From Bifidobacterium criceti (GTDB lineage Bacteria > Actinomycetota > Actinomycetes > Actinomycetales > Bifidobacteriaceae), in contig NZ_MVOH01000007.1 in NCBI RefSeq assembly GCF_002286935.1, positions 62,001 through 126,000 of the forward strand: 64,000 nt of DNA. The letters run 5' to 3'. Under the pieces are notes generated by a model, which was given only the letters and a program-made list of their open reading frames with translations, was not told the origin of the DNA and ran no database searches. Shown one piece after another: positions 1-64,000 of the stretch. Within the stretch, counting starts at the first letter, position 1; each line of letters opens with the position of its first letter. The translations under genes and the position numbers were made by a program.

Positions 1-697
1 GGATGTCAAATATGTGCTCAGCTCGCACTACCAGGGGACCGAATTCGACCCCTACGGCACACTCGGTGACGATGTGACACGCCACCTCTACCGTCCGATC
101 GGCATCAATCGGCAGAACCATCTCGCGGTCATGCAGATCCGTCCGTACCGTCCTCAGGTGAACCGCGCGATCCAGTGGCTCACGTACGCGTCGAACCCGT
201 TCAACGCGCTCGTGCCGTTCTTCCCGAACGTCAACGACACGCCCGCGTATGTGCGCGACACGACGACGCGTGTGACGACCGAGAACATGTACTGGGAGAA
301 CCGCATCATCGCGGCGTTGTGCGACGCGCAGTTCGCGCAGACGAGCGCAGCCGTCGAACGCTTCCAGCAGAAGATGGGCGCGCTTGGCAACCGCATCATC
401 ATCGCAGCCGACGAACAGGTCGACCGTCTCGGTGGCGCCGACGTGCTCGCGGCGGCGGAACGTGAGGACGCATACGACGCGCAGTACGAGACGGAAGGCG
501 TCGCCGAAGACGTCGAACCGATGGAACCGGACGACATCATCGCCGCCGTGCGCGACGCGGAAGTGCGCGACGTGCTCGCGGCCGCGAACGAGACGATCGC
601 GCAGCAGCTCAAGGACAACACCGACGACCTGCTCGACAGTGTGCTGTACACGGTGAGCATGGGTATGAAGAACGGATTCAATAGATCCGACAACTGA
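1..697 (+). CDS. C69-family dipeptidase, C-terminal part (5' end outside window)
   Basis: The frame is open from base 2, so the gene starts upstream of the window. The visible ~231 residues match the C-terminal third of peptidase family C69/U34 (PepD-type) dipeptidases: an SSHYQGTEFDPYG block, then TRHLYRPIGINRQNH and a conserved stretch around MQIRPYRP. The N-terminal catalytic cysteine is not in the window. These are cytoplasmic N-terminal-nucleophile hydrolases that cleave dipeptides. The last ~70 residues are acidic. The TGA stop at 695-697 is followed within about 40 bases by a 52-bp-period repeat array. Family assignment is confident from these blocks alone; substrate specificity cannot be judged. 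Confidence 0.85.
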   Translation, partial: DVKYVLSSHYQGTEFDPYGTLGDDVTRHLYRPIGINRQNHLAVMQIRPYRPQVNRAIQWLTYASNPFNALVPFFPNVNDTPAYVRDTTTRVTTENMYWENRIIAALCDAQFAQTSAAVERFQQKMGALGNRIIIAADEQVDRLGGADVLAAAEREDAYDAQYETEGVAEDVEPMEPDDIIAAVRDAEVRDVLAAANETIAQQLKDNTDDLLDSVLYTVSMGMKNGFNRSDN

Positions 698-738
698 CAG
701 GTTGTGCGGCGCGCGCGGTGGGTGCGCTGTTGGCGGCT

Positions 739-900
739 GTGTTGTGCGGCGGTGCCGCAGAACACAGCCGTTTTTCTGTTGTAGGTGGCTGCTGTGTGCG
801 CTGCTGCCGCCGTGTGCGGCCGTTTGTGGACGTTGGGTGGCTGTGTTGCGCGGCATCGCCGCCGCAGACAGCTGCATTCGCACACCGCACCCCCCACTGT
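739..900. repeat. Family A 52-bp tandem repeat, 3 units
   Basis: Units begin at 739, 791 and 843, exactly 52 bases apart; the third is degenerate. The first carries the GCGGC-GGT-GCCGC hairpin core; unit ends match GGTGGCT. A partial unit seems to overlap the dipeptidase stop codon. The same unit recurs at 7741, 31878 and 62122. Confidence 0.8.
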
Positions 901-1005
901 TTCGCACAGTGACACGTCCGCGTCCACGGCCGCGGTGTGCTGATATGTTGGGAAGGCACCAACATCCGGACACTACATCCAATATCCGTGGAAAGGAACG
1001 TGACC

Positions 1006-2523
1006 GTGACGCTCATCGAGGAATTCACCAAACCTTACGGACTGGTAGACAAGATCGACGCATTCGGTTATCTCGACTCGCTCAACAACAACCCCGACGC
1101 CCCGCGCAAGCATGGCAAAGTCGTCCTCGTCACTGCGGATACGCCGCTCAAGGCGTCGCGTGGCGAAGGTAAGACGACGACGACGATCGCGCTCATCGAC
1201 GCGCTCAACGCGCGCGGCATCGACGCAGCCGCCGTGCTGCGCCAGCCGAGCATGGGCATCACGGCGGCCGGTTCGAAGGGCGGTGCGTCCGGCGGCGGCA
1301 AGGCGTCGCTCACGCATCCGGAGCTCATCGACTGGGGTCTGTGTGGGGAGATGGGCGCGATCGAGGCCGCGCAGAACCTGCTCGCGTCGTTCGCGGAGAA
1401 GGCCGTCGACGATGGGCTGCTCGACACGGTGATTGTTCCACGCGTCTCCGAAGTGCCGTCGCGCTCGCTGCGCAGCGTCGTCGTCGACGCCGGCAAGAAC
1501 GACGTGCATGAGAAGACCGTGCTCACGCCGACGTGCGAACTGATGCAGATCGTCGTCCTGTCGCGTTCGATGGACGAGATCGCGGAACGCGTCGCGAAGA
1601 TGATCGCCGGTACGAAGGACGGCAAAGCCGTGACGTTCGGTGAGTTCATCGACCTGTGGCGCATCACGAACATCCTCGCCGACGCCGTCAAGCCTGCGAA
1701 GACGGAGACGAAGAACGGTTCCCCCGTGTACGTGCACGGCGGTCCGTTCGCGAACGTGTCGATCGGCATTCCGTCGCTCGTGTCCGTCGAGATGGCGTGC
1801 GCGTTGCACGATGTCGTCATCGTCGAAGCCGGCTACGGCGCCGACGCGGGCGCGCAGAAATGGCTTGACATCGCGTGCCGCGAATACGGCGCACAGTGGC
1901 CGAGCGCGGCCGTCGTCGTGACGCGCGCGTCGACGTGGCGCGACGATCCCGCGCTCCAGTGGCGCTATCCGTTCCACGTGGAACGTCTTGAGGGACTCGG
2001 TATTCCGACGTTCCCCCTCATCAACCTGTGGGACGGCGAGGACGACCAGGTTCCCGCACTGCGCGAGACCGCCGCCGAATTGAAGTTCCGAGATCCAATC
2101 GTCGGCAACCTCTACCGCGACGGTGGCGACGCGCTCGCGCCGCAGCTCGATGCGTTCGCCGACGCCGTGAGCGCCGACGGGGCGCCTGAGACGCCCGAAA
2201 GCCACAAGGGCATGCCGCTCGTCGAGAACGTCAAATGGGTGTGCGAGCACGCGTACGGTGTTCCCGCCGATCGCGTCGTGATGAAGCCGGGCTTCGAGGA
2301 GTCGCTTGAGGTGGCGCGTGCGCTCGCCGAGGACGCTGGAGTCGCGTTCGACGACCTCGCGCTCGTCGCCGTGAAGTCGCCCGCGACGATGACCGACAAC
2401 GATGCCGCACCCGCCGACGAGCGCACGGTGACGCTCAAGAAGGTCGACGTCCACTCCGGCGCGGGCCTCGTCCACGTCAATCTGACGACGTCGCTCACAA
2501 CGCCGATGCCGAAGATCGTCTGA
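1006..2523 (+). CDS. fhs: Formate--tetrahydrofolate ligase
   Basis: Makes 10-formyl-tetrahydrofolate from formate, THF and ATP in the cytoplasm, feeding one-carbon units to purine and fMet synthesis. Most of the protein fits the FTHFS family: a P-loop-like RGEGKTTTTIAL at about residues 53-64 and the MGITAAGSKGGASGGG segment. GTG at 1006 is chosen because GAAAGGA at 991-997 lies 8 bases upstream and it gives 505 residues, a normal bifidobacterial length. GTG at 1000 is an alternative but too close to that site. A strong hairpin follows 25 bases after the stop, so the gene is probably monocistronic. Confidence 0.95.
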   Translation: MTLIEEFTKPYGLVDKIDAFGYLDSLNNNPDAPRKHGKVVLVTADTPLKASRGEGKTTTTIALIDALNARGIDAAAVLRQPSMGITAAGSKGGASGGGKASLTHPELIDWGLCGEMGAIEAAQNLLASFAEKAVDDGLLDTVIVPRVSEVPSRSLRSVVVDAGKNDVHEKTVLTPTCELMQIVVLSRSMDEIAERVAKMIAGTKDGKAVTFGEFIDLWRITNILADAVKPAKTETKNGSPVYVHGGPFANVSIGIPSLVSVEMACALHDVVIVEAGYGADAGAQKWLDIACREYGAQWPSAAVVVTRASTWRDDPALQWRYPFHVERLEGLGIPTFPLINLWDGEDDQVPALRETAAELKFRDPIVGNLYRDGGDALAPQLDAFADAVSADGAPETPESHKGMPLVENVKWVCEHAYGVPADRVVMKPGFEESLEVARALAEDAGVAFDDLALVAVKSPATMTDNDAAPADERTVTLKKVDVHSGAGLVHVNLTTSLTTPMPKIV

Positions 2524-2547
2524 GATTTCGTTCGGTTTCGCCTTTCA

Positions 2548-2579
2548 GGGCCGTCCGCACACCATGTGCGGACGGCCCC
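2548..2579 (+). terminator. Rho-independent-type terminator of fhs
   Basis: Perfect inverted repeat: GGGCCGTCCGCAC pairs with GTGCGGACGGCCC across a short loop, 25 bases after the fhs stop. There is no T-run; the GC stem is long. Confidence 0.75.
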
Positions 2580-2591
2580 ATCGTATGTGGG

Positions 2592-2830
2592 GATGGGAGT
2601 GGGCGGGTTGGTGGTTGGCGTCTGCGTAGTGGGTCGGAAACGGTGGGGTTTGCGGGTGGGTTGGTAGTTGGGAGCTGCGGTGCGGAACGGAGTGGGTGGG
2701 TGTGTAGATGGCATCTGCGGATTGGGGCGGAAAAGGGTTGGTTTGCGGGTGGGCTGGAAGATTGGAGCTGCGGTGTGGGTCGGAACGGGCGCATTGGTGG
2801 GGGCGTCTGCGTGTTGCGGGAGTGGGGAAC
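2592..2830. repeat. Family B repeat, alternating 53/40-bp units
   Basis: The pentamer CTGCG begins units at 2622, 2675, 2715, 2768 and 2807, giving spacings of 53, 40, 53 and 39. The 53-bp units contain a GGAAA block and GTTTGCGGGTGGG; the 40-bp units look like the same unit lacking 13 bp. The array fills most of the gap between fhs and the first surface-protein gene. The open frames across it follow the repeat and are not genes. Confidence 0.75.
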
Positions 2831-3000
2831 GTGTCATGCAGTGCCGGAGATGTCTGGAAAAGGTGGGCAGTGTGTGTGGCGTGGGCGTCGTCGATATGCG
2901 ACAGATGATATGAGAACGTTGTAGAGCGGCGGAACACGGATGGCGTGTTGTTGAGGTGTCCAAGATGGTGTGCGCATGCCGTCGATAGACGTAGATGAAA

Positions 3001-3018
3001 CACTTAAGTTGTTAAGTG
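3001..3018. promoter_or_regulatory. AT-rich inverted repeat upstream of surface gene
   Basis: CACTTAA-GTTG-TTAAGTG, 7-bp perfect arms, in an otherwise GC-rich region about 260 bases upstream of the first pilin-like gene. Possible operator; no binding protein can be named. Confidence 0.35.
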
Positions 3019-3151
3019 CGATATTTTCCGCGCATTCATGTTTGGTTGCCCAATGAAGAAAGTAGTGCAGGCCTTCGCGTCATTGATGTTTGACAACGTG
3101 TGCGCAACAGGGTGCACACCAATGACAAAGCGTGAAAACGCGCCCCGGTTC

Positions 3152-3169
3152 GTTTAATGTTCATTAAAC
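3152..3169. promoter_or_regulatory. Perfect palindrome upstream of surface gene
   Basis: GTTTAATG-TT-CATTAAAC, 8-bp perfect arms, about 110 bases upstream of the ATG at 3277. The local AT content suggests a promoter/operator. I could not place a convincing -35/-10 pair. Confidence 0.45.
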
Positions 3170-3276
3170 GCTTAATAGTCTCTTAGCGTAGTGATAACGA
3201 CGTTCTACGCGAGCCGGGGCGATGTATGCAGCGAACAAGAAACAGTCAAACCGTCAGTAAGTCAAGGAGAAGGACG

Positions 3277-6200
3277 ATGGGTGGCAGAAGAGGCGCTTTC
3301 GCGCATAATCATGTTGCGGCGTATAGGCGCGCCTTGACGTCGGTCGAAGGCGCAGTGCTCGCAATCATACTGGTGTTGATTATGGGAGTTATCACGCCGC
3401 TTGCCGCATCGGCGGTCACGGATGGCTATATGGACGCGACCGGCAATACGTCGAAAGTGACCGTGGAGCTGAAAGCCACAGTGCGTGACGGCAATGGTGC
3501 TGAGACGCAGCAAACCTTCAAGGGCGATGACCTCAATAACATCGGAAACGTTGTGCCGGACAAGGACATGTCGTTCTATGTCGATGTGCATCTGGGGGAT
3601 GACGCCGTCGTGAAAGGTGACGGTACGAAAAACCTGAAATGGGAGTACCCGTTCGGCATTCCTGCCGCGATGGTCAAGGATCAGAGTGAAATCAACGAAG
3701 TGCACACGGTCCGTGAAGGCGGTCGTACCGTCGCGACGGTGACGCTCAGGAAAGACGCGCAGGGCAAGCTGTACCTGCAGGTCGAATTCGATGAGGAGTA
3801 TGCAAAGGACAAGAACTCGGACTTCTTCTTCAGCTACAATCTGCGGGCGATCTTCCGAGATGAGCTCATTCCGGATGGTGGGACGATGTCTTGGGAGTTC
3901 CCTGGTGTCGGAACAACAATCACCGTGCAGCGCGAAGCGGCGTCGATGTCGGGTAGCAAGTCCTGCAATTGGAAGGGGTCGTCGCAGACCGACCTTACAT
4001 GCACGGTGCGCCTCAATGCGAGCGGTGATGTGAAGAATTTCAAGTTTGAAGATACGCATGGTGCGAATCTGCGAATTACTTCGAATATGACTGCACGATA
4101 TGAGTCCGGGGCAAAAGACGACACGGAAGCGCGCGCCGCTGCCGACAAGATGAATGAGCAGTTCCAAAATGGTGGGACGACTCTTGATTTCGGCAATGAC
4201 AAACTGCCGAAGGGCACGTACGTCATCACTTACGATACGAGGATTGATGTGCCTCAAGGCACGAATCTGGAGCAATTCGAGTACAGAAACGCCTCCAATA
4301 CCGCGAAGTGGAATTGGGGTGGCAATAAGGGAGGCGAGTCCACTTACACGCCGTCGTTCCATAAGCTCAACATCAACTGGATCAACAAGAATGGTGAACT
4401 GCAGTCGGAGACAGTTGAAGATGGGAAGAAAGTCAAGGTCAAGCAGATCAAATGGACTGTCAAGTTCAATGACGGTGGTGACAAAGGCAATCTACGTGGC
4501 CGTACCTTCGAGGACATTCTCGATGATACACAGACGTTTACTGGAACAGCCTCTATCAGGGTCGACGATGGTCAGGAAATGAGTGCCGCTGATTTTGTGG
4601 CGCAGCATCCTGAGATGGAAGGTTTGTTCCCTGTACAAGGTGCGAAAGGAACGCATGGTTTTACGTTCCCGGACAACGATGACTACAACAAGTATGAAGT
4701 CATCTATTGCACGACGGTGGCCGATGATGGTATCAATGACCCATCCGATACCAAATATGAGAATACGATCACCTTCGATTGCGCGCCGCTGGGCTGTGAG
4801 GAGTGGCAGCAGGAGAAGGACGCCAGTGTGACGAAGCCTGCCCCAGGAGGGAATACGCCGGTGGAACCGGATAACCCGGACGATCCCCAATACGAGGAAC
4901 CGCGATTCAGCAAGACTGTAGGCGAGCCCCGGCAGATCGGCGGACGCAGCACGTATATCGTTCCGTGGACGCTCGAATACACGCCGCCTGCAAGTGATCA
5001 GGATCCCGACAACAATCCGCAAGGCAGTGTCCGTAAGCTGCACCTGTACGAGGATTGGGTAAGGGCTTCCCTGAGGAATACTACTCCATTAATACTCAGT
5101 GGCAGGATGCTTCGTCTGATGCACGCGAGCTGCCGGATGGGGCGCGGTATCCGGAAGGTTTCTTCAAAAAGAACATGTCCAAGTACAACGGTCAGGATAC
5201 CTATGACATGCATGACGGCGCCCCAGCGTTCACGCTCGCTTATGATCAGAACGATGTGATGAGCAACTACGATGCCGGCAAATGGAAGATGCGTATCACA
5301 TATAACACATTATGTGATGGTGAACCGGACACCTACATCAACTATGCCAAATTCCGGTATGAGCAGGGACATCCGGGCAGACAATTGTACTCAAGGATTC
5401 GTTGGGATCGCCGAACTCGTATTATATGGATGGGTCATTTGTGCTCGCGACCGATCAAGGACGTGAAGCAGCGGTGAGCCCACAGCCGACAGTGGTGATT
5501 GCGAAGGGCGCGGTGACCCATCGACAGACTGCCACCATCAGCTTCAATCCCGCCGAACTGTACAACGGCGAGTATCCACTGAACGGAGACAAGGGCCCGC
5601 TTTACAAGGGCAAGAAGTTCAAGCTCTTCTACGATGTGGCTGTGAAGGGCATTCCAGGTCAGCAGATCGATGTGAGCAATTCGGTCAAATTCGGCGGCAG
5701 CATGGAAGGTTCCGCTTCTGCGCAACGCCCGGTGACGATTCAAATCCCAACGGCGGATGCGGGTGCCACTGGTTCGATAACCGCCACGAAGGTATCCGCG
5801 GACGACAACACGACACCGCTCAAGGGGGCTGAGTTCAAGATGTGCCAAGTCGATACGGGAAAGCCTGTGAAGGACAACGGCGTGTATGGCGGAAGTGGGG
5901 CGAGCGGGAAAGCGTGGCCGTGCACTGGAACCATCTATGACATGAAGACGGGTGCCAATGGGCAGCTGACGTTCTCGAATGGTAGCGGTGCCAACAACGA
6001 GACGTCTGTCTTCAATCTTCCTCAGAACACACTCTTCGTGGCATGGGAGACGAAAGCACCTGAGGGATATGTCGTCAATACGATGCCGCAGTACTTCTAT
6101 CTGAAGTATCTGCGTGCGGACGATGCCGATACCGCCCTGACAGCGATCAGCAGTTATGCGGATAAGAACGATATCTACGTGCTCGATGCCGCATTCAGCA

Positions 6201-7211
6201 TCGTCGACCCCCGTGCAGGATTCGCATGGGTGAAAGTGGATGAGAAGAACATCGAAACCGTTGAATCTTCGGGTAAGCCTTCGGTCTCACTCAAGAAAGC
6301 GCAGTACCTTGCAGGAACGGAATGGACACTGAAGTCCAACGACAACAGGTGCACGGGAGACCAGAAGTTCATCCCGAACTCCAATGTCGCATGCGAGGTG
6401 ACCATTGTCGACAATGGTGCGCAGCAAACGGCAACGACTGCAGGCGGGCAACCGGTCACCTACATCACGCGACTCGCGGATGCGGATGGCGACGATGGCA
6501 GATTCAAGGTTTCCGGATTGCCGACCGGCAGCTATACGCTCACGGAGACGAAGGCCCCGAGCGGATACGAATCACCTGATGGCATCTCCTATACGGTGAC
6601 GGTGAAGCGCGACGGCACTTTCGAGATGACCGATGCCACAACGACTGGTTCGCAGCTGCACGCACTGACTGATGATGACGGCAATCCCACTGGCGAATAT
6701 GCTGTTGGCAACGATCGGAAGACGGCAGGGCTTGAATGGGGCAAAGTCGACGAAAGCGATGTCGAGACAAACGGCTCGTCGGTTGCGCTGAAAGAAGGTG
6801 CCGCATACCTTGGTGGCTCCGCGTGGTCGCTGACCTCCAACGCGTGCGGCCAAAGTGACCGGACTGCCGACCGGAACGTACATCCTGAAGGAAACGGAAG
6901 CTCCGGACGGCTATGAGGTGCCAGACGAAAGCCAGAATATGTTCCGGGTCACGTTGAACAATGCTGGCACGATGACATGGGTAAATGTCAACGTGACTGG
7001 CTCGCTCATCCATGGTCTGATGGGCGGTGATTGGAAGGTGACGGAGTTCGTCATCGGTAACGAACCCGGCGTCGAGCTACCGTCGGCCGGTGGCATCGGG
7101 ACGCACTTCGCGGCGTTTGGCCTCGCATGCGTCGCGGCGGGTATGGTGCTCGCGGTCATCGCGCAGAAGAACCGCAAGCCCGGTGCGCACGCTGCGCCAC
7201 GCATCGGCTGA
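3277..7211 (+). pseudogene. SpaA/collagen-adhesin-type LPSAG surface protein, three frame breaks
   Basis: A cell-wall-anchored adhesin or pilin-like protein, now in four pieces. ATG 3277 follows AAGGAGAAGG at 3264-3273, better than ATG 3226. The N-terminus has a hydrophobic export segment (AVLAIILVLIMGVITPLAASA), then Ig-like adhesin domains. The end carries SpaA-type domains with ETKAPEGY, ETKAPSGY and ETEAPDGY motifs, an LPSAG sorting signal, a membrane segment and a basic tail. The frame changes near 5055, 5370 and 6845. Compared with the paralogue at 10726 (or with its own earlier SpaA domain at the third break), each break coincides with missing sequence: roughly 85, 1030 and 170 bp. No sortase gene is nearby. 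Misassembly between repeated domains is the alternative to true decay. Confidence 0.8.
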
Positions 7212-7235
7212 GTAATCGGACCAACGGTACGCTGA

Positions 7236-7273
7236 GGGGTTGGGTTCGGATTCATCGATCCGAACCCAACCCC
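7236..7273. terminator. Bidirectional terminator hairpin
   Basis: 16-bp perfect stem: GGGGTTGGGTTCGGAT pairs with ATCCGAACCCAACCCC across a 6-base loop. It sits between the convergent surface-protein gene and the MIF-like gene and can serve both. Confidence 0.85.
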
Positions 7274-7300
7274 ATTACCATATGCCTATCGGCGTCGCTA

Positions 7301-7648
7301 TCAGAAGTTGGAGCCGTTCCAACCCCAATCAGGCGTCGCAGTGTAGCGGATGTAGGTGCGGTCGCCCGGAATCTCAAGTGTGTTCTGCAGTGCATCCATG
7401 ATCTGCGGTGTGAGCTTGCTCCATGCGCTCGTCGGCACGTTCGAACCGAAGACGTTCACTTCGACGTACGCGACGGGGGCGGTATCGTCGCCACCGAAGT
7501 ACATCGGCACATTGTCTTCGAACATGCACATGAGCCAACCTTCGGATTTGCCGGGAACGGCCGTGATCGCCTGGCCGAACAGGCTCTTGAGCGTGTCGCG
7601 CTGCTCTTTCGTTGTCGGAACGGAAACGTGGGTGTGAATGACTGGCAT
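7301..7648 (-). CDS. Macrophage migration inhibitory factor (MIF)-like tautomerase
   Basis: A 115-residue member of the MIF/tautomerase superfamily. Starting at ATG 7648 gives MPVIHTHV, so removal of Met exposes Pro1, the catalytic base of the family. AAGGAGG lies a few bases upstream and decides this start over an in-frame codon at 7687. The C-terminal DRTYIRYTATPDWGWNGSNF parallels the DRVYINYYD...VGWNNSTF end of mammalian MIF, and FGG follows the central strand as in MIF. Expected activity is keto-enol tautomerisation of phenylpyruvate-like compounds, probably as a trimer. The true substrate is unknown. It is read alone, convergent with the upstream surface gene. Confidence 0.85.
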   Translation of the reverse strand: MPVIHTHVSVPTTKEQRDTLKSLFGQAITAVPGKSEGWLMCMFEDNVPMYFGGDDTAPVAYVEVNVFGSNVPTSAWSKLTPQIMDALQNTLEIPGDRTYIRYTATPDWGWNGSNF

Positions 7649-7740
7649 AGGTCCTCCTTGATTGGACGAAATCGTCACTGCCCACACTACTCGGCGCGCC
7701 GATGGCGTGCGCGGCGGCTACCTGCACCGTGTAGGCGACC

Positions 7741-7925
7741 GTGTGTGGCGGCACTGCCGTGTACGGTGTCCATCTGTGAGCTGTAGATGGCTGTTGTTGG
7801 CGGCACTGCCGACGGTGACGTCTACTTATCGTCCGTAGGCGGCTGTTGTTGGCGGCACTGCCGCGTACAACGTCTACCTATCGTCCGTATACGGCTGTAC
7901 GTTGCGGCACTGCCACCGCACGCAG
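7741..7925. repeat. Family A 52-bp tandem repeat, ~3.5 units
   Basis: Units start at 7741, 7793, 7845 and 7897 (partial), each 52 apart. The core is GGCACTGCC instead of GGCGGTGCC, but the flanking GTTGTTGGCGGC is shared with the arrays at 31878 and 62122. The last partial unit runs into the gtrA stop codon at 7926-7928. Confidence 0.8.
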
Positions 7926-8483
7926 CTACTTCCAACCCTTCGGCGTGTGCTCGATCGACCACATGCCCAGACGGTGCGAGAAACTCTGCTCCCATTTCGC
8001 CTCAAGCTCTTCCTCGGACAGGATGTGGTCGCCGCGGCGCAGGCGGTTCATCGCGTTCGTATGCGTATCGTCGAGGAGCCATTTGCGGATGATGAAGTTC
8101 CAGATTGCGACGACGACGGTCGAAATGAGTTTGCCGATGTTCGTGCGCAGCAGATACATCGCGTGTTGGCTGATGTAGGCGTCTTTGTTCATGCCGTACG
8201 TCGACAGCCAAATGATGAACATGTTGATGAACAGACCGACGACCGCCGAGAACAGGAAGATCGCCATCTCCATCCACCGCGCCATGTCGGGGCGGTGTTT
8301 GAAGACGTATTTCATGCTCGCGAGATAGTTGAACACGAGCGCGATGAGGAACGAGATCGTGCCCGCGATGACGTTGTGCATATGGAACACGCCGACGAGG
8401 AGGTTGAGGATGCCCCAGTCGATGAGGAACGCGATGATGCCGACAACGCCGAATTTGAGGATTTGTTCGATGAGTTTTCGCAC
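7926..8483 (-). CDS. GtrA-family membrane protein
   Basis: A 185-residue protein with four hydrophobic segments: FGVVGIIAFLIDWGILNLLV, TISFLIALVFNYLASMKYVF, FLFSAVVGLFINMFIIWL and LISTVVVAIWNFIIRKWLL. This is the GtrA/DPMS pattern (PF04138) seen in proteins that flip or present lipid-linked sugars for cell-envelope glycosylation. GTG 8483 is preferred. No Shine-Dalgarno sequence precedes it, but TACACT lies exactly 6 bases upstream, so the mRNA is probably leaderless. A soluble C-terminal tail of about 45 residues follows the last segment. No glycosyltransferase is adjacent, so the substrate is not predictable. Confidence 0.8.
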   Translation of the reverse strand: MRKLIEQILKFGVVGIIAFLIDWGILNLLVGVFHMHNVIAGTISFLIALVFNYLASMKYVFKHRPDMARWMEMAIFLFSAVVGLFINMFIIWLSTYGMNKDAYISQHAMYLLRTNIGKLISTVVVAIWNFIIRKWLLDDTHTNAMNRLRRGDHILSEEELEAKWEQSFSHRLGMWSIEHTPKGWK

Positions 8484-8551
8484 AGCAATAGTGTACAAGG
8501 TGGCCGTCCGAAGTCGCCGCGAGCGTAGCGCGGGGGTCCAGTGGTGCACAA

Positions 8552-8581
8552 CGGTACGCTTGGGGCCGCGTCGGCGTACCG
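8552..8581. repeat. Family C palindrome
   Basis: CGGTACGC (8552-8559) and GCGTACCG (8574-8581) form the arms of a hairpin in the gap downstream of the unknown gene at 8615. The same arms recur at 28067, 29221, 35216, 46315 and 59309. Confidence 0.6.
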
Positions 8582-8614
8582 CAGCGCGAACAAGGTGTGC
8601 GCCCCCGCAGCCGC

Positions 8615-9556
8615 TTACAGTTCCACTTCGGGTTTCGTGGGGTCGTCTTTGACGTGGGCGAATTTCGCGGCGAGCGCTTCCTTGTTCTTGCGTTCGTCCT
8701 CTTCGCGGGCGCGCGCCTTCGCTTCCTTCGGGTCCCACAGGACGTCCTCGCGGTGCTTGCGCCACTCGGCGCCCGCGATCGGCGCGAGCGCCTGTGCGAG
8801 CACGACGGCGGCGTCGTCGGCGCTGTCGTCGCCGTTCGGTGTGACGTAGGCGGCGACGACACCGTGGTACTGTTCCGCCGTCAGGCAGATCTGCGGCACT
8901 TCGAGCGTCGCCGCGAACGCGTTGATGAATGGTATGAACGGCAGTGCGAGCGTCGCGACACCGCGCACGCGCGCTTCGGGTGCGCCGCCGGCCGTCGGCA
9001 GTTCGGCGCCGTTGTCCGCGGTGAACTGTGCGGTGACGGCGCGCAGCAGTTCGTCGAGCAGCACGACGGTGGCCGCGTACCGCCACGTGATCGGCTCGAC
9101 GGTTGTCTCGGTGCGTTCGCTGACGAATTGTTCGACGTTCGCGACCGCGTCGCCGATCGCCGTCGTCGTCGCACCAGACCATGTGACGCCGAGCGCCGCT
9201 GCGGCGTCGAACAGGTCGTGCACGTCGTGCGATGACGTAAATTCGTCGAGTGTCTCGATCGCGTCGTTCGCCGCGTTGAGCGCGTCGACTTCCTCTTGTG
9301 GTCGCCCTGGGATCATGTCGGCGCCTTCGTAGACGAATTCGGCGTCCGCCATCGACACGTCCGCATCGGTCAATACGCACGCGGCGAGGCGGCTGAGGCG
9401 CACCTGCAGGTTCTCGCAGTAGCGCGCGTCGTTGTCCATGTGCATCGCGGATGTGAGCGGCCACAGTTCCGTCAGGTCCGCGGCCGTCTGCGCGGCCTGG
9501 CGGACCGCGGGAAGCGCGGCGATGCGCTCGACGACTTGTCCGGTGTCAACGTTCAT
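8615..9556 (-). CDS. Hypothetical protein, 313 aa
   Basis: I do not recognise the family. ATG 9556 follows AAGGAGAC by a few bases and gives MNVDTGQVVERIAALPAV. The protein is rich in Ala, Asp and Glu and predicted mostly helical. A moderately hydrophobic stretch (VATLALPFIPFINAFAATLE) lies near residue 220. The last ~45 residues are highly charged (KEAKARAREEDERKNKEALA), probably coiled coil. There is no signal peptide and no catalytic motif I can name. The gene follows the histidine-phosphatase gene with a 38-base gap on the same strand, so the two may be co-transcribed. A Family C palindrome lies between its stop and gtrA. Confidence 0.6.
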   Translation of the reverse strand: MNVDTGQVVERIAALPAVRQAAQTAADLTELWPLTSAMHMDNDARYCENLQVRLSRLAACVLTDADVSMADAEFVYEGADMIPGRPQEEVDALNAANDAIETLDEFTSSHDVHDLFDAAAALGVTWSGATTTAIGDAVANVEQFVSERTETTVEPITWRYAATVVLLDELLRAVTAQFTADNGAELPTAGGAPEARVRGVATLALPFIPFINAFAATLEVPQICLTAEQYHGVVAAYVTPNGDDSADDAAVVLAQALAPIAGAEWRKHREDVLWDPKEAKARAREEDERKNKEALAAKFAHVKDDPTKPEVEL

Positions 9557-9594
9557 TTTCGTCTCCTTATATATATAAAAAGTATGTGTATAGG

Positions 9595-10254
9595 TCACTC
9601 AATGCCGCGTGCGGGGTCGGCATAGGTGACCGACAATACGTCGTGCGTCGCATCGTCGTAGGTGATCGACGTGACCGATGCGAGCGCCGTCTTGCGCAAC
9701 AGCATGTTGTGCTCGGGGTGCCCGGTTTCGAGCATGTGACGGTACGACCAGATCGGCGATTCGTGCGTGACGACGACGATCTGCTCGCCGGGGTGCTCGT
9801 CGATTTTTTCGAGGGCGAAATTGCGCACACGGTTTGCGATCGAACGGTAGCTTTCACCCCATGTCGGTCGCCACAGATTGCGGATGAGCTTGATGTTCTC
9901 GGGGCGCCACAGCGCGCCTTCCCCGTAACCGATGCGTTTGCCGCGGAATTCGTTGCGCGCTTCGATGAGACGGGGGTCGGTGATCAGTTCGAGGGGTTGT
10001 TCGCCGCGTTCGTCGCGCACTTCGTTGAGTTCGTGGAGGATGACTTCGGCGGTCTCGCGCGTGCGTTCCAAAGGGGACGAGTAGACGGCGCACGCCGTGT
10101 TCGTCTGTGGGTTCTCGGCGAGGTAGCGCGCCGTCGCGAACGCCATGCGGCGTCCGGCGTCGGACAGATGGAATCCGGGTAGCCGTTCGTACAGCACATG
10201 GTTGGGGTTGTAGACCTTGCCGTGGCGTACGAAGTTGATTGTGGTGGCCGTCAT
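9595..10254 (-). CDS. Histidine phosphatase family protein (phosphoglycerate-mutase-like)
   Basis: A 219-residue branch-1 histidine phosphatase. The RHG phospho-histidine motif is FVRHGKVYNP at about residue 10. A conserved SSPLERTRETAE segment with the second phosphate-binding Arg lies near residue 63. The second catalytic His is in VVVTHESPIW near residue 165. ATG 10254 follows CAAGGAGC. Such proteins dephosphorylate small molecules or proteins; the RHG-K variant does not identify a substrate. A hairpin with TCCGGGC/GCCCGGA arms lies in its leader (10281-10312). Confidence 0.85.
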   Translation of the reverse strand: MTATTINFVRHGKVYNPNHVLYERLPGFHLSDAGRRMAFATARYLAENPQTNTACAVYSSPLERTRETAEVILHELNEVRDERGEQPLELITDPRLIEARNEFRGKRIGYGEGALWRPENIKLIRNLWRPTWGESYRSIANRVRNFALEKIDEHPGEQIVVVTHESPIWSYRHMLETGHPEHNMLLRKTALASVTSITYDDATHDVLSVTYADPARGIE

Positions 10255-10629
10255 GCGCGCTCCTTGGATGCGTGGGGTTCTCCGGGCGCTTCGCGCTTTG
10301 CGTGTGCCCGGAAAAGTGCTGCCTCCTACCGTACTGTGCAGACGGTAAATATGGGGATTGCGGCGTTCCATCTGTCTGGTTGTCTGGCATGGCGACGACA
10401 CGCCGTGACAACGTTGCCAGTCTGTTATGGACCGTGGTGAATATATCGGCATGAGTAAGTGAAATGACTATTGTCCCGATCCTTTCATGTTGCATGGAAT
10501 GTGCATCGTGAGCGTGGGGAAAACACCGCTATTTTGGCGGTTTATGTCACATAGTGAGGTTTTCGTGCGAGACGCGCAAAGCATTTTCTGAAAGCGTATT
10601 CAAGAAGAGACAGAATGAGTAAATTCGTT
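10255..10629. other. Divergent intergenic region
   Basis: No gene found. It holds the 5' leader of the histidine-phosphatase gene, with a hairpin at 10281-10312, and AT-richer upstream sequence of the large adhesin gene. Confidence 0.5.
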
Positions 10630-10658
10630 TGACTAATATACTCTCTGAGCGTATATTC
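10630..10658 (+). promoter_or_regulatory. Sigma-70-type promoter of the second adhesin gene
   Basis: -35 TTGACT (10630-10635), 17-bp spacer, -10 TATATT (10653-10658). It lies 68 bases before the ATG at 10726, in an AT-rich stretch. Confidence 0.7.
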
Positions 10659-10725
10659 AGGGTGCAATACGGCATGTTCGAGCAGCAGGCACCAACGGCG
10701 AAGAGAGCGTGATGGGAGTGGAGCG

Positions 10726-13700
10726 ATGGCGATTGTGCACAGGAGCAATGCCAAGGCCGGCATATCCGAGACACGCGTTTGCGCCTGGAAACGTGCTGTA
10801 GTCGCGCTCGCCGTCGCTGTCTCGTTGGTCTTCCTGCCCGTGGTGGGCACGACCGCAGTGGCGCAGGACGACGCGCCTGCGGTCTCGCAATCCGATGCCG
10901 CCGGTGACACTACATCCACGTACCGGCCATTGATAACAGATAATACAAATAATATTGCCGAGTCGAAATCGAAGGTGACGTTGCATTACAACGGCGACGA
11001 TATCACGCATGGTGATCAGCCGCCCGTGCTGCCGCCTCACGCGAACCTGAAATTCGACCTCGACATCACCATCACCGACAGCGCCATCCATAATGACAAT
11101 CCAAATGACCCTTCGCAGTACCAGTTGGATTGGGAATACCAGTTGCCGATCGATTACGCGTCGATCAACGACACGATGGGCAACAATGGCCAGCCCAAGG
11201 ATCATGTGGTGTACGAAAACGGCGTGAGGGTCGCCACATTGAGAGTGGTGCCGGGCGAAGGCAACAACGCCAAGCTGCAGATCTCCTATGACCGGGACTA
11301 TGTCGTCAGCAACGGCAAGAACACCAATTTCTATTTCAGGTATGGCCTCGATGTGAACTGGATCCCCAACGTGGACGAAGAAACGCTCCAGCAAACATGG
11401 GTGTTCCCCGGCACGGGCAGCTCTATTACCGTGCAGCGTGAACCGTGGGGCGTCACCGGGCAGAAAAGCTGCACACAGCCCGATATTGACACTCTGAAAT
11501 CCACCTGTACCGTGACGCTCAACGCCGAAGGCGATATCGACAATTTCGAGTTCTCCGATACGCCGAAGGACGCGTTGACGATTGCAAGCGATTTTTCGAT
11601 GACGATGGACAATGTGCAGGAATCATGGACGCCATCCTTCGTCTATAGAGAAGATGGTTCTAAGCGTGTGACGGAGGTGGAATTGGAGTCATCGTCGCTG
11701 CCCAAGCATGGGAATCCCAAGACGCCATACCTGCCCAAAGGCACATACACGATAACCTATACAACACGGATAGATGCAAAGCTTGCCACGACGAAACCCA
11801 ATGACTCCCACCATTACGCGAATGCCGGCAACACCGCGACATGGAAGTGGAAAGACCATGATGAAGTGAACAGCACGGTCGAACCGGAAGTGCCCTCCGC
11901 CCATTACAACTGGGTGGGGCATAAAGAAGGCAATTGGGCCGACAATGAGCATACGACCATCAACTGGACGGTGCAGATCAACACGGCCAATGACAAATTC
12001 AATCTGGGCGACTACGAGTTCGTCGACACCTTGCAACCGGGGCATCACTATACAGGGGACGGCGCGAGCGTCGACTGCTTCGATGACTGGTCGAATCAGG
12101 GTAATCCACTGCGCCAACCATGGTCAGCTCTGGGTGTTAGCAATACGGAGACTGATACGAGTTTCACGTATGAATTCCCTGGGAATGCAGGCAAGCAGAT
12201 ATGTGTCATAAAGTATTCCACGCGAGTGGATACAAACACAGAGGTTTCCGAGTGGAAGAACACCGGCGAAATCCAGTGCAAGGATGACGACTGCACTCCG
12301 ACCCCCGGGCCGGGCAAAGAAGCGAGCGTGCAGAAGGATCAGCCCGTTGACCCGGGATTCAATGAGACACTGTTGACGAAGAGCTCCCCCGCACAACAGG
12401 ACGGGTATGTGTTTGAGGAGGCCGCACTCGGCTCCGGTGTCTACAAGGTGCCATGGCAGATCGATTTTCACCCCGCCCGAAGGTGGGCAGAAGATCACCG
12501 ATTTGTTCCTGTACGAGGACTGGGTTCACGGCAATTCAGATGGCAATACGCTGCACATGTGGTACAGCCAGGATTACCTCGATCTGAAACTGGAGGAGGA
12601 GACAGAGCCGGGGAAGTGGACGCCGATCACGGATAAATACACCGTGGTCGAAGCGGATAGGAACGACTCCCGTGACGAGTGCAAGAAGGAGACGGACCCC
12701 AATCGTGCGGATACCTGCTATGCGGGCCTCACCGCCGAAAACGGCAAGCCGGCCGCTCGCCCGCTGCCCATGGGAACGGAGTACCCCAAGGGCTGGTACC
12801 ATGAAAGCGACCGCAATTCCGCGGATTCATACGGCAACCACGACGGAGCGCCGGCTTTCCGCATCGTATTCGAGCACTCTGAAAGAGCGTTCAATAAGCC
12901 GTTGCGCATCACCTACAACACGTTATGCGACGGTGCTCCTGACCGGTACCACAACTACGCCAAATTCAGGTACATGGTGAATGGGAATCCGAGATACGAA
13001 GTCCCCCAAACGGATATCATGTTCGACCAAGGTAATGCGGCGGGCAAAATGGTGCATGCCAACCGTGATGGTGAGGCCAGTTGGCATGATAAGGCCGAAT
13101 CGGGTAAGGTGCCGGATCCCAGCGATCCCAACAATAAAGTTGATGGTTGGACAGCGCATTGGCGTGTCTGGTCCAACGGTGTGAAATCATGGTGGATTTG
13201 TGATTGGTTGACGGACGCCAACGGAAACCAGGTTTGGAATGAAAACGGCCCCTACAAGGTCGAAGTGCCGGGCATGAGCGGCATTCAGGATCTATCGGGA
13301 GTCGATACCATCACCGTCACGGATACGTTGCCTTCAGACAAATGGCATTTGAATACGAGCAAGCCTGTATTCGGCTGGTTCGTGTCGATGCCTCCGAAGG
13401 AGTCGGTGACCGTGGATGGCAGCACGGTTGAAGCGTGGCCGACCACGAAGAACCTCTACACCAACAACTACGAGGCGGGCGAACAATGGCATGCGTTCAA
13501 AATTGCGCAGGAGTCGGGCTGCACAACTGATTCAGGCGATTCCGCAACATGCGCCACATACGATACGTCGAACAGCGGTACGATCGGATTCTCCATCCCC
13601 AATAATGGAACATTATCCAATTGGGAATACGAAGGCGACCCCAAGAACGAGAACATGGACCTGCCGGGAATCAACACTGAGAAACCGGAAATCCCCGTGC

Positions 13701-15334
13701 AGAGGAACTCGATCATCGTGCTCGAATTCGACACTTATATCACGCAAACGGATGCCAATCTCCCGGACAACAGCGCGGAACAAGTGACCAACCGCATCAA
13801 ATTTGATTTCGCCGGTCTGGGCAGCCAATCGGCTTCCGGCACCACCACCCTCGCAAAGGGCGATGTCGTGAAACCGAGCAAGCGCGGGTATGACGCAGGC
13901 AACAACCTGATGAAGTACACCGTCGAGGTCGATACCAAGACGATGAAGGAGAAGCGTCTGCGCCCATTCACCGCAAGCGAGTCCCTGACCCTTGAAGACC
14001 AGTTGGGTTCCCCTAATGCGGAATATGTGCGCGATTCGTTCTCGCTGACCATGAATCATTCGCAGACGGTAGACCAGCGGTATTGGACCTTGCAATTCGG
14101 CAGGAACGACAATGGCAACGCAACGGTGACGGTCGCTCTACAGGGAGACGCTCAAGGCAACAATCCGTATTGGCCGGATGATCCGAATCATCTGACACTC
14201 AACGATGCCACACTGCAATTGCATTACAACGTGCAGGTGACTGGCGTTCCCGGAGTCCAGCGTACGATCAGCAACACGGTCAGACTGAAGGGCAGCACCG
14301 AAAGTGCGTTCACCCATACGGGTTACGTTCAGATCGTCAAACCGAATGCCGATGCCGGCACTACAGGCGCCACGGTACTGACCAAACGCGATAGTACCGA
14401 TGTGACGGCAGTGCTGCCAGGCGCGGAGTTCAGCGTCTGCGAGGTGCCTACAGGGGACACCAATGTCCGGCCGCCAGATAAACCTTGTGAAACACCTATC
14501 ACGTATACCACGGATTCCAATGGCAAGATTGCGTTCAGGCCCGGAGATGGTGACACGTCAGGCGCGGGTCTGAATGTCAACACGCTGTACGTGGCGTGGG
14601 AATCGAAGGCCCCGGCTGGGTATCTTCTGGATGCCACGCCACATTATTTCTATATCGCCAGCGCCTCGAACACCGACGAGGACAAGAGCGCGCTGCAGTC
14701 CCTGCAGGACTATGTGTCGAAGTACGAACTGGCCGCTACTTATTCCGGTTTCGATGTGTACGACATGCCCATCCAGGTTTCCTGGGGCAAGGTGGACGCC
14801 GCAAAGGTGACAGTTCAAGAGAATGGATCCGTTGCAGTGCAGGGAGGCGCATTCCTGCCGGGATCCGAATGGAAGATCCGTCAATGCCCCAGCGATCTTG
14901 TTCCGCAATCCGGCGAGGATCAGTGCACGAAGCAGGTGTGGACGGTGAAGGATGACGACACCACTGAAGGGCAAAGCCAGAAGGCCGATCGCGATCCCGC
15001 CTCGGGACACATCACGGTGGCGGGTCTTCCGGCTGGAACCTATATGCTGACGGAAACGAAAGCGCCTCAGGACTATCGCCAGGGGACTGGCTCGTATACC
15101 TTCACCATCAACCCCGACGGCACGGTGCAGTGGACAAACGCCGACGACCCCGATTTCCATACGACACCGTCAGGATTGCATGTCGTTGGGAACCACAAGG
15201 CGACGGTCACACTGCCCTCCGCAGGTGGGCGCGGCATGCATCTCATGGCCTTCGGCTTCGCAGTTCTGGCTGCCGGCATGTGCCTCGCCGTGGTCACATC
15301 CGGCCGAGGGGCGAAAGGCCGTCACGCCGCATAG
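10726..15334 (+). pseudogene. Large LPSAG-anchored adhesin/pilin-like protein, one single-base frameshift
   Basis: If read through one frame change it is about 1535 residues. ATG 10726 has GGAG 8 bases upstream. An export signal (ALAVAVSLVFLPVVGTTAVAQ) is followed by repeated Ig-like adhesin domains of the collagen/fibrinogen-binding type. Two SpaA-type domains follow (ESKAPAGY, ETKAPQDY), then LPSAG, a membrane segment and a basic tail. The frame changes at about 12465-12474: the first frame gives PWQIDF and the next frame TPPEGGQ. The paralogue at 3277 reads TLEYTPP there, so removing one T from TTTT (12465-12468) would restore it. Possible explanations are decay, a low-frequency ON/OFF switch, or a base-call error. 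Likely role is host or mucus adhesion. Confidence 0.82.
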
Positions 15335-15757
15335 TGCATAGGCGCCGTTCCTGTGGGCGGTTCAGTCATTCGAGATATTTTTCGAAAATCATGCAGCAGT
15401 CCGTTTTCACCGCGTGTCGCGCCGGTGGGTGCGACTAATGTGGCCGTGTCCGGCATACACATCGGCATAGGCGAACAGGCGCATAGGCGCACGCCGAACC
15501 GGCCATGTGCACGGGCACGGCTTCGCAGTGGTGGCGGCGCGCGGCACGTATGGCAGCGTCCGCGCGCGCAACGGACCGTGAAGACGGCGAGGGGGGCCAG
15601 CGGCGGCATAGGCCGGCGCGGCGACCCCGACCACAACAAGTCAATCGACGAACATCCCACCCCAACCCGGCCGCGGGCGGAAGGAATCAAGCCGTGACGC
15701 AAAACGGCGCGACGACCGCACGCGGGACACGCCGTGAGCAGAAAGGAGCGGCACACC
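15335..15757. other. Intergenic region, no gene found
   Basis: 423 GC-rich bases between the adhesin stop and the MFS gene. Only GC-biased open frames without ribosome-binding sites are seen. It contains an AT-rich patch after 15370 that may be the adhesin 3' end. No repeat family is recognised. Confidence 0.5.
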
Positions 15758-17182
15758 ATGGCCTCCAATCACCTCAGCGGCGTCCGCGACGTCGCACAGC
15801 GCATCTTCGGCGGGTACGCCGAACTATTGCGCATCCCACACACCGCACGTTTTGCCGTCGGGTCGGTCATCGCGTGCATGCCGTTCCCGATGGTCGGCAT
15901 GACGATGACGATCATGACGCAGCAGTACTACGGCAATTACGCGCTCGCCGGCGCACTGACCGCCGTGCAGGCGATCGCGGGCGCCGTGCTGAGCCCCGTG
16001 CTGGGCACGCTCGTCGACCGCTTCGGCCAGCGCGCCGTCTCCGTGCCGACGATCGTCGTGTGGATGGTCGCCGCCACATCGTTCGTCTCGTGCGTGCTCG
16101 CGCATGCCAACCCGGCGGTGCTGTACTGCATCGTGCCGTTCCTGGCCGCCGTGCCACCGTGGGGCGCGATGAGCCGCGCGCGCTGGACGTACCTGATGGG
16201 CAACGACAGGCAGGGCGTCAACCGCGCGCTGTCGCTTTCGGGCGTGTTCGACGAGGCGATGTGGGTCGTGGGCAATCCGCTCGCCTCCACGCTCGCCGTC
16301 ATCTCGGGTGTCCTCTCGTTTTCGGTGACGGGCCTGTGCGTGCTCGTCGGCGCGCTCATGTTCCTTACCGAGTTCACCACATGCCCGCCGAGCCAGACGC
16401 AGCTTGCGCGCGAAGCCGGTCTGACGCGCAAGGAATTCCGCGCGCGCGAAGACGAGAAGGCGCGACTGATGCGCGCGCAGAGCGCCGCGGATGACGCGCG
16501 CGTGCACGCCACATCCGAAGGGCTCGATGATGCGGCTGTGCAGCAGGCGGCGCGCGAGGCGTACGACCGCGCGATGAGCGGCAAGAAAGACTCGATCTGG
16601 GGCCCGGGCCTCATTGCCGTGTGCGTCACATGGTTCGGCCTGGGCGCGTTCCAGTCGGCCGCCGGCATCTCGATCGTCGCGTTCGCCACTGAAGCGAACA
16701 TGAAACAGTACACCGGCTTCGTGTTCGCGTGCTTCTCGGTCAGCTCGCTCGCCGGCGCGCTGCTGTACGGCGCGAAGAACTGGGCGATCCCGCTGTGGAA
16801 GCGCTTCTACGTGTGCCTGGCCGTGGTGAATCTGGGCATCGGGTCGTTCCTGTTCGCCAAACACCTGTGGGTGATCATGGTGATCTACCTGATCATCGGC
16901 GTGTGCCAGTCGCCCACGTGGATCAACGGCAACCAGCTCATGCTGCATCTGGTGCCGCAGACGCGCTTCACCGAAGGCATGGCGTGGATGGGCGCGATGA
17001 ACGCGATCGGCGGATCCGCGGGTTCCGCGATCGCCGGCGTGTTCATCGACCGCAACGGCTCGCACGGCGGGTTCATGGTCGTCACCGCGCTCGCGCTCGT
17101 TTCGCTCGCGATCGCACTGCTCGGCTTCAAGCAGATCAAGACGAGCACCGAGACGCCCGTGCTCACCGAGATCAGCGCGTGA
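15758..17182 (+). CDS. MFS transporter
   Basis: A 474-residue integral membrane protein with about 12 hydrophobic segments in two halves. They are separated by a charged cytoplasmic loop of ~80 residues (about 200-280, rich in Arg, Glu and Ala). The loop between segments 2 and 3 has [11 protein letters not shown], the degenerate G-x3-D-R-x-G-x-R motif of the major facilitator superfamily. ATG 15758 follows GAAAGGAG by 9 bases; an upstream in-frame GTG at 15734 lacks such a site. Substrate is not identifiable. It lies 46 bases upstream of gltX, but gltX seems to have its own start signals. Confidence 0.85.
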
Positions 17183-17228
17183 TCGCGCGCGTGCGTGCAC
17201 GTCCGGTTCGCGCGCCACAATGGACAGC

Positions 17229-18821
17229 ATGACTGACACCGATGCTGCAAAGATCATCCAACCCGAAGATTCCGTGGAAGACATGAAGGAGCGCGAGCAT
17301 GTGAAGCCGGAGCTGCCGGCCGACGTGCGCGTGCGGTTCTGCCCCTCGCCCACGGGCATCCCGCACGTCGGCATGGTGCGCACGGCCCTGTTCAACTGGG
17401 CCGAGGCGCGCCACACCGGCGGTACGTTCGTGTTCCGCATCGAGGACACCGATGCGCAGCGCGATTCCGAAGAGAGCTTCAACCAGATCATCGAGGCGCT
17501 CGACTGGCTCGGCATCGACTGGGACGAAGGCATCCGCGTCGGCGGACCGAACGGACCGTACCGTCAGAGCGAACGCGGACCGATCTACTTCGACGTTGCG
17601 CAGAAGCTGCTCGAAGCCGGCTACGCGTACGAATCATTCTCGACACCCGAGGAAATCGAAGCGCGCAACATCGCAGCCGGACGACCGAAGGAATTCGGAT
17701 ACGACGGCTACGACCGCAACCTCACCGAGGAACAGAAGGAAGCGTTCCGTGCGGAAGGGCGTAAGCCGGCGCTGCGTATCAAAATGCCGGACGAGGACAT
17801 CACGTTCGACGACCTCATCCGTGGTGAGATCACGTTCAAAGCGGGCTCCGTACCGGACTATGTGATCGTGCGTCCGAACGGCGACCCCCTGTACACACTG
17901 ACGAACCCGGTCGACGATGCGCTGATGGACATCAACGTCGTGCTGCGCGGCGAAGACCTGCTCAGCTCGACACCGCGTCAGATCGTGCTCTACCGGTACC
18001 TCATCGAACTCGGCGTCGCCAAGCAGATGCCGCTCTTCGGCCACATGCCCTACGTCATGGGACAGGGGAACAAGAAACTCTCGAAGCGCGACCCGGAATC
18101 GAACCTGTTCCTGCACCGCGACCATGGCTTCATCAAGGAAGGTCTCCTCAACTACCTCGCGCTCCTCGGATGGTCGATCGGACCCGACCGCGACATCTTC
18201 ACGATGGACGAAATGATCGAGCAATTCGATGTGCGCGACGTCAAAGCGAACCCGGCGCGCTTCGACATCGACAAGGCGACGGCGATCAACGCGGAACATA
18301 TCCGCATGCTCGAACCGCAGGACTTCCTCGACCGCTCGGTGCCGTACCTGTTCCGCGACGGCGTCGTCTCCGCCGAACACTGGGACGAGCTCACCGACCG
18401 CGAGCGCAGCGTGCTCACCGCCGCCGCGCCGCTCGTGCAGCCGCGCGTGCGCCTGCTCGGCGAGGTGGCCGGCATGGCCGGTTCGCTGCTGTCGACGAGC
18501 GAGTACATCGCGCCGGAGGACGACGCGAAGAAGCAGCTCAAGGCGACGGCCGGCGAAGTGCTCGACGCGGCGATCGCGGCGCTCGACGCGGTACCGGAAG
18601 CGGAGTGGAAGACCGACCATCTGCATGAGACGCTCAACAAGGCGCTCATCGAGGACGGCGGCTACAAGCCGCGCGTCGCGTTCGGCCCGGTACGCGTCGC
18701 GATGAGCGGACGGCGCGTCTCGCCGCCGCTCTTCGAATCGATGGAAATCGTCGGCAAGCCGCTCACGATGCAGCGTCTCGAAGGGCTGCGCGCGCATCTT
18801 GGGGAGATCCAGGGCGCGTAA
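17229..18821 (+). CDS. gltX: Glutamyl-tRNA synthetase
   Basis: Class I aminoacyl-tRNA synthetase that charges tRNA-Glu, and probably also misacylates tRNA-Gln for later GatCAB amidation. The HIGH-type motif appears as [10 protein letters not shown] near residue 42 and the KMSKS-type motif as KKLSKRDP near residue 283. The 530-residue length is slightly long because of an N-terminal extension of ~30 residues. ATG 17229 is preferred over ATG 17220: the hexamer CACAAT (17216-17221) ends 7 bases before it and no Shine-Dalgarno is present, so transcription and translation may start together. tRNA-Glu and tRNA-Gln genes follow. Confidence 0.95.
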
Positions 18822-19024
18822 GGCGGGGGTGCGCGAGAGCGCTGACGTGCGTGCGGTGTGCGCAACGTGTGCTGACGTGCATGTGCTGACGTGCACGGGG
18901 CATGTGCACGGTGTGCACGTGTTGGTGTGCGGCAACCGCTGCGCGTGTGGGGGAACGTTTGCTGACGTTCCCCTTCGCGTATGCGGGCGCGAAAACGGCG
19001 GAATAGAGCGCGACACGCCGTGAT
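18822..19024. other. Intergenic region with short direct repeats
   Basis: No gene. The decamer GCTGACGTGC recurs at about 18840, 18871 and 18888 in a GT-rich low-complexity stretch. No function assigned. Confidence 0.4.
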
Positions 19025-19053
19025 TTGCGCTCGCGCGGATTCTTCAGTATATT
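19025..19053 (+). promoter_or_regulatory. Promoter of the tRNA-Glu/tRNA-Gln pair
   Basis: -35 TTGCGC (19025-19030), 17-bp spacer, -10 TATATT (19048-19053). It lies about 35 bases before the tRNA-Glu 5' end. Confidence 0.65.
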
Positions 19054-19088
19054 TTCTTTCTGTTGCTTCTACGGAGCAACGAGATGAT

Positions 19089-19161
19089 GCCCCCATCGTC
19101 TAGCGGTCTAGGACTACGCCCTCTCACGGCGCCAACACCGGTTCAAATCCGGTTGGGGGTA
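19089..19161 (+). tRNA. tRNA-Glu (anticodon CTC)
   Basis: A 73-base cloverleaf. Acceptor GCCCCCA pairs with TGGGGGT, with discriminator A at 19161. The anticodon loop CTCTCAC gives CTC. T arm is ACCGG-TTCAAAT-CCGGT. The 3' CCA is not encoded. The top pair of the anticodon stem is an A-C mismatch. It is followed 34 bases later by tRNA-Gln. Confidence 0.93.
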
Positions 19162-19195
19162 CGAAGTTCACCACCACGGTGATGAACATGCCAAT

Positions 19196-19270
19196 TGGGA
19201 TGTGGTGTAATTGGCAACACAGCTGATTCTGGTTCAGCCATTCTTGGTTCGAGTCCAGGCATCCCAGCCA
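19196..19270 (+). tRNA. tRNA-Gln (anticodon CTG)
   Basis: Acceptor TGGGATG pairs with CATCCCA, discriminator G, and the 3' CCA is encoded (19268-19270). The anticodon stem GCTGA/TCAGC encloses TTCTGGT, giving anticodon CTG. It is probably co-transcribed with tRNA-Glu and ends at the hairpin just downstream. Confidence 0.94.
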
Positions 19271-19272
19271 AT

Positions 19273-19302
19273 ACGAAACCCTCGCTTCGGCGAGGGTTTC
19301 GT
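19273..19302 (+). terminator. tRNA operon terminator
   Basis: Perfect 12-bp stem ACGAAACCCTCG / CGAGGGTTTCGT with loop CTTCGG, then CATTTT. Begins three bases after the tRNA-Gln CCA. Confidence 0.9.
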
Positions 19303-19309
19303 CATTTTC

Positions 19310-19450
19310 GTACGCATGGCGTTTGCGGGTGGTTGTGTAGGCCGCGTCTACAATCCGGGACGGAAACAGCCGTGTTTGCAGGTGGTTGTGCAGGTGGCGC
19401 CTGCGGTTTGGGACGTGTCGCACGGTGGCACCAGCTGCGTACATAGTGGC
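19310..19450. repeat. Family B repeat, single 53-bp unit plus flanks
   Basis: It contains the GGGACGGAAAC and GTTTGCAGGTGG blocks. The distance from CTACA to the next CTGCG equals 53 bases, as in the arrays at 2592 and 20930. Confidence 0.6.
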
Positions 19451-19526
19451 GCACAGCCGCGCACAATGGCATCGGCGTATGCATACGCCGGGAGGAAAGC
19501 GCGGGGAGAATCTGCGCGAGTACGCG

Positions 19527-19554
19527 TTGCGCCCAACGCGATGTGCATTACTGT
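19527..19554 (+). promoter_or_regulatory. Promoter placing transcription start at the ATG of the phosphoesterase
   Basis: -35 TTGCGC (19527-19532, same hexamer as the tRNA promoter), 16-bp spacer, -10 TACTGT (19549-19554). Seven bases separate it from ATG 19562, so the mRNA is predicted to be leaderless. Confidence 0.6.
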
Positions 19555-19561
19555 TGGAAGT

Positions 19562-20902
19562 ATGAGTGAGCGAGAGGTAATACAGCAGGTTTCGGAAGCG
19601 GACGCACCGTTGTCCATTTCGCAGCGGCTTGGACGTCTGCAATTTCATCGTTCGGGGAAATTCCGCATACTGCAGCTCGCGGATATCCAGGACGGGCCGA
19701 AGGTCTCCGCCGACACGATCCACCTCATCGAAGCCGCGCTCGCAAGCGCGCGCCCGGACCTCGTCGTCTTCTCGGGCAACCAGATCGCAGGATACGATCC
19801 CGCATACGCGGCCACGTTCTGCAAACGCCACTGGAAGAAGCCGATGTCCACACCGCGGCGCGAGGCGGAACTCGAACAGACACGCGCACGTGTGCGCGAA
19901 TCGATACGCCAATTCGTGACGCCGATGGTGAACGTGGGCGTTCCGTGGGCGGTCACATATGGGAACCACGATTTTCAGTGTGGGCTGAGCAACGCGCAGC
20001 TTGACGCGGTCTACCACGAATTCAAAGGGTGCCTCAATCCCGTGGTGACGCCGCTTATCGAACGTTCGATGCACATCGGCGACGGTGCCGATCGTACACA
20101 GGAGATGGGCGACGTGTGCGTACGTACGACGGCGCCTGCGCTCGCGGACGAAATCGCATACGTGTGCGAACCGGGGACGTTTGCGCTGCCGGTTGCGAAC
20201 GATCGTGGGGAAACGGTCGTCGGGATCGTTCTCGTTGATTCCGGCGACTACGCGCCGACGGGAGGATACGGTGCGCCCGATGCGCGCGCGTTGGCGTTCC
20301 TGCGGCAGCTGCCGGACGCGCTCGGTGCGGACGCGAAGTCGATTGTGTTCCAGCATACGGCGCTGCCGCAGTACTATCAGCTGCTCAAGCCGGCGATGGC
20401 GACGTCCGCGCACGCCGTCGAAGGGTACCGGATGTTCTCCGGACAATACTACACGCTCGACGACGCGAAGACGGCGCCTGGCGGCTATCTTGGGGAGGGT
20501 ATCAGCTGCCCTGACGACGACAGCGGCGAATTCGCGATCCTACGCGATACGCACGCGTACTTCGCGATCGCGACGGGGCACGACCACCGTAATGCATTCG
20601 ATGGCATCGTCGATGGCGTGCGCATGATTGCATCGCCGACGTGCGGCTTCGGATCCTACGGTCCGGTCCCTGAGCGGCGTGCGGCGCGGCTGTTCGAGTT
20701 CGACATCCGGCATCCGTACGAGCCGCGCACGCAACTGCTCGAATTCGGCGAGCTCGTCGGCAGGCCGAATTCGAAGAAGGCGTACGTGTACGGGATGACG
20801 GCGGAATCCAAGCCGAAAAGCGAAGGGGTGAACCTGCTGCACAAGCCGAATATGTTCAGCCGCGTGTTCCACTCGATCGCGAAGAACCTGTTCGGCAAGT
20901 AG
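19562..20902 (+). CDS. Calcineurin-like metallophosphoesterase
   Basis: A 446-residue cytoplasmic protein with phosphoesterase metal-site motifs in order. LADIQDGP lies near residue 36, where the usual DxH is DxQ. Next come VVFSGNQIAG, YGNHDFQ near residue 138 (GNHD box), FQHTALPQYY and ATGHDHRNAF near residue 340. The set resembles PhoD/DCR2-like phosphoesterases, some of which also have DxQ, but the substrate is unknown. ATG 19562 lacks a Shine-Dalgarno and has a -10 hexamer 7 bases upstream. The gene is convergent with the IclR-type regulator; a Family B array separates them. Confidence 0.8.
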   Translation: MSEREVIQQVSEADAPLSISQRLGRLQFHRSGKFRILQLADIQDGPKVSADTIHLIEAALASARPDLVVFSGNQIAGYDPAYAATFCKRHWKKPMSTPRREAELEQTRARVRESIRQFVTPMVNVGVPWAVTYGNHDFQCGLSNAQLDAVYHEFKGCLNPVVTPLIERSMHIGDGADRTQEMGDVCVRTTAPALADEIAYVCEPGTFALPVANDRGETVVGIVLVDSGDYAPTGGYGAPDARALAFLRQLPDALGADAKSIVFQHTALPQYYQLLKPAMATSAHAVEGYRMFSGQYYTLDDAKTAPGGYLGEGISCPDDDSGEFAILRDTHAYFAIATGHDHRNAFDGIVDGVRMIASPTCGFGSYGPVPERRAARLFEFDIRHPYEPRTQLLEFGELVGRPNSKKAYVYGMTAESKPKSEGVNLLHKPNMFSRVFHSIAKNLFGK

Positions 20903-20929
20903 CGGATCACGCCGCTGTTGCAGGCGTGG

Positions 20930-21130
20930 GCGTCGTGGGCGCAGGTGCAGGTCGGAGCTGCGAAGCGGGACGGAAATCGGCTGGTTTGCGTCCCGTGTGG
21001 TCGGAGGGAACTGCGGATTGGGCCGCTGCGGGTGGATGTGCGGGTGGTGTCTGCGTAGTGGGACGGAAACTGGCTGGTTTGCGGGTGGGCCGGTTGGTGG
21101 CGTCTGCGGGGTGGGACGCTGCTGACGGCC
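20930..21130. repeat. Family B repeat, alternating 53/40/53-bp units
   Basis: CTGCG begins units at 20958, 21011, 21051 and 21104, giving spacings 53, 40 and 53, the same alternation as at 2592-2830. Shared blocks are GGGACGGAAA and CTGGTTTGCG. It fills the gap between two convergent genes. Confidence 0.78.
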
Positions 21131-21167
21131 ATAGGCATAGGCGGCCGTACGGGTGCGTACGTATGGA

Positions 21168-21201
21168 CAAGGGGAACGGCCAGTGGTGGCCATTCCCCTT
21201 G
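21168..21201. terminator. Terminator hairpin of the IclR-type gene
   Basis: CAAGGGGAACGGCCA pairs with TGGCCATTCCCCTTG (one mismatch) across GTGG. It lies 26 bases beyond the regulator's stop codon. Confidence 0.75.
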
Positions 21202-21227
21202 GGTATGCCGGGTGCGGGCGCCGCACG

Positions 21228-22127
21228 TCAGCGGCTGATGCTCGCCTTGATGAGCGCGTCGGTCAGGTACTTGCCGGCGCCCATGACGAGTGGGGCGTAG
21301 CGGTGGCCCGGGTTCGAACCCATGCGGCCGCTCGGGCCGGAGATCGAGATCGCCGCGATCACCTGGCCGGACGCGTTGCGGATCGGTGCCGAGATCGAGC
21401 ACACGCCCTCGTCGCGTTCGTTGATCGACTCCGCCCAGCCGCGCTTGCGGACGGCGGCGAGCTTCGCCGCCGAGAAGCGCGCATGGCGCAGGCCCTGGTG
21501 CAGGCGGTCGGAATCCTCCCATGCGAGCAGGATCTGCGCGGCCGAACCGGCTTCCATCGACAGCATCGCGCCGACGGGAATCGAATCCCGCAGGCCGCTC
21601 GCGCGTTCGACGGCCGCGATGCACACGCGCTGTTCGCCTTGACGGCGGTAGATCTGCGCGCTTTCGCCCGTACGGTCAAGCAGCGTCTGCAGGATTGGGC
21701 CAGCGGCCGCAAGCAGACGGTCCTCGCCCGCCGCCGCGGCGAGTTCCGCGAAACGCGAGCCGAGCACGAAACGGCCGTGCTGGTCACGCAGGACGAAACG
21801 GTGGCGTTCAAGCGCGATCGCGAGACGGTGCGCGGTCGGTCGCGCGAGTTTCGTCGCGCTCACGAGCTGGCCGAGCGTCGCCGGGCCGGATTCGAGCGCG
21901 TCGAGGATCTTGACGGTCTTGTCGAGCACGCCGACGCCGGAGTGGATTTCGTTGTCACGGGCGATCTGCTCTTTGACACGTTCGTCCACACGGTTGTCCA
22001 CTTGTTCCTCACGTTCCTCCATATGGGCGTCGATGGGTTCGTCCACGGCGGGCGCGGGGGCGGTGGATTCTGTCACAGGCGCGTCGATGGGACGCGCGGA
22101 TTTTGCGGATAGCGTATTTGAAGTCAT
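21228..22127 (-). CDS. IclR-family regulator of leuCD (LtbR/NdgR-type)
   Basis: A 299-residue DNA-binding regulator. After an acidic, probably disordered N-terminal extension of ~55 residues comes an IclR helix-turn-helix (VLDKTVKILDALESG ... TLGQLVSATKLARPTAHRLA). The effector domain has the conserved end ISISGPSGRM. It is transcribed divergently from leuC, the arrangement of LtbR in Corynebacterium and NdgR in Streptomyces, which control leucine genes. Orthology is inferred from position and family. ATG 22127 has no Shine-Dalgarno but CATAAT lies 6 bases upstream, suggesting a leaderless mRNA. The extension is unusual because typical family members are about 240 residues. Confidence 0.85.
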   Translation of the reverse strand: MTSNTLSAKSARPIDAPVTESTAPAPAVDEPIDAHMEEREEQVDNRVDERVKEQIARDNEIHSGVGVLDKTVKILDALESGPATLGQLVSATKLARPTAHRLAIALERHRFVLRDQHGRFVLGSRFAELAAAAGEDRLLAAAGPILQTLLDRTGESAQIYRRQGEQRVCIAAVERASGLRDSIPVGAMLSMEAGSAAQILLAWEDSDRLHQGLRHARFSAAKLAAVRKRGWAESINERDEGVCSISAPIRNASGQVIAAISISGPSGRMGSNPGHRYAPLVMGAGKYLTDALIKASISR

Positions 22128-22278
22128 GTCTCGATTATGCCATCTCACATACTGAAACACCAAATCGAATAATCCGCAATCATTCCACAGTGTGGGAAGC
22201 GAATGGCGAAATACCTTGACAATGCTGGGAAATCAACGATTCTCGACGTCTCACGGAGGTTACGAAACCTCCATATCT

Positions 22279-22290
22279 CATATAGTGACG
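22279..22290. promoter_or_regulatory. Candidate LtbR-type operator
   Basis: CATATAGTGACG lies between the divergent regulator and leuC. As I recall, the published LtbR motif is CA(T/C)ATAGTGGGA; the first nine positions match. Its place, about 100 bases before leuC, fits repression of leuCD. Confidence 0.55.
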
Positions 22291-22388
22291 CACGTGGGAT
22301 GTCTTGAAACGTGAACTCATAAGCTAGTCGGACGTGTGAAACGCGCCCTTGACATGCGCGACCTGTTTTTGTAGGAGGAGAACCGACG

Positions 22389-23792
22389 ATGGGAATGACA
22401 CTGGCCGAGAAGGTCTGGGCTGATCATTTGGTGCGCAAAGGCGATGACGGCGCTCCCGACCTGCTGTACATCGACCTGATGCTCATGCACGAAGTGACGA
22501 GTCCGCAGGCGTTCGAAGGGCTGCGCCTCGCGGGGCGCACGCCGCGCCACGTCGACCAGCTCATCGCGACCGAGGACCACAACACGCCGACGGTCGACAT
22601 CGACCGTCCGAACCCGGACGAGACGAGCGCGACGCAGCTGACGACGCTCGAAAAGAACTGCAAGGAATTCGGCGTACGTCTGCACCCGCTCGGTGACGCC
22701 GACCAGGGCATCGTGCACGCGTTCGCGCCGATGCTCGGCCTGACGCAGCCGGGCATGACGATCGTGTGCGGCGATTCGCACACGTCGACGCACGGCGCGT
22801 TCGGCGCGCTCGCGTTCGGCATCGGCACGTCCGAAGTCGAACACGTCATGGCGACGCAGACCTTGAGCCTCAAGCCGTTCAAGACGATGGCGATCAACAT
22901 CGAAGGCGACCTGCCCGCGGATGTGAGCGCGAAGGACATCATCCTCGCGATCATCGCGAAGATCGGCACCGGCGGCGGCCAGGGCTACGTCCTCGAATAC
23001 CGCGGCGAGGCGATCGAGAACCTGTCGATGGACGCACGCATGACGATCTGCAACATGAGCATCGAAGCGGGTGCGCGCGCAGGCATGATCGCGCCGGACG
23101 AGACGACGTTCGCATACCTCAAGGGCCGTCCGCACGCGCCGCAGGGCGAACTGTGGGATCAGGCGGTCGAGTATTGGAAGACATTGAAGACCGATGACGA
23201 CGCACAATTCGACGCCGAAGTGACATTGCGCGCCGAGGACCTCGAACCGTTCGTCACATGGGGCACGAATCCCGGTCAGGGTGTGCCGATTTCCGCGGAA
23301 GTCCCCGCACCCGAGGATTTCGCCGACGCGACCGAACGCGCCGCCGCCGAACGTGCGCTCGCATACATGGGGCTCGAACCGGGTACGCCGATCCGTGACA
23401 TTCCCGTCGACACGGTGTTCATCGGATCGTGCACGAACGGCCGCATCGAGGACCTGCGCATCGCCGCCGAAATCATGAAGGGCCACAAGAAGGCGGATTC
23501 GATCCACCGTGTGCTCGTCGTGCCCGCATCGTCGCGCATCCGTCTGCAGGCGGAAGCCGAGGGGCTCGACGAGATCTTCAAGGAGTTCGGCGCGGAATGG
23601 CGCAACGCCGGCTGCTCGATGTGCCTCGGCATGAACCCGGACAAACTCGTCGTCGGCGAACGTTCGATCTCCACGTCCAACCGCAATTTCGAAGGCCGCC
23701 AGGGCAAGGGGTCGCGCACGCATCTCGCGTCGCCCGCCGTCGCCGCCGCGACCGCGATCCGCGGCACGATCTCGACCCCCGCCGATCTGTGA
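22389..23792 (+). CDS. leuC: 3-isopropylmalate dehydratase, large subunit
   Basis: With LeuD it isomerises 2- to 3-isopropylmalate in leucine synthesis. At 467 residues it is the normal length. The three cysteines of the [4Fe-4S] cluster are visible: GSCTNGR near residue 347 and CSMCLGM near residue 408. Aconitase-family signatures TEDHNTPT and [13 protein letters not shown] are also present. ATG 22389 has GGAGGAGAA upstream. leuD follows after 64 bases, so the two form an operon. Confidence 0.97.
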
Positions 23793-23856
23793 CGCGCGAC
23801 CGCGCACAGCCGAACACAGCAGATCCGCACCATCCACGACATAAGGACGTACACCA

Positions 23857-24537
23857 ATGGAAAAACTCACGACACTGACCGGAACGGGCGTCCCGCTGCG
23901 CCGTTCGAACGTCGACACCGACCAGATCATCCCGGCCGTCTTCCTCAAGCGCGTGACGCGCGCGGGCTTCGACGACGCACTGTTCTACGCGTGGCGCCGC
24001 GACCCCGATTTCGTACTCAACAAACCGGAGTATGCGGACGGCAAGATCCTCGTCGCCGGCCCTGATTTCGGCATCGGCTCGTCGCGCGAACACGCGGTGT
24101 GGGCGCTCCACGATTATGGGTTCCGCGTCGTCATCGCGCCGCGTTTCGCCGACATCTTCTATGGCAACACCGCGAAGAACGGTGTGCTCGCGGCGATCAT
24201 GCCACAGGAGAGCGTCGAATTGCTGTGGAAACTGCTCGAAGAGGAACCTGGCCGCCAGATGACGGTCGACCTCGACACGCGCACCGTGACGTGCGGTGAT
24301 GTCGTGCTGCCGTTCGAAGTCAACGATTACGTGCGTTGGCGTCTGATGAACGGATACGACGACATCGACCTGACGCTGCAGCACGAGGACGACATCGCCG
24401 CGTATGAGAAGATGCGCGCGGAACGCTTCCCGTTCAAGCCGAAGACGATCCCCGCGCTCCACGAGGAGGAATATGTCATCGAATCCGCACGCGAACCGCA
24501 CGACGACGGTTGGGCGGGGCCGATAGGCGCACGTTGA
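23857..24537 (+). CDS. leuD: 3-isopropylmalate dehydratase, small subunit
   Basis: The 226-residue swivelling domain partner of LeuC. The start METLTTLTG-like segment, [16 protein letters not shown], and [17 protein letters not shown] are diagnostic of LeuD. ATG 23857 follows ATAAGGA. The C-terminus extends normally through [22 protein letters not shown] (24544-24549) for the next gene begins 6 bases after the stop. Confidence 0.97.
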
Positions 24538-24587
24538 CGACCGTATAATGGCAGCATTGGTTCGCCCGAACGAGTAAAGGAGACGTC

Positions 24588-24866
24588 ATGGCGGATGCGA
24601 TCGTGTTGATCACGACGGAAAGCGATATGGTTGGCGAGGCGGCGAAGCGCATCGTCGAACTCGATGGCGTGCGCGATGTCTATTCGGTCGCGGGTGACGT
24701 CGACCTCGTAGCCGTCGTCTCGTCCGAACAGTTCGACGACCTCGCGCAGATTATTCCCGAGGGGATCGCGAAAGTCGACGGTGTCGTCGGCACGCAGACG
24801 CTCATGGCGTTCCGCACGTATTCCCGTGAGGACGACGAGGCCGCGTTCGACCTCGGTGGCGACTGA
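24588..24866 (+). CDS. Stand-alone Lrp/AsnC ligand-binding (RAM) domain protein
   Basis: A 92-residue protein consisting only of the alpha-beta RAM domain: AIVLITTESDMVGEAAKRI, then GVRDVYSVAGDVDLVAVV, then KVDGVVGTQTLMAF. There is no helix-turn-helix. Such proteins bind amino acids and form oligomers. They may modulate full-length Lrp proteins or enzymes. Its place after leuCD suggests sensing of a branched-chain amino acid, which is an inference. ATG 24588 follows AAAGGAG. A TATAAT is present at 24544-24549, so it may have its own promoter. Close homologues are common in actinobacteria. Confidence 0.85.
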   Translation: MADAIVLITTESDMVGEAAKRIVELDGVRDVYSVAGDVDLVAVVSSEQFDDLAQIIPEGIAKVDGVVGTQTLMAFRTYSREDDEAAFDLGGD

Positions 24867-24915
24867 GCGCACATGTGCGCATAGGTGAGCGCTGCAGGCA
24901 TATATGCATACGAAC

Positions 24916-24969
24916 GTGCCGCGGTGCGCGGCCGCCGTGATCGATCACGGCGGCCGCGCACCGCGGCAC
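24916..24969. terminator. 54-bp perfect palindrome, bidirectional terminator
   Basis: Arms starting GTGCCGCGGTGCGCGG mirror exactly through a TGATCGATCA centre. It lies between the convergent RAM-domain and NADH oxidase genes. Confidence 0.85.
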
Positions 24970-24995
24970 TTGCATACGTCGATATGGATTGTCCG

Positions 24996-26345
24996 TCAAC
25001 GGTCCTGTTCGGCGACGGCTTTCGCGGCGACCGCGCCGGCATAGTAGACCGGTTGGTCGAAGTTCGGTTGGAACAGGAAATCGACGTTCGCGAGCATATC
25101 GATCGTGAATTTCGATTGGATCGCCATCGAGACGACGTTCGCGGCACCGGAGACGTCGACGGTCGAGCAGAACTGCGCGCCTTTGACGAGACGTGTGTTC
25201 GGATCCCACGTGAGGATCGACGTGACGGGTGCCGTCGTCTGCATGAACGCGGGACGGTAGTCCTCGACGAGCTCGGTCGAACGGATGTCCATGCCGCGCC
25301 GGTTCGCTCCGCCCTGGGTGAGGCCCGACGCCGCGAGCGACAGGTCGTAGAGCTGCACGGCGCTCGTCGCCTGTGTGCCCATGTACTTGCGCGTCGGCTG
25401 CTCGATGTTCGCGCCGACGAGCATGCCTTGGCGCACGGCGTTCGTCGCGAGCGGCATGTAATCGTATTGGCCGGTCGGATTGTAGAAGACGGCCGCGCTG
25501 TCGCCCGCCGCGTACACGTACGGCACCGACGTCTGCATGAACTCGTTCGTGATGATCGCGCCGTTGTCCATCATATCGACCTGGCCGCGCACAAGGTCCG
25601 TGTTCGGCAGGAAGCCGATCGCGAGGACGGCGAACTGCGCCGTGTATTCGCCGCCGTCGGTCACGACGGTCACCGTGTCGTCCTCGTCGTTGTCACGGAA
25701 CGCGACGACCTTTTCGCCGAGCGCGAGCGTCACGTTGTGCTCACGGTAGCGGTCTTCGACGATATCGGTTATCGGTTGGTCGAAATTGTTCGCGAGGACG
25801 CGGTCGGCGGCGTCGACGAGCGTCACGTGGACGCCGATGTCGCTGAACTGCTCCGCGAGTTCCGCTCCGATGTACCCGGCGCCGACGACGACGACCGATT
25901 TCGCGTCCTTCGAACGTTCCTTCAATTCGACCGCGTGGTTCCAGCTCTTGCACAGCTGCACACGACGCGAATCGATGCCCGGGATCGACGGCACGACGGG
26001 GCGGGAACCGGTCGTCACGACGAGTTTGTCGAACGGCAACGTCTGCGTGTCGCCTGTCTCAAGGTCGCGGAACTCCAACGTCTGCTCGGCGACGTGGATA
26101 TCGGTGACGTCGGTGCGCATATGCATCGTCGCACCCGCCGCCTCGAGCTCGGCGGGGGACGAGTAGAACATCTTCCTCGGATCGGACACGTGGTCGCCGA
26201 CCCACAGCGCGATGCCGCACGAGAGGAATGACAGCGTCGCGTTGCGTTCGAAGACGTGCACATCCCAATCGGGGTGCGCGTTGAGGATCGACGTCGCGGC
26301 GAACGTGCCCGCGTGTGTGCAGCCGACGATGGCGACAGTGGTCAT
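24996..26345 (-). CDS. NADH oxidase / CoA-disulfide-reductase-family flavoenzyme
   Basis: A 449-residue FAD enzyme of the peroxide/disulfide reductase family, most like water-forming NADH oxidase. An N-terminal FAD dinucleotide fold (TVAIVGCTHAGTFAA) begins at residue 3. The redox-active single cysteine lies in SFLSCGIALWVG near residue 43. The NAD fold is VVVVGAGYIGAELAEQF near residue 155. The YAAGD motif with TGQYDYMPLAT follows, then a dimerisation domain. ATG 26345 follows GAAGGAGA. Likely role is oxygen detoxification and NADH reoxidation in an oxygen-sensitive fermenter. CoA-disulfide reductase activity cannot be excluded. Confidence 0.88.
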   Translation of the reverse strand: MTTVAIVGCTHAGTFAATSILNAHPDWDVHVFERNATLSFLSCGIALWVGDHVSDPRKMFYSSPAELEAAGATMHMRTDVTDIHVAEQTLEFRDLETGDTQTLPFDKLVVTTGSRPVVPSIPGIDSRRVQLCKSWNHAVELKERSKDAKSVVVVGAGYIGAELAEQFSDIGVHVTLVDAADRVLANNFDQPITDIVEDRYREHNVTLALGEKVVAFRDNDEDDTVTVVTDGGEYTAQFAVLAIGFLPNTDLVRGQVDMMDNGAIITNEFMQTSVPYVYAAGDSAAVFYNPTGQYDYMPLATNAVRQGMLVGANIEQPTRKYMGTQATSAVQLYDLSLAASGLTQGGANRRGMDIRSTELVEDYRPAFMQTTAPVTSILTWDPNTRLVKGAQFCSTVDVSGAANVVSMAIQSKFTIDMLANVDFLFQPNFDQPVYYAGAVAAKAVAEQDR

Positions 26346-26686
26346 CGGAATCTCCTTCGATCGAATCATCTCACATCGGGAACGGCGTACGACACGTGGT
26401 GCATTCGCGCGCATGTCTTTCGCCGCACCCATCATCAGCCTCGATGATATGCGCGCGCGACGTGCATGCCAACGCTTTTGCGCGCAACGCCAACAGCGCG
26501 CGGTGTGCGGCGCGCGGTCGAAGGTACTTACATGCCTTATGGCACAATGGATGGGCGGATGAGAGGCGTCGCGCGCGAGGAAATAAAAGCGGCGACGCGC
26601 ATGTAGATATACAACAGACAGACTTCGATGGACGGCGCATGATGGCCGCCCGCGCACAGCGACAACAAGATACGAAAGAGGTAGAC

Positions 26687-28012
26687 GTGGCCGAACAAAC
26701 GGAAGACGTGCTGCACGTTGTTGGCGGCAAGCCCCTCAACGGAACGATCAAAGTCCGCGGAGCCAAGAATTTCGTAAGCAAGGCGATGGTCGCCGCACTG
26801 CTCGCGCCAGGCACGAGCGTGCTCAGGAACGTCCCCGAGATCCGCGACGTGCACGTCGTATCCGACCTGCTGCGCCTGCACGGCGTGAACGTCGACGTCA
26901 ACGGCGCCGAGGGCGTCGTGACAATCGACGCGACGAACGTGCAGCTCGCGGACGTCGCCGACGTGGATACGCTCTCGGGATCGTCGAGAATCCCGATCCT
27001 GTTCTCCGGACCGCTCCTGCACCGCCTCGGTGAGGCGTTCATCCCCGCGCTCGGCGGATGCAACATCGGCGGGCGCCCGATCGACTTCCATCTCGAAACG
27101 CTGCGCAAACTCGGCGCGGACGTCGACAAGGAACACAAGGACGGCATCCACATCACCGCGCCGAACGGGCTGCACGGCGCGAAAATCCATCTGCCGTACC
27201 CGTCCGTCGGCGCGACCGAGCAGACGCTCCTCGCCGCCGTGCTCGCCGAAGGCAAAACCGAACTGTCGGGAGCGGCGACCGAACCCGAAATCATGGACCT
27301 CGTCGCCGTGCTGCAGAAGATGGGCGCGATCATCTCCGTCGACGTCGACCGCACGTTCCGCATCGAAGGCGTCAAGGAACTCAAAGGCTACACGCACACC
27401 GCGCTCACCGACCGCATCGAAGCGGCGAGCTGGGCGTCGGCGGCGCTCGCGACGCACGGCGACATCTTCGTGAAAGGCGCGACGCAGCCGGAAATGATGA
27501 CGTTCCTCAACGTCTTCCGTAAGATCGGCGGCGAATTCGACATCACCGACCGCGGCATCCGCTTCTGGCACCCGGGCGGCGACCTCAAGCCCGTCGCGAT
27601 CGAAACGGACGTGCACCCCGGATTCATGACCGATTGGCAGCAGCCGCTCGTCGTCGCGCTCACACAGGCGAATGGCCTGAGCATCGTGCATGAGACCGTG
27701 TACGAGAATCGTTTCGGGTTCACGAAACCACTCGTGCAGATGGGTGCGACGATCCAGCTGTACCGCGAATGCCTCGGTTCGCTGCCGTGCCGCTTCCAGC
27801 AGCGCAATTACAAGCATTCGGCGGTCATATTCGGGCCGACGCCGCTCGAAGGACGCGACATCGACGTGCCTGATCTGCGTGGCGGCTTCAGCCACCTCAT
27901 TGCGGCGCTCACGGCGAACGGACCGTCCGATGTGCGCGGCATAAGCCTCATCGACCGCGGGTATGCGGACTTCCGCGGCAAACTCGCGGCACTCGGCGCG
28001 CAGATCGACTGA
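26687..28012 (+). CDS. murA: UDP-N-acetylglucosamine 1-carboxyvinyltransferase
   Basis: First committed step of peptidoglycan precursor synthesis: transfers enolpyruvate from PEP to UDP-GlcNAc. RGAKNFVSKAMVAALLAPG near residue 20 is the conserved substrate-binding start. The fosfomycin-target cysteine is present in GGCNIGGRPIDFHL near residue 125. GTG 26687 is preferred: GAAAGAGG ends 5 bases before it and it gives 441 residues. ATGs at 26639 and 26642 are in frame but lack such a site. It heads the same-strand envelope block murA-plsC-gpsA, though each gap holds a hairpin. Confidence 0.93.
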   Translation: MAEQTEDVLHVVGGKPLNGTIKVRGAKNFVSKAMVAALLAPGTSVLRNVPEIRDVHVVSDLLRLHGVNVDVNGAEGVVTIDATNVQLADVADVDTLSGSSRIPILFSGPLLHRLGEAFIPALGGCNIGGRPIDFHLETLRKLGADVDKEHKDGIHITAPNGLHGAKIHLPYPSVGATEQTLLAAVLAEGKTELSGAATEPEIMDLVAVLQKMGAIISVDVDRTFRIEGVKELKGYTHTALTDRIEAASWASAALATHGDIFVKGATQPEMMTFLNVFRKIGGEFDITDRGIRFWHPGGDLKPVAIETDVHPGFMTDWQQPLVVALTQANGLSIVHETVYENRFGFTKPLVQMGATIQLYRECLGSLPCRFQQRNYKHSAVIFGPTPLEGRDIDVPDLRGGFSHLIAALTANGPSDVRGISLIDRGYADFRGKLAALGAQID

Positions 28013-28066
28013 TCCTGATTTGCGGCTGCTGCGTGCAGCTGAGCGCGGCTGAACGCGCAACATATA

Positions 28067-28110
28067 CGCACGACGGTACGCTTACGCACGTGTAAGCGTA
28101 CCGTCGTGCG
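28067..28110. repeat. Family C palindrome (murA 3' end)
   Basis: Perfect 19-bp arms CGCACGACGGTACGCTTAC / GTAAGCGTACCGTCGTGCG around a 6-base loop. It lies 55 bases after murA and could act as its terminator. Confidence 0.8.
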
Positions 28111-28203
28111 TGTGTGGGGATGCACGACGGTACGCGGTGCACATCGTACTGTGTACTACGTCGAGCACCGCACTGTGTACCGCTCTCGGGGCACAATGGG
28201 GGC

Positions 28204-29214
28204 ATGGTATCCAAAGGAAAGCCGTCACCGCGCTCGGCGGTGGATCCGCTCAGCAACAAGCAGGTCGCGCGCCTCGCGTCCGAATACGACCTCGTCGATC
28301 CGACACGTCCGTTCCCGACGGGACGCGTACGTCCGAACCAGAAGGAAATCGACGAACTCAATCCGAAGATCACGCGCCGTCTTGTCGAAGGCGCCGCGAA
28401 AGTGCTGCGTATGAGCTGCAAACTGCGCGCGTGGGGACTCGACAATGTGCCGACGGAGGGCGCGTACATCACCGCCGCGACGCACGTGACGCAGTTCGAC
28501 GTGTTCGTGCCGATGGTCGCGATGTTCCAGATGGGACGCCGCCCGCGCTATATGGCGAAAGCGGAGATGGGCAAATGGCCGATCATCGGCAAATGGTTCC
28601 GCGCGGTCGGCATGCAGCCTGTACCAAGGCATTCGGGGAAGGCCCGGCAGATCGAGGAGGAGTCGATCAACATCCTCACGTCGGATCATGCGCTCACGAT
28701 ATGGCCCGAAGGCACCGTCACCCGCGATCCGGACAAGTGGCCGATGAGCATGAAGAACGGCGTCGGGTTCATCGCGCTTGAGGCGTCGCGCCGTCTAGGA
28801 CACCAGATTCCGCTGTATTGCGCGGTCACGTGGGGTGCCGCGAGCATCAACCATTGGTGGCCGTGGCCACGCAAAAACGTCGTCATGTGCTACGACACGC
28901 GCCTCGATTACGCCGATCTGCTCGCGCACGCCGACGCGTGGGGTGACGAACCGCCCGCGGAACTCGCGAACGAACTCGCGCGCCGCGTACGCGTACGCAT
29001 GAAGGAAGTCATGGCGAACATCCGCGGTGTCGCCGCACCGAATGGGTTCTACGACTACCGCATCATGAAGGAAGTGCCCGAAGTCGCGCCGTTCACCGAC
29101 CCCCACCTCATCGACGCACGCGCGCTCGGCGAAACCGACATCATCGATACGTCAGCGTCGGCATCGACGACGAAGACATCGGCATCGACGAAGACACCAC
29201 CCGCGCACCAATAG
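28204..29214 (+). CDS. 1-acylglycerol-3-phosphate O-acyltransferase (PlsC family)
   Basis: A 336-residue acyltransferase with both family motifs: HVTQFD (the HX4D catalytic motif) near residue 98 and WPEGTVTRD near residue 168. It probably makes phosphatidic acid from lysophosphatidic acid at the membrane. The substrate fits the neighbouring gpsA, which supplies glycerol-3-phosphate. ATG 28204 lacks a Shine-Dalgarno; CACAAT (28192-28197) ends 6 bases upstream. The last ~30 residues are Ser/Thr-rich low complexity (TSASASTTKTSAST). Actinobacterial genomes often carry several paralogues, so I give no gene symbol. Confidence 0.88.
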   Translation: MVSKGKPSPRSAVDPLSNKQVARLASEYDLVDPTRPFPTGRVRPNQKEIDELNPKITRRLVEGAAKVLRMSCKLRAWGLDNVPTEGAYITAATHVTQFDVFVPMVAMFQMGRRPRYMAKAEMGKWPIIGKWFRAVGMQPVPRHSGKARQIEEESINILTSDHALTIWPEGTVTRDPDKWPMSMKNGVGFIALEASRRLGHQIPLYCAVTWGAASINHWWPWPRKNVVMCYDTRLDYADLLAHADAWGDEPPAELANELARRVRVRMKEVMANIRGVAAPNGFYDYRIMKEVPEVAPFTDPHLIDARALGETDIIDTSASASTTKTSASTKTPPAHQ

Positions 29215-29220
29215 CGCCCA

Positions 29221-29278
29221 CATTCCGCAGTGCGGTACGCTTGCGCGCGTCCGAACGTACCGGAGTGCGGTAGGAATG
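29221..29278. repeat. Family C palindrome (plsC 3' end)
   Basis: An imperfect inverted repeat: CATTCCGCAGTGCGGTACG faces CGTACCGGAGTGCGG...GGAATG. It begins 6 bases after the acyltransferase stop. Confidence 0.6.
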
Positions 29279-29470
29279 GGGCGCGCAGCACACGGCAGGG
29301 CATATCGCGACACACCGCGACACGCGGCCGATGACAGGTGCCAAGAGCGAAATCGCACACAGCGCGCGCAGGACGGCAACAATAGATACCAGACGAACCG
29401 TCGACACGTCCGCGCGCGCCGACGGCACAACCACATATGCCGTGCGCTCGCGCGGCAGAAGGAGCAGACA

Positions 29471-30469
29471 ATGGCGAACATCACGGTTCTGGGCGCAGGC
29501 GCCTGGGGTACGGCATTCGGACAGGTACTCGCGGACGCGGGCAACGATGTGACGATGTGGGCGATCGAACCGGGGATCGTCGAGGCGATCCAGGCCGAAC
29601 ACCGCAATCCCGTACGTCTGCCGAGCGTCGACAAGCTGCCCGACAACATGCACGCGACAGGCGACCGCGCCGAGGCGGTCGCGCACGCCGACGTCGTCGT
29701 CGTCGCGATCGCCGCGCAATACGCGCGCGGCGCACTCGAACAGTTCAACGGTCTGCTGCCGGACGAAGCACTCGTCGTGTCGCTGATGAAGGGCATCGAG
29801 AAGAACACCGGCAAACGCATGGACGAAGTCGTCGAGGAGGCACTCGACCTGCCGACGAACCGTTTCCTCGCCGTGTCCGGACCGAACCTGAGCAAGCAGA
29901 TCGCCGCACGTGAACCTGCCGCGACCGTCGTCGGCTGCACCGACATCGACAACGCGCGCGCATTCGCGAAGATGTGCACGACCGACTATTTCAAGGCGTT
30001 TATCACCGCCGACATCATCGGCCTCGAACTGTGCGGATCGCTCAAGAACGTCGTCGCGCTCGCGGTCGGCATGTCACATGGCGCGGGATACGGCGAAAAC
30101 ACGGCCGCGATGATCGAGACACGAGGACTGACCGAAATCAAGGAAGTCGGCACGGCCGCGGGCGCGCTGCCGGAGACGTTCTACGGACTCGCGGGTGTCG
30201 GCGACCTCATCGCGACGTGCGGATCGCCACTGTCGCGCAACTACACATTCGGATACAACCTCGGCAAGGGCATGAGCGTCGACGAGGCGACGAAGGCGAG
30301 CAACGGCGTCGCGGAAGGCGTCGCGACGGCGGGCGCGGTCGTCGCGCTCGGCGAACAGTACCACGTCGATACGCCGCTCGCGAAGGCCGTGACACGTGTC
30401 CTCAATGACGGCATCTCGTTCGACCAGATGATCGCGGAGATGTTCCCGAAGAACATCACCGTCGAATGA
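29471..30469 (+). CDS. gpsA: Glycerol-3-phosphate dehydrogenase [NAD(P)+]
   Basis: Reduces dihydroxyacetone phosphate to sn-glycerol-3-phosphate for phospholipid synthesis. N-terminal NAD fold GAGAWGTAFGQ at about residues 7-17; SGPNLSKQIA near residue 140. The catalytic lysine lies in GSLKNVVALAVG near residue 190, and GVGDLIATC near residue 240. 332 residues is typical. ATG 29471 has AGAAGGAGC upstream. It ends at the 72-bp palindrome, convergent with ddl. Confidence 0.95.
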   Translation: MANITVLGAGAWGTAFGQVLADAGNDVTMWAIEPGIVEAIQAEHRNPVRLPSVDKLPDNMHATGDRAEAVAHADVVVVAIAAQYARGALEQFNGLLPDEALVVSLMKGIEKNTGKRMDEVVEEALDLPTNRFLAVSGPNLSKQIAAREPAATVVGCTDIDNARAFAKMCTTDYFKAFITADIIGLELCGSLKNVVALAVGMSHGAGYGENTAAMIETRGLTEIKEVGTAAGALPETFYGLAGVGDLIATCGSPLSRNYTFGYNLGKGMSVDEATKASNGVAEGVATAGAVVALGEQYHVDTPLAKAVTRVLNDGISFDQMIAEMFPKNITVE

Positions 30470-30519
30470 CGCGCGCATAGTGCGAACGCGCGCATCCTGC
30501 GACATACGCATATATACAT

Positions 30520-30591
30520 GTGCACGTATGCACGAAAGGCCGCGCACAGCATATCGATATGCTGTGCGCGGCCTTTCGTGCATACGTGCAC
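30520..30591. terminator. 72-bp perfect palindrome, bidirectional terminator
   Basis: Mirror symmetry about 30555/30556 without a mismatch. Outer arm begins GTGCACGTATGCACGAAAGG, centre ATATCGATAT. It serves convergent gpsA and ddl. Confidence 0.9.
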
Positions 30592-30598
30592 ACGTTTC

Positions 30599-31804
30599 CT
30601 ACTCGCTGAGCGCGCCTTCGATGAGCAACGTCACCATGTCCGGGAACGGGATACCGGTCGCCTCCCACGCTTTCGGGAACAGCGAAATCGATGTGCAGCC
30701 CGGCAGCGTATTGATTTCGTTGACGAGGACGTCGCCATCCGCGGTCACGAACGTGTCGACGCGGCTCAACCCCATACCATCGACCGCATGGAACGCGTGC
30801 ACCGCCGTGTCGCGCACACGTTCGATGAGGTCGTCGGACAGCTTCGGTGGAATCTCGGTGTGGCTCGCCTGGGCGTCCATGTATTTGCTGTCGAAATCGT
30901 AGAACTGGTCGTCGCCGCTTTCGCGTTTGTCGAGGACGACTTCACCGGGAAGGCTCGCTCGTGGCGAATCGGTCGGCTTGGGGCGAATGACACCGCATTC
31001 GATTTCGCGCGCGTCGATGCCTTGTTCGATGAGCACGCGCCAATCGTGCAGGCTCGCTTCGTAGACGGCGGCCGCGAGCGCTTCCGGATCGTTGATCCGT
31101 TCGACTTTCGTGACGCCGAAGCTCGACCCTGCACGCGACGGCTTGACGAAGAGCGGATAGGCGAGTCCGGCTTCGTCGACGAGTGCGAGGAAGCGTTCGC
31201 CGTCGGCCGCGAAATGGTCGGCCGCGTCGAAACGGCGGGTGTCGATCGTGATACCGGGGGAGACGGGGATTCCGGCGGCCGCGAGCAGCACTTTCGTGTA
31301 ATGCTTGTCCATGCATGCGGCGGAAGCGAGCACGCCGCAGCCGACGTACGGGACGCCCATCATCTCGAAGAGTCCTTGGATCGTGCCGTCCTCACCGTAT
31401 GGGCCGTGCAACGCCGGCAGCACGATGTCGATATGGCCGAGCGACGTGAGCGAACCGTCCGCGTTGCGCGCGAGGAAACCGTCCGCGCCTGCACCGATGT
31501 TGAGGACGACGTCGCGCGCGTCGGCGGTGCGTTCGACGTGCGGCAGACCGTGTGCGAGGTCCCACATGAGCGGATCGTCACCGTCGGTGATCCATGCGCC
31601 GTCCTTCGTGATGCCGATGAGGACGGGTTCGAATTTCGATGCGTCCATCGCGCGCAGGAACGTCGCCGCGGTGATGCACGAAATCGAATGTTCATCCGCT
31701 TTGCCGCCGTAGATGACGGCGACGCGCGTGCGCGGCGTCGCGTCTGCGGTGGTTTCGGTGGTTTCAGGGGTTTCGGTGGTGGAGGTCGTGGTGGGTGTGG
31801 ACAT
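30599..31804 (-). CDS. ddl: D-alanine--D-alanine ligase
   Basis: Joins two D-Ala for the peptidoglycan pentapeptide using ATP. Signatures: VIYGGKADEHSIS near the N-terminus, GPYGEDGTIQG, CMDKHYTKVLL, and the metal-binding NEINTLPGCTSISLFPK near the C-terminus. ATG 31804 follows AGAGG by 5 bases; an upstream in-frame GTG at 31810 is an alternative. The first ~27 residues are Thr/Glu/Pro low complexity, not usual for Ddl, and are probably a disordered tail. It lies on the opposite strand to murA-plsC-gpsA but is functionally linked to murA. Confidence 0.95.
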   Translation of the reverse strand: MSTPTTTSTTETPETTETTADATPRTRVAVIYGGKADEHSISCITAATFLRAMDASKFEPVLIGITKDGAWITDGDDPLMWDLAHGLPHVERTADARDVVLNIGAGADGFLARNADGSLTSLGHIDIVLPALHGPYGEDGTIQGLFEMMGVPYVGCGVLASAACMDKHYTKVLLAAAGIPVSPGITIDTRRFDAADHFAADGERFLALVDEAGLAYPLFVKPSRAGSSFGVTKVERINDPEALAAAVYEASLHDWRVLIEQGIDAREIECGVIRPKPTDSPRASLPGEVVLDKRESGDDQFYDFDSKYMDAQASHTEIPPKLSDDLIERVRDTAVHAFHAVDGMGLSRVDTFVTADGDVLVNEINTLPGCTSISLFPKAWEATGIPFPDMVTLLIEGALSE

Positions 31805-31877
31805 GGTCACCTCTGTGTGGGAGAAGTCAACGGCTACAACGATTCACAGCGTACTCGTACGCCGGTAACTGACAGAC

Positions 31878-32033
31878 GTCGCCGGCGGCGGTGCCGCAGT
31901 GTACAGCCGTGTGCAGCGTGCGGATGGACGTTGTTGGCGGCGGTGCCGCAATGTGCAGCCGTGTGCAGCGTGCGGATGGACGTTGTTGGCGGCGGTGCCG
32001 CAGTGTGCAGCCGTGTGCGGCGTACGGTTCGAC
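31878..32033. repeat. Family A 52-bp tandem repeat, 3 units
   Basis: Units start at 31878, 31930 and 31982 with exact 52-base spacing. The first two differ at only about five positions. This array lies between the divergent starts of ddl and the gene at 32268, unlike the other arrays, which lie at gene 3' ends. Confidence 0.85.
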
Positions 32034-32267
32034 GATTGTCGATTGTCTGGCTGATATCTCACGAGTCAGACCTGAGAACGATCGCAGAAGGGTGTTCGAT
32101 ACACTGTTGCTATTCGTGTGCGTTACGGGAACGTGCATGGTGCGGCCATCGCCGACGCCCACGACGTCGCGGAGCGGACGGTGCATGGCGCATCGTCGTC
32201 CGATGATGTCCGAGCGAACACGCGGGCGAAGTTCGTCCGAACCAATGATGAAAGAGAAGACAGCAAC

Positions 32268-33575
32268 ATGAGCAATCCGAACTCGCCGTATGGTTCCGCT
32301 GGCGAACCGCAAAGCAATCCGCAGTATCCGAACTATCCGGGATACGAGGACACGCGGTCGACGGAACAAGGGCAGACGCAGGCGTACGGCAATCCCGATT
32401 ACTCCGCCTACGACGAAACGCAGGCGTATCCGGGTACGCCGCAACCGATGAACGAGACGCAGCCGATGCCGACGTACGGTGACGCCTACAACGCGCAACC
32501 GATGCAGCCGTCGCAGCCGATGGGCGAAACGCAGCCGATGCCGCCGACGAACGCAACGCAGCCGATGCCGACGTATGGCGAACCGTATGGTGGTGCACCG
32601 CAGTACAACGCACAGCCGCGCACGACTGAATACGACGGCGCCGCACAGGCGCAGCCGACGCAGGCGTTCGACTTCGGACAGATGCAGGGCAACGCCGCAC
32701 CGCAGGCCGCCCCGGCTCCACAGGGCAACGGCGGCGGTTATGGCTTCGAGCAGAACAACTACGGTGGCAACGGGTACGACCCGAACGCCACGAACGGCAA
32801 CGGGTATGCGCCAGCGAACACCTACGGCGGCAACGGGCAGATGCCCCCGCAGATCCCGCCGGACGGCAACGCGCCGTTCAACGGCCAGCAGCCGCCGAAG
32901 AACAACAAGACGCCGATCATCATCGTGAGCGTCGTCGCCGCGCTGCTGCTCATCGCATGCATCGTGTTCGCGGTCATCGCGCTCAACAAGAACGATGACA
33001 ACAAGGGCGGCAACGAATCGCCGAGCGCGACGCACAGCCAGACGTCGTCGCCGAAGTCGACGGACGATCCGACCGACGACCCCTTCGGTGACCTGGACGA
33101 TCCGGACGACGACCCGACCGATGATCCGACGGACGATCCGTTCGGCACCGGCGGCGGCCTCGACAACGCCGACATCGACCAGGCGCTGCGCGACGGCAAG
33201 ACGCTCGAGCAGGCCTTCAGCAATCCGGAAGTCAAGAAGGCAATCGAACAGGCAATCGAGGGCTCATCGGGCGATACCGAGGGCATGACGATGGACGTGA
33301 GCGCGAAAGGCAACACACTCATCTACAAGGTCCGGTTCACCGATTCCGAATACGACGCCTACGAAAGCCTCTATTCGTCGATGATGGACGGCATCCTGTG
33401 CTCCCCGATGAGCGAATTCGTGAAGCAACTCGAGGACGAATACAGCCTCAAGGACGCGAAAGTCGAGTTCATCCTCGAAACCTCGAAGGGGAAGACGATT
33501 ATGGACAAGACCTACGATTCTCAGTCGCAGTGCGACGTGTCGATGGACGATTACGATTCGCTCCTCAACGACTGA
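32268..33575 (+). CDS. Single-pass membrane protein with Pro/Gln-rich tail and extracellular domain
   Basis: 435 residues. The first ~215 are rich in Pro, Gln, Tyr, Asn and Met, with QPMP and PTYG repeats (for example ETQPMPPTNATQPMPTYGEP), and are probably disordered and cytoplasmic. One transmembrane helix follows (IIIVSVVAALLLIACIVFAVIAL). Next comes an acidic stalk with DPTDDP repeats, then a C-terminal domain of ~130 residues with two cysteines (ILCSP, SQCDV). That domain may belong to a small secreted family such as DUF4854; I am not certain. ATG 32268 is preceded by AAAGAGAAG. The layout suggests an envelope sensor or anchored binding protein. Confidence 0.65.
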   Translation: MSNPNSPYGSAGEPQSNPQYPNYPGYEDTRSTEQGQTQAYGNPDYSAYDETQAYPGTPQPMNETQPMPTYGDAYNAQPMQPSQPMGETQPMPPTNATQPMPTYGEPYGGAPQYNAQPRTTEYDGAAQAQPTQAFDFGQMQGNAAPQAAPAPQGNGGGYGFEQNNYGGNGYDPNATNGNGYAPANTYGGNGQMPPQIPPDGNAPFNGQQPPKNNKTPIIIVSVVAALLLIACIVFAVIALNKNDDNKGGNESPSATHSQTSSPKSTDDPTDDPFGDLDDPDDDPTDDPTDDPFGTGGGLDNADIDQALRDGKTLEQAFSNPEVKKAIEQAIEGSSGDTEGMTMDVSAKGNTLIYKVRFTDSEYDAYESLYSSMMDGILCSPMSEFVKQLEDEYSLKDAKVEFILETSKGKTIMDKTYDSQSQCDVSMDDYDSLLND

Positions 33576-33736
33576 TCGTATCGAGGACTGGTCGTACCGA
33601 CGATTGATTGTTCCGATGAACGCCGCGTGCGGAGCGTGGCGTTCTCGTCTACTGTAGAGGAAGCGACGTCCCGCGCGACCGCGCGGGACCAGGAAGGACC
33701 AGGAAGGACGCGCAGGCGCGCGGGAAACGAGGAACC

Positions 33737-34084
33737 ATGAGCCAATACAATCCGTATGCGAACGGCGGACAGCCGATGCAGCAGCCGCAGTACCCGGACC
33801 AACAGTATCCGAACTACGCGCAGCCGCAGTACTACAACGCGCAGTCGTCGAAGTGGAACGCGATGGCGATCGCGGGATTCGTCTGCTCGTTCTTCTTCTC
33901 CCTCATCGGACTCATCTTGAGCATCATCGGCTATACGCAGACGAAGAAATCCGGTGAACGCGGCGGCGATTTCGCGCTCGCGGGCATCATCATTTCCGCC
34001 GTGAGCATCGCGTTGACGATCCTCGTCTGCATCCTCGTGTTCGTGTTGTTCGGTTCGGTCATGACCGCGCTGCTGCGTATGTGA
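33737..34084 (+). CDS. DUF4190 small membrane protein
   Basis: 115 residues. A tyrosine/proline/glutamine-rich tail of ~38 residues (QPMQQPQYPDQQYPNYAQPQ) precedes two hydrophobic hairpins: AIAGFVCSFFFSLIGLILSIIGY and FALAGIIISAVSIALTILVCILVFVL. The second hydrophobic region follows the G-D-FALAGIIIS pattern of DUF4190. ATG 33737 has GAGGAA upstream. Its tail resembles the tail of the preceding gene. The next gene starts 15 bases after its stop, so the two are likely co-transcribed. Confidence 0.8.
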   Translation: MSQYNPYANGGQPMQQPQYPDQQYPNYAQPQYYNAQSSKWNAMAIAGFVCSFFFSLIGLILSIIGYTQTKKSGERGGDFALAGIIISAVSIALTILVCILVFVLFGSVMTALLRM

Positions 34085-34099
34085 GGTCGAGCGCGAACG

Positions 34100-35203
34100 A
34101 TGACGAACATGACGCCGAACAACCACGTGCCGCAACAGCCGCCGGTGCCGCCGCAGACGCCGCCGATGCCGGTGTCCACGCCGCCGCCCGCGCAACCGCG
34201 GATGTACTATGCGATGTCGCCGACGCCGATGCCGCAGCCGCAGATCGACGAACGTGTCGCGAAGGCGAAGCGCGCGGCGTCGTCGATCGGTGCGGGGTTC
34301 TCGTTCATCGTCGTGCTGTGGGTCGCGATCACGTTGCTGCTGCAGTCGGCGTTCATGTGGATGAAAAGCAGCATGGCCGGGTGGATGGCGATCACGATAT
34401 CCGATTTCGCGTTGTGCGTATGCGCGATTCCGATCGGATACCAACTGTTCCGCAACACACCGCTGTTGCGGACGCGGCGTTTCCGTCTGCGCTTCTCGCA
34501 GTGGTTCGTGTTCCTGCTCATGTGCCTGCCGATCATGTGGGGCGGCAACATCCTCGGCATCGTATTGTCGGCGTTGTTGTCGAACGGGACCGCGGACAAC
34601 AGGATCGCGACGATGATGACCGGGTCGAACTGGTTCGTCATCGTCATCGCGACCGTCATCGTCGCACCCCTCGTCGAGGAATGGTTGTTCCGCAAACAAA
34701 TCATCGGACGGCTGCGCAGGTACGGGGAGCGACCGGCGATTGTGCTTTCGGCGCTTTTCTTCGGACTCTTCCACCTCAACCTCTACCAGTTCTTCTACGC
34801 GTTCGGCCTCGGTCTGCTGTTCGGCTACGTCTATACGCGCACAAGCCAATTGCGGTACACGGTCGCGCTGCATATGGCGATCAACGGCGGCAGTGCGGTC
34901 ATCGCGACGCCACTGCTCGCGAAATACGAACGCATCATCACGAAACCCGATATCCTCACGCATCCGCAGACCGCGGACGTCGTCGTCATCGTATGTCTCG
35001 CGTGCTATCTTGTGCTCATGCTCGCGGGACTCATCGCGGGCTTCGTATTGCTCATCCGCAGACGCCAACGGTTCCGTTGCTACACCGCGCCCGACGAACT
35101 GCCGCGCCAGGCGGTCATGCCGACGTTCTACGGCAACGCCGGCGTCATCGTGTTCCTGTGCCTTGGCGTCCTCGGGACGTTGTTCATGACCTTCGTCAAT
35201 TAA
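34100..35203 (+). CDS. CPBP-family intramembrane metalloprotease
   Basis: A 367-residue multi-pass protein of the CAAX-protease/bacteriocin-processing family. Motif 1, the Glu-Glu with Arg pattern, is VEEWLFRKQIIG near residue 193. Motif 2 is FFGLFHLNLYQF near residue 222. The third conserved His is in ALHMAINGG near residue 258. The N-terminal ~45 residues are Pro/Gln-rich (VPQQPPVPPQTPPMPV), like the two upstream genes. Members process peptides or confer bacteriocin immunity; the substrate here is unknown. ATG 34100 has only a weak ribosome site; coupling to the upstream gene is plausible. Confidence 0.85.
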   Translation: MTNMTPNNHVPQQPPVPPQTPPMPVSTPPPAQPRMYYAMSPTPMPQPQIDERVAKAKRAASSIGAGFSFIVVLWVAITLLLQSAFMWMKSSMAGWMAITISDFALCVCAIPIGYQLFRNTPLLRTRRFRLRFSQWFVFLLMCLPIMWGGNILGIVLSALLSNGTADNRIATMMTGSNWFVIVIATVIVAPLVEEWLFRKQIIGRLRRYGERPAIVLSALFFGLFHLNLYQFFYAFGLGLLFGYVYTRTSQLRYTVALHMAINGGSAVIATPLLAKYERIITKPDILTHPQTADVVVIVCLACYLVLMLAGLIAGFVLLIRRRQRFRCYTAPDELPRQAVMPTFYGNAGVIVFLCLGVLGTLFMTFVN

Positions 35204-35215
35204 GCGCGCAATACT

Positions 35216-35261
35216 CCGCATTCCGGTACGCTCACGTGTGCGTAAGCGTACCGCAGTGCGG
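35216..35261. repeat. Family C palindrome between convergent genes
   Basis: CCGCATTCCGGTACGCT faces AGCGTACCGCAGTGCGG (15 of 17 paired) across a 12-base loop. It lies between the CPBP protease and MscS stops. Confidence 0.75.
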
Positions 35262-35269
35262 AATGGGAC

Positions 35270-36085
35270 TTATGCGCGGGGGTGCGCGGAGTTCGCGGCG
35301 TCTTTCGCGGCGACCGAACCGGACGCGGCGAGGTCGGTGAACATCGACGACGAGCTCACGTCGCGCGCGATCGCGTCCGTGACCGTCGACAATGCGACGC
35401 CGGGCTTCGCGTAGACGATGATGTTGCCCGTCGTACCAGCGGGGGAGAAGCCGGTGAAGCGGATGACGGGTTTCGGGTCGTCGGATATGAGGTCGTGTGC
35501 CGATTCGTTGATTTTGCCGAGCAGTTCCTTCGTCAACGCGTCCATATCGACGCCGGGTTTCGCTGTGAACGGGATCGTCACTTGCGCTTCGTTCGATGGG
35601 AGGTACTTTTCGAGCGCCGTCGTGTTGAGCACCGAATTCGGAATCATCAATGTGTTGCCGTTGCGCTCGCGTACGATCGTCTGTCGCCATGTGACGTCGG
35701 TGACCGTCCCCGTCACACCCGATATCGATACGACGTCGCCCGGTTGGAGCACGTGCGAGAACATGAGTTGGAATCCGCCGATCGTGTTCGCGATCGAGTC
35801 CTTGAGACCAAGCGAGACGGCGAAACCGCCTATGCCGAGCGCTGTGAACACGGTCACCGGGTTGATGCCGAAAACAGGGCGCAGGATGAGCGTGACCGCG
35901 AGTGTCCAGATGAGGATGCGCGCGAGGTTGACGAAGATCGACGCGTTCGGGATCTGCGCGCGGCGCAGCACTTTGTTGAGCAGCCGCGAGGTGACGCGCG
36001 TCGCGATGACGGCGACGACGGTCACGACGACGACGAGGATGATTTTGCCGGAGTTCGCTTTGAGCCAGTCCAACACGATGTCCAT
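35270..36085 (-). CDS. Small-conductance mechanosensitive channel (MscS family)
   Basis: 271 residues, like E. coli MscS in length. Three transmembrane segments: IILVVVVTVVAVIATRV, ILIWTLAVTLILRPV and the pore helix VFTALGIGGFAVSLGLKDSIANTIGG with its Gly/Ala packing. A beta domain follows (GDVVSISGVTGTVTDVTWRQTIV) and the C-terminal vestibule. It releases solutes on osmotic down-shock. ATG 36085 follows GGGAG by 5 bases. A strong hairpin separates it from the upstream tetR gene, so it is transcribed alone. Confidence 0.93.
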   Translation of the reverse strand: MDIVLDWLKANSGKIILVVVVTVVAVIATRVTSRLLNKVLRRAQIPNASIFVNLARILIWTLAVTLILRPVFGINPVTVFTALGIGGFAVSLGLKDSIANTIGGFQLMFSHVLQPGDVVSISGVTGTVTDVTWRQTIVRERNGNTLMIPNSVLNTTALEKYLPSNEAQVTIPFTAKPGVDMDALTKELLGKINESAHDLISDDPKPVIRFTGFSPAGTTGNIIVYAKPGVALSTVTDAIARDVSSSSMFTDLAASGSVAAKDAANSAHPRA

Positions 36086-36180
36086 GATGCTCCCGGAAGT
36101 GAGGTTGTGCGCCGCCGGCCGACGGCACCGCTATGATACCGGCACGAGGGGAACCGCACCAGTACCGCCTGATGACATGA

Positions 36181-36217
36181 CGGGCGGGGCCGGTGGATTC
36201 CCCACCGGCCCCGCCCG
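36181..36217. terminator. Terminator hairpin after tetR gene
   Basis: 16-bp stem CGGGCGGGGCCGGTGG / CCACCGGCCCCGCCCG with loop ATTCC. It lies 19 bases past the TetR-type stop. Confidence 0.8.
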
Positions 36218-36235
36218 GGAAAGCCGAACCGCCGT

Positions 36236-36919
36236 TCAGCGGTACCGTTCGTTCGTCACGGCTGCGTAGGCTGGCACATGGTTGCCGATGCGGTTGTAGC
36301 CGAGCACCATGCGGCGCCAGTATGGCATCGGGTCCTCGCCGGACATCGTCAGGAACAGGCCCATCGACAGGATCGCGATGTCGCTGTCGAGCAGGTCGTC
36401 GACGGTGATGCGGTTGCGCATATGGGGCCAGTTGTAGAGCGCCGCGAGCACACCGCCGATGCAGAAGTCGACGAGCATCTCCGATTTCGGATCAAGCGTC
36501 GCCGTGTCACGGTCGATGATCGTCAGCAACGTCATGCGCAGGAAGTCACGCAATGATTCGGTGAGCTCATGTGTGCTGTGGAATCCGACGAGGAGCGACA
36601 GGCGGTTGAGGTGCTGGATCTGGTCGGGGTCGTTGAGCAGGCGGACGCAGAAGTGCCGCCATTCGACGTTCGGGTCGCCTTCCGCGCGCGAATAGATCGG
36701 CATCGGCAGCTTCTCCACTTCGTGGAGGACCGCGGAATCCGCGAGCTCTGGGAGCCCGGAGAAGTGATAATAGAAGGAATTACGGTTCACCTCAGCCACG
36801 CGAACGATATCGGTCACCGTGATCTTGTCGTAATCACCTTCCTCGAGCAGCGTCCAGAATGCATTCTCGAGACGGTCTTTCGCCGGGAGAATCTCTGAAT
36901 CACGACGAGGCCTTGGCAT
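36236..36919 (-). CDS. TetR-family transcriptional regulator
   Basis: 227 residues. The N-terminal helix-turn-helix is TDIVRVAEVNRNSFYYHF near residues 37-54, the NRNSFYYHF recognition helix being typical of TetR. The C-terminal ligand domain is not recognisable. ATG 36919 follows GAAGGAGCGG. The gene is alone, flanked by a terminator, with no adjacent efflux gene on the other strand, so its target cannot be inferred from context. Confidence 0.88.
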   Translation of the reverse strand: MPRPRRDSEILPAKDRLENAFWTLLEEGDYDKITVTDIVRVAEVNRNSFYYHFSGLPELADSAVLHEVEKLPMPIYSRAEGDPNVEWRHFCVRLLNDPDQIQHLNRLSLLVGFHSTHELTESLRDFLRMTLLTIIDRDTATLDPKSEMLVDFCIGGVLAALYNWPHMRNRITVDDLLDSDIAILSMGLFLTMSGEDPMPYWRRMVLGYNRIGNHVPAYAAVTNERYR

Positions 36920-37257
36920 GCGTTCCGCTCCTTCGAGATCTTGTCGATCATTGGTCGTCCCGCGCATATGCGCACCGTTCGGACGATATGGACACCATCC
37001 GGACGTATGCCGTGTGCGTGGGCGGTTGCGCGGGTGTGGCCCACGCGTTTTGTTGTGCTGGTTCCCAAGTCTATAGGCACAAGGCGGACGCGTAGTGAAA
37101 CAATGGCTGCTGGCGAAACGCCGGATGGTCCGACTGTCCGTCCGCATGTGTAGCCAAGGCGTCCGCGTTGTGCACCGACAGCCATATCGTATATCGATAT
37201 GCGCGGTGGAACCGATCGAACAAGCCAACGTGCGGTTCGTGCGCACGGGTGCGTCGA
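36920..37257. other. Intergenic region upstream of tetR
   Basis: No gene found in 338 bases. It contains an AT-rich self-complementary ATATCGATAT at 37191-37200. The same ten bases form the centre of the 72-bp palindrome at 30555. Confidence 0.4.
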
Positions 37258-38451
37258 TCAATGACGGAACGTCGCCGTCGCGAGCATCCACAGCGCCTGG
37301 TTGATGTATTTGCGTTCCTCACCTGTCAGCCCGACGTATTGCCCGAGCATGCCGGGGATGACGCGCGGACCCGCGTTCATGAGCTCGGTCGTGCTCTTGT
37401 ATCCGCTCGATGTGAGCACGCGGAACAGCGCGTCGACGCCGTGTTCGCGCTGGCGTTGCGTCATGCCGGAAAGCCATGTGTTGAGCGCGTCGTTGAATGC
37501 CTTTGAACTTGCGGACAACCCATCCTCGGCGATCTCGAAACCGTCGCCGTGCATGAGCCAGCTGAAGCACGAATGCTGCGCGAGGCCGTCCGCGTCGGAT
37601 TTGACGACGACAAGCCGCTCGCGTGGCGATTCGTTGAGCAGCATCCCGATGATCGACGAATCGGGAACGATTTTCGTGACGCGGTCGACGACCGTGCCGT
37701 ATTCATAACTGCGTACGACGTCGGGAGGGAATCCGGGGCCGTCGAACGAGTAGATGTGGCTTATGCGGTCCTTCACGTCGTCGCGCGCGTTCATCGCCGC
37801 ATAGACGCCGATGTTGCCGCCTTTCGAATGCCCGGTGAGGATGATGTCCCCGTCCCACAGCGCGGCGACGCGCTCAAGGTAGTCGGCGGCCTGCTTTTGC
37901 GCCGGCACCGGGTATTGGTAGGCCATGTTGAAATCCTCCTTCCAACCGACGAGCGAATCGTCGGTGCCACGGAAGGCGATGACGAGGGCACCGGTCGGCA
38001 GGCGGAATGTGAGCGCCGCGAACTGCGTCTGCGCGCGTTCGTCGAAGCGTTCCTCGGCGGCCGAGACGTGCACGATCGAGAAACGCGGATTGACGGCCGT
38101 CGACCGGTAGAACTCGTGTGATTCGTGCGGGTCGCCGAAGCCCGCGTGCCGTGCGATGTACGGATGCGTCGTCTCATAGGCGCCAAGCTCATGCTCGATC
38201 TGCCGCAGCGCAGGGCCTTCGAACGGCGGCTTGACGAGCGCGCGCACCGAATGGGAGAGCCGCCGCCAGTCGAACGCGCGCAACCGTTTCGTGAAACTGC
38301 CGTAGCGCTGCCGCAACCCCGCGAGCGTCGGTACGTCGGACGGGATCTTGTCATAGCTGAGCAGCGCGAACACGAGCGCGTCGGCGACGTGGAACGGGAA
38401 CTCGGAGAAATCCCTCGTTTCCGTGCGCGCGTAGTCGAGAATGTTTCCCAT
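37258..38451 (-). CDS. Mbeg1-like (DUF2974) alpha/beta-hydrolase protein
   Basis: 397 residues starting MGNILDYARTETRDFSEFPF, the characteristic beginning of DUF2974/Mbeg1-like proteins. A lipase-type nucleophile elbow is GHSKGGNIGVYAAM near residue 203, preceded by VIAFRGTDDSLVGWKEDF, the class 3 lipase-like strand and turn. ATG 38451 follows GGAGG by 6 bases. These are probably cytoplasmic esterases of unknown substrate. Conservation of Ser, Asp and His suggests an active enzyme. Confidence 0.85.
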   Translation of the reverse strand: MGNILDYARTETRDFSEFPFHVADALVFALLSYDKIPSDVPTLAGLRQRYGSFTKRLRAFDWRRLSHSVRALVKPPFEGPALRQIEHELGAYETTHPYIARHAGFGDPHESHEFYRSTAVNPRFSIVHVSAAEERFDERAQTQFAALTFRLPTGALVIAFRGTDDSLVGWKEDFNMAYQYPVPAQKQAADYLERVAALWDGDIILTGHSKGGNIGVYAAMNARDDVKDRISHIYSFDGPGFPPDVVRSYEYGTVVDRVTKIVPDSSIIGMLLNESPRERLVVVKSDADGLAQHSCFSWLMHGDGFEIAEDGLSASSKAFNDALNTWLSGMTQRQREHGVDALFRVLTSSGYKSTTELMNAGPRVIPGMLGQYVGLTGEERKYINQALWMLATATFRH

Positions 38452-38590
38452 GCCGGCCTCCCAGAACGTCCGTGGCGCAACGGGCGCCGCCGTGTTCCCA
38501 TTGTAGGGACGCACGCGTCGCCGCCATGTGCGGATACGCCATGTGCAGATACACCATGCGCAGACAGCGGCGGGCGGAAGACGGCGCGCG

Positions 38591-39781
38591 TCAGCCGCCG
38601 TAGACCTCGGTCACGAACTCACGCAGCCGCTCGACGCCACGGCGCACCTGGTCGGTCTCGAGACAATACGAGATGCGCAGATAGCCGGGCATGCCGAACG
38701 AATCGGACGGCACCATGTACAGGTCGTAGTCCATCGCCTTGCGCGCGAACGCGTTCGCGTCCTCCTCAAGCGCCTTCGGGAAGATGTAGAACGTGCCGCC
38801 CGGGCGTTCCACAGTGAACCCGAGGTCGACGAGCGCGTCGTAGATGATGTTCATGTTCGTCTCGTAGATCGACAGGTCGCTTGTGTCGTCAAGGACGCGC
38901 GCGACCGCGAGCTGGATCGTCGACGACGGGCAGTTGTGTCCTATCGTGCGGCTTATCTGCGCGAACATCGGCACGAGCAGGTCGGCGTCCGTCGCGCGCG
39001 GGTTGACGGCGACGTAGCCGATGCGCTCACCGGGGAGCGAAAGCGACTTCGAGAATGAATAGCATGTGAGCGTGTTGTCGTAGAACTTCGCTGGATACGG
39101 CTGCGTCGCGCCATCGAAGACGATTTCACGGTACGGTTCGTCGGAGATGAGGAAGATGTCGTGGCCGTATTCGCGTTGCTTCGCGCGCAGCATATCGGCG
39201 AGCGCCGTGAGCGTCTCCTCCGAATACACCGTTCCCGACGGATTGTTCGGCGTATTGATGAGGACGGCGGCCGTGTTCGCGTCGAGCGTGCGTTCGAGCG
39301 CGTCGAAATCGATCTGGAAATGTGCGGTGTCCGGCGGCACGATCTTCAGATGCGCGCCCGTGCCTTCGACATACGGTTGGTATTCGGGGAAGTACGGCGC
39401 GAATGTGACAATGTCGTCGCCCGGCTTCGTCACCGCGCGGAACGCGTGCGCGAGCGCCGCCGTCGCACCGGCCGTCGGGAAGAGGTGCGCGGCCTTGTAG
39501 TCCATGCCGAAGCGGCGGTTGAGCGAGTCCGCCATCGCCTGGCGCACCGAGAGGATGCCCATCGACGGGCTGTAGCCGTGCAGCACGTGCGGCGGCTCGG
39601 TCGAGTACAGGTCGAGCACCGCGTCGGTGAACTGCGATGGGCAGGGGACGTTCGGATTGCCGATCGAGAAGTCGAAGACGTTGTCGGCGCCGATTTCGCG
39701 TTTGCGTGCGCTTGCGCGTTCGCTTATCGAACGGATGACGGATTTCTCATTGAGCATGTCCTTGAAACGGTCGTTGATCAT
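38591..39781 (-). CDS. Pyridoxal-phosphate-dependent class I aminotransferase
   Basis: 396 residues, fold type I. The PLP lysine lies in SFSKSLSLPGERIGY near residue 235; NTPNNPSGTVY near residue 175 and SDEPYREIVFDG near residue 210 bind the cofactor. It most resembles aspartate/aromatic aminotransferases of the alpha family; the amino-acid substrate cannot be fixed from sequence. ATG 39781 follows GGAGGAA. A 76-base gap separates it from the PF06541 gene upstream on the same strand. Confidence 0.9.
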   Translation of the reverse strand: MINDRFKDMLNEKSVIRSISERASARKREIGADNVFDFSIGNPNVPCPSQFTDAVLDLYSTEPPHVLHGYSPSMGILSVRQAMADSLNRRFGMDYKAAHLFPTAGATAALAHAFRAVTKPGDDIVTFAPYFPEYQPYVEGTGAHLKIVPPDTAHFQIDFDALERTLDANTAAVLINTPNNPSGTVYSEETLTALADMLRAKQREYGHDIFLISDEPYREIVFDGATQPYPAKFYDNTLTCYSFSKSLSLPGERIGYVAVNPRATDADLLVPMFAQISRTIGHNCPSSTIQLAVARVLDDTSDLSIYETNMNIIYDALVDLGFTVERPGGTFYIFPKALEEDANAFARKAMDYDLYMVPSDSFGMPGYLRISYCLETDQVRRGVERLREFVTEVYGG

Positions 39782-39857
39782 GGGTTCCTCCGGAGTCGAA
39801 CGTCAGGGTTGTGCCCCAAGCGTACGCCGCGCGTATGTCGCGCGCGTTGCGCTTGGC

Positions 39858-40655
39858 TCAGTCGTTGTTCGTGCGGCGCGCATGGTATTTCGCGAACTGT
39901 GCGCGGATCTCGTGGAGCACATGCGGGTCGTGCGCGGTGCGCATGTGCGGGTATGCGTCGATGAGGCGGCGCTGCTGGAGGTTGAAGGTGTCGTGCACGT
40001 GCTTCGAGAATGCTTCGTTGAGATGCGTTTCGGCTGCTTCGATATGCGCGTCGGCTGCCGTGATGTCGACGTCGAGGCGCGCGATGCCGCGCTGTTTGAG
40101 GTGTTTGATGTCCGCTTCGACGTGGCCGAGGCGGCTTGACATGCTGATGAGGCCCGCGAGGGTCACGGCGACGTCGGCGAGGAGGATGACGAGGAGGACC
40201 GCGGAGACGACCGTGATGACGAGTGGGGGCACGGCGTCGAGCATCGCGATGACGTGCGGTTGCACCCACAGTTTGACGACGGTGCAGCCGAGGCCGAAGA
40301 AGATGAACCCGTTGAGGTAGACGCGGCCGTTGATGTTGAATGGCTTGTTCGAATAGTCCCACAGCCGCATATGGAACAGTTGTTCGATGCCCCACGAGGT
40401 GAAGTATTCGAGCGTGCATGAGAGCACGCCGCTGCTGAGGAACACGGCGAGGAACGTGTGCTCGCCCGGCAGCGCGTAGATCGCGAGCATCGCGCCGAAA
40501 CCGTAGATCGGGCACAATGGGCCGTTGAGGATGCCGCGGTCGACGAAGCGTTTCTTCATGACGATGTTGAGGCAGGTCTCCCACAGCCAGCCGACGAAGC
40601 TGTACAGCAGGAACCACAGGAATGTCTTTTCGATGGCGAGGAGCGTAGGCGTCAT
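39858..40655 (-). CDS. PF06541-type (CmpB) integral membrane protein
   Basis: A 265-residue protein with about five membrane segments. It opens with LWFLLYSFVGWLWETCLNIVMKK, then RFVDRGILNGPLCPIYGFGA, the signature of the family annotated as putative ABC transporter permease. A C-terminal ~100-residue cytoplasmic helical region follows. ATG 40655 is taken; GTG 40664 is an in-frame alternative and neither has a clear ribosome site. No ATPase is adjacent, and a transport role is unproven. Confidence 0.78.
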   Translation of the reverse strand: MTPTLLAIEKTFLWFLLYSFVGWLWETCLNIVMKKRFVDRGILNGPLCPIYGFGAMLAIYALPGEHTFLAVFLSSGVLSCTLEYFTSWGIEQLFHMRLWDYSNKPFNINGRVYLNGFIFFGLGCTVVKLWVQPHVIAMLDAVPPLVITVVSAVLLVILLADVAVTLAGLISMSSRLGHVEADIKHLKQRGIARLDVDITAADAHIEAAETHLNEAFSKHVHDTFNLQQRRLIDAYPHMRTAHDPHVLHEIRAQFAKYHARRTNND

Positions 40656-40950
40656 GCGTACCACGGTACCCTACGCACGCTTTGCGCGGCGAGCGGACGG
40701 CGTCGGTGTGCGTAGGTGTGCAGGTTGTGCGGCATATGCGCATCGTGCGATGTGCACCGTGCTCGGTACACAGTGTGATGCAAACGTGCTCACGTGCTGG
40801 GATGGGGGTGAACGCGGCGGCGAAGTCCGCTAGACTGTCGAAACCATGGAAAGGCGGCCACTACGGTGGCGTGGACTGAGAGCCGCGATTGCGGCCGGTC
40901 GATCATGCGCGGGCGATGATGTCCGGTGATAGGGAAGGAGCACACGAACA

Positions 40951-43576
40951 GTGTTCGGATTATTCGGCAGGAAGAACGACAAAGCGAAACGGGACGACGC
41001 GGACGCCGTCCCACAGGTACCCCCGCCGCCGGCGGGAGGCGTGGCGCCGCCCGCGCCGACACCGGTGCACACGGATAGCCGCGTCAGGCTCCTCGCACCG
41101 ATTCCCGGGCAACCGGAGGGCATGCGTGTCGGCATCGTCGACGCGCTTGAACAGCCCGAGGGCGGTCAGGGGTACATCGTTGAATTGACGGCGGCCGGAC
41201 AGATGGAGATCCTCGCATGGATCGCCGGTGACGACGCCGTGCACCCGACCGGGACGGTCCTGAGCGAGGAGCCCTCACCCCAGGACGTCGTCCTCAAACT
41301 CGACCCGTGGAACGACGGCAATCCGCGCATCGGCGCCATCTTCCTGTGGGACACGGTATACGGCGGCTTCAAGGGCGGTGATCCCGACATCCCGATCTGC
41401 ATCGGCGAATACACGGTCGACGCGGACGGCAGCGTATACATCGCGTTGTGCTCGTTCGACGTCGGCGTCTACGGGTCCTCGTCACACCGGCGCGCCGACG
41501 CGATCGCCGCATGCTGGCTCGCCGCGTGCCGCCTGCCCGCATTGCGCGGCGAACGCATCACGACGAGCTCGGGACGCTTCTCCGACTTCTTCGAGGAGAT
41601 CGAGAAGATGCCGCTGCCGGATGCGATCGACATGGTCATCCACCGTGGGACGTCGACGGCCGGGAGGGTCACGCCCGTCGAACGCGCGCTCGCGCGCCAA
41701 CTCGTCGAGATCGGCGCGCCGCAGATCAGGCAGATCGCGGCGAACACCGAATTGGGCATGCACCGCCTCGACACGACCGGGCAGTTCTGGATCACGTTCG
41801 ACGCGAATGACGTCCAGGGATTGCAGCGCGACCTCGTCATCGCCGTCGAAGGTGCGTTCAACCGCGCCGTCGAGGCGCGCGCCGTCGCCTGCACCCTTGA
41901 CAACGACCTTGGGCTGCTCTCGACGCTCGACGAGCTGCAGGCGGGATCCGCGTTCCGCCGCGCATTTGTGCGCTGGGGTGAGCACACGCGCTTCGTGCGC
42001 GGTCGCATCGATGGGCGCAATCCGTACATGGAGCTCTACGACGCGCATGCGCGGCGCGGCGGCGCATGGGAGTCGCTCACGCGCTTCGGCAACGTCGCGG
42101 AGGCGTTGCGCCTGCCGCTGCGCCTTGAATACGGCGTCGACGTCGACAACGCGTCCGGTGTGATGGCGATCGGGTTCAACGCGCCGACGGCGATGAGCTT
42201 CCCGGCGTCGCGCATCGGCGACGACGGCACGTGGATCGACATACGCGACATGCGCGGCGCGCAGGCCGCGTCCTATGCGCTGCGCCTCGCAGGATTGCTC
42301 GCCTACGTCGGGTTCACGTCGAGCATCGCGACGACGTCGGTCACGATCACCGCGCGCGGGCATGCTCACCGGGACCCCCGTGCTTTCGCTCAGGTTCGAC
42401 CGCATGGCGTTCTTCGGCGATGTGCTGCCGCATTACCTCAACGACGACATCAACGACGAGCGTTATGACGGCGATCCGGCCGCGCTCCTCGCGATGTTCA
42501 GGCCCGCCGCATCGGTCGTCGAATTCGGCGAGGACCGTGGTCTCAAAGGCATCACACCGCTGCCGTTGCCGCCGGCGATCGCCGCGCACCGCGTGCCGCT
42601 GTGGAAGGACACGCGCGCGCTGCCCGACGAACTCAAGGTGCGGCTGCGCGCCGACCGCGCGTGCGACCTCGATGTGCTCCACGACACGTCACCGATCTCG
42701 ATCGCCGACGTCGACAAGATCATCGAAAGCAACGAGGAATCGCCGATGTCCGCCGTGATCGAACTCGAATCGGTCATCATGGAACTGTCGAAACCGCTCC
42801 CCGAGGAGACACCGACGCTCAAGCCGCTCTACTGCAACAACCAAGCCGAACGCGAACTCGTCGCGCTCACCGACGATGACGACCCGGCGGCACATGCCGA
42901 CGGCGTGCCGGGCACCGACCCGGCGGCCATCCGCTACTTCCCGGTGCCGGACGCGATGTTCCGCGCTTTGACCGCCCTGTTGCGCATCAATGTCGAGAAC
43001 GGGCATGTCAAGGAGGCCGAGGAGCTCGCCGCACGCATCCACCATTACAGCAAGCTCTTCATCCCCGCGTATGTGACCGAATCGGCGCTCTATGTGGACA
43101 CGGAGACGCCGGACTGGCAGCAGGACGCGGATGTGCTCATCAAGGCGCTGCCGTACGCGGTCGACGTGAACGACATCGCGATGCTCTACTACCGCCTCGC
43201 CTATGCGATGCGCAACCTCGGCAAGGCCGACGTGTCCGCCGCATGCTATGCGATGACGCTCACGATGCCGGTGCGCTGGCTGCGCGAGCCCGCGATCGAG
43301 GAACTCGGCGAAGTGCTCGAAGGCGACATGAGCCGTGCACCCGCGATCGAGGATACGAAGCGGTTGCTGCGCGCGAACGGCATCCCCGTCGTGCCGTCGC
43401 ATGCGCTCATGCATACACTCGCGCAGAACACGATCGACCTCGTCGACGCCGGGTTCCCGCTCGCCGCGGGCGCCGGCACACGGCTGTGCGCGAGCGTCGA
43501 CCATGACGACACACTCAACTGGCTTGGCAGCACGCTCCTCTACGGCACGTACAGCGAAGACGAGATCTCGGAGTGA
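40951..43576 (+). pseudogene. Large unknown protein, first of a tandem paralogous pair, one frameshift
   Basis: I do not recognise the family. GTG 40951 follows GGGAAGGAG. After a Pro-rich linker (VPPPPAGGVAPPAPTPV), a ~450-residue alpha/beta region and a ~400-residue helical, TPR-like region align end to end with the gene at 43662. The frame changes at 42351-42360: frame one gives SVTITARG, the next MLTGTPVLSLRFD. The paralogue reads SVTVTGYRG...PVLSLAFD without a break. One extra G in GGG (42358-42360) would explain it. The intact length would be about 875 residues. There is no signal peptide, so it is probably cytoplasmic. Real mutation or base-call error are both possible. Confidence 0.7.
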
Positions 43577-43661
43577 CGAAGGAACATCAAACGGCAACAT
43601 TGAGTGACGAAGGAACACCACAAGCCGATCGATGACGATGAACGATGACAAGGAAGATGCA

Positions 43662-46298
43662 ATGACACAGATGAACGGCATGCCGCCCGCGAGCGGCTTC
43701 ACCGTCCCCCCGATCCCTGCGGTGCCGCCACCAGCCGGGGCGACGCCGATCGCCACACCACCGGCGCCCGTCGCGCCTCCCGCCGTGGCGCCCGCGGCGC
43801 CGGTGACGGGACCGGTCTACGAACTCCCGGGCCGCGGCGGCATGATCACGCTCGAAGCGCTGCCCGGACAGCCGGCCGGCGAGACGTACGCGGTGACGGC
43901 CGCGTTGCCGCAGCCCGACCATGGCCTCGGCTACGTCGTCGCGCCGGCCGCGGGTGGCGTGCACGTGCTCGCGTGGATCCGCGACGACATGAAGGTGTTC
44001 GCGACGGACCACGTCCTTGACGACGATGCGGCGCGCGACCTCGACGGCCGCGCCGACGTCTTCTTCAACGCATGGGATGAGGACAGCGACGATGAGACCG
44101 GCTCGATGCGCGTGCGCAGCGTCTTCGCGCCCGAACGCGGCGTGAGCTTCGGCGAATACGAACGGCACGGTGACAACGTGCAGGTTCTTGCGGGCGCGCT
44201 CGACTTCGGCCCCTATACGCGCGGGTCGCATGCGCTGCCGGTCCTGCTCGCGGCGAGCTGGCTGCTCACATGCCGTTTCCCGCGCCTCGCGGGACGTACG
44301 CCCGGGGCGGGGCTCGGACGCATATTCGACGAGTTCCGGACCGTGACGGACGCGCCGGTCGCCGACGCGATCGACGCGATCGTATGGAAAGGCGCCGTGC
44401 ATGCGGACGAGGCCGCGCCGATCGACCGTTTCGCCGCGCGTGAGCTCATCGAGGCGGGCGCGGCCGCGCTGCGCCCCGTGAGCGCTCGCGAACCGTTGCA
44501 CTACATCATCGTCGGCGGCACGAACCTGTTCTGGGCCGTGTTCAACGGTGCGATGGCGACCGAGGACCGCCACGTCGTGCTCGCCGTCGAATCGGCCCTG
44601 AACCGTTTCGCCGCGGTGCAGCGCGCCGCGGACGCGAAGGACAACGACAACGGTTTCGTCACGTCGCTGAGCGAAGCCGAATGCTACGAAGCGGTGCGCA
44701 GGCGCGACCATATCTGGTCACAGCACATGGCGCACATCCTCGACTACACGGACGTCAACAACCGCTTCGCGCGCATCAACGACGCACAGGCGGCGGCCGG
44801 CGGCATCTGGGACACGTTGACGCGCTTCATCACGATCGGCGAATCGCTCGTCCTGCCGCACCGCCTCGAATACCGCGCGGACGTCAACACCGCGACCGGA
44901 GAGATGGCGGTCATCTTCTCCGCCCCCGACGAAACACAGTTCCAGTCGAGCGATTGGCGCGACGGGCACCTCGTCGACGTGCGCGCGATGCGCGCCGCAC
45001 ACGCGGCGGCGTATGCGCTCGAACTCGCGGGACTCTTCGCGCAGATGGCGTTCACGGCGGGGCCGCACGTCACCTCGGTGACCGTGACCGGCTACCGTGG
45101 ATCGCTCTACAAAACCGAGGATCCGGTCCTTTCACTCGCGTTCGACCGCGCGACGTTCACCGCGCAAGTGCTGCCGCTCTACACCAACGGCGCATTCGAC
45201 GACCCCACACTCGACGACGACCCCGCGCGCGTCATGCCGATGCTGCGTCCCACATCGTTCGCGCTCAGCTTCAACGCGCGCCGCGGCCTCGACGTCATCA
45301 CACCACTGCCGGTGCCGCAATCGCTCCTCGCGAACCGTACGCCGCTGTGGGCGGACAAGCGTCCGCTGCCGCCGGAACTCGGCGCGCTGCTGCGCGCCGA
45401 CACGGCGAGCGACCTCGACATCCTGCACGATACGGGATCAATCAAGGGATCGGAGATCCTCGACCTGCGGCGTGACAGCGAAACGGACACGCCCGTCGGC
45501 ACCTCGATCGAACTCGAATCCATCATCATGCAGATCGAGATGAACGAACAGGCACCCGCGAACGAAAAGCCGCTCTATTGCGAGAACCCGACGCAGCGGC
45601 TCCTCGTCTCACTCGTTGACGACGGACCGCACAACCGCTATTGGAAGGCACCCGACGCGCTCTACAACGCGCGCGTCGGCCTCACCCACATCTACCGCGA
45701 CGACGGCGACTATGCGGCCGCGACCGCGCAGGCGCAGGCGATGGAGCGGATGGCGCCGACGTGTGCGTCCGCGTATTGCGAGGAAGCGGTCGTGCACGCG
45801 GACAACGACGATTACGCGGCGGCCGCGCGCGTGCTCAAGTTCGCGTTGACGATCGCCGTCGTGCGCGACGACGTCGATTTCCTCTATTACAGGCTCGCGT
45901 ATGCACTGTGGCAGACGGGCGACCGCGAATCGGCGGCCGCATGCTATGCGCTGCGCACGGTGAAGAGCGCATCGTACGAACCGTCCGCGCGGCGTGAGGT
46001 GGCGGAACTGTGCGCCGAACTCGGATGGGACGGACTGCCCGACCGTGAGAAGGCCGAAGCGCGGCTGCGCGAGATCGGTGTGCCGATCGCGCCGCAGGCA
46101 CGTGCGATCGACGTGCTCGCGACGTCCGCGATGCAACTCGTCGACATGGGCTTCCCGTGCGCGGCGGACGCGGCCGTCGACATCCTCGCGAACTCAATCG
46201 AAGGCGACGTGCTGCGGTTCCTGCGGCAGTGCCTGCGCTACGGCGTGCTCAACGCGGACGACGTGCTCAAAGCCGAACGCGGCGAGGACGCGGCGTAA
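43662..46298 (+). CDS. Large unknown protein, second of a tandem paralogous pair
   Basis: 878 residues, family not recognised. ATG 43662 follows AAGGAAG by 5 bases; ATG 43632 is in frame but lacks a site. A Pro/Ala-rich N-terminal linker of ~65 residues (VPPIPAVPPPAGATPIATPP) precedes the alpha/beta region. From about residue 630 to the end a helical region follows (KPLYCENPTQRLLVSLVDDG ... YYRLAYALWQTGDRESAAACYAL), with TPR-like spacing. It aligns along its whole length with the preceding gene, pointing to a local duplication. The helical repeats suggest protein-protein scaffolding. No enzyme motif is visible. Confidence 0.7.
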   Translation: MTQMNGMPPASGFTVPPIPAVPPPAGATPIATPPAPVAPPAVAPAAPVTGPVYELPGRGGMITLEALPGQPAGETYAVTAALPQPDHGLGYVVAPAAGGVHVLAWIRDDMKVFATDHVLDDDAARDLDGRADVFFNAWDEDSDDETGSMRVRSVFAPERGVSFGEYERHGDNVQVLAGALDFGPYTRGSHALPVLLAASWLLTCRFPRLAGRTPGAGLGRIFDEFRTVTDAPVADAIDAIVWKGAVHADEAAPIDRFAARELIEAGAAALRPVSAREPLHYIIVGGTNLFWAVFNGAMATEDRHVVLAVESALNRFAAVQRAADAKDNDNGFVTSLSEAECYEAVRRRDHIWSQHMAHILDYTDVNNRFARINDAQAAAGGIWDTLTRFITIGESLVLPHRLEYRADVNTATGEMAVIFSAPDETQFQSSDWRDGHLVDVRAMRAAHAAAYALELAGLFAQMAFTAGPHVTSVTVTGYRGSLYKTEDPVLSLAFDRATFTAQVLPLYTNGAFDDPTLDDDPARVMPMLRPTSFALSFNARRGLDVITPLPVPQSLLANRTPLWADKRPLPPELGALLRADTASDLDILHDTGSIKGSEILDLRRDSETDTPVGTSIELESIIMQIEMNEQAPANEKPLYCENPTQRLLVSLVDDGPHNRYWKAPDALYNARVGLTHIYRDDGDYAAATAQAQAMERMAPTCASAYCEEAVVHADNDDYAAAARVLKFALTIAVVRDDVDFLYYRLAYALWQTGDRESAAACYALRTVKSASYEPSARREVAELCAELGWDGLPDREKAEARLREIGVPIAPQARAIDVLATSAMQLVDMGFPCAADAAVDILANSIEGDVLRFLRQCLRYGVLNADDVLKAERGEDAA

Positions 46299-46314
46299 AC
46301 GACGCCGCTTGTCT

Positions 46315-46410
46315 CGCAGTGCGGTACGCTTGGGCGCCTCCCACCGTACCGTGATGCGGCAAATTCCGCACCACGGTACGGTGGGAGGCGCCCAAGCGTA
46401 CCGCACTGCG
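46315..46410. repeat. Long Family C palindrome, 45-base arms
   Basis: Arms 46315-46359 and 46366-46410 mirror with one mismatch; loop CAAATT. The outer part is CGCAGTGCGGTACGCTT, as in other Family C copies; the inner part GGGCGCCTCCCACCGTACC is particular to this copy. Confidence 0.85.
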
Positions 46411-46437
46411 GAACTTGTGCATATATGCGATAAAGGG

Positions 46438-46463
46438 AGGCCGGGACCGTTAGGTCCCGGCCT
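46438..46463. terminator. Terminator hairpin
   Basis: AGGCCGGGACC / GGTCCCGGCCT stem, loop GTTA, followed by TTCT. It lies between the convergent 43662 and PfkB-like genes. Confidence 0.8.
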
Positions 46464-46546
46464 TTCTGCATGGGTGTACTCACGGTAAGTCTTGTCGGGC
46501 GCACGGCGACGGCCGTACAGGCCGCATCCGCCGCGCACCACCATCA

Positions 46547-47587
46547 TCAATCGGCGAGCTTCTCCTTGATGAACGCGGTCGCCTCGTCATACCCCGGACA
46601 TACCGGGACACCATTGACGTTGTGCGCGATCGCGAGCGCCGCGGCCGCATTCGCGATCTGCACACTCGCCTCAAGATCCCACCCCTCGGCGAGGAGCGCA
46701 CACAGCGCACCCGTATGCACCGGTCCGGCGGAACGAATGTGCGTCGCCTTCGTCGGGAATCCATCGATATGCATGACACCTTCGCCATGCTGACGTATCC
46801 ACGCGCCGCGCGAACCCGCACGCAGCACAACAGGCGCGCGCAGCACATCACTCAGCGACGTGCACAACGCGAGCATCGATTCGTCGAATCCACCCGACAC
46901 GCGCATCGTCGGCGTCTCATCGATGTCGATCGCGAGACAATCGGCGAGCGAACGCGCCTGCTGGCGGTTCATCGACCATATCGGGCGCGCGAGGATGAGC
47001 GTTTCGAGCAGCTGAGTGTTCACGAGACGCAACGCGCTCGTCGGATTGAGCACGATGCGGAACGTACGTGCGTCAGGTTGGCATTCGGCGCGTGTGAGGA
47101 ACTTCTGGACGGCGACGGCACCATCGTTCATCAACGCGTTGCTGCTGATATGGACGACGTCGCCCTTCTGCGGATGGATGTCCTTGTACGCGTCGGCGTC
47201 ACCGCGCGACTCGGCGCCATGGTGCGCGACATATGCCTTGTGTTCGCCATCGGAGAGGATGATGCGCAGACCATTGTCCTGGTTCGGCAACGTGCGCCCT
47301 GTATGCGCGATATGCGCGCGGCGGAGCGCGCTTGCGATGCAGTCGGCCCACGGTCCCGTGCCGAGCATGCTCGCAAGTTCGGTGTGCGCGCCCATGCGCG
47401 TCGCCGCGTCGAGCACTTGGAAACTGCCTCCTACGCACCGTGTCACGTTGCTCGCTTCGATGAAACGGCCCGCCTCGGGCATCTGTGGGACGTGCATGAG
47501 CATATCGACCCACGTCTGCCCAAGAGAGAACACGGTGGGCTCATGGTCACGCTGTGCGCGGATCTTGTTGACGATGTCACTGAGCAT
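46547..47587 (-). CDS. PfkB-family carbohydrate kinase-like protein, catalytic Asp apparently lost
   Basis: 346 residues with ribokinase-family fold markers: VFSLGQTWVDMLMHVP near the N-terminus and GGSFQVLDAATRMG for the di-glycine sugar site. The C-terminal anion-hole/catalytic motif, normally DTxGAGD, reads HIRSAGPVHTGAL at residues ~283-295. The catalytic Asp position is Pro289 (codon 46721-46723). This predicts a non-catalytic or altered kinase, unless the alignment is shifted. ATG 47587 follows AAAGGAAG. It is divergent from rpmB. What substrate it binds is unknown. Confidence 0.78.
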   Translation of the reverse strand: MLSDIVNKIRAQRDHEPTVFSLGQTWVDMLMHVPQMPEAGRFIEASNVTRCVGGSFQVLDAATRMGAHTELASMLGTGPWADCIASALRRAHIAHTGRTLPNQDNGLRIILSDGEHKAYVAHHGAESRGDADAYKDIHPQKGDVVHISSNALMNDGAVAVQKFLTRAECQPDARTFRIVLNPTSALRLVNTQLLETLILARPIWSMNRQQARSLADCLAIDIDETPTMRVSGGFDESMLALCTSLSDVLRAPVVLRAGSRGAWIRQHGEGVMHIDGFPTKATHIRSAGPVHTGALCALLAEGWDLEASVQIANAAAALAIAHNVNGVPVCPGYDEATAFIKEKLAD

Positions 47588-47897
47588 CGTTGCTTCCTTT
47601 CCCTGCGTGGAACCCTTCCCAAGGACTCCAGCTCCATTATCTCTTCCAGTACCCTGCGGCGGCCCCCAATGAAGACGCTCTGGTACTGATTGTAGACGTC
47701 GGTGCGGCGAATCGTGGACGGACACACGGGAATCGGGAGTGTAGCGGGTGTGGATGTCGTGTGTATGTGGGGGAAGGGTGGCATTGTCCGGCAGCAGGTT
47801 GTATCATTGGGAAGTTGTGTGTGGAAGCGTGCGCGTTTTGAACGTGCGCTGCTGCGCGCAGACTTGCAAGTCAACAGTAATTTATAGGGAGTCCATT
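47588..47897. other. Divergent intergenic region
   Basis: No gene. It must hold the promoters of the PfkB-like gene and rpmB; I could not place a confident -35/-10 pair. Confidence 0.4.
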
Positions 47898-48095
47898 ATG
47901 GCAGCTCGTTGTGCAGTGTGTGGCAAGGGCCCGCGTACCGGTTATACCGTGTCGCACTCGCATATTCGTAACAAGCGCCGCTTCCTGCCGAACCTCCAGC
48001 CGGTTCGCACCACCGTGGACGGCCAGAACGTCCGCCTTCGCGTGTGCGCGAAATGCCTCAAGGCAGGCAAGGTTCAGCGTGTGAGCGCCAACTGA
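47898..48095 (+). CDS. rpmB: 50S ribosomal protein L28
   Basis: 65 residues. The zinc-ribbon form: cysteine pairs [11 protein letters not shown] near residue 5 and CAKCLKAGK near residue 50. [18 protein letters not shown] is the rRNA-binding core. ATG 47898 follows AGGGAG. A strong hairpin with a T-run follows 43 bases after the stop. Confidence 0.97.
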
Positions 48096-48137
48096 TATGC
48101 GAATCTGAATGCATTGCGCCATGCGGAACGCATGGTG

Positions 48138-48179
48138 AAGCCCCGCCGGGTGAGCGTTGCTCGTCCGGCGGGGCTTTTT
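48138..48179 (+). terminator. Rho-independent terminator of rpmB
   Basis: AAGCCCCGCCGG pairs with CCGGCGGGGCTT, then TTTTT at 48175-48179. Confidence 0.92.
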
Positions 48180-48239
48180 GCCATGCGCGGGCGGGTGTGA
48201 GGGTGCGTGCGCGGGTGTGCGGGTGCGTGGAGTGTCCGG

Positions 48240-48325
48240 ATGTGCAGACCCCACCTACCAATCGGGACGGAAACAGGCGCGTTTGCGGGTGGGTTGGCAG
48301 GTGGGGGCTGCGGAGTGGGACGCGG
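48240..48325. repeat. Family B repeat, single 53-bp unit
   Basis: It contains GGGACGGAAACAGG and GTTTGCGGGTGGG; the distance from CTACC to CTGCG is 53 bases. It lies between rpmB and recG. Confidence 0.6.
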
Positions 48326-48408
48326 AGCACACCCGCACACCGCCTGCGCACGCCCGCGTTTCGCGTTCGCGCGCGGGGCACGTCCGCGCGCGTGAGACAA
48401 TGGGGAGG

Positions 48409-50847
48409 ATGAGCACCGTGACCTTGGAATCGACGCTGGCAACGTTGTTGGCGAACAAGCGACGCGTGAGCGCGCTCAAAGCGCTCGGCGTCGTGACGGT
48501 CATCGATGCGCTCACGTACTATCCGTTCCGCGTGACCGATCCGGTGCCGGTGCGCGCGCTCGGCGATGTGCGCTTCGGCGAGAAGATGGCGTGCGCCGTC
48601 ACGATACGCGGCGTGCGCGTGTCGCCGATGAGCGCGCGTGGGTCGTACCGTCTCGAAGTGCTCGTCGATGATGCCGACTCCGCACGCGAACATGGCCTTC
48701 GTCCCGCCGCCGCGAACCTCGTCTTTTTCTCGCACCGCAAATCGTACGTCGATTGGATGGCGTCGCGCCTGTACACGGGATTGCGCGTCGTCATCGCCGG
48801 CGAACCAAGTGTGTTCAACGACCGTCTGCAGTTCACACACCCGGAGATCCTGACGATCGCGCCGCAGGAGCCGGTGCCCGCTCCCGCGCAGCTCGCGTTC
48901 GACGACGCGGGCGCGCGCGACGCGACGCGCACCGCGTCACCCGCCCGCGCCACGACGCCGGCGCGCACGCTCAAATACGACGTCGACACGCCCGCGCAAG
49001 GCCTTGCGCGCGTATGCCGCCCACGCCCCGTCTACCATGCGAACTCGCGCATTTCGAGCGAGCACATCCATGAGACGATCCTGCAGCTGTTGCGCATGCT
49101 CGCAGGGGAGGAGGCCACCACCGCGTCCGCGAACGCCGGCGCCGGCGACGAGGCCGCCACGCGTTCGCTGTGGGATTCTGGCGATCATGTGCGCGAGGCG
49201 CTCGCGTCGGCGATTCCCAACATCCTTCCGGAAGCCGTGCGCGAGGCACGCGCGTTGATGCACCGCGCGCATGCGTTCTGCGCGATCCACGATCCTGACA
49301 CGGTCGCCGATTTCCGTTCCGCGATCACGACGATGCGCTACGAGGAGGCCTTCGTGTGCCAATGCGCGCTGCTGATGGCGCGCGACGCCGCGAGCGCGAG
49401 CGCGGCGTTCGCGTGCGACGACACCGCATTGCGCGACGATTACATCGCGGCGTTGCCGTTTCCGCTCACCGCTGGGCAGCGCGACGTCATCGACGCGATC
49501 GGTGAGGACATGCGCGCGCACCATCCGATGCAACGTCTGCTGCAGGGTGAAGTCGGTTCCGGTAAGACGGTCGTCGCCGTCGCCGCGATGCTGCAGGCGG
49601 TCGGTTCAGGGCACCAGGCCGTGCTTGTCGCGCCGACACAGGTCCTCGCCGAGCAGCACCATGCATCAATCAAGCGGTCCGTCGGCGCGCTCGGTGACGA
49701 TGTGCCGGTGCTGCTGCTGACCGGTGGCATGCGCCTCGCGGCGCGCCGCCGTGTGCTCGCGAAGGCGGCGAGCGGCGAACCGTGCATCGTCATCGCGACG
49801 CACGCCGCGTTTTCGAAGTCGTTCCAGGCGCCGAACCTCGCGCTCGCCGTCATCGACGAACAGCACCGTTTTGGCGTCGAGCAGCGTGAGACGTTGCGCG
49901 GCAAGTCGGAACGCGACCCCCATCTGCTCGTCATGACGGCGACGCCGATTCCGCGCACCGCCGCGATGACGTGGTTCGGCGACCTCGACATCTCATGGCT
50001 CACCGAGTTGCCGGGAGGGCGCCGCCCAATCCGCACGTTCGTCGTGCCCGAGGATGACGGCAAACTGATGTCGGACATGTTCTGGCATGTGCGCGCGCGC
50101 ATCGACGCGGGCGAACGCGCGTACATCGTCTGTCCGCGCATCGACGTACCCGAGGATGGCGGCGCGCGCGGCGGTGACGTCGACGACGATATGCAGATCG
50201 TCGACCTCGGTGACGACGAGGGGCAGCCGCGGCCGCCGCTGCATGCGGTCATGGAGATACGCGAACGGTTGCGCTCGCTGCCGCAGTTCCGCGGTGTCGA
50301 TATCTGCACGCTCACGGGGCGCGACGATGACGGGACGAAGCAGCGTGTCATGGACGAGTTCACGAGTGGGAGGGCGCCCGTCATGGTCGCGACGACGGTC
50401 ATCGAGGTCGGCGTCGATGTGCCGCTCGCGAGTTGCATCGTCATTTTCGACGCCGACCGCTATGGGCTTTCGCAGCTGCACCAGTTGCGTGGACGTGTCG
50501 GCCGTGGCGGCACCGACGCGTGGGCGTTCCTTGTCTCGCGCGCCGAGGCCGGTTCGGTCGCCGAGGAACGCCTCAACGTCATCAAGGATTCGCTTGACGG
50601 CACCGAGATCGCGCAGAAGGACCTTGAATTGCGCGGCGCGGGCGATGTGCTCGGGGACGCGCAGTCGGGCGGCAAATCGAGCCTCAAACTGCTGCGCGTC
50701 GTCAAGGACGCGACGATGATCGCCGACGCGCGCGAACGCGCGGCGGCGCTCCTCGCCGATGATCCGCAACTTGCGCGGCACGTGCAGCTCGCGGGCGCCG
50801 TACTCGATTTCACACGCGGCAACGAACGGTTCCTGACGAGCAACTGA
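48409..50847 (+). CDS. recG: ATP-dependent DNA helicase RecG
   Basis: 812 residues. Remodels stalled replication forks and Holliday junctions. An N-terminal wedge/OB domain; Walker A GEVGSGKT near residue 380; the DEQH box VIDEQHRFGVEQR near residue 484; MTATPIPRT; and C-terminal helicase motifs HQLRGRVGRG. It carries a low-complexity Ala/Thr/Arg insert (residues ~165-185) between OB and helicase parts. ATG 48409: GACAAT (48396-48401) ends 7 bases before it. GGGGAGG abuts the ATG with no spacing, too close to be a normal Shine-Dalgarno, so a leaderless start is likely. Confidence 0.95.
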   Translation: MSTVTLESTLATLLANKRRVSALKALGVVTVIDALTYYPFRVTDPVPVRALGDVRFGEKMACAVTIRGVRVSPMSARGSYRLEVLVDDADSAREHGLRPAAANLVFFSHRKSYVDWMASRLYTGLRVVIAGEPSVFNDRLQFTHPEILTIAPQEPVPAPAQLAFDDAGARDATRTASPARATTPARTLKYDVDTPAQGLARVCRPRPVYHANSRISSEHIHETILQLLRMLAGEEATTASANAGAGDEAATRSLWDSGDHVREALASAIPNILPEAVREARALMHRAHAFCAIHDPDTVADFRSAITTMRYEEAFVCQCALLMARDAASASAAFACDDTALRDDYIAALPFPLTAGQRDVIDAIGEDMRAHHPMQRLLQGEVGSGKTVVAVAAMLQAVGSGHQAVLVAPTQVLAEQHHASIKRSVGALGDDVPVLLLTGGMRLAARRRVLAKAASGEPCIVIATHAAFSKSFQAPNLALAVIDEQHRFGVEQRETLRGKSERDPHLLVMTATPIPRTAAMTWFGDLDISWLTELPGGRRPIRTFVVPEDDGKLMSDMFWHVRARIDAGERAYIVCPRIDVPEDGGARGGDVDDDMQIVDLGDDEGQPRPPLHAVMEIRERLRSLPQFRGVDICTLTGRDDDGTKQRVMDEFTSGRAPVMVATTVIEVGVDVPLASCIVIFDADRYGLSQLHQLRGRVGRGGTDAWAFLVSRAEAGSVAEERLNVIKDSLDGTEIAQKDLELRGAGDVLGDAQSGGKSSLKLLRVVKDATMIADARERAAALLADDPQLARHVQLAGAVLDFTRGNERFLTSN

Positions 50848-51158
50848 CGGCTGATGGCCACGACACGCCGAAGGACATGAAAATCTGGGACGAATCCGCT
50901 CAATACTACGCACAAAAGATGTGCTTTTCCTCACATGTTGCCTAGGTGTTCCGTTGCAATGACGCTGCGAATATGAAAAACCGCACTGCAAACGATACAT
51001 ATGCGCTTGATTTGACGCACGACAATTCGGCTTTGAGCGTGTATGCTGGGGCGTCAAGACCTTGGGAACCGACGGTGAAGTAGGGATTGCACGTGTCCGG
51101 TTCCCCGGACCGGCGGATTCTAATGGTTGTTGCGCGGGGTGGGGGTACGCTCGGACGT
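50848..51158. other. Intergenic region between recG and rsmD
   Basis: 311 bases with unusually AT-rich composition from 50870 to 51050. No gene is supported. A 37-codon ATG...TAG frame (about 50972-51085) has no ribosome site or recognised product. A short hairpin TCCGGTTCCCCGGA lies near 51100. Confidence 0.4.
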
Positions 51159-51770
51159 ATGCATGTCATTACCGGTCGATTCAAAGGGACGCCGCTCACG
51201 ACGCCGCTTTCGGTGACGCGTCCGACGACGGACCGCACGAAGGAGGCGCTCTTCTCACGTCTTGAGGCGCGCGGCCTGCTTGAGGACGCGCGTGTGCTCG
51301 ACCTCTTCGGTGGTACGGGCGCGCTCGGCATCGAGGCGCTGAGCCGCGGTGCGCGCGACCTCGTCGTCGTCGAAGTGAACGCGCAGGCCGCGAAGCTCAT
51401 CGCGGCGACGCTCACGTCGCTCAAACGGCATTCGGGATGGCAGACGGGCATGTCCGCGCATGTCGTGCGCGCGAAGGCGGAGCGGTACGCGGCGAAAGCG
51501 TCCGTCGATACCCCGTTCGACGTCGTCCTCATCGACCCACCGTACGTGTTCGCGACGGACGATTGCGAACGGTTGCTCGACGACCTCGTCACCCGTGGAT
51601 TGGTCGGGGAGGACGGCGTGATCGTCCTCGAACGTTCGAAACGAACGAAGGCCCCCACCGCGCCGCGTGGATGGTATGAGGACGACCACCGCGACTACGG
51701 CGAGACGACCGTGTACACATACCGTTCCGATGCATACGCGCGCACGGTCGCGCAACAGGACGACGACTGA
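51159..51770 (+). CDS. rsmD: 16S rRNA (guanine(966)-N(2))-methyltransferase
   Basis: 203 residues starting MHVITGRFKGTPL, the usual RsmD beginning. SAM-binding DLFGGTGALGIEALSRGA near residue 48; catalytic motif DPPY near residue 127. It methylates G966 in the small subunit during assembly. ATG 51159 has no Shine-Dalgarno; TACGCT (51146-51151) ends 7 bases upstream, suggesting a leaderless mRNA. It is convergent with trmD. Confidence 0.93.
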   Translation: MHVITGRFKGTPLTTPLSVTRPTTDRTKEALFSRLEARGLLEDARVLDLFGGTGALGIEALSRGARDLVVVEVNAQAAKLIAATLTSLKRHSGWQTGMSAHVVRAKAERYAAKASVDTPFDVVLIDPPYVFATDDCERLLDDLVTRGLVGEDGVIVLERSKRTKAPTAPRGWYEDDHRDYGETTVYTYRSDAYARTVAQQDDD

Positions 51771-51835
51771 TAGACGCACGCGGTACACGCAACGCGGCAC
51801 CGCAACATTGCAGTCGCCGCGCGCGCCGCTCCCGC

Positions 51836-52714
51836 TCAGCCGAGCCTGCGCGGATGCGCCCCTGAGACCTCCCAGCCGAGCGCGATGAGCGTCTTGCGGT
51901 CGGCTTTGCTGAGCGTCGCGCAATCGAGGCGCTCGATCAGATCCGGGCGGATCCTGGACGTTTTCTCGAGTGCTTCGTCGCGCCGGAAGCGGTCGACCTT
52001 GCCGTGGTCGCCGGATATGAGGACCGGGGGTACGCCGATGCCGCGCCATGTGGCCGGTTTCGTGTACTGGTTGTGTTCGAGGAGCGCGTTCGCGCCCGTG
52101 TACGATTCCTCGACGATCGACGCAGCGTTGCCCATGAACCCCGGCAGCAGGCGCGTGATCGCCTCAAGCATGACGGAGACGGCGACCTCGCCGCCGTTGA
52201 GCACATAGTCGCCTATCGAATATTCGCGCACGTCGACGCCGCGTTCGCGGTAGTAGACGGGGATGCGCGCATCGTAGCCCTCGTAGCGCCCGCAGCCGAA
52301 CACGAGGTGCCGCGCGCGTGAGAGTTCGGTCGCGTCCTGCTGCGTGAACACCGGTGCCGATGGGTTCGGGAAGATGAGGACCGGCGCGTCCGCAGTGCCG
52401 TTCGCGTCCGCAGTGCCGTTCGCGTCCGCAGTGCCGTTCGCGTCCGCGGTATCCGCATCCGGCGCACTGCCGTCCACGGCGCCGCCGAAGCCGAGCAGCT
52501 CGTCGATGCATTCCGCCCACACTTCCGGTTTCATGACCATGCCCGCGCCGCCGCCGACGGGCGTATCGTCGACCGATTGGTGCACATCGTGCGTCCACTG
52601 CCGCAGGTTGTGCGTATGGACCGTCACGAGTCCACGGTCGATCGCCTTGCCGAAGAGGCTCAGGTTGAGCACGTCGAAATATTCGGGGAAGACGGAGACG
52701 ATGTCGATGTCCAT
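51836..52714 (-). CDS. trmD: tRNA (guanine(37)-N(1))-methyltransferase
   Basis: 292 residues. Methylates G37 next to the anticodon. The trefoil-knot SAM site is REYSIGDYVLNGGEVAV; start MDIDIVSVFPEYF is diagnostic. Residues ~85-112 are an insert with repeated TADANG, encoded by an 18-bp tandem repeat, between MVMKPEVWAECID and LIFPNPSAPVF. The insert lies in a surface loop and should not abolish activity. ATG 52714 follows AAGGAACC. It is the last gene of the rpsP-khpA-rimM-trmD set, but a hairpin separates it from rimM. Confidence 0.95.
   Translation of the reverse strand: MDIDIVSVFPEYFDVLNLSLFGKAIDRGLVTVHTHNLRQWTHDVHQSVDDTPVGGGAGMVMKPEVWAECIDELLGFGGAVDGSAPDADTADANGTADANGTADANGTADAPVLIFPNPSAPVFTQQDATELSRARHLVFGCGRYEGYDARIPVYYRERGVDVREYSIGDYVLNGGEVAVSVMLEAITRLLPGFMGNAASIVEESYTGANALLEHNQYTKPATWRGIGVPPVLISGDHGKVDRFRRDEALEKTSRIRPDLIERLDCATLSKADRKTLIALGWEVSGAHPRRLG
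52389..52443. repeat. 18-bp tandem repeat inside trmD
   Basis: TCCGCAGTGCCGTTCGCG is repeated three times head to tail; on the coding strand it gives Asn-Gly-Thr-Ala-Asp-Ala. Being a multiple of three, gain or loss of copies keeps the frame. Confidence 0.9.
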
Positions 52715-52760
52715 ACGCGGTTCCTTACATGATCGGTATTCGTGATCGTTGGTATATGCA

Positions 52761-52802
52761 ATCGAACGCCCCGTCCGCGTGGGACGCGTCGGGGCGTTCG
52801 AT
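52761..52802. terminator. Intercistronic hairpin between rimM and trmD
   Basis: ATCGAACGCCCCG pairs with CGGGGCGTTCGAT, 13-bp perfect stem. It could attenuate transcription into trmD. Confidence 0.75.
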
Positions 52803-52830
52803 TGGGCTGACCGGTTGCGGCCGCCGCCGT

Positions 52831-53379
52831 TCAGATGCCGGGGATGAGACCGCCGGGAGGGTCGATCGTCAGATACCCCTCCTCGATGTCGACGTCGGGC
52901 ACGAGGTCGATGACGAACGGCACGAGCGCCGTCTTCTCATCGCCGACCGGGTGCGCGAGACGGATCTTGAGGAGCCATTGGGCGCCTTCGATCATGTCGA
53001 CGACGGTGCCGATGACGGTGCCGTCCGCGTCGAGGCGCGCTTCGAGTCCGACGAGGTCCTTCGGATAGAATTCGTCGTCATCGAGTTCCCACGGTTCCCC
53101 GTACAGGAACGTGCCGTTGAGCGCCTCGGCGGCGTTGCGGTCATCGGTGCCTTCGAGTTTGAGGTACCAGCGGTTCTTGAACGTGCGTGCACGTTCGATG
53201 GTGTAGGTGGTCGCGCCGTCCTTGCTGTAGAGTTCGGCGCCGGGGGCGAACCGTTCCTCCGGTTCGTCCGTGAAGAGCTGCACGCTCACTTCGCCTTTGA
53301 GTCCCTGCGCGCGTCCGATACGACAGACCCTCAGCAGCTCGGGCTGTTGAGGGTCCATCTGTGCAGATTCACCGTTCAC
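52831..53379 (-). CDS. rimM: 16S rRNA processing protein RimM
   Basis: 182 residues. Assists 30S head assembly, binding S19. N-terminal RVCRIGRAQGLKGEVSVQLFTDEPEERF and C-terminal PRC-barrel LVPFVIDLVPDVDIEEGYLTIDPPGGLI are diagnostic. The start is GTG 53379, which overlaps the khpA stop as GTGA, so translation is coupled. Confidence 0.95.
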   Translation of the reverse strand: MNGESAQMDPQQPELLRVCRIGRAQGLKGEVSVQLFTDEPEERFAPGAELYSKDGATTYTIERARTFKNRWYLKLEGTDDRNAAEALNGTFLYGEPWELDDDEFYPKDLVGLEARLDADGTVIGTVVDMIEGAQWLLKIRLAHPVGDEKTALVPFVIDLVPDVDIEEGYLTIDPPGGLIPGI

Positions 53380-53609
53380 TTACGCACATCCATGATGTCC
53401 ACGCGGACCTTGTGGTCCGCCATCGCCTGCACGACGGTGCGGATCGCGTTCGCGGTGCGGCCGTTGCGGCCGATGACGCGTCCGATGTCCTCAGGATTGA
53501 CGCGTACGCGAATGAGCTCACCACGCGCGTTCTCATGGGACTTGACCGAAACATCGTCAGGGAAATCGACGATGTTCTTAATCAGATGTTCCACGACTTG
53601 AGCAAGCAT
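53376..53609 (-). CDS. khpA: KH-domain RNA-binding protein KhpA
   Basis: 77 residues, a single type II KH domain with the RNA-binding loop IGRVIGRNGRTANAIR near residue 43. It binds many RNAs, usually with KhpB. ATG 53609 lies 2 bases after the rpsP stop; its own stop overlaps rimM by 4 bases. Confidence 0.93.
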   Translation of the reverse strand: MLAQVVEHLIKNIVDFPDDVSVKSHENARGELIRVRVNPEDIGRVIGRNGRTANAIRTVVQAMADHKVRVDIMDVRK

Positions 53610-53611
53610 GA

Positions 53612-54091
53612 TCAGACAGCTTCCGGAGCGGATTCTTCGGCGTCGGCGAACTCGACCTTCTCGTCGGCCTTCTGCTCGGCGTCGGCGTCAGCATCGGTCG
53701 CGGCCTCGTTGGCCTTGAGCTCGGCCTCGGCCTTCGCGGCCTTGAGCTTCTGCGCCTTCGTGTCGGCTTCCTCGATGAGGGTGGCCGCATCCGGCTTCGC
53801 GGCGACGGTCTTGAGCGTGCCTTCGGCGCCCTTGAGGCCCTTGAACTTCTGCCAGTCACCGGTGATCTTGAGCAGGTTGCGCACCTGGTCGGTCGGCTGG
53901 GCGCCGACGCCGAGCCAGTACTGCGCGCGCTCGGAATCGATCTCGATCGTCGACGGCTGGGTGTTCGGGTTGTACAGGCCGATCTCCTCGATGGCCTTGC
54001 CGTCGCGCTTGTTGCGCGAATCCATGATGACGACGCGGTACACGGCATAGAACTTCTTGCCCATGCGCTTGAGACGAATCTTGGTTGCCAA
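53612..54091 (-). CDS. rpsP: 30S ribosomal protein S16
   Basis: 159 residues: a normal S16 core ([23 protein letters not shown], then GLYNPNTQP) plus a long Ala/Glu/Lys-rich C-terminal tail of ~70 residues common in bifidobacteria. The start codon is TTG 54091: AAGGAG lies 7 bases upstream, and no ATG or GTG is available in place. It heads the set rpsP-khpA-rimM-trmD. Confidence 0.95.
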
Positions 54092-54310
54092 AATGGCTCT
54101 CCTTGTAAACTAGGGTTGCGCACTGCGCGTCGCCGTGTGGGGCACGGTTCCGCCAGGGCGCGTGTTCCTTGACGCCTGCGGGTGAAGAGAGGGTCCCGCA
54201 TCGCCAAATAACCCAGTCAGGATACAACCACCCATGGTCATTGCGTCGCGCGCGTCATACGCTGCGCCGTGCCGCGTGACGGATGGCGGCCGGATTATAG
54301 TGTGACGTGA

Positions 54311-57769
<3,459 letters not shown>

Positions 57770-57782
57770 GTCGTGGGCGTCG

Positions 57783-59243
57783 TCAGTCGACGTCCGCGTC
57801 CCGTCGCGCGCGGATGCGGTCGCGCGCGCGTTCGCGCGCGAGCGGCGGCAATGAATCCGGCCACGTTTCGCCGGCGCCCGCGTTGAGCGGCGTCGGATGG
57901 TCGACGATCGTCAACGTCGCGGCGAGCGCGAGATGGTCGGTGGCGTCGACCTTGATCGAACGGACGTCGGACGCGGTCAGATAATCGGTGAACAACACAT
58001 GGTCGAGCACGATGCGCGGCCAACGGAGCCACGATGGATACGTCGGATGCACACCGCGCGCGTCGGTGAGCGCCGCGTCATGGAAACCGGCGGCGAGGAG
58101 CTTGCGGAAGCTCGGATGCGGGATGCTCGCGTTGAGGTCGCCCATGACGACGCAGATCGTCTCGCGGTCGTCGTCGAGTGTCGGTGTGGTTGTCGTGGTG
58201 GTTGTGTTCGTGTGGGGTGCGGTCGTGCGCTCGTGATGGGTATCGCGGTCCGCGGTCGCCGAATGCGCGGAAATACCGGCTTGGATGAACGTGTCATGCG
58301 CGGCCGCGTCCGCCGACGCCTCGGCCTCGGCGGCGGCGTTCGCGGCGTCGATCGCGGCGAGCGTCGGATACTGTTCGCGCGGCTCGTCCTTCGGATGGCG
58401 GATGAGCGCGCGCAAGCCGATGATGCCGGCCGACCAGTCGCGGCAGCCGCGCATCGGCGATTTCGGATGCGCGGACGCGAACGTGATGTTGCGCGTCGAC
58501 GACAACGGAATCGTCATCGTAGGGACATCGGCGGCGGGAATCGGCACTCCGGTCGGCGTGCTCTCGGACGGTTCGACGCGCATCCAGACACCATTGAACC
58601 CACCATTGTCGGTCGTGAGCGGTTCGCCAAGTTCGCGGTACGGCAGCAGTTCGCGCAGACCGGCGGCATCGAGACGGTCGACGATGTCCTCGCTCAATTC
58701 CTGGAGCGCGAGGACGGCGACGTCCTCGGCGCGCACGAGGCGCACGATCTGTTCGGCGTCGGCGTGGCCATAGCGGCAGTTGAGCGTGAGGACGCGAAAA
58801 CGGCCGCGGTCGGCGGATGGCGCGGAAGTCGTGTGCGCCGTGCGTGTGCCGCGCGTGTTCGCGGCGTGTGGGGTGCCTGCGTCTGCGTCGTTCGCGTCCG
58901 CGTCGTTCGCGTCCGCGCCGTTTGTGTTGTTCGTCGTGCCCGCGTTGCGTGCGGCGAGATATCGCGCGAGTGCGGCCGCGGTGTTCGGAGCTTTGATGTC
59001 GTTGAGCCAATACGCCGACTGCCGCATAAGCGACGCGATGAGCGCGACGACGCTGCAGACCGTGAACGGCCAGTCGCGCATGCATATGCCGATGACGCAC
59101 AACGCGACGAACGCGATCCACAGGAACGGCGTGAGCGCGATGAGATACGGCAGTGGTTTGTGACCGTCCCAACCTGCAGGCAGCTCCGTGAGCGAGAGCC
59201 ACGCAAGCAGCACAATCAGGATGACCCACATCGCGATGAGCAT
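57783..59243 (-). CDS. Membrane-anchored endonuclease/exonuclease/phosphatase-family protein
   Basis: 486 residues. Three N-terminal hydrophobic segments (LIAMWVILIVLLAWLSL, YLIALTPFLWIAFVALCVIGI, FTVCSVVALIASLM) are followed by an EEP (DNase I-like) domain: VLTLNCRYGHADAEQIV, VLALQELSED, VMGDLNA, and a final DHLALAA His. Low-complexity inserts break the domain: an Asn/Ala/Asp repeat near residue 105 and a Thr-rich stretch near residue 350. ATG 59243 follows AAAGG by 5 bases. Substrate may be nucleic acid, phospholipid or phosphoinositide-like; not decidable here. It stands between ffh and lacZ. Confidence 0.8.
   Translation of the reverse strand: MLIAMWVILIVLLAWLSLTELPAGWDGHKPLPYLIALTPFLWIAFVALCVIGICMRDWPFTVCSVVALIASLMRQSAYWLNDIKAPNTAAALARYLAARNAGTTNNTNGADANDADANDADAGTPHAANTRGTRTAHTTSAPSADRGRFRVLTLNCRYGHADAEQIVRLVRAEDVAVLALQELSEDIVDRLDAAGLRELLPYRELGEPLTTDNGGFNGVWMRVEPSESTPTGVPIPAADVPTMTIPLSSTRNITFASAHPKSPMRGCRDWSAGIIGLRALIRHPKDEPREQYPTLAAIDAANAAAEAEASADAAAHDTFIQAGISAHSATADRDTHHERTTAPHTNTTTTTTTPTLDDDRETICVVMGDLNASIPHPSFRKLLAAGFHDAALTDARGVHPTYPSWLRWPRIVLDHVLFTDYLTASDVRSIKVDATDHLALAATLTIVDHPTPLNAGAGETWPDSLPPLARERARDRIRARRDADVD
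58882..58926. repeat. 15-bp tandem repeat inside EEP gene
   Basis: TCTGCGTCGTTCGCG, TCCGCGTCGTTCGCG and a degenerate third copy; on the coding strand it gives repeated Ala-Asn-Asp-Ala-Asp. In frame. Confidence 0.8.
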
Positions 59244-59308
59244 AGGAACCTTTCTGTCGCGCAGTAGTACATGTGATGCGACGCGCATCGATATCGCACC
59301 CCGACTAT

Positions 59309-59374
59309 CGCACAACGGTACGCGGGCAGGCGCCTCGGCGTACCGTTGTGCGTGGTTTTCCGCACTGCGGAAAA
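59309..59374. repeat. Family C palindrome and hairpin at ffh 3' end
   Basis: CGCACAACGGTACGC (59309-59323) and GCGTACCGTTGTGCG (59338-59352) form a perfect 15-bp stem. A second hairpin TTTTCCGC-ACT-GCGGAAAA lies at 59356-59374, ten bases past the ffh stop, and is a likely terminator for ffh. Confidence 0.78.
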
Positions 59375-59383
59375 CATTGCGGA

Positions 59384-61021
59384 TCAGTTGCCGCCGAGGA
59401 GGCCGCCGAGACCACCGCCGAGGTTCGGTGGGATGTCGGCGCCGCCGAGCATGCCCTGCAGTTCGTCGGGGATCTGCGGTGTCTTCGGCTTCTTCGCGAA
59501 CGCCGAACCGGACGTGTTTGCGTTGCCGGACAGGCGTGCGCGCAACGCCTTCTCTTCGGCTTCGCGCTTCATCGGATTGCCGGACTTCGACGCGCCTTTC
59601 TTGCCTTTCTTGCCCTTCTTGTTCTTCTTGCCGCCGCCGGCGCCGCCCATGCCGCCCATTGCGCCGAAACCGGCCTTGTTGCTCATGCGCTTCATCATCT
59701 TCGATGCCTGTTCGAAACGCTGCAGCAACGCGTTGACGGCGGACACGGTGACACCCGAACCGTATGCGATGCGCGCGCGTCGCGAACCGTCGATGATCTT
59801 CGGATTACGACGTTCTTCAGGGGTCATCGAACGGATGATCGCTTCGGTACGGTCGATTTCACGTTCGTCGAACTGTTCAAGTTCCTTACGATGCTGTGCC
59901 ATGCCCGGAATCATGCCGAGGAGCGACTTCATCGAACCAAGTTTGCGCACCTGTTGCAGCTGCGCGAGGAAGTCGTCGAGACCGAAGTCGCCTTCCGCCA
60001 TTTTTTCGGCCGCTTTGCGCGTCTGCTCCTCGTCGAACTCACGTTGTGCCTGTTCGATGAGGGTGAGGATGTCACCCATATCGAGGATGCGCGACGCCAT
60101 ACGGTCCGGGTGGAAGACCTCGAAATCCTTGAGTCCTTCGCCGTTCGACGCGAACAGGATCGGTTTTCCGGTCACCGACGCGACCGACAACGCCGCACCA
60201 CCGCGCGCGTCGCCGTCGAGTTTCGAAAGGACGACGCCCGTGAAATCGACGCCTTCGTCGAACGCCTGCGCGGTGCGCACCGCGTCCTGGCCGATCATCG
60301 CGTCGATGACGAACAGGATCTCGTTCGGCTGCACGGCGTCGCGGATGTCGCGAGCCTGCTTCATCAATGTCTCGTCGACGCCGAGGCGGCCCGCGGTATC
60401 GATGATGACGGTGTCGTAGAGCTTCTGGCGCGCGTATTCGATCGAATCGCGCGCGACCTTGACCGGATCGCCATGTGTCTCGCCCGGGGCGGAAACCGCT
60501 TCGCCGCCGGCGGACTGCACGCCCTTCTCCGGCGCATACACCGGTACGCCCGCGCGTTCGCCGACCACTTCGAGCTGCGTGACGGCGTTCGGACGCTGCA
60601 GATCGGCCGCGACGAGCAGAGGCGTATGGCCGGACTCCTTGAGCCAATAGCCGAGCTTGCCGGCGAGCGTCGTCTTGCCGGCGCCCTGCAGACCCGCGAG
60701 CATGATGATCGTCGGCGGGGTCTTCGCGAAATTGAGCGGACGATCGACGCCCTGGCCGAGGATGTCGGTGAGTTCGTCGTTGACGATCTTGACGACCTGC
60801 TGCGCCGGGTTGAGTGCTTCGCTCACTTCGGCGCCGAGCGCGCGCTCGCGTACGCGCGCCGTGAACGAACGCACGACGTCAAGCGAGACGTCCGCGTCGA
60901 GCAGCGCACGGCGGATCTCGCGGATCGTTCCGTCGATGTCGGCCTCGGAAAGCTTGCCTTTGCTCTTGAGATGCTTGAACGCGTTCGAGAGCCTGTCTGT
61001 AAGAGAACTAAATGCTGCCAT
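59384..61021 (-). CDS. ffh: Signal recognition particle GTPase Ffh
   Basis: 545 residues. Targets ribosomes making membrane proteins to FtsY. N domain; G domain with P-loop GLQGAGKTTLAGKL near residue 110, DTAGRLGVDE, and SKLDGDARGGAALS; methionine-rich M domain ending SGVTVSAVNALLQRFEQASKMM. A ~100-residue Gly/Lys-rich C-terminal extension (GGKKNKKGKKGKKG) follows and is typical of actinobacteria. ATG 61021 lacks a clear Shine-Dalgarno; TAGAAT lies 10 bases upstream. Confidence 0.96.
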   Translation of the reverse strand: MAAFSSLTDRLSNAFKHLKSKGKLSEADIDGTIREIRRALLDADVSLDVVRSFTARVRERALGAEVSEALNPAQQVVKIVNDELTDILGQGVDRPLNFAKTPPTIIMLAGLQGAGKTTLAGKLGYWLKESGHTPLLVAADLQRPNAVTQLEVVGERAGVPVYAPEKGVQSAGGEAVSAPGETHGDPVKVARDSIEYARQKLYDTVIIDTAGRLGVDETLMKQARDIRDAVQPNEILFVIDAMIGQDAVRTAQAFDEGVDFTGVVLSKLDGDARGGAALSVASVTGKPILFASNGEGLKDFEVFHPDRMASRILDMGDILTLIEQAQREFDEEQTRKAAEKMAEGDFGLDDFLAQLQQVRKLGSMKSLLGMIPGMAQHRKELEQFDEREIDRTEAIIRSMTPEERRNPKIIDGSRRARIAYGSGVTVSAVNALLQRFEQASKMMKRMSNKAGFGAMGGMGGAGGGKKNKKGKKGKKGASKSGNPMKREAEEKALRARLSGNANTSGSAFAKKPKTPQIPDELQGMLGGADIPPNLGGGLGGLLGGN

Positions 61022-61179
61022 AATGGCTACGATTCTACCGTGTTGAGGGGAAATCGTGCAGCCTGCGCACCGGAACTCCACAGCCATGCGCGCGTTCACT
61101 ACACTGGTTGGGGTGTGATAGGCGACGGCGGCCGCGCGCGACGACGATGCGGCGCCATATGGAACAACGAGGAGGCGGC

Positions 61180-62085
61180 ATGCATCAGAAGCACATCGAA
61201 CAGCAGGCCTTGAAGGTCGGCATCATCGTCAATGTCGTCATGGTGTTCGCAGGGTTCTTCGTGTTCTTCCTCACGGGGCTCAAGGCGATGTTCCTCGACG
61301 CGTCGTTCACGGTCATCTCGGTCATCTCGGGCGGTGTCGCCGCGTATCTGTCGAAGAAGACGGTGCGCGTGAGCGAACGGTTCCCGAACGGCATGTTCGC
61401 GCTCGAACCGATCTACGCGATCTGCAAATCGATGTTCACGATATGCCTGCTGCTGTTCTCGTTCATCGATGTGCTGCGCGTCGCGATCGACTACTTCGCG
61501 TACGGCGAAGGTGAGCGACTGAGTTTCGGTCCCGTCATCATCTACCAGATCGCCGCGGTCGCCGTATGCCTTGTGCTCGTCGCATACTATCGTGCGCGCA
61601 ACCGCTCGATCGGCGATGCAAGCCTCATGCTCAAAGCGGAAGCGAACGGTACATGGATCGACGGGATGATCTCGCTCGGCATCGGCGTCGTCGCCGTGCT
61701 GCTGTACTTCCTCCCCGACGGCACCCCGTTTGATTTCCTGCACTACACAGGCGATTTCTTCATCACGACGATCATTGTGCTGCTGACGATCAAAGAACCG
61801 GTCATTGTGCTGCGTGACGCGTTCGTCGAACTCGTCGGCGGCACACACGACGACGAGGAGATCTCCGCATTCGTGACGCGCGAAGTCGAAACACATATGC
61901 CCGCGGGCATCGATATGGAGAAGATCCACGTCTTCAAAACCGGTATGAACTTCGATGTCGACATCTTCATCGGCAGCACGAAAGGCACCGTGCAGATCGA
62001 GGAACTCGTGCGCGCGCGGCAGGCGATGGAGAAGGCGCTCGAACCGAAGCTGCACATCGTCAACGTCGATTTCGTATTCGAGTGA
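61180..62085 (+). CDS. Cation diffusion facilitator family transporter
   Basis: 301 residues with about six membrane segments (VNVVMVFAGFFVFFLTG, FLDASFTVISVISGGVAAYL, and others) and a C-terminal cytoplasmic domain. The CDF metal site shows FLDASFTV in helix 2 and the second acidic site ANGTWIDGMISL in helix 5. It is likely a proton-coupled exporter of zinc, iron or manganese. ATG 61180 follows GAGGAGGCGG. No metal regulator is adjacent, so the ion is not predicted. A Family A array begins 36 bases after the stop. Confidence 0.88.
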   Translation: MHQKHIEQQALKVGIIVNVVMVFAGFFVFFLTGLKAMFLDASFTVISVISGGVAAYLSKKTVRVSERFPNGMFALEPIYAICKSMFTICLLLFSFIDVLRVAIDYFAYGEGERLSFGPVIIYQIAAVAVCLVLVAYYRARNRSIGDASLMLKAEANGTWIDGMISLGIGVVAVLLYFLPDGTPFDFLHYTGDFFITTIIVLLTIKEPVIVLRDAFVELVGGTHDDEEISAFVTREVETHMPAGIDMEKIHVFKTGMNFDVDIFIGSTKGTVQIEELVRARQAMEKALEPKLHIVNVDFVFE

Positions 62086-62121
62086 GTCGTCAGCGGTTGT
62101 GGACGGCTGTTGTGGACGGCT

Positions 62122-62433
62122 GTAGTTGGCGGCGGTGCCGCACTGTGCAGCCGTTTGCGACGTACATATGGCTGTAGTTGGCGGCACTGCCGCTTAGTGC
62201 AGCCGTTTGCAACGTACGAATGGACGTAGTTAGCGGCGGTGCCGCAATGTGCAGCCGTCTACAGCGTTCATGTGGCTGTCGTTGGCGGCGGTGCCGCGGT
62301 GCGCGGCCGTGTGTGGCGTGTAGGTAGCTGTAGCCGGCGGCGGTGACGCTTAGTGCAGCCGTCTGCAGCGTACATATGGCTGTAGTTGGCGGCGGTGCCG
62401 CAGAGCGCGGCTGTGTGCAGTGCGCAACCATGG
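62122..62433. repeat. Family A 52-bp tandem repeat, 6 units
   Basis: Units begin at 62122, 62174, 62226, 62278, 62330 and 62382: six in perfect 52-base register. Nearly every unit has the GCGGC-GGT-GCCGC core, and most also have AGCCGT facing ATGGCT, a second potential stem. It lies between the CDF and arsR genes. The open frames over it follow the repeat. Confidence 0.92.
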
Positions 62434-62474
62434 AAAACACATGGTGGTGTCATCGGCGAACAGAATCACAAATG

Positions 62475-62498
62475 ATTTGTACAAATATTTTGTATACT
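62475..62498 (+). promoter_or_regulatory. Palindromic operator and -10 of the ArsR-type gene
   Basis: ATTTGTACAAAT (62475-62486) is a perfect 12-bp palindrome; TATACT (62493-62498) is a good -10. Overlap of the two is typical of an autorepressed regulator. Confidence 0.55.
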
Positions 62499-62521
62499 TG
62501 GAATGTGTGAAAGGAGACCTG

Positions 62522-63190
62522 ATGACGGAACGACGATTGCAAGCGGCTGAAAGGTCGACGATAACCAATCAGGAGGAGGCTTCCGCGGCGTCCGAGGAGG
62601 CGCTCAAGTGCATGGCGCATCCGGCACGGATGCGGCTGCTCGGTGCGCTGCGCGTCGGCGATGTGCAAACGGTCGGTGAGCTCAGCGCGGCGACCGGCGA
62701 GGCCCCAGGTGCGGTGAGCTACCATCTCGCGCAGCTCGCGAAAGCAGGACTCGTCGAAAAAGCCGTGACGCCAGACGGAGACAGGCGCAAAAGCCATTGG
62801 CGCGCATGCCATCATGCGACGAACGTGCGGCCCGACAGCGCGGATGCGGACGTCATCGACGCGTTCAGCCGTACGGCTGCGCTCAGTTACCAAATGGCGT
62901 ACGAACGGTTCCTCGATGTGCTTCCCACATTGCCACAGCAATGGGTGGACACGTGCGGTGCCAACGATCGCGTCCTGCGGCTCACTCCAGATGAGACGCG
63001 CGCGATGGTGGAACAGCTCAATGAAGTCATGCGCACGTGGGAACACGTGAGTGAACGACGCAGGATGCTCATCGAAGAACGTGATCGTGCACATATCAAC
63101 GCAGACGATTCCGCAGATATCGACGATATCGAGGATGCGGATGTCGAACCGGTCGCCATCGTGCAGCAGGTGTTCCGATGGGTGCCGTGA
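62522..63190 (+). CDS. ArsR-family winged-helix regulator
   Basis: 222 residues. Winged helix: CMAHPARMRLLGALRVGDVQT, VGELSAATGEAPGAVSYHLAQL and the wing KAVTPDGDRRKSHW. No ArsR-type metal cysteine motif is visible, so it probably senses something else. The C-terminal ~110 residues are charged and helical. ATG 62522 follows AAAGGAGA. Its stop overlaps the next gene by 13 bases, so it very likely controls that exporter and itself. Confidence 0.88.
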   Translation: MTERRLQAAERSTITNQEEASAASEEALKCMAHPARMRLLGALRVGDVQTVGELSAATGEAPGAVSYHLAQLAKAGLVEKAVTPDGDRRKSHWRACHHATNVRPDSADADVIDAFSRTAALSYQMAYERFLDVLPTLPQQWVDTCGANDRVLRLTPDETRAMVEQLNEVMRTWEHVSERRRMLIEERDRAHINADDSADIDDIEDADVEPVAIVQQVFRWVP

Positions 63191-64000
63191 TCGAAAGCGC
63201 GAATGTGCGCCGTTCGTTCTGGCGCGCGCCGAATTACGCCGCATGGTTCACCGCGGACACGGCGTCCGCCGCTGGCGGATCGCTGCGCGCGCTCGCGGTG
63301 AGCCTTGCGGGATACGCGGTCTCCGGATCGACAGCCGCCGCGGGTTGGCTTGGTACGTCCGCGCTCATCGCACAGCAAGTCGCGAGTGTGTTCGGCGGCA
63401 CATTCGTCGACCGCCATGAGCGGCGTACGCTCATCGTCGCGAACGCGGCGTTCGGTGTGTGCACATGGGGGAGTGTGGCGGCATTGCTCGCGGCGCATAC
63501 GCTCACCTATCCGATGCTGCTCGTGATTGCGACGGTTGGCTCCGCCGTAAGTGGATTCCTTGGAAGCGCAACCGATGCGATGCTCCGCTCGATCATCGGC
63601 GTGCGCGACTATCCGAAAGCGCTCAGCCTCAACCGGGGACGCGACGCGACGATCAACATCGCCGGCAACCCCATCGGCGGCTTCCTCTACGGCATCGCAC
63701 CATGGCTGCCGTTCCTTGTGACGGCGTGCCTGTACGCGATCTCCGGCGCCGCCGCACGGTGCATCGATGCACGGCGTTTGGTGCGTGCGGATGGTGCAGC
63801 GGACAGTGCCGACGCGCGCGCCGCGCACGGCAAACAACGAACGTCGTTCTTCGGTGATTTCGTGAGCGGATGGTCGTGGTCGCTGCACAAACCTATGCTC
63901 GTGACGATCATGATTGCGGCCGCGATACTCAATTTCGGCGTCAACGGCGTCGAATACACGATTCAGCTGCATCTGATGTCGCTCAACACGAACGCGACAC
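63178..64000 (+). CDS. MFS efflux transporter, N-terminal part (3' end outside window)
   Basis: An open frame of 274 codons with no stop to the window edge. It starts MGAVIESANVRRSFWRAPNY; GTG 63187 overlapping the arsR stop as GTGA is an alternative start. Membrane segments and the MFS loop GGTFVDRHERRTLIVAN (D-R-x-x-R-R) are present. The pattern resembles the EntS/MFS_3 branch of drug or siderophore exporters. Co-transcribed with the ArsR-type gene. Confidence 0.85.
   Translation, partial: MGAVIESANVRRSFWRAPNYAAWFTADTASAAGGSLRALAVSLAGYAVSGSTAAAGWLGTSALIAQQVASVFGGTFVDRHERRTLIVANAAFGVCTWGSVAALLAAHTLTYPMLLVIATVGSAVSGFLGSATDAMLRSIIGVRDYPKALSLNRGRDATINIAGNPIGGFLYGIAPWLPFLVTACLYAISGAAARCIDARRLVRADGAADSADARAAHGKQRTSFFGDFVSGWSWSLHKPMLVTIMIAAAILNFGVNGVEYTIQLHLMSLNTNAT

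Follow-up and report, generated by a model that had tools for sequence, protein, structure and literature searches.

Bacterial minisatellites serve as typing markers, and the lengths of their units are regarded as arbitrary. In Mycobacterium tuberculosis, MIRUs occupy 41 loci in units of 40–100 bp, with a function that is unresolved (PMC2734929), and the ETR-D/MIRU4 locus is a mixed-period array of 77-bp and 53-bp units (PMC2453075). The repeats described here, found in a window of 64,000 nucleotides (the whole stretch of DNA analyzed) and elsewhere in its genome, resemble the MIRU-VNTR loci in being tandem, intergenic units of tens of bp at about 40 loci of a high-GC actinobacterium. Like MIRUs, they comprise tandem 40–100-bp units at dispersed intergenic loci (about 35 arrays of the family that we call family A, and others), and they share with MIRUs a 53-bp unit type and mixed-period arrays. 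They differ in two ways: unrelated sequences in several species here keep to a period of 51–53 bp, and orientation follows the replichore. Judged by their layout, and not by their sequence, the arrays may work like MIRUs, but we did not class them as MIRUs. Among the open-access papers searched, none described such a repeat in Bifidobacterium.

Other described systems share some of these features. The REP/BIME palindromic repeats of enterobacteria are likewise dispersed and intergenic, some of them clustered, whereas here there is no RAYT, the head-to-tail 52-bp register is strict, and sequence varies between species while the period stays. An inner hairpin is kept in the units of family A; most 52-bp arrays are without an unusual palindrome. 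Minisatellites and VNTRs in general are also tandem and intergenic and change by whole units, as seen here in a difference of about four units between the genomes G058 and G111, but the arrays studied here have one sharp period peak and a 93-bp sister class in place of a broad spread. With CRISPR arrays they have in common regular repeat spacing and partial dyad symmetry; unlike in CRISPR, the whole 52 bp repeats without unique spacers, and the arrays are many, small and dispersed.

Register of the family A units

The earlier note had reported a 52-bp repeat at four places in the window, with six units in perfect register at the last of them. Those six units were confirmed as gap-free, with their coordinates corrected to 62118–62429. 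As for the other sites, the one starting at 31874 is a second good array, while those near 739 and 7741 proved to be real but degenerate, the latter belonging to a distinct sub-family (Table 1). Units at these two sites reached profile scores of 23–31 bits, against 61–75 for good units, and in the 7741 array the top profile matches were on the − strand, opposite to the other sites. The six-unit array has the end of a + gene (62085) on one side and the next + gene on the other, and the three-unit array starting at 31874 lies between divergent genes (30599–31804 on the − strand and 32118–33575 on the + strand).

Table 1. Repeat arrays and period signals located in the window.
Feature	Positions	Strand	Remarks
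Degenerate family A array, about three units, period 52	718..873	+	63% self-match
Intergenic sister-class array, period 93	2596..2775		secondary lags 53 and 40; unrelated unit sequence
52-bp-period array, family A-like distinct sub-family	7741..7927		unit GTAGACGGCTGTTGTTGGCGGCACTGCCGCGTACAACGTCTACCTATCGTCC; best profile matches on − strand
Intergenic 93-bp-lag repeat, sister class	20958..21129		72% self-match; autocorrelation
Family A array, three close copies	31874..32029	+	92% by Tandem Repeats Finder (TRF)
Weak intergenic 52-bp-lag signal, probably a decayed array	46312..46442		56% self-match; autocorrelation
Family A array, six gap-free units of exactly 52 bp	62118..62429	+	higher-order 104-bp repeat also present

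A sequence-only profile of family A was built from a gap-free alignment of 49 units, taken from about a dozen arrays. Searching the 2.16-Mb genome with this profile returned 139 matches at E ≤ 0.1, so further copies are present and those of the window are a small part of the whole. A weight-matrix scan of the approximately 0.8 Mb of genome read gave about 35 family A arrays, each of 1–10 units and all intergenic, with zero hits in reversed-sequence controls. Any two copies differ at a mean of 14.7 of their 52 bases, and the copies are spread over several contigs, so they are not the product of an assembly collapse, the artefact that the earlier note had raised.

The claim that unit length is held exactly was borne out at this larger scale. 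Between well-scored neighboring units, 68 of 69 spacings were 52 bp and one was 104, and these 69 pairs contained 1000 mismatches and no indel; the lone 51-bp step in family A comes from a pair with a very weak unit. Orthologous intergenic DNA from close relatives of the clade, in three alignments, contained 8 short gaps to 92 substitutions (approximately 9 indels per 100 substitutions). At this rate of ordinary intergenic DNA, tens of indels (roughly 85) would be expected for 1000 mismatches, in agreement with the earlier view that the repeat is not simple slippage of drifting length. As 52 is not a multiple of three, coding cannot hold the unit length. Identity was 74% within one array versus 68% between arrays. 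The longest family A array showed a higher-order 104-bp repeat, and such higher-order repeats point to block duplication. Besides the hairpin core, columns 31–41 of the unit are conserved.

Selection for a structured unit had also been proposed, on the grounds that a GCGGC-NNN-GCCGC hairpin core and an AGCC...GGCT pair were kept. The core was indeed paired in 97.6% of cells across 49 units. The outer stem was paired in just 75.5% of cells, and 28 of the 49 units were unable to pair at columns 3/33, because the units occur as GGCTG and GGACG forms. The covariation score of the proposed stems was 0.086, compared to 0.092 in shuffles, with one pair changed on both sides. The stems thus show no covariation, and neither the outer pair nor selection for structure was upheld. 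The inner GCGGC/GCCGC core is near-invariant and so speaks neither for nor against a hairpin. Over all 52-bp arrays, only about 19% had a palindrome at p ≤ 0.05, which leaves the palindrome unsupported as a common feature of the whole set.

With the family A profile, nothing scored above chance in the 111 further genomes of the genus (at least 112 species in GTDB, with genomes of 1.2–3.3 Mb) or in 38 of the order. A two-core, 52-bp-spaced pattern, searched across GTDB genomes, gave 65 scattered hits, all of them without the flanks of the unit. The genome has a phosphoketolase marker and is probably that of a Bifidobacterium.

A common period in unrelated sequences

Tandem Repeats Finder gave a peak at 51–53 bp in intergenic DNA, plus multiples at 104–105, and periods of 21, 24, 27 and 33 for coding repeats. 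By sequence-blind autocorrelation, the top lag was 51–53 in 42 of the 58 periodic intergenic regions of the genome and 93 in 11, whilst shuffled sequence gave none. The same lag was found, with other unit sequences, in close relatives (18/22 in G027, 6/7 in G058 and 1/1 in G116). It was found in 0 of 8 for five genomes taken together, sampled over 100–400 kb: G099, which belongs to the genus but is more distant, G010, G003 and G042 (three others), and G095, from another family.

The units of 49 arrays with a period of 51–53 fell into at least 14 sequence clusters by single-linkage, with a cutoff that exceeded 99.9% of the scores from shuffled sequence and with distant relatives possibly counted as unrelated. 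The largest cluster had 29 members and united family A with the RCGTCGTGCG-type arrays of the same genome, so that some groups in this genome are related to family A. At this threshold, G027 units, G058 units and family A were mutually unrelated. These analyses showed that it is the period (51–53 bp, mostly 52) and not the sequence that defines this class of array, next to the 93-bp sister class. The period itself, common to unrelated sequences, is the key feature, and the earlier note had missed it.

The 93-bp class is marked by secondary lags of 53 and 40 (53 + 40 = 93). Elsewhere it was seen in G000:C3, C31 and C32 (L152, L163 and L172–L174) and in G027, and there was a 94-bp array in G116.

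Orientation and turnover of the arrays

To order the contigs, three complete relatives were searched with 42 protein probes, which gave an approximate placement. This assigned C1, C33, C32, C3 (reversed) and C31 (reversed) to replichore one, and C9 and C12 to replichore two. Of 23 strong family A arrays, 22 were on the leading strand (p = 6e-6); the count was 29 of 35 for all family A arrays and 7 of 12 for degenerate arrays, which have little preference. Between divergent or convergent genes, 13 of 14 family A arrays were on the leading strand, ruling out gene direction as the cause of unit orientation. Good family A arrays were thus shown to follow the leading strand, independently of how the neighboring genes are oriented. 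The sole strong exception was the array at C33:58581. Near this array, in L187 (G000:C33:58581–66518), the strand of a transporter-like gene is the reverse of that in three relatives. The exception may therefore stem from a recent local inversion.

Across arrays of all families, the leading strand was G-rich in 42 of 44 and T-rich in 43 of 44, and the mean skew was 0.23 in arrays versus 0.06 in array-free gaps. Leading-strand mutation bias on unconstrained DNA may contribute partly to this skew; alone, strand mutation bias is insufficient to orient a conserved asymmetric unit. On the G099 map, family A was located at 11–362, 551–667, 1285–1364 and 1671–1691 kb and nowhere else in the mapped parts. 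This is an uneven spread, with none in approximately 670–1280 kb and no clear symmetry about the origin. Two stretches, L170 (C12:150000–169900) and L154 (C18), have about 52% GC in a genome of 63% GC and fewer predicted genes, and are likely acquired islands.

Orthologous gaps were compared between species. The site orthologous to the C3:62115 array holds, in G027, an array of different sequence with a 53-bp period; in G058, G111 and G007 there is hardly any intergenic DNA at this site. The ortholog of C32:138945 has a period of 51 in G027 and 52 in G116, and these two arrays are visibly related. Arrays of sister species were therefore shown to agree in period while being unrelated or diverged in sequence, in some cases where the gaps themselves are orthologous. 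For the window array at 62118, the orthologous gaps of G058 and G111 differ in length by 209–211 bp (approximately 4 × 53), showing, between species, units gained or lost in multiples of the period. Taken with the likeness of units within arrays and the 104-bp repeats, this length step points to amplification and loss of arrays in whole units. The ortholog of the 62118 gap in G058 and G111 (L193 2541–2660; reverse complement of L195) contains decayed 53-bp units, and inverted copies of GCTACGGGTAGTGC ahead of an ArsR-like gene.

Explanations for the held length and orientation

We give about an even chance to the reading that the arrays are clade-specific intergenic minisatellites, MIRU-like, which act or evolve as DNA and have a replication-linked turnover in steps of about 52 bp. 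Replication would, through strand slippage or unequal exchange, give rise to arrays and enlarge them; the slippage or exchange would favor one orientation to the fork and duplicate approximately 52 bp, near five helical turns. Units with a changed length would be purged or not propagated, either because an out-of-register unit could not recombine or because a bound protein would lose the same helix face, which are two alternative rulers. If this reading is true, the held 52-bp unit, the turnover of sequence and the replication strand would together signify a fixed molecular scale in the birth or upkeep of arrays, and the likeness to 53-bp MIRU units would widen the question. Some points weigh against it: the 93-bp class misfits a simple five-turn helical rule, the skew may in part be ordinary leading-strand mutation bias, degenerate arrays have little strand preference, and single-linkage may call distant relatives unrelated. 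One 52-bp ancestor of family A could also give a common length without a ruler, but it would not explain the missing indels or the other families. A less probable reading is a replication-coupled ruler, independent of sequence and about 52 bp long, that would make and maintain intergenic tandem duplications in this one clade. Such a ruler might be, for example, a protein that spans five helical turns, or the stretch of single-stranded DNA that is wrapped or looped on the lagging strand. Through it, unrelated sequences would repeatedly become arrays alike in period and in orientation to the fork.

The main functional rival to replication-linked turnover is a phased protein-binding array selected on the chromosome. 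Each unit would be the site of a putative nucleoid or segregation protein, the 52-bp spacing would keep the sites on one helix face, and orientation would provide polarity. The exact spacing near 5 × 10.4 bp would suit such an array, as would its leading-strand polarity, the conservation of columns 31–41 besides the hairpin core, the lack of preference for a transcription context and the uneven chromosomal spread. We nevertheless consider it fairly unlikely, as no motif is common to units of different loci and species (at least 14 clusters), so that one sequence-specific protein cannot read all units; in addition, the 93-bp class breaks phase, and density is uneven yet not symmetric about the origin. 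Common descent only, in which all arrays would go back to a single old 52-bp satellite by dispersal and divergence of its copies, the length being inherited with neither ruler nor function, appears distinctly unlikely. It agrees with the single cluster of 29 that holds family A and the RCGTCGTGCG-type arrays, and with the related arrays of G116 and G027 at the C32:138945 ortholog, but neutral drift to 68–74% identity without indels is unexpected, and the lack of detectable relation at the tested threshold among G027 units, G058 units and family A also counts against it.

Both readings that start from the hairpin fared worse. A structured RNA element (3′-end stabilizer, terminator or riboregulator) selected for its hairpin would fit with an inner stem that is stable in nearly all units and with the many arrays whose start is no more than tens of bases away from a stop codon. 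It is very unlikely, given the absence of covariation, the occurrence of arrays between divergent genes too, and the lack of T-tract terminators in scans of two arrays of the window. Array position showed no preference for transcribed 3′ ends or gene-orientation class (chi-square p = 0.56), and some arrays, judged by eye, sit past a terminator (L019 and L008); together with an array strand that tracks replication, these observations make an RNA role unlikely. Rfam matched nothing in the window except two tRNAs; a tandem pair of tRNA genes is located at 19089–19267 on the + strand. Least credible to us are mobile palindromes of the REP/BIME kind, which a RAYT/IS200-type transposase would spread in the form of single-stranded hairpins; this would also explain the replication orientation. 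The conserved GCGGC-NNN-GCCGC hairpin, the dispersed intergenic location and the leading-strand orientation are consistent with them, but the copies form exact head-to-tail arrays and palindromes are not general in other 52-bp families. RAYT-driven REP elements were rejected, as the Y1 transposase (PF01797) is absent from the genome while control genomes were positive.

A conserved sequence, CTGTCCGAAAAAACGGAACGGCACCGATWTTTCAGACAG, is present as two copies 52 bp apart at L276 9887–9991 (G058) and at L236 12098–12197 (G027). This pair is better conserved than the other arrays and is perhaps functional.
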